NCBI GenBank assembly: GCA_003162635.1
Contig: PMNE01000019.1
Span: 7,624-46,240 of the forward strand
Direction: 5' to 3'
Source of the DNA: Ignavibacteriota bacterium
GTDB lineage: Bacteria; Bacteroidota; Ignavibacteria; UBA10030; UBA6906
DNA length: 38,617 bases
The position numbers and the translations under genes are program-made. The notes below the pieces were generated by a model. That model did no database searches and was not told where the DNA came from. It was given only the letters and a program-made list of their open reading frames with translations. Shown here piece by piece: positions 1-38,617 of the stretch (position 1 is its first letter; each line of letters opens with the position of its first letter).

Positions 1-183
1 ACCATTGAAGTCGTTGAACCGGTGGGGAACGAGATCTTCGTCTACTTCTCCACCGGCGCGGGAACGCACTATGTGGCGCGCATTGCCAGCGACAAAGCTC
101 CCGCCGTGGGACAGCTCTTCGAACTGTACGCCGACACGGCGAAGATGCAATTCTTCGACATCGCCACCGAAAAGACGCTCTGA
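1..183 (+). CDS. ABC transporter ATP-binding protein, C-terminal fragment (MalK/UgpC type)
   Basis: Only the last 60 codons lie in the window; the gene enters from the left edge in frame 1 and stops with TGA at 181-183. The segment reads IEVVEPVGNEIFVYFSTG and continues with a pattern of short beta strands, ending EKTL. This fits the TOBE/OB-fold regulatory tail that follows the nucleotide-binding domain in MalK/UgpC-type sugar importer ATPases. In that family the protein sits on the cytoplasmic face of a carbohydrate ABC importer and hydrolyses ATP. The Walker motifs are outside the window, so the assignment rests on the tail alone. A glycosidase gene starts 66 bases downstream on the same strand, which fits an oligosaccharide-use cluster. 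Substrate unknown. Confidence 0.7.
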   Translation, partial: TIEVVEPVGNEIFVYFSTGAGTHYVARIASDKAPAVGQLFELYADTAKMQFFDIATEKTL

Positions 184-249
184 CCCGGCGGCAACATTCT
201 CCCGTACCCCGGTCCCCCGGACCGGGTCACTCACGTTTCAGGATTTTCC

Positions 250-2673
250 ATGCCTCTCCGTCCCCTTCTCTGCCTCGTCGCAGCAGCCACCATCACTGCA
301 AATGCCCAGTGGCATGCCGCCGGATCTGTTGATTCCGTCCGAACCGACGGCAAGAGACAGGTGACCCTCTTTGCAGGCAGCTCCACGCTGACCCTGACCG
401 CCATGGCGGATGACATGATCCGGGTCCTCTTCCGGCCGGCACCATCGCAGGCGCCTGATCGCTCATGGGCAGTCGTGAAGCCGGAATGGCCTGCACCCGA
501 GGTCACGCTCCGGGACGGCGATTCGACGCTGACCATGGCGACATCCCGCGTCACGGTGGTGGTCGGCAAGCATCCTCTGCGGATTTCCTTCCGCAACGCG
601 TCAGGCGAAATCATCAACCAAGACGCTCCTTCGAGAGGGATGTCGTGGCATGGAAACGAGGTCCGTGTCTGGAAGACCATGCCCCAGGAAGAGCGGTACT
701 ACGGGTTCGGCGAGAAGACCGGGCGATTCCAGCGCCGCGATCATGGAATGACGATGTGGAACTCCGACATCCCCGGTTACGATGCGGGAACCGACCCGCT
801 GTATCAGACCATCCCCTTCTTCTATGGCATCAGGAATGGAAGAGCCTACGGGATCTTCTTCGACAATACCTACCGCTCTTTCTTTGATATGGGAAAGGGA
901 TCCAGAAGCGAATACTCCTTCGGTGCGGAAGGCGGCGCACTCAACTATTATTTCTTTGCAGGACCGACCCCTTCATCGATCCTTTCCCGTTTCACTGAGC
1001 TTGTGGGGCGCATGCCCCTCCCGCCACTCTGGTCGCTCGGCTATCAACAGTGCCGGTTCAGTTACACGCCCGAGAGCCGCGTTCGCGAGATCGCCCGGGG
1101 CTTTCGGTCGCGCAGGATGCCCTGCGATGTTCTCTACCTCGACATCGACTACATGGACGGCTATCGCGTTTTCACCTGGAACCCGGCGACCTTCCCCGAC
1201 CCTCCGGGATTGGTCAGGGACCTGCGTGCGGAGGGGTTTCGCACAGTCGTGATCGTGGACCCCGGCGTCAAACTTGACAGCGCGTACACCGTCTTCCGTT
1301 CGGGACTGGCCGCGGACGCCTTTCTCCATTACCCCAATGGCGCCCTCTATACCGGAAAAGTCTGGCCGGGAATGTGTGTCTTCCCGGATTTCACAAGTGC
1401 TTCGGTACGGCGGTGGTGGGGGGATCAATACGCCGGTTTCGCTGCGGCCGGCATCAGCGGGTGGTGGAACGACATGAACGAGCCCTCCGTCTTCGATGTT
1501 CCCACCAACACCGTTGATCTCTCCGTCGTCCATGACGGCGAGGGAATCCGCGGGTCCCACGCGGAGTTTCACAACGTGTACGGAATGCAGATGACGCGCG
1601 GCACGTACGAAGGGGCGCGTCGGTTCATCCCCGGCAGCAGGCCTTTTGTCCTGACCCGTGCCTCGTATGCCGGCGGCTGGCGTTACGCCGCGGCGTGGAC
1701 AGGCGACAACATGGCATCCTGGGATCATCTTGCCATGTCCCTCTCCATGTGTTTGAACCTGAGCATTTCGGGGCAGCCCTTTGTGGGTTCCGACATCGGC
1801 GGGTTTGTGGGCTATCCCTCGGGAGAGCTCTTTGCGCGCTGGCTGCAACTTGGCGTTTTCACGCCTCTGATGCGCGCCCACTCGGTCATCCATGAAAAGA
1901 ACAAAGAGCCGTGGGAATACGGCGACCAGTATACGACGATCAACCGGGGGACTCTTGATCTCCGCTACGAGTTTCTTCCCTACGTCTATACGACAATGGC
2001 AACCGCCTCCCGCTCAGGCATTCCGGCCATGCGGCCGATGATCTTCGAGTATCCCGAAGACCGGAGATTCACCTCCACCGACGAGGAGTTTCTCTTTGGC
2101 CCGGATCTGCTCGTCGCGCCCGTCCTCACCGAAGGGGCGCGGAGGAAGAGCGTCGACATTCCCGCCGGAGTCTGGTACGACTATTGGTCGGGTGCACGCC
2201 TCCAGGGGAACCAGAGGGTCGATGTCGAAGCGCCTCTCGAGCGCATCCCCCTGTTTGTCCGCGCGGGAGCGGTCATCCCGCTGCGACAGGCTGTGCAGTA
2301 CACGGCGGAAGCGCCCGTGAATCCGCTGACACTCATGGTGTTTCCGCCTGATTCGGGGACGACGATGTCTTCCCCCTATTATGAAGACGATGGGGAATCG
2401 TTTGCTTATGAAGGCGGCGCTTTCTTCGAGCGCAGTCACCGGGTCCGGTCCGAGGGATCCGGGGAAGTCCTGACGATCACGAAGGCGGAAGGATCATATG
2501 TTCCCCCTTCAAGAAAAGTCCTCGTCTGTTTTGCGGGACTTTCGGGGAAGCCGCGCTCCGTCAGCGTCAACGGAAAGAAGACCAGCCAATGGACGTATGA
2601 CGATGCGAAGCGGATTGCCACGGTGGTCCTTCCCGATTCCCGGGACGAGATGGAAGTCGCTCTTGTTTTGTAA
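250..2673 (+). CDS. Exported glycoside hydrolase family 31 alpha-glucosidase
   Basis: 807 residues, a full-length GH31 enzyme. Residues 1-19 form a signal peptide (hydrophobic core, cleavage after ANA), so it is probably periplasmic or secreted. An N-terminal beta-sandwich carries the GH31 signature YYGFGEKTG; the (beta/alpha)8 barrel follows. WWNDMNEPSVF supplies the predicted nucleophile Asp408, and WTGDNMASWDHL the predicted acid/base Asp486. QPFVGSDIGGF and the C-terminal beta domains (PLFVRAGAVIPL) are also present. GH31 enzymes with these motifs release alpha-linked glucose or related sugars from non-reducing ends by a retaining mechanism. The start is chosen for the signal peptide and an AGGA about 6 bases upstream. 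It follows an ABC sugar-transporter ATPase, so a shared role in alpha-glucan or maltooligosaccharide use is likely. Exact linkage specificity cannot be read from sequence. Confidence 0.93.
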   Translation: MPLRPLLCLVAAATITANAQWHAAGSVDSVRTDGKRQVTLFAGSSTLTLTAMADDMIRVLFRPAPSQAPDRSWAVVKPEWPAPEVTLRDGDSTLTMATSRVTVVVGKHPLRISFRNASGEIINQDAPSRGMSWHGNEVRVWKTMPQEERYYGFGEKTGRFQRRDHGMTMWNSDIPGYDAGTDPLYQTIPFFYGIRNGRAYGIFFDNTYRSFFDMGKGSRSEYSFGAEGGALNYYFFAGPTPSSILSRFTELVGRMPLPPLWSLGYQQCRFSYTPESRVREIARGFRSRRMPCDVLYLDIDYMDGYRVFTWNPATFPDPPGLVRDLRAEGFRTVVIVDPGVKLDSAYTVFRSGLAADAFLHYPNGALYTGKVWPGMCVFPDFTSASVRRWWGDQYAGFAAAGISGWWNDMNEPSVFDVPTNTVDLSVVHDGEGIRGSHAEFHNVYGMQMTRGTYEGARRFIPGSRPFVLTRASYAGGWRYAAAWTGDNMASWDHLAMSLSMCLNLSISGQPFVGSDIGGFVGYPSGELFARWLQLGVFTPLMRAHSVIHEKNKEPWEYGDQYTTINRGTLDLRYEFLPYVYTTMATASRSGIPAMRPMIFEYPEDRRFTSTDEEFLFGPDLLVAPVLTEGARRKSVDIPAGVWYDYWSGARLQGNQRVDVEAPLERIPLFVRAGAVIPLRQAVQYTAEAPVNPLTLMVFPPDSGTTMSSPYYEDDGESFAYEGGAFFERSHRVRSEGSGEVLTITKAEGSYVPPSRKVLVCFAGLSGKPRSVSVNGKKTSQWTYDDAKRIATVVLPDSRDEMEVALVL

Positions 2674-2721
2674 TTCTCATCCCCATTCATTATATTCGGA
2701 CAATTGACCCCTCCCCCAGGG

Positions 2722-4191
2722 ATGACACCGCAAGAAGACACAGGATCGTCTCGTATCGACCGCCACCTCGCTGATGCGCAAGCAAAGGCGGAGGCCGGTA
2801 ATTTTGCTGATGCGCTCGCCACCATTCGAAAGGCCAAGGCGCTCGAGCCGAAAAACGTCTATATTCTTGCGTTCGAGAGACAGGCAGAACAGCTTCAGGA
2901 GTTCCACACCGCTGGATCGCTCACCGACGAGCAACGCTCGGATATTCTCGATTCCATCCCTTCCATCATCGAGAAAGCCCTCGAGGTTTCACACACGTCG
3001 GCCGGCGTGACGAATGTCTCGGATCTCGGCAGTTTGTCCATCGACCCGGAACAGCAGCGCAGGGAGAAGTCGGTGGCGCTCGAATGGCTGAAGAACCAAT
3101 ACTTCCAGCACGCACACGAGTATATCCGTAAAAGGGAATACCGGCATGCCCTGGCGGAGATACGGCGAGTGTACATCATCGACCCCGACAACCTCGTCGC
3201 ACGAGCTCTGGAGCGAGAGGTGGAGCCCCTTGCTCAGCAGGCGGAGGCCGCATCTCCCCCTCTCCAGATGCCCCCTCCCGTTCAATCTCCCCGCCCTGAC
3301 GATCGAAGAACCCCGCCTGATTCAGAGCCGGTCGTGGTCATTACGGAAGAGTGGTCGTCACCGCAACGGCCCCACCGCGGCGGCGCGAAACCGCCTGCAC
3401 ATCTTGCCGCGCCCAGGAGAAAGAAGAAGGGGAACCTGCTGCTTTGGATCTTCTTTGCGTTGACGCTTATCGTGATTGCAATTGCCGGTCTGTGGTTTTA
3501 CCAACGCGCACAGCACCGGAAGGCCGCTCCGGGGGCGGAAGGACTTCCCCCGCCAAGCGGAGAGAAATTCCTGGGTGCACCGGTCCGGGCGTCCGAGGAA
3601 CAGTTTTTCGTTGCGGCCCCGGCGGAGTCGACAAAGGGTGCTTCTCCGCCCGTGCGCATCGCGGCCGAAGAGCGGTCTTCGTCCAGTACGCAGACGACAG
3701 AGAAGAAGGAAGGAGTCCAAAGAGAGGGAACCAAAGCGGATCGCGCGAAGCCTTCGGGCGGAAGCCCGCCCTCCCAACTGGCAGCAGAGAATCCCGGAAC
3801 GGCCGAGCCTTCAGCGTCCGGGACGCCCCTTCAGGCCTCCACAACTCCCCCCGAGGAGCAGCAGCCGCCGGCCGTGAAGCAAGAGGAAACCGGCGGACCA
3901 CTCACTTCTCTTCCGGTCGAAAAGGATGCACACATCATCAAGCTTCAAAGCCCGAAGTTCTCATCCATCAGCTACGAGATGGGGATTGAAGGACAGATCG
4001 TTGTCGGCGTTCAGATCGACGCCGCCGGCAAACCTGTTGACACTGTCACGATGAAATGCACCAACGATCTGCTCATCGATCCGGTGTTGGAAGCCGTTCG
4101 ATCATCAGAATATGCCCCGGCCGAAATGGCCGGCGGACCGGTGGCTTCCTGGCTGACCATCCCGTTCAAGTTTGCCAAAAAGGGGAATTAG
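2722..4191 (+). CDS. TPR-like / single-TM / TonB C-terminal domain protein
   Basis: 489 residues from the ATG at 2722; an in-frame TTG at 2704 would add six residues, and neither has a convincing ribosome-binding site. Residues about 10-175 form TPR-like helices (repeated A-x-x-G-x-x-x-x-A-L patterns, e.g. EAGNFADALATIRKAKALEP) and are predicted cytoplasmic. A single membrane segment lies near 238-260 (LLLWIFFALTLIVIAIAGLW), followed by a 150-residue Pro/Ser/Glu-rich linker. The last 75 residues resemble TonB_C, including YEMGIEGQIVVGVQIDAAGKP and a final IPFKF strand. TonB proteins pass proton-motive energy to outer-membrane transporters. A large cytoplasmic TPR region before the anchor is unusual, and no ExbB/ExbD genes are nearby. 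It may be a TonB-like envelope linker rather than a true energy transducer. It follows the GH31 gene by 48 bases. Confidence 0.75.
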   Translation: MTPQEDTGSSRIDRHLADAQAKAEAGNFADALATIRKAKALEPKNVYILAFERQAEQLQEFHTAGSLTDEQRSDILDSIPSIIEKALEVSHTSAGVTNVSDLGSLSIDPEQQRREKSVALEWLKNQYFQHAHEYIRKREYRHALAEIRRVYIIDPDNLVARALEREVEPLAQQAEAASPPLQMPPPVQSPRPDDRRTPPDSEPVVVITEEWSSPQRPHRGGAKPPAHLAAPRRKKKGNLLLWIFFALTLIVIAIAGLWFYQRAQHRKAAPGAEGLPPPSGEKFLGAPVRASEEQFFVAAPAESTKGASPPVRIAAEERSSSSTQTTEKKEGVQREGTKADRAKPSGGSPPSQLAAENPGTAEPSASGTPLQASTTPPEEQQPPAVKQEETGGPLTSLPVEKDAHIIKLQSPKFSSISYEMGIEGQIVVGVQIDAAGKPVDTVTMKCTNDLLIDPVLEAVRSSEYAPAEMAGGPVASWLTIPFKFAKKGN

Positions 4192-4270
4192 GGAAACTCC
4201 CTTCCCGATCGGCTCACCCTCTCCTCGTCTCTTCCACCCGTCCGGCACACCCGCGGGATTTCCCCTCCCT

Positions 4271-5752
4271 TTACCACGAATATCTGATCGTATACCGGAC
4301 TTTCTTCTCCCCGTCTTTCGGGAGGGTCACCGGGAATTTGAGCGTGCTCTGATCAACCTTCGTCCAGGCATCGCTGGCGGTGACGATTTCCCACTGGCTC
4401 CATCGCCAGGGATGTTCATACACCTCCGCTGCGACGGTTTCGTCTTTGTGGTTGCGCATGGTGATCTCGATCGTCTCCTCCACAATGCGCCCGTTGCCAT
4501 ACGACTTGAAGTCCTTCTGCACGCGCTCACCAACAAGGTCGAAGGCATTCCCTAAAAAGAGCCGCACGTTCTCATCCTTCGGCGTGTGGTCGATCTGATC
4601 TTCACCGACGAACTGTTCCTTCCCCTCTTCGTCCCGCTCGTACACCCTTACTTTACCCTTCGGCAGGGCGATGCCCAGGCCGCTCTTCTCTTCGTTCTTG
4701 AAGGCGACATAGACTCCCACTTTTGTGTTGGATTGCTGGCCGAAGCTTTCCTGCGAGCGATAGGAGCTGTTATTCCACCACGTTCGCCATTGATCGACGA
4801 GGCCATCGTAGACATAGGTTTTCTTCGTCTTCACGTTATGTGCCGAAGCGAGCTCCACCTGCTTGGTCTCGTTGTTCCCAATGTTTGTCCGTCGCTGCAG
4901 CGAGTAAAGCTTGTACTCAAAGAGATTCGACTGGGAGAACTGGGCTGCTCCTGCTTCCGCTGCCATGTCGGATCGCATCGCCTTGTAGAGAGGCATGGCC
5001 TGGTCCTGGACGATGTTCACGTCCCCGGCCACGAGCTTCAGGCCCGCGTCGTGAAACGAGGTCCCCGAGTTGTTCGTCAGCGTCACCCACCCGGTTATGT
5101 CGAGGGAACTCCCCTTGTCGTCCATGAGGGCCACGTAGGTGCAGGACCATGAGAGTCCGCCGGCGAGGTAGCTCAATTCCGCTTTGTGGGTCCCTTCCCG
5201 CGTCGAACTTACCATCCAGGTCAACTGCGGCTTCAGGATCAGCCCTTCCGGGAGCGAAGGGAGAACCAGCCGGCCTGAGGGGTTGAGTTCGACCTTTCCC
5301 TCGATCTCCGCCACAAGTCCCCCGGTCCCTGCGTATCCCGAAGCCAGGAGCGTCCCGGGGACGGCCCGTTCCTTGTTGGTCGCCGGGTCGAGCCGCATGA
5401 ATTCCACCTGGCGGCCGAGGTACCGCTCCAGCAGTTTTGCCTGGCTGACGAGATCATACTGGTAGTTTTGTTCGAGAACTCTGACGGAGGGAGGATCGGT
5501 CAGGCTCATGAAATGAACGGACGTGCCGTCGATCGTAGAGGGGATGTCGGGAACGACGACAGTACTGAGCCCTTTCGGCAGAATGAATGTCCGCTCTTCC
5601 CGGATCAGGGAGAGGTTCTGGTTGTAGACAGTCAGGTCGACCGATGATCGATCTCCTCCTTTGACTGCCTCCTCCGGACCGCCTGCGAGCGCTGCGGTGG
5701 CGCAGAGAGTTGATGCGGCTGTGAGAAGAAAGCCCATAATTCGCATGTTCAT
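4271..5752 (-). CDS. Exported DUF4139 family protein
   Basis: 493 residues. The start at 5752 is chosen over an upstream in-frame ATG at 5896 because it gives a clean signal peptide (MNMRIMGFLLTAASTLCATAALAG) and has GAGGG about 5 bases upstream. The body is beta-rich and contains the DUF4139-type core: a conserved TRWG-like region rendered as LSWSCTYVALMDD, then ITGWVTLTNNSGTSFHDAGLKLVAGDVN, and the C-terminal FPVTLPKDGEKKVRYTIRYSW. The family is exported and its function is not established; members are common in Bacteroidota and Proteobacteria. It lies 140 bases downstream of the archaemetzincin gene on the same strand and could be the last gene of the kinase/regulator/protease operon, although the gap could also hold its own promoter. 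Convergent with the TonB-like gene. Confidence 0.8.
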   Translation of the reverse strand: MNMRIMGFLLTAASTLCATAALAGGPEEAVKGGDRSSVDLTVYNQNLSLIREERTFILPKGLSTVVVPDIPSTIDGTSVHFMSLTDPPSVRVLEQNYQYDLVSQAKLLERYLGRQVEFMRLDPATNKERAVPGTLLASGYAGTGGLVAEIEGKVELNPSGRLVLPSLPEGLILKPQLTWMVSSTREGTHKAELSYLAGGLSWSCTYVALMDDKGSSLDITGWVTLTNNSGTSFHDAGLKLVAGDVNIVQDQAMPLYKAMRSDMAAEAGAAQFSQSNLFEYKLYSLQRRTNIGNNETKQVELASAHNVKTKKTYVYDGLVDQWRTWWNNSSYRSQESFGQQSNTKVGVYVAFKNEEKSGLGIALPKGKVRVYERDEEGKEQFVGEDQIDHTPKDENVRLFLGNAFDLVGERVQKDFKSYGNGRIVEETIEITMRNHKDETVAAEVYEHPWRWSQWEIVTASDAWTKVDQSTLKFPVTLPKDGEKKVRYTIRYSW

Positions 5753-5892
5753 CTGTCCCTCTTGAATGATGGTAGCAGCAAGACACGAGGAATTGCGGAG
5801 AAATGCAAATGCCTCAACAACGAGCAGGCGAAGGTCTCTCCAAGAATGGAAGTGTCCGACCCTTACCACGCCGTTGAGGCGCCATGTCCCGG

Positions 5893-6435
5893 TCAAGAAT
5901 TCCCCTCAAAAATGCCGGCGCATGATTCGCAATACCCGTCTCCCTTCAAATCAATCTCCTCAACATAGGACGAAGAATGCATGACGCATTCCTGGGAGAT
6001 GCAATGAAGGAGCCCGAAGACATGCCCCAACTCGTGAAGAATTTCTTTCAGAAACCGGGACTGGAAGAGGTTCGCGTCAGGAGCCAAGCCATATCGCTCC
6101 GGAGCAAGGCGGTAAGAGGAGACAACCGCCACCCGACCGTTGACTTCCGCCTCGCCGAAAACGTAGGTCAAGATTGGAATATAGAGATCGAAAGGGACGA
6201 CGGCAATGGCTCTCGCGTCGTCGTTCTCCCCGGCGCCGGCATATCGCTGTCTGAGATGAAGAAGAATCTTCGTGGAATTGTACTGGCTTCGCTCGTCGTC
6301 GTAGAATTGCTCGGTGTCGAAGTCGATCTCGCGCAAGAGAGTGGAACGATGAATCTTCTGCTCCACCGACGGGATAACACGCTCAAGGAGTTCGAGCCGT
6401 GCACCTCCCAGCGGGAGGATATGGACAGGTGTCAT
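5893..6435 (-). CDS. amzA: Archaemetzincin-type zinc metalloprotease
   Basis: 180 residues, the usual length for this family. The zinc site HELGHVFGLLHC spans residues 134-145: zinc-binding His134, His138 and His144, with general-base Glu135. Four cysteines follow the family pattern (145, 150, 169 and 172), with the Met-turn Met152, and probably form the second, structural zinc site. The gap between Met152 and Cys169 is 16 residues. There is no signal peptide, so the protein is cytoplasmic. Archaemetzincins are metzincin-clan aminopeptidases or proteases whose natural substrates are unknown. The ATG overlaps the stop of the sigma54 regulator by 4 bases (6432-6435), showing translational coupling in a kinase-regulator-protease operon. 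Family assignment is certain from the motif; biological role is not. Confidence 0.93.
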   Translation of the reverse strand: MTPVHILPLGGARLELLERVIPSVEQKIHRSTLLREIDFDTEQFYDDERSQYNSTKILLHLRQRYAGAGENDDARAIAVVPFDLYIPILTYVFGEAEVNGRVAVVSSYRLAPERYGLAPDANLFQSRFLKEILHELGHVFGLLHCISQECVMHSSSYVEEIDLKGDGYCESCAGIFEGNS

Positions 6436-7778
6436 TGTTCACGCTTCAGTCCATATTTCTCGATCTTGTGATACAGCGTCACCCTGTCGATGTCCAGGAC
6501 CGCCGCGCTTCGACTGACATTCCAACTGTTTTCCCTTAACACCTGCTCAATATGCCTGTGCTCGACGTCTTCAAGAGTCTTTCCCTCCTTGACCAGCGCA
6601 AGAGGGATTTGGAGCGGCAGGTGATCCTTGTCGATCATGTCACCCTGCGTTACCACCATCGCCCGCTCGATCGCATTTTCCAGCTCGCGGACATTGCCCG
6701 GCCAGTCGTGTTGACGCAATGCGAGCATCGCTTCCGGCGTGAACCCCTTCACCTGCTTGTTCATCTGCCGGGCATACTTTTCGAGAAAGTAGTGCGCAAG
6801 CTTGGCAATATCCCCGCGCCGGCCGCGAAGAGGGGGAAGCTCAATAATGAACACGTTTACTCTATAATAGAGATCTTCACGAAAACTCCCCTCCTTCACT
6901 GCGCGCTCAAGGTCCTTGTTGGTAGCACAAATGACGCGAAAATCCGACTTCACAATCTCGGTTCCCCCCACTCGCGTGAATTGCTTCGTCTCGATCACCC
7001 GGAGAAGGTCCATCTGCGTCTTCATGTCGATATTGCCGATCTCATCGAGGAACAGCGTTCCGCCATCGGCCAGTTCCACCTTCCCCTTCCTGCGGTACTG
7101 CGCGCCTGTGAACGCTCCCCTCTCATGCCCGAACAGTTCGCTCTCCAGGAGGGTTTCCGTCATGGCCCCGCAGTTCACCGTCACAATCGGGAAGAACTTT
7201 CGCGGGCTCGCAGCATGGATTGCCCTGGCCACAAGTTCCTTCCCGGTCCCACTCTCGCCCCGGATCATGATCGTCGTGTCGGTCGGCGCCACGCTGTGGA
7301 CCAGCTCCATGACTCTTTGCATTTCAGGCGACTCCCCAATAATGTCCCCCCGGGGAGCCAGCTCGCTGACCGCGTCTTTCAGCTTCAGATTTTCCCGAAC
7401 CAGTTCCTGTTGATGGAGGGCTTTTTCCACCATATGGTCGAGGTAGTCCGGGTCGATCGGCTTGGTGATATAGTCGAAAGCGCCTTCCTTCAGGGCCTTG
7501 ACCGCTGTGTCCACGGTGGCAAAGGCGGTGATGACAATGACCGCCACATCCTTTGTCATTTCCTTTACGCGCTGAAGAAGTTCGATGCCGTCCATCCCGG
7601 GCATCTTGATGTCCACGAGCATCAGATTCCAGGGTCCGGCCTGGAGTTTCTTCAGGGCGGTCGCTGCATTCTCGGCACTCTCGACCCGGTACCCGTCCTC
7701 GCGGAACCATTTCGAGAGGGATTCCCTGACAATGAGTTCGTCATCGACGACCAAAATGCCGATATCGCTCTTGTTCAT
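6432..7778 (-). CDS. Sigma54-dependent response regulator (NtrC family)
   Basis: 448 residues with the full NtrC layout. The receiver domain (1-120) has the acidic pair VVDDE and phospho-acceptor Asp56 in LVDIKMP. The AAA+ domain has Walker A GESGTGKE at 174-181 and the sigma54-contact loop GAFTGA at 221-226, so it should remodel RpoN polymerase. A Fis-type helix-turn-helix occupies the last 45 residues (NVSRSAAVLDIDRVTLYHKI). It overlaps the kinase stop upstream and the archaemetzincin start downstream by 4 bases each, so the three are one transcription unit. The partner kinase is almost certainly the adjacent one. Likely targets are sigma54 promoters; imperfect -24 boxes lie in the 10361-10960 gap. 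Confidence 0.96.
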   Translation of the reverse strand: MNKSDIGILVVDDELIVRESLSKWFREDGYRVESAENAATALKKLQAGPWNLMLVDIKMPGMDGIELLQRVKEMTKDVAVIVITAFATVDTAVKALKEGAFDYITKPIDPDYLDHMVEKALHQQELVRENLKLKDAVSELAPRGDIIGESPEMQRVMELVHSVAPTDTTIMIRGESGTGKELVARAIHAASPRKFFPIVTVNCGAMTETLLESELFGHERGAFTGAQYRRKGKVELADGGTLFLDEIGNIDMKTQMDLLRVIETKQFTRVGGTEIVKSDFRVICATNKDLERAVKEGSFREDLYYRVNVFIIELPPLRGRRGDIAKLAHYFLEKYARQMNKQVKGFTPEAMLALRQHDWPGNVRELENAIERAMVVTQGDMIDKDHLPLQIPLALVKEGKTLEDVEHRHIEQVLRENSWNVSRSAAVLDIDRVTLYHKIEKYGLKREQ

Positions 7779-9457
7779 ACGCGATCTCCTTCAACCGAAC
7801 GTGGCAAAGATTGCGGCGGCCCTTCCACCGATTGGCGCCGGGGAAGGGAGATGGTGAACGTCGTGCCGTGGCCTGGCACCGAGGCCACATCGATCGTGCC
7901 GTGATGACGTTCAACAATCCCGTACGCGACGGACAGCCCGAGGCCGACACCTTTCGCCTCGGACTTCATCGTGAAGAACGGTTCAAAAATGTGCGACTTC
8001 GTTTCCTCGTCCATGCCGACGCCGGAATCGGTTATCCTGAGAGCAACCCGCTGCGGATCGGCGTCCGGCCTGACATCCACGTCGAGCGTCCCCCCTTCCG
8101 GCTTCGCGCTTCCGCCCCCCATGGCCTCGACCGCATTGACCATCAGCGCAATGAGCACCTGCTGAATCTGGTTGGGATCCATCTCGATGGGATCGGAAAC
8201 CGAACAGGAGGTCCGGAGCGCAACATTGTGCATCCCGGCATGATGGTTCATCAGCAGCCCGCAGCGTTCGATCACAGGACCGAGCTGCACCATCTGAAAT
8301 GCGGCACCGCGCTGGCGGGCAAACGTCAAGAGATTCTTGACGATATTCCCGCATCGCATCGCCTCGTCCGCCATCAGCCGAAGATCGTCAAGATATGTCT
8401 GCGCCACTTCCGGGGGAAGGCCGGACTTCGCGATCCGTTTCATCAGGAGTCTCGAGAAGGTGACAATTCCCTCCAGCGGATTATTGAGCTCATGGGCAAC
8501 ACTCGATGCCAGGTTGCCCAGCGACGCCATCTTCTCCACCTTCACCATCTCCCGGTGAACCCTTTCCAGATCCGCCGTCTTCTCCCTCACCTTCAGCTCA
8601 AGAGTTTCCGACCAGTCGGTAAGTTCCCGCCGTGCCCGGGAAAGCTCTTCCGTCATCTCGTTGAACGTGCGCGCGAGCTGACCAAGCTCGTCGGTCGACG
8701 AAGTGAGCAGACGGCCTTCGAGATCTCCCCCTGTCACCCGTTCCATCACCGCCACGAGACGTTTGACAGGGCGGCGGACACCGGACCAGATGAAGGCGCC
8801 CGAGATGAGGCCGACGACAAGAACGGCGCCGATCGAAAGATAGACCAGCTCTCTCCTACTTTCCGCGATCACGCTGTCGACCTGGGAGAGTGACATCTTG
8901 ACATCAAGAACGCCCAGGATTGTTTTGCTGGCGGGATGGGCGTGGCATGCCGCGCCGGAGCACTCCGGATCGTTTCTGATCGGAGTGATCAGCCCGAGGA
9001 TACGTTCCCCCGAAGGGCTGGCGAAGATACGGGAAAGATTGTCTGAGGGAGAGTGCGGATTTTCCAGACCGCCATACGGATGACAGCTGACGCACGCCTC
9101 GGCGTTCATGTCCACCGTCGAATTGAGATCTCCGGGTATGGTGGCAAAAATGACTCTTCCTTCTTTGTTGTATATCCGGATCCCCTCTATCCCCGGCTCC
9201 CCCGCAACACCCTGGATGATGCCGTTCACATCCTCTTTCCTGTTCAGCATCATGCTGTGCTGTGTCGCCCGCCTGACCAGGTCGCTCAACCGGAAGGCGC
9301 TTTGCTGAACATCCTTCATGAGACTCGTCTCCTGCACATGCAGGACGGCATAGGTCAAAAGGACAAGGACGACCGTTTGCACCGTGGCGATCAGAAGGAA
9401 AAGTCGAAAAGCAATTGTCCTGGTGATCCGCATTGAACGGCTGAGAAATGGCTTCAT
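7775..9457 (-). CDS. Membrane sensor histidine kinase with periplasmic CxxCH (c-heme-type) sensor
   Basis: 560 residues. The start at 9457 is chosen over an ATG nine codons upstream because GGAGGG lies 8 bases before it and TM1 then falls at residues 15-41. The periplasmic region (about 42-205) has a canonical c-heme motif CVSCH at 122-126 and a second, wider CSGAACH at 166-172. A second membrane segment (about 210-230), HAMP, coiled coil, the H-box AHELNNPLEG and HATPase motifs (NAVEAMGGG, DSGVGMD, GVGLGLSVAYGIV) follow. This resembles NtrB-like kinases that sense redox state or a gaseous ligand through covalent heme. The heme is inferred from the motif, not demonstrated. It overlaps the downstream NtrC-type regulator by 4 bases. 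Confidence 0.93.
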   Translation of the reverse strand: MKPFLSRSMRITRTIAFRLFLLIATVQTVVLVLLTYAVLHVQETSLMKDVQQSAFRLSDLVRRATQHSMMLNRKEDVNGIIQGVAGEPGIEGIRIYNKEGRVIFATIPGDLNSTVDMNAEACVSCHPYGGLENPHSPSDNLSRIFASPSGERILGLITPIRNDPECSGAACHAHPASKTILGVLDVKMSLSQVDSVIAESRRELVYLSIGAVLVVGLISGAFIWSGVRRPVKRLVAVMERVTGGDLEGRLLTSSTDELGQLARTFNEMTEELSRARRELTDWSETLELKVREKTADLERVHREMVKVEKMASLGNLASSVAHELNNPLEGIVTFSRLLMKRIAKSGLPPEVAQTYLDDLRLMADEAMRCGNIVKNLLTFARQRGAAFQMVQLGPVIERCGLLMNHHAGMHNVALRTSCSVSDPIEMDPNQIQQVLIALMVNAVEAMGGGSAKPEGGTLDVDVRPDADPQRVALRITDSGVGMDEETKSHIFEPFFTMKSEAKGVGLGLSVAYGIVERHHGTIDVASVPGHGTTFTISLPRRQSVEGPPQSLPRSVEGDRV

Positions 9458-9503
9458 GGCACATTCCCTCCGGTCACAAAGCATGCCACCTCACACGATC
9501 GCC

Positions 9504-9533
9504 AATATGCTCAATTGTCGCTTTTTTCAGCAA
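9504..9533 (-). promoter_or_regulatory. Candidate sigma70 promoter of the kinase/regulator/protease operon
   Basis: On the minus strand, TTGCTG (9533-9528) and CATATT (9509-9504) are 18 bases apart, about 50 bases upstream of the kinase ATG. The -10 is only a moderate match. Its position directly beside an inverted repeat strengthens it. Confidence 0.35.
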
Positions 9534-9575
9534 GTGCGAAAGAGGCGCCTTCCCGGCCACTTCCTCATTTCGCAC
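9534..9575. repeat. Inverted repeat abutting the predicted -35
   Basis: Arms GTGCGAAAGAGG (9534-9545) and CCTCATTTCGCAC (9563-9575) pair over 12 bases with one bulged A; the interior is 17 bases. No T-tract follows in either direction that would make it a terminator. It touches the predicted -35 of the kinase operon, a typical place for an activator or autoregulatory site. Confidence 0.5.
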
Positions 9576-9733
9576 GGTTAGGAAACGGGTGTTGCATTTG
9601 TGAACATGGCAGGAGATGGGGATATCTGTACGGAGGGGCACCGTGAGAGACCGCTTTGGGGTTTCTCAGCGGCGATGCCAAGTGGCGGGTTCTCTGACCC
9701 ATCGGCGGCGGGCGAAATCAATGGGGGGCAAAA

Positions 9734-10360
9734 TCAACGAGGACGAGGGTCGACGAGGAAGAATTCCTTCACGAGTCTCTTCCATTCTTCCTCCGAACAG
9801 CGGTCGGCAAGGTCCGTCATCATGACCCCGCCATCCTGATACATCAGAACAGGCGTTCCCGAAAAGAACCTCCCCAACTCCGCCCGCACGCCATCAAGCC
9901 ACTGCTGAGCCGGCTTGCCGGACAAGAGGTTGGTGAGCTGCGCAGGCAGCCTTCGGGGGCGAACCCGTAAGAGCCACCCGTCGGCATACGGCGACGCATT
10001 GACGAGCGACGGATCCTTCAGAACCATTTCGTTCTTCTCGATCACCCGCCCGCTGACGGGGCTGAGCATGGGGATGGTGCGTTGACCGTGCCGAACGTTC
10101 CAGCCAATTGTCCCCTGGTTGATCCTTTTCAGAATCCGGGGAAGTTCAACTCCATCGATCGAGCCGAAAACGGACTGCGCAAAATCATCGATTCCGATCA
10201 GGACATCACCATCTTCCGTCTCGCGAACCCACGTGTGGCCGGGGTGGATATAGCGTCTTACAAGGACGGGGGTGGCCGCCACCTTCTTTCCTCGACCCCG
10301 GCTCAGCCAGCCGAAGACGATGAAGATGGCGAGCGTCAGCACTGCGAACAAAAGTGACAT
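9734..10360 (-). CDS. Membrane-anchored GcvH-like protein lacking the lipoyl lysine
   Basis: 208 residues. Residues 3-19 form a membrane anchor. Residues about 36-150 match glycine-cleavage H protein: HPGHTWVRETEDGDVLIGI, the fold-closing LSPVSGRVIEKN, and DPSLVNASPYADGWLLRV. In true H proteins the lipoylated lysine lies in ESVKAASD just before the SPVSG turn. Aligned here, the equivalent of that lysine is Gln93 in HGQRTIPMLSPVSG, so lipoylation is not expected. A C-terminal extension (about 150-208) has no match I know. The start has GGAG 8 bases upstream. No glycine cleavage genes are nearby. The anchored, lysine-less form suggests a structural or redox-complex role next to the heme-type sensor kinase rather than glycine catabolism. 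Confidence 0.8.
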   Translation of the reverse strand: MSLLFAVLTLAIFIVFGWLSRGRGKKVAATPVLVRRYIHPGHTWVRETEDGDVLIGIDDFAQSVFGSIDGVELPRILKRINQGTIGWNVRHGQRTIPMLSPVSGRVIEKNEMVLKDPSLVNASPYADGWLLRVRPRRLPAQLTNLLSGKPAQQWLDGVRAELGRFFSGTPVLMYQDGGVMMTDLADRCSEEEWKRLVKEFFLVDPRPR

Positions 10361-10410
10361 TGGTGACTCCTTTCTCCAGCGTGGTGGAGCTCCGCAACTG
10401 TCGAGTAAGG

Positions 10411-10426
10411 ACCACTATTTGTGCCA
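10411..10426 (-). promoter_or_regulatory. Partial sigma54-like promoter toward the GcvH-like gene
   Basis: On the minus strand, CTGGCAC gives a full -24 box, but the -12 is GTGGT instead of TTGCW, so the key GC is missing. It lies about 50 bases upstream of the ATG. Weak evidence, noted because a sigma54 activator is encoded next door. Confidence 0.22.
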
Positions 10427-10838
10427 GGAATCCTATTGAATGACCGTAGAAAGTCTCAACGCCCAACGTCGTGCTTGGCAACACTTTGGGCCTGCCCCGG
10501 CCGTTTCGAGGGTATTGACGAACGCGAAGCCGATTTCGAAAAGTTGATTATTGCAACATGTATCTTGGATATGTCCATCCAATACCGTGTAACCGATTGT
10601 TATTTCAATGAGTTATTGTGATGTTGCGATATTCCATCGCGAAGTAAGTTAATTCAACAGTAAGTCGTTCTCCGGCGAAGTCCTAATTCCTAAAAGAAAT
10701 TCCACGATTTGGGAAGGAGAGGGGCAATACGGGGGCCTTTCGGCGAGATAAGAAAGAGAGGAGAAGTGAAACTGAACTTTAAAATGTTTAAACACCAACT
10801 CCCTTTCGGTGAGAGGGATACCCATCCCCCCTGAATTC

Positions 10839-10854
10839 TGGCACGTCCAATGTA
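10839..10854 (+). promoter_or_regulatory. Partial sigma54-like promoter upstream of gdhA
   Basis: TGGCACGTCCAATGTA: the -24 half (TGGCACG) is perfect, and the -12 half ATGTA keeps TG but has GT for GC. It lies 107 bases before the gdhA start. Nitrogen genes are often sigma54-controlled, but the imperfect -12 makes this uncertain. Confidence 0.28.
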
Positions 10855-10879
10855 TGGTTCTTTCCCGTATTGACGATAG

Positions 10880-12301
<1,422 letters not shown>

Positions 12302-12323
12302 GAGACGTCCATCCATCCTCCAC

Positions 12324-12354
12324 AACGGAGTGGCTTTCCACTCCGTTTTTTTTT
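12324..12354 (+). terminator. Intrinsic terminator of gdhA
   Basis: A perfect 10-base stem, AACGGAGTGG (12324-12333) with CCACTCCGTT (12338-12347), has a 4-base CTTT loop and is followed by an unbroken T run to 12354. It starts 22 bases after the gdhA stop. Confidence 0.92.
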
Positions 12355-12395
12355 ATCCTTCAACTGATCCGACGACGCACCACAGGTCCTTCATC

Positions 12396-15395
12396 ATGGC
12401 AAACGACCAGACCTCTTCCCCCGCGAGCATACTCTCCCTCATCGAAGCGGGACACGCCATCCGCTCACAGGGGTTCCAGAACCTCATGCGGTTCCGCATC
12501 CGCGACATCCTCCTCGTCTCGTCCCTCTACGACTATTACATCTTTGAAGAGGACGGGAGACTGCACGAGCAGATCAGGAAGGAATACTCGGGGCTCGAAT
12601 TGAGCCACACCCCCGATCTCACCCATGCGCCCAGCGGTCAGGAGGCCCTTTCGCTTCTGAACGAAAAGAACCGGTTCGACCTGGTCATCATGACGCTGCA
12701 CATCGACGATATGCATGCCACGCGGCTCGCGAAAAAGATCCGCGAATCCGGTCTCAGTATACCAATCGTCCTCCTTGCCTACGACAACCGGGAGCAGTCG
12801 GAGCTCATCCACCACCATGATGCCTCCATCTTCGACCGGATATTCATCTGGCAAGGGGATTCGAGGATCCTCTTCGGCATTATCAAGACAATGGAGGACA
12901 GGATCAACGTCGAAAACGATACCAGGATCATCGGCGTGCAGTCGATCATCCTCATCGAAGACAACGTCAAGTTCTATTCCTCCTACCTCCCGCTCATTTA
13001 CACGGAGATCGTCAACCAATCGAGACGCCTCATCGCGGAGGGGATCAGTCTTTCCCACAAGTACCTCCGCATGCGCGCGCGGCCCAAGATTCTTCTCTGT
13101 ACCACGTACGATGAGGCGTGGGCTTTCTTTGAAAAGTACGAAGAGAATATCCTCGGCGTCATTTCCGACATCGATTTCAAGCGGAAGGGAATCGACGATC
13201 CCCGGGCAGGGCTTGAATTCGCACGCGCAGTCAAAGCCGTACATCCAGACATCCCGATCCTCCTCCAATCGAACAACGCCGCCTGTGCGGACGAAGCCCG
13301 TGCTCTGGGCGCATCCTTCCTCATGAAGGACTCCCCCGTCCTCCTGCATGAGCTCCGGATGTTCCTGAACACCTACTTCAGCTTCGGCGACTTCATCTTC
13401 CGGATGCCGGATGGGCGGGAGGTGGGGCGTGCGACCGATCTGAAGACGCTCGAAGAGACGCTCAGAACCGTCCCGGATGAGAGCATCCGCTATCACGGGG
13501 AACGGAATCATTTTTCGAACTGGCTGAAGGCGCGTACGGAATTCTGGCTCGCCCACCGCCTGCGCCCCCATAAGGTTACCGACTTCCCTTCCTCGGAGTC
13601 CCTGCGGGAGAGCCTGATTGAGGCCCTTCAGAACTACCGCCATCTCCGCCAGTTTGGCCAGATCACCGACTTCGACCCCGCCACATTCGATCCGGACAGC
13701 TCCTTCGCCCGTCTCGGAGGCGGTTCGCTTGGCGGCAAAGCCCGAGGCCTGGGCTTTGTGAATCAATTGATCAACAATTACGACATCCGCAGCAGATTCA
13801 ACGGCGTGCAAATCTACATTCCGCCCGGGATTACGATCGGCACGGACGTGTTCGATGAGTTTCTCGAAGAGAACGACCTTCGCGATTTCGCCCTGCGGCC
13901 CGGTCCCGACGAGGAAATTGTGCGGCGGTTCCTTGAAGCGGGAAAATTTCCGCGGAAAATCAGGACCCAGCTCGCCGAATTCCTGGATCTCGTTCGGGAA
14001 CCTCTTGCCGTGCGTTCCTCCACCCTGCTGGAAGATTCCCAGTATCATCCGTTCGCAGGGGTGTACCAGACGTACATGATCGCGAACAACAAACCGAACC
14101 CGAACGCCCGGCTCAGCGACCTCCTCTCCACGATCAAGCGAGTGTACGCGTCGACGTTTTTCAAGGCGGCCAAAGACTATATCAAGGTCACCTCCTACCG
14201 GCTGGAAGAGGAGAAGATGGCGGTCATCGTGCAAAAGATGGTCGGCGCCGCGCACGATGACAGGTTCTATCCGGATTTTTCAGGAGTCGCAAAATCGTAC
14301 AACTTCTACCCGATCGCACCCCAGAAACAGCAGGACGGCATTGCATCCGTGGCCCTCGGACTCGGCAAGATGATCGTCGATGGCGGGGTAACCGTCCGGT
14401 TCTGTCCCAAGTACCCGAACCATCTGCTTCAGTTCTTCTCGACGGAAGAGACCCTGCGGAACAACCAGGGGGAATTCTTCGCCCTCGATCTCAACGGCCA
14501 TCCGCTCGGTCTCAGTGAAACGCATGATACGCTTGTGCGGAAGCATGGCCTCGCTGTCGCGGAAAAGGACGGGACACTTCAATTCGTCGCATCGACCTAT
14601 TCCGCGGAAAACGATGCGATCTATGACGGACTCAGCCGCGCCGGCATGCGCATTGTCACGTTTGCCCCCATCCTGCGGAACAAGATATTCCCCCTTCCAC
14701 AGGCACTGGAACTCCTCCTCGATCTCGGCAGCGCCGGGATGGGAACGCCGGTCGAAATTGAATTTGCCGTCAATATGTCCGTCCCCAAGAATTCCCCCCG
14801 GCTCTTCGGCCTCCTGCAGATGCGTCCGCTGGTCCTGAACAGGGAATCGGAAGAACTGAACGTCGACGACGCCAACCCGGCGGAGGTCATCTGCCACAGC
14901 ACGCACGTGCTGGGAAACGGCATGCTCAAGGATGTGCGGGATATCATCGTGGTCGACATCAACACGTTCGACCGGACGAAGAGCGTCGAAGTCGCGCAGG
15001 AAGTGAGCCGCTTCAACGAGAAGCTGATCTATCAGAACAAGCCGTATCTGTTGATCGGTGTGGGGCGATGGGGGACTCTTGACCCCTGGCTGGGAATCCC
15101 CGTCAAGTGGGACCAGATTTCCGGGGCAAAGGCGATCGTGGAAGCGGGATTCAAGGATTTCAACGTCACCCCGTCACAAGGATCTCACTTCTTCCAGAAC
15201 ATCACTTCGTTCATGGTTGGGTACTTCACAGTTGAGGGGAACGAATCGGGAGGCTTTGTGGATTGGGAGTGGCTTGCAGCCCAGCCGGCGGTCGAAGAGC
15301 AGACGTACACGAGGCACCTCGAGTTCCGCCAACCGGTCATCGTCAAGATGAACGGGCAGCAGAACCGCGGCGTAATTCTGAAACCTCCGGCATAG
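12396..15395 (+). CDS. Receiver-like / PPDK-type ATP-grasp fusion protein
   Basis: 999 residues from ATG 12396; an upstream in-frame ATG at 12273 lies inside gdhA and is rejected. Two response-regulator-like regions come first. One is near residues 70-150 (FDLVIMTLHIDDMHATRLAKKI, IPIVLLAYD); the second is near 185-330 (IILIEDN, ISDIDFKRKGIDDPRAGLEFA, IPILLQSNN). From about residue 438 a pyruvate-phosphate-dikinase N-terminal ATP-grasp domain begins with LGGGSLGGKARGLGFVN, and PLAVRSSTLLEDSQYHPFAGVYQT is typical of it. The phosphohistidine swivel and PEP-utilising C-terminal barrel of PpsA/PPDK are absent, so it cannot be a complete PEP synthase. The last 170 residues (LLIGVGRWGTLDPWLGIPV) are shared by an uncharacterised family in Bacteroidota-like genomes. 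ATP-dependent phosphotransfer controlled by receiver-like domains is a plausible but unproven role. Confidence 0.8.
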   Translation: MANDQTSSPASILSLIEAGHAIRSQGFQNLMRFRIRDILLVSSLYDYYIFEEDGRLHEQIRKEYSGLELSHTPDLTHAPSGQEALSLLNEKNRFDLVIMTLHIDDMHATRLAKKIRESGLSIPIVLLAYDNREQSELIHHHDASIFDRIFIWQGDSRILFGIIKTMEDRINVENDTRIIGVQSIILIEDNVKFYSSYLPLIYTEIVNQSRRLIAEGISLSHKYLRMRARPKILLCTTYDEAWAFFEKYEENILGVISDIDFKRKGIDDPRAGLEFARAVKAVHPDIPILLQSNNAACADEARALGASFLMKDSPVLLHELRMFLNTYFSFGDFIFRMPDGREVGRATDLKTLEETLRTVPDESIRYHGERNHFSNWLKARTEFWLAHRLRPHKVTDFPSSESLRESLIEALQNYRHLRQFGQITDFDPATFDPDSSFARLGGGSLGGKARGLGFVNQLINNYDIRSRFNGVQIYIPPGITIGTDVFDEFLEENDLRDFALRPGPDEEIVRRFLEAGKFPRKIRTQLAEFLDLVREPLAVRSSTLLEDSQYHPFAGVYQTYMIANNKPNPNARLSDLLSTIKRVYASTFFKAAKDYIKVTSYRLEEEKMAVIVQKMVGAAHDDRFYPDFSGVAKSYNFYPIAPQKQQDGIASVALGLGKMIVDGGVTVRFCPKYPNHLLQFFSTEETLRNNQGEFFALDLNGHPLGLSETHDTLVRKHGLAVAEKDGTLQFVASTYSAENDAIYDGLSRAGMRIVTFAPILRNKIFPLPQALELLLDLGSAGMGTPVEIEFAVNMSVPKNSPRLFGLLQMRPLVLNRESEELNVDDANPAEVICHSTHVLGNGMLKDVRDIIVVDINTFDRTKSVEVAQEVSRFNEKLIYQNKPYLLIGVGRWGTLDPWLGIPVKWDQISGAKAIVEAGFKDFNVTPSQGSHFFQNITSFMVGYFTVEGNESGGFVDWEWLAAQPAVEEQTYTRHLEFRQPVIVKMNGQQNRGVILKPPA

Positions 15396-15451
15396 CGTCG
15401 CTGCGGCCGGAGTCATCTGTCGCCCGGAGCGGAACCCGCGGGAGAAACAAT

Positions 15452-15928
15452 CTATCTGCGGAAGATCGCTGTCATCGTCGCGCCGCCGATCAATCGGCCG
15501 CGCATCTCCTCGGCACATTCCTCCGGAGTGGAGAACGGGCCTACAGGCAGGGCCGCAACATTCAGGGCATGGACGGTGATCTCGCAGACGAGTGACGGGG
15601 AGTTCTTCGGGGGCTCCGGCCCGCCGTATCCGAGGTCGCCGAAGGAGTTTCGCAACTCCAGCGAACCCCGGGGCATCTTGTCCCTGTTGCCGGAGGCCCG
15701 TTCGGGAATCTCACGAAACGAAGCCGGTATGTTGATAACGTACCAGTGCACCCACTCCTTGGAGGAGGAAAGCCGCTCGATCATCGAGAGGGCAAACGAC
15801 TCCACTCCCTGAGGCACGTCGCCCCACTGGATGAGCGGCGAGACATTCTGACCGCCGGGGAGACCTTTACTCGCATGCTTGTTCGCAAAGTACTTGCCGC
15901 TCAGAAGCAGGGGGCAATAGACTTTCAT
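15452..15928 (-). CDS. PEBP (YbhB/YbcL, Raf kinase inhibitor-like) family protein
   Basis: 158 residues, cytoplasmic, typical length. Family hallmarks are the N-terminal LSGKYFANKHASKG, NVSPLIQWGDVPQGVESFAL, the ligand-site WVHWYVINIP, the second motif NSFGDLGYGGPEPPKN, and the C-terminal LIGGATMTAIF. Bacterial PEBP proteins bind small anionic ligands and their cellular role is poorly known. The ATG overlaps the stop of the receiver-only gene by 4 bases (15925-15928), so the two are translationally coupled. Convergent with the receiver/PPDK fusion, which ends 56 bases away. Confidence 0.9.
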   Translation of the reverse strand: MKVYCPLLLSGKYFANKHASKGLPGGQNVSPLIQWGDVPQGVESFALSMIERLSSSKEWVHWYVINIPASFREIPERASGNRDKMPRGSLELRNSFGDLGYGGPEPPKNSPSLVCEITVHALNVAALPVGPFSTPEECAEEMRGRLIGGATMTAIFRR

Positions 15929-16353
15929 CTCCTCTTCCCTGTGAAGTCGGGAATCGGCTTGGCAATGGCTTCCCTGACCGTATCCCGGATTTCATCAATC
16001 TCCACTCTTCCTTTTCGCAGGTACCGGATTCCGCGCGATTGGAATTCCATGATGTCCTTATAAGGAAGATCCCGTCCCGATATGATAATGATCGGAACTT
16101 GCGCGGTTTCGGGATCGGCCTTCAGCTTGTCGATAAACTCGCCCCCCCCTTTTCGCCCCAGGGCGAGATCCATCAAGATGACTGCAGCCCGATGTTCCTT
16201 TGCCCAACCCACAATATCGTCGCTGTGCACCGGAAACTGCACCCCTTCACAGCCGTCGTCCTCCACCAAAAATTTCAGCAGATTCGAAAAATCGAGACTA
16301 TCCTCAACGATAAGGACGGTCTTTCGTTCTACCACCTGGTCCTTTTTTGGCAT
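15925..16353 (-). CDS. Single-domain response regulator (receiver only)
   Basis: 142 residues covering one CheY-like domain: acidic residues in LIVEDSLDF (Glu17, Asp18), phospho-acceptor Asp62 in ILMDLALG, the conserved Ser in IIIISGRD and the conserved Lys in YLRKG. There is no output domain, so it would act by protein contact or as a phosphate sink. No kinase lies beside it. It is co-translated with the PEBP gene through a 4-base overlap. A good sigma70-type promoter lies 42 bases upstream; the ribosome-binding site is weak. Confidence 0.92.
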   Translation of the reverse strand: MPKKDQVVERKTVLIVEDSLDFSNLLKFLVEDDGCEGVQFPVHSDDIVGWAKEHRAAVILMDLALGRKGGGEFIDKLKADPETAQVPIIIISGRDLPYKDIMEFQSRGIRYLRKGRVEIDEIRDTVREAIAKPIPDFTGKRR

Positions 16354-16394
16354 ATGCGATGGGCGTCATGGTGTGGGAGAAGGGACTAATCACT

Positions 16395-16423
16395 ATAGTA
16401 CAGCACTTTATGAAAGAAATCAA
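16395..16423 (-). promoter_or_regulatory. Sigma70-type promoter of the receiver/PEBP operon
   Basis: On the minus strand, TTGATT (16423-16418), 17 bases, then TACTAT (16400-16395). The predicted transcript start near 16388 gives a leader of about 35 bases before the ATG at 16353. Confidence 0.6.
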
Positions 16424-16442
16424 CGTCCCGGACGTTCTTTTC

Positions 16443-16471
16443 TTGCGTCAGTTCTGTTTTATCGCTAAATT
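16443..16471 (+). promoter_or_regulatory. Sigma70-like promoter of the lipoprotein gene pair
   Basis: TTGCGT (16443-16448), 17 bases, TAAATT (16466-16471). It lies 60 bases before the lipoprotein ATG and is arranged back to back with the receiver-gene promoter. Confidence 0.45.
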
Positions 16472-16531
16472 ATCGCGAATCCGAGTCCCAACAATCCAGC
16501 ACATAAATCATACAGGAGACTCACATCCCCC

Positions 16532-16993
16532 ATGAATCACACCCGACGATTCATCCTCACGTGCGCCGCCGCCGTCCTGGTCTCCTCGTGCTCCACCCTC
16601 AAACTTGACCGGGTGGATTTCGGTTGGCCGGTGGAAAGCGCTGTCACAGTCAATAACGCCAATATCTTTGAAGATGTCCGCTACTCTGTCACTGGCGGCG
16701 TCTCCGCCCTCGCCATGGAAGAATTCCAGGATTCCACTGCGCTCAAGGGGGCGAATCTCCGTCTCATCAGAAGCAGTGAAGGATACTACTTCGTGACCGG
16801 ACCGAGGTTCAAACATGTGTACGTCTTCAGTCCCGGGAAGGCATCACTCTCGCTGACATCTGCCATTGCCGTCAGCGAAACCGGACTGAAAAATCCCGCG
16901 TTCAACCAGCGGGCACCGTTTGTGGAACTTGTCGACGGCGAAGGGTTCCACCGGCTCCTCAGCAGCGATGACATTGTGGAGGTGAAGAAATGA
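16532..16993 (+). CDS. Small lipoprotein of unknown function
   Basis: 153 residues. The N-terminus MNHTRRFILTCAAAVLVSSC has a basic start, a hydrophobic core and a lipobox ending at Cys20, so it should be lipid-anchored. The mature part is beta-rich and I recognise no family. GGVSALAMEEFQDSTALKGANLRLIRSSEGYYFVTG suggests a compact beta domain. AGGAG lies about 13 bases upstream, rather far. It overlaps the next gene by 4 bases (16990-16993), so the two proteins are likely made together and may act together at the envelope. Confidence 0.8.
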   Translation: MNHTRRFILTCAAAVLVSSCSTLKLDRVDFGWPVESAVTVNNANIFEDVRYSVTGGVSALAMEEFQDSTALKGANLRLIRSSEGYYFVTGPRFKHVYVFSPGKASLSLTSAIAVSETGLKNPAFNQRAPFVELVDGEGFHRLLSSDDIVEVKK

Positions 16994-18288
16994 AACTCCT
17001 ACTGAAAGAGATCGTTCTTGTGCTCGCCATCGTTTCCGCTGCCGTTGCGCAGCAGTCCGATTATGCCGTCAAGAAGGACTTCGAAGACCGTTACAGGACT
17101 CTTGCCGGGCGGATCGACTCCGCGACCACGATTCAGGAGCTGGACTCCCTGAAAGGGGCCATCGTAACGCTGGAAAATGACTTTGCGGCACACCAGGCAT
17201 TCCTTGACAAGGCGCTTTACCCGACAACGCTTGCCGAGAGCGTGGCAAAGCTTCGCTCGCACGAAGTGTTGACGTACGACCGTGTGTACCTCATCCGCAC
17301 ACAGGGGATACGCATGAGCGAGCTGGAAGAACGAATCGCCCTCATCACCTCCCGGCTCGATTCGCTCACCACACAGCGCGATCAGCTCTTCGGCGAGCTG
17401 CAGGAGAACCGGAAGTCGCTCAACGCTCTCCGCGACGCCGTGAAGCGCCTTTCCGCCAATCTCCAGGCAAAGGACCGGCTTGTCTTCGCTCTTGCCGACT
17501 CAATCTTCCTCCCCTACGGAAAGGATTTGAGTCAACTGGCCGACGTCCATAAGGAAGCCGTGGCCCAGAGGATCGAGAAGGCAAATGTCGTGACGAGGGT
17601 CTATGAAATCGCCGCCGACAATGTGCGATTCCTCGATCTGACGAAACTGCAGGGGAAGGACTTCGGCAATCTCATCGATCAGGAGCAGAGCTTCAAGTCA
17701 CATTGGTCGGGACTGAAGGACAACATGGTCGCCGTCACAGCGACGACGGGCATGCTCCCGGCGTCCCAGCCGGCAAAGGCCGCCTCTGCAAAGGGAGCAG
17801 CGACAAAAGGAACAGGACGCGTGGAGAAGGACGCCCGTGCCGACGCGTCCCAACAGGCAGCCCACGTCGATTCGGTCCTTGCAGAGTGGCAGACCAAACT
17901 GAACACCACCTTCTGGAGCACCTTGCAGAAGGAATTCACCGACGCGGGAATCGGCGTTGCGCCGTTCAGCGACGGTCCTTCATTCTCCGCCAGCATCCGC
18001 ACCTATGTCGCGACGCTGAAGGCGAACAATCAGGATCCCGTCCCCTTCACGGATTCCGTGTGGCGGGACAAGATCGACAAGGACTGGCGCGAGGCCCTCA
18101 GCAAAGACAATATGCTCGGCAAGGTCGAATACGCATCGCTCGACAAGCTCGTCAGCGAACTGAACCGAGAGACCGTTGATTTGAAACTCATTCTCTACAT
18201 CGTCGGAGCTCTCGTCCTTGCGTTCATCGTTTGGTTCTTCGTCTTCCGCCCCAAGAAGAAGACCCCTGAGCCGGAACCGCAGGAGTAG
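16990..18288 (+). CDS. Secreted coiled-coil protein with C-terminal membrane anchor, unknown function
   Basis: 432 residues. Residues 1-20 are a signal peptide (MKLLLKEIVLVLAIVSAAVA). Residues about 85-160 have heptad-like patterns and predicted coiled coil (MSELEERIALITSRLDSLTT). A low-complexity Ala/Lys/Thr stretch near 255-290 joins to a helical C-terminal part. A single membrane segment at about 400-420 (LILYIVGALVLAFIVWFFVF) and a basic Pro/Glu-rich tail finish the protein. The predicted topology is a periplasmic body held in the inner membrane with a short cytoplasmic tail. I recognise no family. It is translationally coupled to the lipoprotein before it and ends 3 bases from the convergent M64 gene. 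Confidence 0.8.
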   Translation: MKLLLKEIVLVLAIVSAAVAQQSDYAVKKDFEDRYRTLAGRIDSATTIQELDSLKGAIVTLENDFAAHQAFLDKALYPTTLAESVAKLRSHEVLTYDRVYLIRTQGIRMSELEERIALITSRLDSLTTQRDQLFGELQENRKSLNALRDAVKRLSANLQAKDRLVFALADSIFLPYGKDLSQLADVHKEAVAQRIEKANVVTRVYEIAADNVRFLDLTKLQGKDFGNLIDQEQSFKSHWSGLKDNMVAVTATTGMLPASQPAKAASAKGAATKGTGRVEKDARADASQQAAHVDSVLAEWQTKLNTTFWSTLQKEFTDAGIGVAPFSDGPSFSASIRTYVATLKANNQDPVPFTDSVWRDKIDKDWREALSKDNMLGKVEYASLDKLVSELNRETVDLKLILYIVGALVLAFIVWFFVFRPKKKTPEPEPQE

Positions 18289-18291
18289 TGC

Positions 18292-19728
18292 TTACTGTCC
18301 TCGCGGCGCGGCGTAGAAATCGACCATCTTTTCTATCGCCGCGCTGCAGACGGGATCAAAGTCAATGAGACTGAGGGAGAACATCCTGCAGTCCACCGAC
18401 GGGCGGTAGATCCCCTTCGACGCATACCCTCCTCCTTCAAACACTCCGACTTTCCCTGCATACTTCGAGTTCTTCAGGATTTCCGCCCCAGCCCTGTACA
18501 GGGGTTCCCTTTTTTCGTAATAGTCGGGCGCGAGCCGATCGAGTTTCGCCCGGAGCGCTTCCACGCTGTCGTACGGCGCCTTTTCCCACGGTGTCGGAAC
18601 CTCCACGCCGCCGGAGAGAAGGGCCTTCCACTTGACGTTCCCCTTGTCGAGAAGCGATGTAATATTGGGTTCCCACGGTTCCACCCCCGCGAGATAGAAA
18701 TCGTTATACGCTGTCGACGACGTATAATACTCGTCGGCAAGTCCGGCAAAGCTGTGTCCGAATTCGTGTACGTACACATAGTCCATCTGCCACTCCTGTC
18801 CAACCACTTTCTCGTTCGTGTAGGTCGTGGCGTACAGGTTGTAGATCCCCCCGCCGCCGTACCGTGTGTCGTTGACGAGAATGCAGATGAAATCATACGG
18901 AGCAGCGGCCGCGATGTCACGAAGGGTCTTGTTATCCGTTGTCAGCACATATCGCGCAGATCCGAACGTGTTGTACGCCGTTCCCAGCGTGTTGTCCCGC
19001 CACTCATTCTTGTCCGGCACATCGATCCCCGATTCTCCCGAGACCACATCCACCCGCCACACGTTGAAGTCTTTCTTCCGTTCTTTGAAAGGATGCGTTC
19101 GGAACATGGTGTCGTTGAACCGCTGGGCGTCCTTGCGGAACTTCTCCATATCGCCCGCCGCATAGCCGTCGCCCAGGATCACAATGTCCACCTTGTCGGA
19201 TGGCGCGCCGTTTTCCATGACCGGAGAAACCGGGAACCGGACCACCCGGCGCTCCTTTTTCACCTGCACCGGGTCATTCGGATCGATGGTGGTGCTGAAG
19301 ACCTCATGGAACTCCATCCTCCGATCGCGCCGCGACAGCGTAAGGTGGATGGCCCTCCGCGGATACGGAATCCTCACAGATTCAGAAAACGTCCGATAGA
19401 CACCCGCAACCGCTTCGTCCGTGGTCTGCCACTCGTTGAACAGCGAGGAGAATCCGCGCGAATACAGGAGAACGTTTGTTGCATGGTCGAAGACCTTCAC
19501 CATGTACTCGCCCAGGTTCAACGTGTCCACAAGGTTACTCCGGCTCCCCGGCCAGGGCCCCTCCTTGATGGCTGCATCCTCGCTGAAGCGCTCCTCCCCT
19601 TTTGTGCCTGTGTGGTAGAAATCGACCCTCAGTGTGGCATCGAGGAAGGAATGCGTGAATATCGCCTGCGCACGAAGCGGGAGCACGGCGGCACACGCAA
19701 AGAGCAGAGCAAGTGTGAACTTTCGCAT
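18292..19728 (-). CDS. Exported M64 (IgA-peptidase-type) metallopeptidase
   Basis: 478 residues from the ATG at 19728. This start gives a signal peptide (MRKFTLALLFACAAVLPLRAQA) and has AAGGAG 6 bases upstream; an in-frame ATG at 19929 lies inside the preceding gene. An N-terminal beta domain (about 25-150) is followed by the M64 catalytic region: VDIVILGDGYAAGDMEKF, GTAYNTFGSARYVL, and the zinc site HEFGHSFAGLADEYY with His321 and His325. Named after a clostridial IgA protease, most M64 members have unknown substrates. No dockerin, sorting or type 9 secretion tail is visible. It lies 70 bases after the AlaX gene, possibly at the tail of the amino-acid operon, although its product is functionally unrelated. 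Confidence 0.9.
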   Translation of the reverse strand: MRKFTLALLFACAAVLPLRAQAIFTHSFLDATLRVDFYHTGTKGEERFSEDAAIKEGPWPGSRSNLVDTLNLGEYMVKVFDHATNVLLYSRGFSSLFNEWQTTDEAVAGVYRTFSESVRIPYPRRAIHLTLSRRDRRMEFHEVFSTTIDPNDPVQVKKERRVVRFPVSPVMENGAPSDKVDIVILGDGYAAGDMEKFRKDAQRFNDTMFRTHPFKERKKDFNVWRVDVVSGESGIDVPDKNEWRDNTLGTAYNTFGSARYVLTTDNKTLRDIAAAAPYDFICILVNDTRYGGGGIYNLYATTYTNEKVVGQEWQMDYVYVHEFGHSFAGLADEYYTSSTAYNDFYLAGVEPWEPNITSLLDKGNVKWKALLSGGVEVPTPWEKAPYDSVEALRAKLDRLAPDYYEKREPLYRAGAEILKNSKYAGKVGVFEGGGYASKGIYRPSVDCRMFSLSLIDFDPVCSAAIEKMVDFYAAPRGQ

Positions 19729-19798
19729 TATTTTCTCCTTGCAACAGTGGACGAATTCTTCGGGAGGGTACTCCTGTGGAAACTGCCGACAGGGGGCG

Positions 19799-20248
19799 TC
19801 ATGCATCCGATCCATCCGCAAGCCGGAATCGGATCCTGAGGACTCCCTCATCGCATGCCGTGGATATGAGGCGGAATCCTCCAATCTCGGCGGTGCGGGC
19901 AACATGTGCGCCGCTGCAGGGGCAGGCATCGTAATCGCCGATGCGAATGATGCGGATCGTTTCGCCCGCCTCTTCCGGAAGCCGGGAGAGATTAAATTGC
20001 GCTTCCGCAGACCCCCGCGGCAGGTATTCTTCCCGCACAGGAAGATCGGCGGCGATCACCTCATTGACGCGTTTCTCCAGCTCACCCTTTTCCTCGACGG
20101 TCAGGTCGCGGTCAAAGTGGTAGTCACATTTCGACTTCTTCTTCTCGATGTGCGCACTGAAGGAACGGCCCCTGCCGAACATCCGCACCATTGTCTGGTT
20201 GAGGATGTGCTCTGCGGAATGCATCCGCGGGTCATACTCTTTTGCCAT
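19799..20248 (-). CDS. alaX: AlaX-type alanyl-tRNA editing domain protein
   Basis: 149 residues from the ATG at 20248; the longer in-frame start at 20395 would overlap proC and encode nothing recognisable. Metal-binding residues of the editing domain are His10 and His14 (MHSAEHILNQ) and Cys111 and His115 (CPCSGAHV). IGGFRLIS and the final IRFRLADG strand also match. Stand-alone editing domains hydrolyse Ser- or Gly-tRNA(Ala) that escapes AlaRS proofreading. Its shortness and lack of an N-terminal OB-like region fit the compact AlaX class. The related ThrRS-type editing fold is an alternative, but the CxxxH pattern favours AlaX. It lies 64 bases after proC in the threonine/proline gene cluster. 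No clear Shine-Dalgarno is seen. Confidence 0.85.
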   Translation of the reverse strand: MAKEYDPRMHSAEHILNQTMVRMFGRGRSFSAHIEKKKSKCDYHFDRDLTVEEKGELEKRVNEVIAADLPVREEYLPRGSAEAQFNLSRLPEEAGETIRIIRIGDYDACPCSGAHVARTAEIGGFRLISTACDEGVLRIRFRLADGSDA

Positions 20249-20312
20249 ACCGTCGGGATGGTGTTCTGTGGGATCCAGGCAGTATCGTAGGGAGTTCCGG
20301 CATGAAATGCAA

Positions 20313-21137
20313 TTACGCTCCCTTGGGAGAATACAGAACGGCTGCCTTCTCCGCCGAGGTGACGATTCCCCTGATAAGTGCCGAGCTGAACCCATGGTGC
20401 TCCATCTGGTTGAGTCCGGAGATCGTGCAGCCCTGCGGTGTCGTCACCTTGTCCACTTCGCTTTCGGGATGGCTCCCCGCTTCCGCGAGGAGCGTTGCAG
20501 CGCCTCTGGCCGTCTGTGCCGCCATCAGGAGGGCGTCTTCCGCATGAAAACCGATCTCGATCCCCCCCTGGGACGCGGCGCGGATCGCCCGGAGGAAGAA
20601 CGCAATCCCGCACGCACACAGCGCCGTTGCAGGGATCATGTGCGCCTCGTCGATCACCAGCGTCCGTCCGAGCGAATCGAAGAGACGGCACACTTCCTGC
20701 ACGCGCTCGGCCGGAGCATCTCCGCCCGCAATGCACGTCATGCTTTCTCTGATCGCGATGGCCGTATTGGGCATGACGCGAATGATCGGAACCTCGCTTT
20801 CCACTCCACTGCGTATGGCGCTGATGGAAGCGCCCGACACGACGGAGACGAGCGTATGCCGCGCCCGATCGACGACTCCTTTGATCTCATGGAGCAGCCC
20901 GTTCAATTGCTGCGGCGTGACGGCAAGAATGATGATATCCGCGCCGGCTGTCGCGGCGGCATTGTCGGTGCCGACGAGGAACCCCGCATCCCGGAATTCC
21001 TCCAGCGCGGTGAGGGAGCGGCGCGTGAGCGATATCTCCGCAGGCGCGAACAAGCGAGCCCCGACAAGACCGCGGGCAATGGCGGAACCGATGTTCCCGG
21101 TCCCCAGGATGGCAAGGCGACGGCGAGAGGTGCTCAT
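20313..21137 (-). CDS. proC: Pyrroline-5-carboxylate reductase
   Basis: 274 residues, standard length. It reduces pyrroline-5-carboxylate to proline with NAD(P)H, the last step of proline synthesis. The Rossmann motif LGTGNIGSAIARGL is at the N-terminus, followed by ADIIILAVTPQQLNGLL and VVSGASISAIRSGV. The C-terminal all-helical dimer domain has the family signature with SGLNQMEHHGFSSALIRGIV. The start at 21137 gives the Rossmann fold its normal spacing from the N-terminus. It begins 4 bases after the thrC stop, so it is part of the thr transcript. Linking proline to threonine synthesis under one attenuator is unusual. Confidence 0.95.
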   Translation of the reverse strand: MSTSRRRLAILGTGNIGSAIARGLVGARLFAPAEISLTRRSLTALEEFRDAGFLVGTDNAAATAGADIIILAVTPQQLNGLLHEIKGVVDRARHTLVSVVSGASISAIRSGVESEVPIIRVMPNTAIAIRESMTCIAGGDAPAERVQEVCRLFDSLGRTLVIDEAHMIPATALCACGIAFFLRAIRAASQGGIEIGFHAEDALLMAAQTARGAATLLAEAGSHPESEVDKVTTPQGCTISGLNQMEHHGFSSALIRGIVTSAEKAAVLYSPKGA

Positions 21138-21141
21138 AGCG

Positions 21142-22428
21142 TCACGTGTGATGAATGAGGAATGATTTGAAATCGTCGAATTGTGATGAAATCCGCACCG
21201 ATTGCTTCTGGCGTTCCAGACAGGCCTGCAGGCGAGGCGGAATGGTGATCCCCGCCGCCATCCCGTCGTCGTACACCTCGGCAAACTTCGCCGGATGCGC
21301 CGTTGCGATGACGATCCCCTGCCCCCGCATCCCCTGTTCGTGCTTCCAGGCCCGGTAGGCAATGGCACCGTGCGGGTCAAGGACATACCCGAGTTTCCGA
21401 TACACGGCACGAATCGTTTCGCGCGTCTGGCCATCGGTGCAGGAGAACCCCCCGATCTCCGCCGCCATCTTCTCGCGGCTCCGGCCGTAGATCGCCATCA
21501 AACGTGCGAAGTTACTCGGGTTGCCGACGTCCATCGCATTCGCGATCGTCTGCACCGACGGGCGCGGACGGAACGACCCATGACGCAGGTATTCGGGGAG
21601 TACGTCGTTCACGTTGCACGCCGCGATGAACTTTCGAACGGGGAGTCCCATCGCGTGAGCGAGCACCCCTGCGGTGAGATTTCCCAGGTTGCCGCTGGGA
21701 ACCGAGAAGACCGGAGAGACGCCGACCTGCAATCCTGCGTGAAAATAGTAGAACATCTGCGGCATGAGCCGGGCGATGTTGATCGAGTTCGCCGAAGACA
21801 GCCGGCGATGTTTCTTCACCTCCCCATCGGTCAAGGCCTGCTTCACGAGCCGCTGGCAATCATCAAACGTCCCCTGCACTTCAAGCGCAGTGACATTCCC
21901 GCCGATGGTCGTCATCTGCTGCTCCTGGATCTTGCTCACCTTCCCCGAGGGATAGAGGAGAACAACACGCACTCCTTTCACCCCGTAAAACCCCTGCGCA
22001 ACGGCGCTCCCCGTGTCGCCGGAAGTGGCAACAAGCACATCAACCTCCCGATCGTCCCCCCGGTGGAAATAGGCCACCGTCCTGGCCATAAATCGCGCGC
22101 CGACGTCTTTGAAGGCAAGAGTCGGGCCATGGAACAACTCCAGCACGGATGTGTCTTCCTCGAGCCGCCGCAGCGGAATCGGGAAGGTCATGGATTCCTC
22201 GACGATCCGCCGAAGCGGCGCAGGCGAGATCTCATCGCCGAGAAACCTCCGGCTCACGGCAAATGCCGTCTCCTGCAAAGACATCCCTTTCCACCCAGCG
22301 AGTTCCCCGGGCGTGAACGGCGTGAGGGACACGGGGACATAGAGTCCGCCGTCTTCGGCAATGCCGCGATCGACAGCCTCGCGGAACGTCGCTCTGTTGC
22401 GGGGATCGTTGGTACTGCAGAGAATCAT
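21142..22428 (-). CDS. thrC: Threonine synthase
   Basis: 428 residues. This PLP enzyme converts O-phosphohomoserine to threonine. The N-terminal STNDPRNRATFREAVDRGIAEDGGLYVP is the ThrC signature; the PLP lysine is Lys107 in HGPTLAFKDVGARF. VLVATSGDTGSAVAQGF and SVPSGNLGNLTAGVLAHAMG bind cofactor phosphate. The length and N-terminus fit the Bacteroidota/E. coli-like short class rather than the plant class. It starts 6 bases after the thrB stop and is followed at once by proC. Ribosome-binding site weak, consistent with coupling. Confidence 0.97.
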   Translation of the reverse strand: MILCSTNDPRNRATFREAVDRGIAEDGGLYVPVSLTPFTPGELAGWKGMSLQETAFAVSRRFLGDEISPAPLRRIVEESMTFPIPLRRLEEDTSVLELFHGPTLAFKDVGARFMARTVAYFHRGDDREVDVLVATSGDTGSAVAQGFYGVKGVRVVLLYPSGKVSKIQEQQMTTIGGNVTALEVQGTFDDCQRLVKQALTDGEVKKHRRLSSANSINIARLMPQMFYYFHAGLQVGVSPVFSVPSGNLGNLTAGVLAHAMGLPVRKFIAACNVNDVLPEYLRHGSFRPRPSVQTIANAMDVGNPSNFARLMAIYGRSREKMAAEIGGFSCTDGQTRETIRAVYRKLGYVLDPHGAIAYRAWKHEQGMRGQGIVIATAHPAKFAEVYDDGMAAGITIPPRLQACLERQKQSVRISSQFDDFKSFLIHHT

Positions 22429-22434
22429 GACAGG

Positions 22435-23367
22435 TCACTCCACGATGTGTGCGCCTCGATGTGCCACGCAGGAAACGTACACGGTCCGTTCCATGTGCAA
22501 ATCGTCCAACACTCTTCCCTGAAGACATCCGACTCTCTCCGCAATCTCACGCGATGCCGAAAGGGCAAAGAGGGCCGGACCGGATCCCGAAATGCTGCAC
22601 CCGAGCGCTCCGGCTTCGAGCGCCGCCGCTTTCAGGCGATGAAATCCCGGGATCAGCGGAGCGCGTACCGGTTCCGCAATAACATCGTGGAGCGAGCGGC
22701 CGATCAGGGCGAAATCGTCCGTCAGGAGGCCGGCGATAAGCCCGGCAGCGTTCCCGGTTTGGGTGATGACATCCCGGAGAGGCACAGATGCAGGCAGAAT
22801 CTTACGCGCCTCTATCGTCTTGATTTCGATGAGGGGGGACGCGATCGTGCACCAGAGTCCCATCGGAATCCGCACAGGGATGATGTCGATGGGATCATAA
22901 CCCCGCACGAGGACGAACCCTCCCCACAAGCAGGGGGCAAGGTTGTCTACATGGATCGCGCCGCTGGCGATTCGTTCCCCTTCAATCGCATACTTCAGGA
23001 TCTCCTGCGGGGTCAGATCCGCCTGCAACAGTTCATTGCAAGCGACCGCGGCAGCCACGGCGCTGGCAGCGCTCGATCCGATGCCGCTCCCGACGGGGAG
23101 CCCCTTGTCGATCTCGATCTCCACCCCATGCCCGCTGCCATGGTCCTTCAACATCGCGATGACAGGCGCCCCGGCGGTATTGAGAGCCGGGTCCATGGGA
23201 AGCGGCGATCCGGCCGAATGCACCGCAGCAATCCTGACGCCGGGTGTGCCGGAAAACCGAACGGTCACCCGATCTCCCGGACTCTCCAGGGCAAACCCCA
23301 TGATATCGAACCCGCTGGCGACGTTTGAAACGGATGCGGGCGCAAAAGCGGTGGCAGATGTCTTCAT
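22435..23367 (-). CDS. thrB: Homoserine kinase
   Basis: 310 residues, GHMP-kinase family. It phosphorylates homoserine with ATP, supplying the substrate of ThrC. The N-terminal APASVSNVASGFDIMGFAL and the ATP-binding GHMP loop PVGSGIGSSAASAVAAA are diagnostic. ISGSGPALFALS near the C-terminus is the third GHMP motif. The ATG at 23367 begins one base after the thrA stop; this start is preferred to an upstream in-frame ATG inside thrA. Translational coupling with thrA is expected. Confidence 0.97.
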   Translation of the reverse strand: MKTSATAFAPASVSNVASGFDIMGFALESPGDRVTVRFSGTPGVRIAAVHSAGSPLPMDPALNTAGAPVIAMLKDHGSGHGVEIEIDKGLPVGSGIGSSAASAVAAAVACNELLQADLTPQEILKYAIEGERIASGAIHVDNLAPCLWGGFVLVRGYDPIDIIPVRIPMGLWCTIASPLIEIKTIEARKILPASVPLRDVITQTGNAAGLIAGLLTDDFALIGRSLHDVIAEPVRAPLIPGFHRLKAAALEAGALGCSISGSGPALFALSASREIAERVGCLQGRVLDDLHMERTVYVSCVAHRGAHIVE

Positions 23368-23368
23368 G

Positions 23369-25837
23369 TCAATCCTGGTAGTGGGAAATCCTGATGATAT
23401 CGGCAAATACCCCCGTCGCCGTCACCTCCGCCCCTGCGCCGGGCCCTTTGATGACAACAGGATGTTCGCGGCAATTCACCGTCGTCAGAGCGACAATGAT
23501 ATCGCTTCCGGTCAGCGCGGCCGCCGGATGGTCGGCGGGAACCCGCCGGAGTCCCACCTCCGCCTTTCCCTCGACAAAAGATGCAAGGTAACGGAGCACC
23601 TTCCCTTCGGAAGCCGCTGCATCCCTTTCCCGTGCGAACGCCGCGTCGAGCGACACGATCTTCCGCATGAATTCTTCCACCGATCGGAGTTGCTGCATCC
23701 GGCGGGGGATGAGAGGCGTCACCCGGATATCGCGAAAATCGAGTTGATGCCCCGCTTCGCGGGCCAGGATGAGGAGTTTCCGCCCCACATCCATACCGTT
23801 CAGATCGTCGCGGGGATCCGGCTCCGTGTATCCCCTCTTCCGCGCCTCTGCAAGGACATCGCTGAACTGCCGATCCCCCGTGAACGCATTAAACAAATAG
23901 CTGAGCGTCCCTGAGAGTATCCCTTCGATCTTCAATATCCTGTCGCCTCCGGCGACGAGGTCGTTGATCGTATTGATGATGGGAAGCCCGGCGCCGACAT
24001 TGGTTTCGTACAGGAACCGGACGTTGTGCCGTTGCGATACCTTTCGCAATTCCGCGTACCGCTTGTACGCGGCCGAGTTGGCCTTCTTGTTGGGCGTGAC
24101 GATGGAGATGCTGGACGACAGGATCTCGGCGTACCGTCCCGCGATATCCTCGTTCGCCGTGCAATCCACGAAGACACTGTTGGAGAGGTTCAGTTCCTTC
24201 ATCCGCCGGAGGAAGAGATCGGGATTCATCGGAATGCCGCGGGTCATCAGCCGCTCCCGCCATTGGGCCCCTGCGTCATCCTCATCGAGGAAGAGCATAC
24301 GCCGGCTGTTGGCGATCGCCTGCACCTTGACATCCAGATTCTGCAGCCGTCGGAGCACATCGCGCTGCCTGACAATCTGGTCCAGGAGTGTCCCGCCGAT
24401 CAACCCCGTCCCGATAACATACACATGGAGCGATTTCGTATCGGAGAGGAAGAACGCATCATGGAGTGCATTGAGCGCCTTTGATTCGTCCGCCTTGGGA
24501 ACGACGGTGGAGATATTCAATTCGGAGGACCCTTGCGCAATCGCGACGATGTTGATGCCGTTGCGGCCGAGAGCGCGGAAGAGCCGGCCGGCGATGCCGG
24601 TGGTCCGCCGCATGTTCTCACCGACGACGGCCACGATGGAAAGACCGTGTTCAATGAGAACGGGTTCGACCTGCTTGTCGCGAATCTCATGCTTCATTTC
24701 CTCTTCGATCAGACGCTTCGCCACCTGTGCGCTTGCCGGCTGGACCGCGAGGCAGACCGAATATTCCGAAGATGCCTGGGTGACGAGAAGGACGTTAATA
24801 TTCCCCGCCGCCAACGCCCCAAAGATGCGCCGCCCGATTCCCGCGAGTCCGGTCATGCCGCTCCCCTGGACACGGAGGAGGGAAATTTCATCCACCGATG
24901 ATATCCCCTTCGCGGGAAACTTTCCCGCGACATCGCGTTTCCCGATGAGAGTCCCGGGAAAGGCCGGGTTGAACGTGTTTTTGATCCGTATCGGAATCCC
25001 CTTTTCCAGCGCCGGTTGCATCGTGGGAGGATGGATCACTTTCGCTCCGAAGTGCGACATTTCCATCGCTTCTTCGTAGGTCATGCACCCGATGGAAAAC
25101 GCCTTTCTGACCTTTCGCGGGTCGGCCGTCATCACCCCATCTACATCAGTCCAAATTTCGATCTCCGAGGCATGGAGGGCGGCTCCAAACACGGAGGCGG
25201 TCAGATCGGATCCGCCGCGTCCCAACGTCACGGTGTCGTTGTCCGTGGTCGAACCGATAAACCCGCACGCCATCTGGAGCCCCGCATGCTTCTTGAAATG
25301 TGCCCGCAGCAGCTTGTTCGTCAGTTCATGCTTCACTTTCGCAGCGCCGAATGTCTCGTCTGCCTTGATAAGAAGCCGGCTGTCGATGAACTCGCACCGC
25401 ATCCCCTTCGCCTTGACCGCTTCGGCGATGATGAACGTCGAAAGGAGTTCCCCAAAACTCATGATGTAATCAAGGGTTCTCGGCGTCAGCTCGCGCGTAT
25501 AATAGACGCCGTGCAGAACGTCTGTCAGGTCGGCCAGGCGGTTCTGTACCGACTTGGCGGCCTTCGTACGGCGCGAGACAGGAACAAGTGCGGCCAGGAC
25601 ATTCCGGTGTCTCTTCGCCAACGATGCCAGCGCTACCGCGTACCGCCTGTCACCCCCCGCCGCCTGCCTGCTCGTCCGGATGAGGTGATCGGTCACTCCC
25701 TGAAAAGCTGAGAAGACCACAACCAGGTTCTTGTGGCGCGCGTGGGTGTTTGCAATGATTTTCATGACCAGACGGATCCGGTCGGGAGTGCCGACCGACG
25801 AGCCGCCGAACTTCAGGACTTTGATGGCGACCTCCAT
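23369..25837 (-). CDS. thrA: Bifunctional aspartokinase / homoserine dehydrogenase I
   Basis: 822 residues, the E. coli ThrA/MetL length. The aspartokinase part starts with VLKFGGSSVGTP and includes GRGGSDLTASVFGAAL and SFGELLSTFI. Two ACT-type regulatory segments lie near residues 310-455 (LRVQGSGMTGLAGIGRRIF, VAVVGENMRRTTGIAGRLF). The homoserine dehydrogenase part starts at about 460 (VYVIGTGLIGGTLLDQI), with FVDCTANEDIAGRYAEIL, TPNKKANSAAYKRY, YETNVGAGLPIINTINDLVAGGD and GILSGTLSYLF. It catalyses the first and third steps of the aspartate pathway to threonine and methionine. The ACT domains imply feedback inhibition by threonine. Transcription is controlled by the leader attenuator directly upstream; the terminator U-tract ends at the start codon. 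No internal frameshift. Confidence 0.98.
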   Translation of the reverse strand: MEVAIKVLKFGGSSVGTPDRIRLVMKIIANTHARHKNLVVVFSAFQGVTDHLIRTSRQAAGGDRRYAVALASLAKRHRNVLAALVPVSRRTKAAKSVQNRLADLTDVLHGVYYTRELTPRTLDYIMSFGELLSTFIIAEAVKAKGMRCEFIDSRLLIKADETFGAAKVKHELTNKLLRAHFKKHAGLQMACGFIGSTTDNDTVTLGRGGSDLTASVFGAALHASEIEIWTDVDGVMTADPRKVRKAFSIGCMTYEEAMEMSHFGAKVIHPPTMQPALEKGIPIRIKNTFNPAFPGTLIGKRDVAGKFPAKGISSVDEISLLRVQGSGMTGLAGIGRRIFGALAAGNINVLLVTQASSEYSVCLAVQPASAQVAKRLIEEEMKHEIRDKQVEPVLIEHGLSIVAVVGENMRRTTGIAGRLFRALGRNGINIVAIAQGSSELNISTVVPKADESKALNALHDAFFLSDTKSLHVYVIGTGLIGGTLLDQIVRQRDVLRRLQNLDVKVQAIANSRRMLFLDEDDAGAQWRERLMTRGIPMNPDLFLRRMKELNLSNSVFVDCTANEDIAGRYAEILSSSISIVTPNKKANSAAYKRYAELRKVSQRHNVRFLYETNVGAGLPIINTINDLVAGGDRILKIEGILSGTLSYLFNAFTGDRQFSDVLAEARKRGYTEPDPRDDLNGMDVGRKLLILAREAGHQLDFRDIRVTPLIPRRMQQLRSVEEFMRKIVSLDAAFARERDAAASEGKVLRYLASFVEGKAEVGLRRVPADHPAAALTGSDIIVALTTVNCREHPVVIKGPGAGAEVTATGVFADIIRISHYQD

Positions 25838-25877
25838 AAAATGCGAAAACCGGCTTCAGTTCTTCTGAAGTCGGTTT
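25838..25877 (-). terminator. Attenuator terminator ahead of thrA
   Basis: Minus-strand RNA arms AAACCGACUUCAG (25877-25865) and CUGAAGCCGGUUU (25859-25847) form a 13-position stem with one A-C mismatch and an AAGAA loop. A U-rich tail, UUUCGCAUUUU, runs directly into the thrA ATG. The 5' arm can instead pair with 25910-25899, the antiterminator. Confidence 0.85.
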
Positions 25878-25910
25878 CCCGTGGGACAAAACGTGATCAA
25901 CCAACCTCAG
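25865..25910 (-). promoter_or_regulatory. Antiterminator pairing of the thr leader
   Basis: Segment 2 (25910-25899, CUGAGGUUGGUU) can pair with segment 3 (AACCGACUUCAG, within 25876-25865) at all 12 positions, two of them G-U. This pairing excludes the terminator. Segment 2 includes the leader peptide stop codon, so a ribosome that finishes the leader covers it, whereas one stalled at the Thr codons leaves it free. Confidence 0.82.
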
Positions 25911-25969
25911 CCGTCGCAGGGCGGCATCGTCGGGGTGGTCGTTCCGATATGAAGAAGAGCGTTTTTCAT
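25907..25969 (-). CDS. thrL: Threonine operon leader peptide
   Basis: A 20-codon frame reading MKNALLHIGTTTPTMPPCDG and stopping with TGA. Four of its codons are Thr (10, 11, 12 and 14) and one is Ile (8), the amino acids made by or from this pathway, as in E. coli thrL. It is followed by mutually exclusive antiterminator and terminator structures and then thrA 70 bases after its stop. Stalling at Thr codons for lack of charged tRNA-Thr would favour the antiterminator and transcription of thrABC-proC. The AUG lies only 7 bases after the -10 box, so the mRNA probably starts at or within a base or two of it. No Shine-Dalgarno is possible and translation must be leaderless. Confidence 0.88.
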   Translation of the reverse strand: MKNALLHIGTTTPTMPPCDG

Positions 25970-25976
25970 ACTTTTT

Positions 25977-26005
25977 AGTATAAGGATTCCCCGGGTGTTT
26001 GTCAA
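25977..26005 (-). promoter_or_regulatory. Thr operon promoter, near-consensus sigma70
   Basis: On the minus strand, consensus TTGACA (26005-26000), exactly 17 bases, then TATACT (25982-25977). The predicted +1 is about 25969-25971, at the first base of the leader peptide ATG or one to two before it. Confidence 0.85.
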
Positions 26006-26015
26006 CAAAAATACG

Positions 26016-26148
26016 TCAGATGAGAAGAATCCCTTTCCTTTTCTCAGAGAAAGGGGGATTGAGCCCTGCAGCCCGCTGAGACAGGGCTTCTGGCCCCCTC
26101 CCCGCTGTGAAGGAGACGCGGGAAAAGGGGTCAATTCGCGCGGAAGAA
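26016..26148. other. Hairpin-rich spacer between the phosphatase gene and the thr promoter
   Basis: On the minus strand, after the phosphatase stop, two hairpins can form. One is AGCCCTG/CAGGGCT (26094-26068), the other CCCTTTC/GAAAGGG (26057-26033). Neither has a clean T-run, but either may end or process the upstream transcript before the thr promoter. Confidence 0.35.
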
Positions 26149-27015
26149 TCAAGCGGGACGTTGCAGGGGAAACACCGGGCAACCGAATTCACTTTCCACC
26201 GAACGGCCCGCATTCAAGGACCTGATGAGTTCGTCATGGAGCGCCGGACCGGAGGATGTGAGAAGGCTTCCTCCAAAGACGACATTGTGCCTCTCCCCTT
26301 CCAGGGTTGTCACAACGCCCCCCGCTTCTTCAACACAGGGGACGATCGCTGCGGAATCCCATGGGCGCATGACGGTATCGATGGCTGCGCTGGCATCCCC
26401 GCGGCAGACCACGGCATGCTGCACACAATCACCATAGAACTTGAACTTCTGCGCGGCCCGCACAATGCCTCCTAAACGATATCCCCCCTTTGCACCTTCC
26501 ATCTCGGATCGCTGGATCCCTGAGGCAAGCACCGTCGCGTGTCGAAGCGATGCGCAAGGCATAACCCGCAAGCGGACCGGCGACGAGGAGCCGGTGATGG
26601 ACCAGCAACCGTGTCCTTTTGCGGCGCAGATGGTTTCCCCAAATCCAGGAAGGTGAATGACCCCGAGTACGGGTTCGCCGTCCTCCAAAAGGGCGACAAG
26701 GTTTCCGAATAAAGGAGTCCCCATCGCATACCAGGCCGTCCCATCGATCGGATCAAGAACCCACAACAACCCGCTGTCGGCCGCCTCTGCTTCCCCGAAT
26801 TCCTCCCCGAGGATGCCATGGGAAGGATAACGGCGCGCGATCATCGTCCGCATCAACGACTCTGCCTCCCTATCGGCGTCGGTCACCTCGCTCCCGTCGT
26901 CTTTCCTGGCCACCCGCACTCCATTCTGTTGCTGAAGAACGAGCCGTCCCGCCGATGTCGCGACACAGAGTGCGAAGTCGAGATACTCCTTCAGCGCCGT
27001 CTTCGTCAGCATCAA
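26149..27015 (-). CDS. Inositol-monophosphatase-family phosphatase (histidinol-phosphatase HisN-like)
   Basis: 288 residues. Metal-binding motifs of the family are present: GEEFG at 70-74, LDPIDGTAWYAMGTPLFGN (87-105), and the C-terminal PWDSAAIVPCVEEAGG. These Mg-dependent, Li-sensitive enzymes dephosphorylate myo-inositol phosphate, histidinol phosphate or 3'-phosphoadenosine nucleotides. The combination YAMGTPLFGN with RPWDSAAI most resembles the HisN-type histidinol-phosphatases, but I cannot settle the substrate. The ATG overlaps the stop of the upstream TPR gene by 4 bases (27012-27015). No other his genes are seen. Confidence 0.88.
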   Translation of the reverse strand: MMLTKTALKEYLDFALCVATSAGRLVLQQQNGVRVARKDDGSEVTDADREAESLMRTMIARRYPSHGILGEEFGEAEAADSGLLWVLDPIDGTAWYAMGTPLFGNLVALLEDGEPVLGVIHLPGFGETICAAKGHGCWSITGSSSPVRLRVMPCASLRHATVLASGIQRSEMEGAKGGYRLGGIVRAAQKFKFYGDCVQHAVVCRGDASAAIDTVMRPWDSAAIVPCVEEAGGVVTTLEGERHNVVFGGSLLTSSGPALHDELIRSLNAGRSVESEFGCPVFPLQRPA

Positions 27016-27752
27016 TCCTCCTTCTCCATTGTTTCCAGCCAGTGCTGCGCGTTTTTTTGTCTTCGGGGATCGGAAGCAAGAACCGGCTGCAAAGAGACGG
27101 TCTTCTCATACTCGACACGTGCCTCTGCCGTCCGGTCGCGGAGACGGTAGAGCGTCGCAAGTTCGTAGTGATGCCGGATCACGTCGGGTGCAAGAGCAAT
27201 CGCCTTCAGGAGCGCCGCTTCCGCCTCATCGTAGCCCCCGTCAGGGAGGCGGCCGAGGAACATCCGTGCGAGCTGCCGCTCGATCCAACTCACGTTCCCC
27301 AGATTCATGTAAAACGTTCCCAAAATCGAGTAAGCGACATCGTCGCGGGGGTTGATCGCGATGGCCTTCTCAAGCTGATCCTTGATCTCGGTGCAGAGCT
27401 GGACCTTCGACTTGCTTCCTTCATACATTGCAATGCTTCCGAGCGAGGCCGCGAGCCACGTATGTCCCTCTCCTTGCGAAGAATCCAACCGGACGCTTAT
27501 GCGCGCTTCTTCCACGGCCAGACGGTACAAACCCTCTCTCTGATCCTTCTCGGCAACATCACCCTGGCAGATGTGGACGCGCGCATAACGCCAGAAGATC
27601 TTTGCCGAGTCGGCAGTGGCGCGGAGGGTGGAATCGTACGCAGCGATCGCGGCGGGATATCTTCCTTCCGCGAATTCCATGTCTCCTGGGGGAAGCGGCG
27701 ATCCTCCCGCAAAAGGATTCGCCAAAAGGGCCATAACAATGAGCAGGGTCAT
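27012..27752 (-). CDS. Exported TPR protein, RMDN-like
   Basis: 246 residues from the ATG at 27752. Residues 1-17 look like a signal peptide (MTLLIVMALLANPFAGG). Helical repeats follow: FAEGRYPAAIAAYDSTLRA, VKLQ-type TPR near the middle, and a family block KDQLEKAIAINPRDDVAYSILGTFYMNLGNVSWIERQLARMFLG. That block closely resembles the regulator-of-microtubule-dynamics (RMDN/FAM82) TPR family, which has many bacterial members of unknown role. It is translationally coupled to the phosphatase gene after it. The Shine-Dalgarno is weak, and an in-frame Met six codons later is possible. Confidence 0.78.
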   Translation of the reverse strand: MTLLIVMALLANPFAGGSPLPPGDMEFAEGRYPAAIAAYDSTLRATADSAKIFWRYARVHICQGDVAEKDQREGLYRLAVEEARISVRLDSSQGEGHTWLAASLGSIAMYEGSKSKVQLCTEIKDQLEKAIAINPRDDVAYSILGTFYMNLGNVSWIERQLARMFLGRLPDGGYDEAEAALLKAIALAPDVIRHHYELATLYRLRDRTAEARVEYEKTVSLQPVLASDPRRQKNAQHWLETMEKED

Positions 27753-27982
27753 CTTCGCACCGTGGTTGTGGGGCGCTGGAACGGGAGGAAAGGCGTGATT
27801 TCCCGTAGGGGGTGTCACTGGTGCGATTCCGGCCCGTTCAGCACATGAAGCAGGATACCGCTTTTTATATTCAAATGAGAGTTCACCTCTGTTTACTGAG
27901 ATTCCCGGGTATCCGCGTACCGTAACTCAAGGCGCTGTCCCCCCTTTCGCGTCGTCAGAGTATACGATTCTGATGTTACCCT

Positions 27983-27999
27983 GCGGTTAAACCGCGGTT
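27983..27999. repeat. Overlapping palindromes
   Basis: GCGGTTAAACCGC (27983-27995) is a perfect 6+1+6 palindrome, and AACCGCGGTT (27990-27999) overlaps it. Together they form GCGGTT direct repeats on both strands. Possible operator in the divergent control region. Confidence 0.45.
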
Positions 28000-28053
28000 A
28001 TGAAATTGTTAACTCGGGAGGAGACAGGGGGCAGGACAACTATTCCCTCCTTT

Positions 28054-28088
28054 TGATCCAAAAAATTTTCTACATTGATTTTGGATCA
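28054..28088. promoter_or_regulatory. Inverted repeat, possible operator of the sugar oxidoreductase gene
   Basis: TGATCCAAAA (28054-28063) and TTTTGGATCA (28079-28088) are perfect 10-base arms 15 bases apart. A TACATT that could serve as a -10 lies between them at 28071-28076. It lies about 60 bases before the oxidoreductase ATG. Confidence 0.5.
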
Positions 28089-28094
28089 GCTTTC

Positions 28095-28105
28095 GGGGGG
28101 GGGGG
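28095..28105 (+). repeat. Homopolymer run of eleven G
   Basis: An unbroken G11 tract lies 42 bases before the oxidoreductase start, in its presumed 5' leader. It could vary in length by slippage or mark an assembly-sensitive site. Confidence 0.6.
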
Positions 28106-28147
28106 AGGTCAAGGCGAGGAACAACGCGTGAACCACCGGAGAGTATC

Positions 28148-29146
28148 ATGGAGAAGAAAATACGGTGGGGGATCCTCGGCACAGGATGGATCGCAGAAAA
28201 GATGGTCGCTGCCCTTTCGACTGTCAATGACGCGACACTGGTGGCCGTCGGGTCCAGAACAACAGAGAAGGCAAACGAGTTTGCGCGCAGGCATCGCGTG
28301 GAGACCGCGTATGGATCGTACGAGGAGCTGGCCGCTGATCCTCGCGTGGACGTCGTGTACGTCGCCACTCCTCACCCCTCTCACTGCGCGAACACGCTCA
28401 TGTGTCTCAGGAACGGCAAAGCGGTCCTGTGTGAGAAGCCGTTTGCCATGAATGAAAGGGAAGTGCTGCAGATGATCTCTACGGCGCGGGAACACAATGT
28501 GTTCCTGATGGAGGCATTCTGGACCCGCTTCCTCCCCTCTATTGACAAGGTCCTTAATCTGATCGCCTCGGGCGTTTTAGGCCAGCTCCGCCACATCAAA
28601 TCCGACCATGCCGCGTTTCGGCCATTTGACCCGAACCACCGGGCGTTCAACAAAGCCCTCGGCGGAGGCTCCCTCCTTGATATTGGCATCTACCCCGTAT
28701 TCCTGACCCTTCTCCTCTGGGGGGAGCCCGACCAGATCGACGCTGTCCCCCACATCGGTCCAACAGGCGTGGACGAGAGCTTGGCTCTTACATTCAAATA
28801 CGACGACGGGCGGATAGCAACGCTCTTTTCGAGTTTCACAGTCGACTCAACCGTCGAAACGCACATCTGCGGGACCGGGGGAAGATTGAAACTGAACCGT
28901 TGGTGGTTTTGTCCCGTTCCGATCGAACTGGCGAAGGGGGACAACCCACCTGAGACGATACATTTCGACTATGTCGGCAACGGGTACAACTACGAGGTGG
29001 AGGAGGTCGTACGGTGCCTTCGTGCGGGAAAGAAGGAAAGTGACATTTTGCCGCTCGATTTTAGTCTTCGCCTCATCAGACTTCTGGACAGAATCAGGAA
29101 GCAAATGGGATTGACCTATGAGGCGGATTTGCAGGGCGGGATGTGA
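28148..29146 (+). CDS. Gfo/Idh/MocA family NAD(P)-dependent oxidoreductase
   Basis: 332 residues. The Rossmann motif GILGTGWIAEKMV is at residues 8-20; the cofactor/catalytic motif CEKPFAMN places the conserved Lys at 97. GGGSLLDIGIYPVFLTLLLWGEP carries the conserved Asp and Tyr of the substrate domain. Members oxidise or reduce sugars, inositols and related polyols. The nearest described relatives by pattern are the dihydrodiol-dehydrogenase-type (D-xylose dehydrogenase-like) enzymes. GGAG lies 6 bases upstream. A GPH sugar symporter follows 170 bases later, so the pair probably imports and oxidises one sugar or glycoside. Confidence 0.9.
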   Translation: MEKKIRWGILGTGWIAEKMVAALSTVNDATLVAVGSRTTEKANEFARRHRVETAYGSYEELAADPRVDVVYVATPHPSHCANTLMCLRNGKAVLCEKPFAMNEREVLQMISTAREHNVFLMEAFWTRFLPSIDKVLNLIASGVLGQLRHIKSDHAAFRPFDPNHRAFNKALGGGSLLDIGIYPVFLTLLLWGEPDQIDAVPHIGPTGVDESLALTFKYDDGRIATLFSSFTVDSTVETHICGTGGRLKLNRWWFCPVPIELAKGDNPPETIHFDYVGNGYNYEVEEVVRCLRAGKKESDILPLDFSLRLIRLLDRIRKQMGLTYEADLQGGM

Positions 29147-29214
29147 TGCATCGCGCCCAGGACGCGCCGATATCGTGAAGGCACGGCATCGTCGATTGGC
29201 ATCTGCTGCCGGAC

Positions 29215-29237
29215 GGAAACTTGAACCACAAGTTTCC
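29215..29237. promoter_or_regulatory. Perfect inverted repeat upstream of the symporter gene
   Basis: GGAAACTTG (29215-29223), spacer AACCA, CAAGTTTCC (29229-29237). It lies 80 bases before the symporter ATG. No T-run follows, so an operator is favoured over a terminator. Confidence 0.45.
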
Positions 29238-29316
29238 TTGTACTCACTAGAATTCACCTTTCGTTCTCTCCGGAATTCACTCCATACCATCTACCAACCG
29301 CGCGAGGATACTACTC

Positions 29317-31101
29317 ATGCAGCCCCTGAAACTCAGTGAAAAGATCGGTTACGGCTTCGGCGATGCCGCCTCGTCGATGTTCTGGAAGCTGTTCGGCATG
29401 TACCTCATGTTCTTCTATACCGATATCTTCGGCATCCCGGCTGCTGTCGTAGGGACCATGCTCCTGATAACCCGCGTTGGTGATGCCGCTTTCGATCCGC
29501 TTGTCGGGATCCTCGGCGACCGTACCAATACACGCTGGGGAAAATTCAGACCATATCTCTTGTGGATGGCGCTGCCTATCGGCATCATCGTCATCCTGAC
29601 CTTCACCACGCCAAACATGAGCATCGGCGGGAAGATCGTCTATGCGTACATCACGTACTCACTGATGATGATCTTCTATTCCCTGATCAATGTCCCGTAT
29701 GCCTCTCTCATGGGTGTGATGACCGACGATGGCAAACAGAGAACAACCCTCGCAACGTATCGTTTTATTTTTGCCTTCGGCGGCAGTTTCCTGGTGCTGG
29801 GCATTTTCCAGCCCCTTTTCGACGGGTTCGGGACGAGGACCTTCAATGAATTCACTTCCGCGAAGACCGTTGAAGTTGCGGATACGCTGGCAAAGACGAC
29901 AAGCAGGATAACGGTCTGGGATGGCACAGCACAGGATCCGGCTCTCACGAATCCCATCGACTCGCTCCTCTTTATCACCGCGAAAGTGAACGCCGGCTCC
30001 CAGGACGCCTTTAGTCTTGGCGTGCTGAACACGAAAACCAACCAGTACGACGGCTTCACCTTCGCCCAAGGGAAAGACACTCTGGGGTTGTTGCGTACGG
30101 GCGCCACCTGCGACGTGAAGATGAGATTGGACCGGATCGCCACCAAAGAGAACCTGGCGCATCTTGCCGACCTGAAGTTCGCCGGCAAGGGTATCGACGG
30201 GCATTCCATCACGATCCACAACGCTGCGTTCAAAGAGATTGACTACCGCTCCGGGACACAAAAGGCGGTGGTGGTGGTTGCGATCCTGGCAGTGATCTTC
30301 TTCCTGCTCACGTTCGCCCTGACGCGGGAAAAAGTAAAACCGACCGAGGTGAAGACTTCACTGAAGGACGATCTGAAAGACCTCAGCAAGAACGGCCCGT
30401 GGTTTATCCTCCTCGGAGCGGGCATCTCAACGATCTTCTTCAACACGATCCGCGATGGCGCCGCAGTCTACTACTTCATGTACTATTTCAAGGGGATGAA
30501 CAATATCCAGTTCAGTTCGTCCATGGTTCTTGCCATCAGCACTATTTACCTGCTCCTCGGACAAGCGGCAAACATTGTCGGCGTTGTGCTGGCAAAGCCC
30601 GTGTCCGACAAGATCGGCAAGAAGAACACATTCCTGATTGCCATGGTGAATGCCGCGATCCTGAGTGTTATTTTCTTCTTCCTGGACAGGACCAATATTG
30701 CAATGATACTCGTGCTCCAGGGCCTGATCAGCATTCATGCCGGCATCATCTTCCCGTTGGTCTGGTCGATGTATGCCGATTCGGCTGATTATTCCGAATG
30801 GAAAAACGGGCGTCGGGCCACAGGATTGGTCTTCTCCGCCGCATCCATGTCGCAAAAGTTTGGAGCTTCCATTGGTATCGCGCTGGTAGGTTGGATCCTG
30901 GCAATTTACGGCTACCAGGCAAACATGGAACAGTCTGCAGCGACACAAAATGGTATTCGCATGATGCTGAGCATTTACCCCGCCCTGGGGGCCTTGCTTG
31001 CAGCAGCTTTCATGTTTGTCTACCCGCTGAAAGAATCGGTTCTCGAAAAGATCAGCCATGAGCTGTCTGTGTTCCGTTCGACCGGCAAGAAGTCCGAATA
31101 A
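29317..31101 (+). CDS. GPH-family (MelB-type) sugar:cation symporter with periplasmic insert
   Basis: 594 residues; ordinary family members have about 450-500. The N-terminal KIGYGFGDAASSMFWKLF and the cation-site region VGDAAFDPLVGILGDRTNTRWGKFRPY are signature GPH/MelB motifs. Twelve membrane segments can be placed: TM1-5 within 15-170, then TM6 at about 315-335, and TM7-12 after 370. Residues about 172-312 form a soluble, beta-rich insert between TM5 and TM6, which the standard topology places in the periplasm. The family co-transports glycosides, pentosides or hexuronides with Na+, H+ or Li+. It is followed 21 bases later by a secreted GlcG-like protein gene. Substrate unknown. Confidence 0.93.
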   Translation: MQPLKLSEKIGYGFGDAASSMFWKLFGMYLMFFYTDIFGIPAAVVGTMLLITRVGDAAFDPLVGILGDRTNTRWGKFRPYLLWMALPIGIIVILTFTTPNMSIGGKIVYAYITYSLMMIFYSLINVPYASLMGVMTDDGKQRTTLATYRFIFAFGGSFLVLGIFQPLFDGFGTRTFNEFTSAKTVEVADTLAKTTSRITVWDGTAQDPALTNPIDSLLFITAKVNAGSQDAFSLGVLNTKTNQYDGFTFAQGKDTLGLLRTGATCDVKMRLDRIATKENLAHLADLKFAGKGIDGHSITIHNAAFKEIDYRSGTQKAVVVVAILAVIFFLLTFALTREKVKPTEVKTSLKDDLKDLSKNGPWFILLGAGISTIFFNTIRDGAAVYYFMYYFKGMNNIQFSSSMVLAISTIYLLLGQAANIVGVVLAKPVSDKIGKKNTFLIAMVNAAILSVIFFFLDRTNIAMILVLQGLISIHAGIIFPLVWSMYADSADYSEWKNGRRATGLVFSAASMSQKFGASIGIALVGWILAIYGYQANMEQSAATQNGIRMMLSIYPALGALLAAAFMFVYPLKESVLEKISHELSVFRSTGKKSE

Positions 31102-31122
31102 ATGTGAAAGGAGAGAGAAAAT

Positions 31123-31761
31123 ATGTTTCGCAGAGATGTTCTGGCGATGACTCTTCCGGCTTTGTTCATGACCGCCGTCTGCAGTCAGGCGGCTGATTCC
31201 GCCTCACAGGACAGCACATCCGCCGCCAGTGTGAAAACCGGAAGCGTTGCTGTGAATCTGGTGACAATGGGGAATCCGGATAAGCCCTTGAGCGCAATTG
31301 TCCGTGACACCACGAGAAGCACAACAATCGAGGGTACATCCATGGAACATTTCGAGGTTGCTGCAGGAAAGATGATCACTGCAATGGAAGATCATGCGAG
31401 AAAACTCGGGGTAAAAGGAGTGATCGTGGTCGCAAGCATGGATGATGCCGGCTTTTCATGGGTATCCCGCATGAAAGCTGTGGATGCCATAAAGAAAATC
31501 TCCGAACAACAGGAGAAACCGGAGTATCCCGGCTATAACTTTATCGGGATTGCGTACTCCAAAGCGGCAGAAATGGCTGATACGAAGTTGAACAGCGGCA
31601 GCAAGGTACGGGCAGCATATCAGGGAGAATTTGGCTATTCCGGCGGCATGATAAAGAAGGTTTCGTCCGGGTATATTCTCACGGTCTTTAGCGGTGCCAC
31701 CAGTGAACAGGATTTCGAGATAGCCAAAGTGGGGATGGATGCATATCAGACGGGCGAATGA
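31123..31761 (+). CDS. Exported GlcG/HbpS-like (DUF336) protein
   Basis: 212 residues. It has a signal peptide (residues 1-23, ending SQAA) and AAGGAG 9 bases before the ATG. The core AAGKMITAMEDHARKLGVKGVIVVASMDDAGFSWVSRM and the C-terminal GGMIKKVSSGYILTVFSGATSEQDFEIAKVGMDAY match the layout of the GlcG/HbpS fold: helix, beta-strand, then a final GATSEQDxEIAxxG motif. Some members bind heme or cobalamin; others are linked to glycolate or sugar operons. It probably belongs to the symporter transcript. Function unknown; family call is from pattern resemblance, so moderate. Confidence 0.65.
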   Translation: MFRRDVLAMTLPALFMTAVCSQAADSASQDSTSAASVKTGSVAVNLVTMGNPDKPLSAIVRDTTRSTTIEGTSMEHFEVAAGKMITAMEDHARKLGVKGVIVVASMDDAGFSWVSRMKAVDAIKKISEQQEKPEYPGYNFIGIAYSKAAEMADTKLNSGSKVRAAYQGEFGYSGGMIKKVSSGYILTVFSGATSEQDFEIAKVGMDAYQTGE

Positions 31762-32124
31762 TTTTTCGAAAGCCCAAGCGCACCGAGGTTGAGAAAAATC
31801 TCTGAAGCGCTTGCCGGGCATTCGTCCCCGCGTGTAACAAAAGACCACATCACTCCCGATGGTGGCAGTACGAAGAATGCCGCGGGGAAGATCGGAATGC
31901 CTTTGACGAACAAGAAGAATGAGACGGCGAAGGGGAAGAAAAGGCCTTGATTCCGACGCTTCGAATTCGTAGATTGATAAATCTAAGAAGGGCGAGCTTG
32001 CGAGCGCTGAAGCAACGAGGAGATGGCGGAGCTTCCAAGCAGATCTGCTAACATCTGCTGATGAGTTTATTCCACGTGCTTCGACGAAGCAATCGGAAAG
32101 TGGTAGAATTGAGTGGTTTTTGAG
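31762..32124. other. 363-base gene-free stretch before tRNA-Asp
   Basis: No coding frame with family resemblance. It contains a long-loop AAGCGC/GCGCTT pair (31775-31816) and a short TAGATT/AATCTA hairpin (31970-31985). A G/A-rich segment (GGGCGAGCTTGCGAGCGCTG, 31990-32009) looks like dispersed intergenic sequence. The tRNA promoter is not obvious. Confidence 0.5.
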
Positions 32125-32199
32125 GGGGCGGTAGCTCAGTTTGGTTAGAGCGCCTGCCTGTCACGCAGGAGGTCGCGAGTTCGACTCTCGTCCGCCCCG
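32125..32199 (+). tRNA. tRNA-Asp (GTC)
   Basis: 75 bases. The acceptor stem GGGGCGG/CCGCCCC pairs at 7 of 7 positions. The D arm is AGCTCAGTTTGGTTAGAGC. The anticodon stem CCTGC/GCAGG encloses CTGTCAC with anticodon GTC. The T arm GCGAG-TTCGACT-CTCGT is standard, with discriminator G at 32199. CCA is not encoded. Confidence 0.97.
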
Positions 32200-32206
32200 C
32201 AAGAAG

Positions 32207-32241
32207 TGCCCGGATCGATCTGGATTCGGGCATTTTCTTTT
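32207..32241 (+). terminator. Intrinsic terminator of tRNA-Asp
   Basis: TGCCCGGATC (32207-32216) pairs with GATTCGGGCA (32223-32232) with one G-T wobble and a 6-base loop. TTTTCTTTT follows. Confidence 0.85.
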
Positions 32242-32411
32242 CGGTGAGCGTCTTTCAATCGAGCAGGTGCCATCATTTCCGCATACTTCTTTCAACAGTT
32301 CTTTCAACACCTGGCTCGCCCAATGGGCTGTTGAACGCGGTGGATGATTCGGTTGCACTTCAGAGTAAAAATGTATCCGTAATCCCGTCTTTTGTGTACG
32401 TTCTTGAACTG

Positions 32412-32457
32412 TTGACTCTTTATATTGGTACCGTAGATTCTCACTCGTCGTACGAGT
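32412..32457 (+). promoter_or_regulatory. Promoter and palindromic operator of the aldo/keto reductase gene
   Basis: TTGACT (32412-32417), 16 bases, TAGATT (32434-32439). The palindrome ACTCGT-CGT-ACGAGT (32443-32457) covers the predicted +1, where a repressor would block transcription. The ATG is 28 bases downstream with AAGGA at 32474-32478. Confidence 0.5.
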
Positions 32458-32473
32458 AATCTGAACATCATAG

Positions 32474-33472
<999 letters not shown>

Positions 33473-33545
33473 TCGGGATTGCGGAGTTACAACAATATCG
33501 TTTTACGACGAAGAACAATCAGGGGAAGAGAGAAAGGAGTAAAAT

Positions 33546-33953
33546 ATGAGCACAACCAATCTTCGCAATAGTGTGATTTTTCCCATTGGAGAAAGACTCG
33601 AAAGCAAGAATTTCAACGGAAGTGCATGGCTCAAGATGCTTGCGCCTTCCGGCTCGGCCTGTCCCATCGGAAACGTGACTTTTGAGCCGGGATGCCGCAA
33701 CAGCTGGCATAAACACGCGGGCGGGCAGATTCTCCTTGTGACGGGCGGGAGAGGCTATTATCAGGAATGGGGAAAGCCGGCACAGGAGCTTCACGCAGGA
33801 GATGTTGTCGACATTCCTGCCGATATGAAGCACTGGCATGGTGCTGCCAAGGATAGTTGGTTTGTACACCTTGCCGTCGAGGTGAATCCCGAAAAAGGTC
33901 CGGCAACATGGTTGGAGCCAGTATCCGACGAAGACTACAACAAATTGAAATAA
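33546..33953 (+). CDS. Cupin-domain protein
   Basis: 135 residues making one cupin barrel. Motif 1 is TFEPGCRNSWHKHAGGQILLVTGGRGYY, with metal-ligand His residues in WHKH; motif 2 is GDVVDIPADMKHWHGAA. The N-terminal NFNGSAWLKMLAP and the C-terminal WLEPVSDEDYNKL match the small cupins commonly encoded beside carboxymuconolactone-decarboxylase-like genes. The AGGAG at about 33535-33539 supports the ATG. It ends 11 bases before the CMD-like gene, so the two are co-transcribed and may share a pathway or detoxification role. Activity unknown. Confidence 0.88.
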   Translation: MSTTNLRNSVIFPIGERLESKNFNGSAWLKMLAPSGSACPIGNVTFEPGCRNSWHKHAGGQILLVTGGRGYYQEWGKPAQELHAGDVVDIPADMKHWHGAAKDSWFVHLAVEVNPEKGPATWLEPVSDEDYNKLK

Positions 33954-33964
33954 GAGGCATGCCT

Positions 33965-34717
33965 ATGGCTATCAATGAAACAGCACAGAGCAATCACGAG
34001 GAACTTTTCCCAACTCACGAATCAACACTCAAGATCACCGATCCCGAATTTATTGAAGTGTTCGATAATTTCGCCTTTGACGAAGCGCTTTCCTTCGGAA
34101 ACCTTGATACAAGAACAAGGCTTATGGTGATATTAGCTTCACTTATTGCCCAGCAGGCACTGAGCGAGTACAGGGTCATGCTCGGCGGAGCACTGAACGT
34201 TGGCGTCACACCAGTTGAGGTGAAAGAAATTGTGTATCAGTCCGTACCGTATGTCGGCATTGCAAAAGTTCTGGATTTTCTTTATGCCACAAATGAGATA
34301 TTGCTGAGCAGAGGAATACAACTACCTTTAGAAGGTCAATCCACAACTTCACCGGAAACCCGGCATGAGAAGGGATTAGAATTGCAAAAACAGATCTTTG
34401 GTAAGATGATTGAGAACATGTATAACACGTCACCCAAAACGCAACTTCATATTCAAGAATACTTGTCGGCAAATTGTTTCGGTGACTACTACACGAGAAA
34501 AGGAGTGGATATAAAAACAAGGGAACTGCTGACTTTCGCCATGCTTCTCTCGATGGGTGGAGCTGAGCCGCAAGTAAAAGGACATATCCAAGGCAATGTG
34601 AATGTCGGAAACGATAAGAAAATGCTGCTGAGTGTGGTTACACAACTTTTGCCTTATATAGGATACCCAAGGACTTTGGGTGCAATAGCGTGTTTAAATG
34701 AAGTTATACCCGAGTAA
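33965..34717 (+). CDS. Carboxymuconolactone-decarboxylase-family protein, tandem domains
   Basis: 250 residues from ATG 33965. AAGAGG at 33952-33957 is 7 bases from this ATG but only 1 base from an ATG six bases upstream, so 33965 is chosen. Two CMD-like domains are visible: TRLMVILASLIAQQALSEYRVMLGGALNVGVTP (about 50-82) and TRELLTFAMLLSMGGAEPQVKGHIQG (about 176-201). The CxxC/CxxH pair of AhpD-type peroxidase members is absent from both, so a peroxidase role is unlikely. Codon use is clearly more AT-rich than most of the window, suggesting transfer. Exact reaction unknown. Confidence 0.88.
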   Translation: MAINETAQSNHEELFPTHESTLKITDPEFIEVFDNFAFDEALSFGNLDTRTRLMVILASLIAQQALSEYRVMLGGALNVGVTPVEVKEIVYQSVPYVGIAKVLDFLYATNEILLSRGIQLPLEGQSTTSPETRHEKGLELQKQIFGKMIENMYNTSPKTQLHIQEYLSANCFGDYYTRKGVDIKTRELLTFAMLLSMGGAEPQVKGHIQGNVNVGNDKKMLLSVVTQLLPYIGYPRTLGAIACLNEVIPE

Positions 34718-35590
<873 letters not shown>

Positions 35591-35773
35591 CAGCCATGCC
35601 GAGCCCGTTCAAATCCGGTCGCAGGCCAATCACGAGAGTGAATTGACCTCATCACCGGTTCGTAAGTGTATGGCCTCAATCAAGGGGTAAACTATGATGA
35701 AGTAATCGTAGTTGGCGCTGGCGGAAGTCTGGCAGCAGTCGTGATCACCAGGATTTCCGATTCCTCCTTCGCA

Positions 35774-35800
35774 CGAATGCCCGCCGATGGCGGGCATTCG
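35774..35800. repeat. Perfect hairpin, possible dispersed repeat or bidirectional terminator
   Basis: CGAATGCCCGCC (35774-35785), loop GAT, GGCGGGCATTCG (35789-35800): a perfect 12-base stem. It lies in the 273-base convergent gap (35591-35863) between the aldo/keto reductase and RACo genes, where nothing coding is seen. Confidence 0.6.
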
Positions 35801-35807
35801 AATTCTA

Positions 35808-35825
35808 AACTCTGAGCTCAGAGTT
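35808..35825. repeat. 18-base perfect palindrome
   Basis: AACTCTGAG/CTCAGAGTT, centred at 35816/35817. A related half-site (TCTGAAGTCAGAG) follows directly. Together with the hairpin just before it, it resembles a compound intergenic repeat. Confidence 0.55.
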
Positions 35826-35863
35826 CTGAAGTCAGAGCTTGTTACTTCCAACCCGATCCTTTT

Positions 35864-37783
35864 TCAGCATTCCTTTCCCTGGGAGGTCGCCGCGCGGACA
35901 GAAGGAAAAAGATCCATGTCGGTGTGAGGCAGGAACAACGCCCCGGTGTATTGATGCATGTACTCCGGACTCGTGTTCAATTCGACATACGTCATCCGCC
36001 TCGACAGCTCCAACATGCGCTCCCGATACCGCCGGGAAATGAGGGCCCCAGAGGCCCCCATCAACGATGAATTCCCGACATAACGATACTTCTCACGCGG
36101 AATATCGGGGATCAATCCGATGGTGATCGCTTGCTCCAAATCCAGAAAGCGGCCAAATCCGCCGGCGATGAAGACAGTCCCAATACGCTCCATCCCAACA
36201 CCGACATGCTGGAGCAACATACTGATGGCAGAGTAGATCGCCGCCTTCGCACGAATGACGTTTTCGATGTCCAGTTCCGTGACGATGATGGCTTTGCCCG
36301 CCCCGCTTTCATCCTCCGGAACAACCACGTAGTGGGCACGCCTGCCGTTTATCCGGATGACGGACGAACTCCTGGTACGACTGAATTTGCCGGCGCGGTC
36401 GATCCACCCGGTTCGATACAGTCCGGCAAGGAGGGATATCATGCCCGACCCGCAGATGCCGACGGGCTTGCCCCCGCCGATCGTCCGAACCGTCGCAACG
36501 CCCGTCGCCGGATCGATATCGGCCTGTTCGATCGCCCCCAACGCCGCCCGCATTCCATGCTCAATGCCTCCCCCCTCAAATGCCGGGCCTGCGGAGCAAG
36601 CACACGTAATCAAAAAGTCATGATTGCCTATCACCAGTTCACCATTGGTCCCGATGTCCATAAAGAGACTCAGGGATTCCCTCTCGTCCACCGAATTCGC
36701 GATCAGAAGACCTGCCGTGATATCGCCGCCGACGTAACTTCCGACACTCGGGCAGATGAGAATCCGTGAACGCGGATGGATGTGAATCCCCACCTCCTCA
36801 GCACTCAGGAGCGGCACCTCATGAACGGTCGGGGTGTATGGCTCCAGCCGTATGTATTCAGGGTTCAGACCCAGGAGAAGGTGCATCATCGTTGTGTTGC
36901 CGGCGATCACCGCAGCGCGGATCTCATCAGACTTCACATCGTGATTCCCGGCAACTTTGCGAATCAAATTGTTGATTGTACTCAGGACACGGATGCGCAG
37001 CTCCTCCCTGCGGTCCGGCGTGCGGGCGTAGTTGATCCGGCTTATCACGTCCAGTCCACAGGAGATTTGGGCATTGTAATCCGTGCGGGTGGCGAGTACC
37101 CCGGCCGAGGAAAGAGAGACGAGCTGCACGGCAACCGTGGTGGTGCCGACATCCACCGCGAGGCCGAAATGACGGGCAGTACAATCCCCCGGCTCGACAT
37201 CAATCACATAATCGGATGTCGTTGTGCGGCACAGGGTGACCGTCACGTTCCCATCCTCCCCCCTCAATGCTTCGGCAAGAGACCGGAGGACAGAAACGGG
37301 ACAGTTGAGCTCTCGCCTTTCACCATCCTTCTCTATGCACCGTGTGAGCCGGTCCAGGTCGGAGAGCCCGTCCTCGAGCTGAGGTTGCGGCACGGTGTAT
37401 TGTATCTTTTCAACCAACGGCTCCCCGGGACGTTGGTCCGTCAGAAGGTCCGCGTGGATCTGCCAGTCGACATCCTCGTCTTCAACGAACTTTCCCCCGA
37501 TGCGTCCGATCAGTTCCGGGACTTCAACGGTCACAGCGGAATCGAGCACCTGCGTCCTGCAGGCGAGGACGTATCCTTTCTTCGCCGCCGACTCGGGTAG
37601 AATGCCGAGGCTATCCGTCTCGTAGTGCCCGGAGTCGATTCGGACGATGCATTGTCCGCAAGAGCCATCTCCGCCACACGGCGCATCCATCTCGACGCCG
37701 GCCATGCGGGTGGCATCGAGCAAGGATGTTCCCGCAATCACCTCAACGCTTTGGCCGGATGGTTGGAAAAAGACCTTCGGCAT
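35864..37783 (-). CDS. Reductive activator of corrinoid protein (RACo-like; 2Fe-2S plus ASKHA, DUF4445)
   Basis: 639 residues from the ATG at 37783 (AGGAG 10 bases upstream). The N-terminal ferredoxin domain has Cys36, Cys42, Cys45 and Cys75 (CGGDGSCGQC plus a distal Cys) for a [2Fe-2S] cluster. A middle domain leads to a C-terminal actin-like ATPase (LAVDVGTTTVAVQLV, AAVIAGNTTMMHLLLG, MDIGTNGELVIGN, FIAGGFGRFLDLE). Proteins of this layout use ATP to reduce Co(II) of corrinoid iron-sulfur or methyltransferase proteins back to Co(I). The gene upstream encodes the corrinoid iron-sulfur protein large subunit, its natural partner. Confidence 0.93.
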   Translation of the reverse strand: MPKVFFQPSGQSVEVIAGTSLLDATRMAGVEMDAPCGGDGSCGQCIVRIDSGHYETDSLGILPESAAKKGYVLACRTQVLDSAVTVEVPELIGRIGGKFVEDEDVDWQIHADLLTDQRPGEPLVEKIQYTVPQPQLEDGLSDLDRLTRCIEKDGERRELNCPVSVLRSLAEALRGEDGNVTVTLCRTTTSDYVIDVEPGDCTARHFGLAVDVGTTTVAVQLVSLSSAGVLATRTDYNAQISCGLDVISRINYARTPDRREELRIRVLSTINNLIRKVAGNHDVKSDEIRAAVIAGNTTMMHLLLGLNPEYIRLEPYTPTVHEVPLLSAEEVGIHIHPRSRILICPSVGSYVGGDITAGLLIANSVDERESLSLFMDIGTNGELVIGNHDFLITCACSAGPAFEGGGIEHGMRAALGAIEQADIDPATGVATVRTIGGGKPVGICGSGMISLLAGLYRTGWIDRAGKFSRTRSSSVIRINGRRAHYVVVPEDESGAGKAIIVTELDIENVIRAKAAIYSAISMLLQHVGVGMERIGTVFIAGGFGRFLDLEQAITIGLIPDIPREKYRYVGNSSLMGASGALISRRYRERMLELSRRMTYVELNTSPEYMHQYTGALFLPHTDMDLFPSVRAATSQGKEC

Positions 37784-37917
37784 TGCTTCTCTGCTCCTGG
37801 TTGCACTGTGCTGCTTGTTGCCACAAAGACGCGGAGGATTGGGCAGGTGTTTCTTCGGAAGGAAGGATCCCGCGTCCCGGCGGTCTTCTTTCTTCAAGAC
37901 GGGAGATCACCGCATTC

Positions 37918-38617
37918 TCACGCAGAGAGTTTTGCTTTGACAAAACTCTCAATATCGGCGGCTTCCTGCGGACCGACGATGACTTTCCAGTGGGGAAGAT
38001 TCTCCTCCAGCTCTCCGCTGATTTGCGCAACATACCCCGGAATAACGATCTCACGCGTCGTCACGCGATCTTCCAGACCGATTTCTTTCACGAATTTCCC
38101 GATACTGGCACCGGAGAATTTGCCGGCAGCCCAAGCAGTCAACACGCTCATCCCCTCGCACTCCGGCACAACCAGCCACGCACTGATACCACAATTCTCG
38201 ATTTCGCCCGAAACGATGAAATACGTCAAGGAGAAATTCGTTGTGACAAACACCGGCGAATCCGGTTTGGGTTCTCCGATCTCGTATGCCTTCGGTTCCA
38301 CCTGAATCGGCTTCTGAGGATCCGTGTAGATATTCAGGCGAAGCGTCAGAAGCGAGGCAATCTGGGCGGGGTCAAACGAAGGCAAGACGCACAATCCGCC
38401 GTATTTGGATATTTCATTGACCGCAAGCACCGTTTCTTCCAAACGACCTTTGGGTTCGATGAAGGTCACTGTGGGATAACCCAGGGGGTTGAAATTCTCC
38501 TTCAACGCCGCCCTGCGGGCGACGGTGTTGGTCTGAAATTGCTCCGCAAGCGATCGGGCCTGAAAATGCAATACCAGGTCGTTGAATCCCTCTTCCTTCA
38601 ATTTAGTCGTTGCCGAA
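37918..38617 (-). CDS. acsC: Corrinoid iron-sulfur protein large (gamma) subunit, C-terminal part
   Basis: The frame is open to the right edge; 232 codons and the stop (37918-37920) are in the window. The visible part covers the end of the TIM barrel (KEEGFNDLVLHFQ, NPLGYPTVTFIEP) and the C-terminal corrinoid-binding region (SPVFVTTNFSLTYF, VLTAWAAGKFSGASIGKF, REIVIPGYVAQISGELEE). The N-terminal [4Fe-4S] domain is outside. In the Wood-Ljungdahl pathway this subunit carries the methyl-cobamide that feeds acetyl-CoA synthase. The next gene, 134 bases downstream, is the ATP-dependent activator, so an ACS/CODH operon continues leftwards from beyond the window. Archaeal-type naming would be CdhE. 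Confidence 0.93.
   Translation of the reverse strand, partial: SATTKLKEEGFNDLVLHFQARSLAEQFQTNTVARRAALKENFNPLGYPTVTFIEPKGRLEETVLAVNEISKYGGLCVLPSFDPAQIASLLTLRLNIYTDPQKPIQVEPKAYEIGEPKPDSPVFVTTNFSLTYFIVSGEIENCGISAWLVVPECEGMSVLTAWAAGKFSGASIGKFVKEIGLEDRVTTREIVIPGYVAQISGELEENLPHWKVIVGPQEAADIESFVKAKLSA

Follow-up and report, generated by a model that had tools for sequence, protein, structure and literature searches.

The region upstream of thrA in the window (the whole stretch of 38,617 nucleotides that was analysed) very probably holds a ribosome-mediated transcription attenuator that governs thrABC, together with a proC-like gene, by sensing charged threonyl-tRNA. Direct support comes from the leader frame, the promoter match and the two competing stems, from how they are conserved and co-vary, and from the folds that are predicted. 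The attenuator recurs in at least 22 species related to the window organism.

Architecture of the thrA leader region

We located the leader, the competing stems and the operon behind them on the minus strand (Table 1). The gene order behind the attenuator is thrA-thrB-thrC-proC, and the operon makes threonine. The proC-like frame is open from 21434, with homology starting at about residue 104, and is likely the last gene of the operon. An inositol-monophosphatase-family gene in the same direction (26149-27015, minus strand, below the HisN cut-off) ends about 140 bases upstream of the attenuator promoter.

Table 1. Coordinates of the attenuator elements and of the genes behind them in the window
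Feature	Coordinates	Strand	Basis
Promoter TTGACA-17-TATACT (-35 box at 26005-26000, -10 box at 25982-25977, 17-nt spacer)	25977..26005	minus	sequence reading and promoter match
Leader ORF, MKNALLHIGTTTPTMPPCDG followed by stop	25907..25969	minus	ORF reading; 20 codons
Segment 2, CTGAGGTTGGTT, antiterminator 5' arm, holds leader stop	25899..25910	minus	sequence and pairing
Segment 3, AACCGACTTCAG, antiterminator 3' arm and terminator 5' arm	25865..25876	minus	sequence and pairing
Terminator hairpin, GGAAACCGACTTCAG-AAGAA-CTGAAGCCGGTTTTC	25845..25879	minus	predicted fold
U-rich tail, UUUUCGCAUUUU, interrupted, overlaps stem in part	25838..25849	minus	sequence reading
thrA, bifunctional aspartate kinase / homoserine dehydrogenase I	23369..25837	minus	NCBIfam NF006959, 1010 bits (cut-off 726)
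thrB, homoserine kinase	22435..23406	minus	TIGR00191, 205.7 bits; NF002288, 356.8 bits
thrC, threonine synthase	21142..22428	minus	TIGR00260, 279 bits
proC-like pyrroline-5-carboxylate reductase	20313..21434	minus	TIGR00112, 199 bits against 196.75

The promoter matches the consensus at 11 of 12 positions, and seven bases separate the end of TATACT from the leader ATG at 25969. Threonine is encoded at leader codons 10, 11, 12 and 14 (25942-25934 and 25930-25928), Ile at codon 8 and Pro at codons 13, 16 and 17, while the UGA stop codon (25909-25907) lies inside segment 2. Segments 2 and 3 pair at 12 of 12 positions, two of them G-U. Segment 3 also pairs with segment 4 (CTGAAGCCGGTT, 25859-25848), in a terminator stem (25879-25865 with 25859-25845) that has a single A.C mismatch and is contained in the minimum free energy fold of the leader. 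The two helices are nearly balanced (computed energies of -16.0 and -17.5 kcal/mol), since only two substitutions separate segment 2 from segment 4; this balance looks as if it were under selection.

A sequence-only reading of this DNA had proposed a near-consensus promoter, a 20-codon leader with these Thr and Ile codons, a leader stop inside segment 2 and an antiterminator (25910-25899 with 25876-25865) pairing throughout with two wobbles, and each of these was found exactly there. It had also proposed a competing terminator whose U-rich tail ends at the thrA ATG; the hairpin and its position hold, but the tail is interrupted and weak. In the window a simple terminator scan did not list the hairpin, and folding of the whole leader gives an energy that is unexceptional against shuffles (z -0.92). 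Fold energy would by itself be too little to support an attenuator; it is the comparison with relatives that does so.

The thrA ATG at 25837 lies directly behind the terminator tail, without a Shine-Dalgarno sequence in front of it. The ATG of orthologous thrA genes aligns with an ATC at 25825-25823, five bases past a GGAGG (25835-25831). Judging from this alignment, thrA may start at AUC, its start may have moved, or the assembly may contain an error.

Conservation across the order and the class

Members of the order were sought by ThrA (within the family and the order) and by sequence pattern and covariance model (throughout the class, 391 genomes). With the class-wide pattern TGAGGTTGG-N10-40-ACCGACTTC, the segment 2/3 motif was found in 11 of the 391 genomes, ten times before thr genes and once inside a coding gene; the G045 match appears to be part of a coding sequence and was set aside as a chance hit. 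Ten order members carry the element, namely the window genome (G000), G007-G010, G020, G060, G062, G014 and G015. Their scores with the covariance model R1 range from 63.8 to 91.9 bits, and the next match in the 391 genomes reaches 48.3 bits. Several low-scoring R1 matches (L082, L084, L085, L088-L090, L096 and L098) resemble ordinary terminators or coding sequence rather than Thr attenuators and were discarded.

None of the ten members departs from UGAGGUUGG or ACCGACUUC, while divergence is seen in the coding part of the leader and in the spacers. G014 and G015 carry the element ahead of thrB, not thrA, and their leaders, MSTTAHSIQLCSVTPTTTPTTPSGDG and MKQMATFTTFRGTNTTTFPTTTCPTGDT, contain 8 and 12 Thr, respectively. 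The outer terminator stem has undergone two-sided changes from A-U to G-C between genera. The 8-bp core of the antiterminator is invariant within the order, and therefore the order alone gives no covariation. Both G-U pairs of this core are invariant in the ten members as well.

Nine of the ten order members have a TTGAC(A/T)-17-TANNTT-like promoter that ends 6-8 nt 5' of the leader ATG (for G009 the spacing was read directly, since the script had chosen a neighbouring site). With the -10 box this close, transcription is expected to start on or beside the AUG, so that the leader message of these nine members is predicted, from promoter spacing, to be leaderless or nearly so. For the window, the predicted start lies at the leader AUG or within about 2 nt of it. 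G020 and most f24 and f27 members have a wider gap, of 13-32 nt, between the -10 box and the leader ATG. If the leaderless prediction is right, the first codon would be the 5' end of the RNA, and ribosome loading would be coupled directly to promoter escape.

For the wider comparison, 110 aspartokinase upstream regions of the class were collected and read. Thirteen f24 and f27 genomes, reached through weaker model matches, have Thr-rich leaders in the same layout before thrA. The leader, segments 2, 3 and 4 and the U-rich tail are common to 23 members, which belong to four families; a 24th Thr leader, in G179, has another kind of terminator. Paired changes were found at pair 11-48 (U-A to C-G, seven f24 genomes), pair 6-53 (U-A to G-C, G332), pair 16-43 (U-A to C-G, G014 and G015) and pair 5-54 (C-G to A-U, G340), and segment 4 largely tracks the changes of segment 3. 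The f24 antiterminator has a one-base bulge in most members and an adjoining mismatch in several. True partners pair in 156 cells out of 180, and randomly assigned ones in 150 on average (p = 0.003, uncorrected for relatedness).

These alignments of orthologous upstream regions, which had been suggested as a check, retain the Thr run and both competing stems, and across families the antiterminator has changed in a compensatory way. The attenuator had been presented as complete in a non-enterobacterial genome; it is indeed there, but it is not the peculiarity of one genome, being conserved in several families of the class. That an ordinary untranslated region shows this layout by chance, which the unexceptional fold energy of the leader would agree with, is refuted by the comparative data, since the arrangement is kept in 23 genomes of four families and the excess of Thr in the leaders is specific to that amino acid and to the coding strand.

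Nearly all leaders of the terminator type group in a single clade of the ThrA tree (f1, f5, f24 and f27); the position of G007, misplaced probably through extraction in the wrong frame, was disregarded. G084, G151 and G342 have no recognisable leader upstream of thrA, though their ThrA belongs to the same clade. The simplest reading of the tree would be one origin before the split of f1, f5, f24 and f27, followed by losses in these three genomes. Inheritance appears to have been vertical, and the attenuator can be traced across families, including its move from thrA to thrB. The only named ThrA relatives that were found, three Bacteroidales at 38-45% identity, do not have this leader. Judging from them and from large Bacteroidia-like groups in the phylum as sampled, the window would come from a Bacteroidota class other than Bacteroidia, and not from an enterobacterium.

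The amino-acid signal and the predicted switch

We counted residues in the leaders of 24 members. Every leader has at least four Thr, and Thr makes up 156 of the 585 residues after the start (26.7%), in clusters; Pro (9.4%), Gly (8.9%) and Met (7.7%) come next, and Ile (29 residues, 5.0%) stands at background level. A Thr-rich frame, defined as at least four Thr within eight codons of a short ATG frame, occurs upstream of 24 of the 110 aspartokinase genes, compared with none of 110 on the reverse strand and a mean of 0.75 in dinucleotide shuffles; these 24 regions take in some f14 leaders without a terminator. No other amino acid had a Thr-like excess over the reverse-strand and shuffle controls in the 110 upstream regions. 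Given that Thr is enriched and Ile is not, the switch would read threonine rather than threonine plus isoleucine, and Thr alone appears to be the signal; Ile was dropped as a second one. The suggestion that the leader shares a Thr/Ile logic with E. coli ThrL consequently fails for Ile.

A switch that senses several amino acids, with Ile, Pro or Met added to Thr, would account for the Ile and Pro codons of the window leader, and also for Pro being the second commonest residue where proC closes the operon. We regard it as unlikely, because Ile is so much rarer than the clustered Thr and because Thr alone stands out from both controls. The proC-like gene does close an operon whose leaders are rather proline-rich.

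SAM riboswitches occur at thrA paralogs in the order (SAM-II type at L011 1384-1459 and SAM-I at L041 1272-1391, both from Rfam; the region upstream of thrA in L013 has a resemblance to SAM-II only, below the Rfam cut-off). Metabolite sensing is thus possible in principle, and the motif GGUUGG...ACCG is loosely T-box-like; both could be taken to favour a T-box or metabolite riboswitch accompanied by a Thr-rich frame that arose by chance. Such a reading is very improbable, as the window and the scanned terminator-type relatives have no riboswitch or T-box match in Rfam and the Thr-rich leaders persist while the nucleotide sequences diverge. At gathering score, Rfam returned only tRNA in the window, and known riboswitches, T-boxes and Thr_leader were discarded as candidates for the window and the scanned members. 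The thrA genes with these SAM-type elements (L011, L013 and L041) lie in a different ThrA clade from the terminator-type genes, and two aspartokinase-homoserine dehydrogenase lineages appear, from sequence, to be under different controls.

The effect of the ribosome was modelled by masked folding, in which a ribosome placed at Thr 12 or 14 or at the stop codon hides 14 nt downstream of its A site. In the window, a ribosome at the Thr codons gives the antiterminator a mean pair probability of 0.99 as long as segment 4 has not been transcribed. For a ribosome at the stop codon, the terminator forms with a probability of 0.91, and the full leader without a ribosome also gives the terminator (0.87). 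All 23 members yielded the antiterminator before segment 4 when masked at the Thr codons, and all 23 the terminator when masked at the stop. The masked folding of these members and of thrL agrees with the earlier proposal that translation status selects the fold as in E. coli. At equilibrium, most members favour the terminator despite a stalled ribosome, and so does E. coli thrL; therefore, the predicted switch must be kinetic.

From these elements we infer the start site, the stalling, the termination and the threonine response. Transcription would begin on or beside the AUG of the leader, with a ribosome trailing the RNA polymerase through the 20 codons. When threonyl-tRNA is scarce, the ribosome would stall at codons 10-14, and segment 2, left free, would pair with segment 3 while segment 4 is still to be transcribed, so that no terminator would form and thrA would be transcribed. 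When threonyl-tRNA is plentiful, the ribosome would reach the stop codon and cover segment 2, segments 3 and 4 would pair, and transcription would end just before thrA. If the leader is not translated, its upstream part could pair with segment 2, and the terminator would win too. Three of the properties by which an attenuator is recognised are present: the short leader ORF is rich in codons for the product of the operon, the antiterminator and terminator are mutually exclusive and share one segment, and segment 2 is masked at the stop and free at the control codons, according to computed geometry and masked folding.

Another possibility is that the leader stalls ribosomes but acts mainly via translation or Rho, the hairpin being a poor terminator and thrA being set otherwise. 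The interrupted U-tract of the window, the failure of the terminator scan to list its hairpin, and relatives in f14 and f48 that have Thr-rich leaders without a visible terminator hairpin all fit such a mode of action. We find it decidedly improbable, because the hairpin is kept in 23 of 23 members, the U-tract after the stem is canonical (at least 7 U) in f24 and f27, segment 3 is exactly common to both stems, and the GGAGG before thrA lies 3' of the hairpin, outside both stems.

Related leaders and known systems

Two further groups of Thr leaders were found. Nine f14 genomes have Thr-containing leaders whose ends lie 54-71 nt upstream of a gene with a match to the aspartokinase half of ThrA (leaders L158-L166, in G274, G293, G385, G285, G262, G114, G253, G371 and G173). 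They end, for example, in SITTYTFTTTR or VTTYTHTSTTR before the stop. The nine have no evident terminator hairpin and, as far as their sequences tell, are Thr leaders with another output. In f48, of the same phylum, Thr/Ile-rich leaders lie 72-99 nt before thrA (L179, L184, L187, L192 and L195), ending for example in INTIITITITG or TACTRTTTTG, with the stop context ACGGGGT(A/G). No evident intrinsic terminator was seen at these five loci, which are probably another Thr leader type.

A wider reading would be that a threonine attenuator family unlisted in Rfam was inherited with one ThrA clade across families of this Bacteroidota class, that it is leaderless in the window's order, and that neighbouring lineages kept the Thr-rich leader and swapped the terminator for another output. 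We put this forward tentatively, with slightly more doubt than belief. The Thr leaders without a terminator and the thrA paralogs with a SAM riboswitch offer a comparison.

Leader-peptide attenuation is a textbook mechanism. What we describe seems to be that ordinary mechanism in a new lineage, in the form of an RNA family that is unlisted in Rfam and would work like thrL. Leader-peptide attenuation has been suggested for amino-acid operons of Flavobacterium psychrophilum (PMC9723704), which would belong to the same phylum-level group and is similar by description; the main text of that paper mentions neither thrA nor threonine. Outside Proteobacteria, leader-peptide attenuators are described in Actinobacteria and Firmicutes (PMC1262725, PMC2965389). 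They likewise place a run of regulatory codons, usually with a terminator behind it, upstream of genes for biosynthesis or tRNA synthetases, but they concern trp, ilv, leu, cys and his, not thr, and are unrelated RNAs. In mycobacteria, where leaderless transcripts are common, cysteine-rich upstream ORFs have been proposed to be attenuating (PMC4633059); these differ in the amino acid and in the RNA, and the leaderless start is here predicted from spacing only. We found no open paper on a thr attenuator in this group; the closed-access survey of Lopatovskaya et al. 2010 (Mol Biol 44:128; cited in PMC4833913) might include one.

The closest known system is E. coli thrL. The Thr_leader model RF00506 detected thrL itself (122.1 bits, positive control), but neither the window nor any scanned member reached its gathering score. 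The window's leader may have arisen independently of thrL or have diverged deeply from it, as the sequence-only reading had suggested. Because no Rfam model finds the attenuator, Rfam-based annotation of these genomes misses it. Both systems have a Thr-rich leader and a fused thrA downstream; in thrL, too, segment 2 (GGTGCGGGC) abuts the UGA and is a near-copy of segment 4, and the same switching is predicted in the same folding test. The position before thrA is common to RF00506 and the window, whereas two relatives have the element before thrB. The leader and stem sequences differ from those of thrL, the control codons are here Thr only and in thrL Thr plus Ile, and in nine of ten order members the transcript is predicted to begin at or close to the leader AUG. 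The textbook threonine attenuator would thus be no enterobacterial speciality, with the same logic at work far from Proteobacteria.
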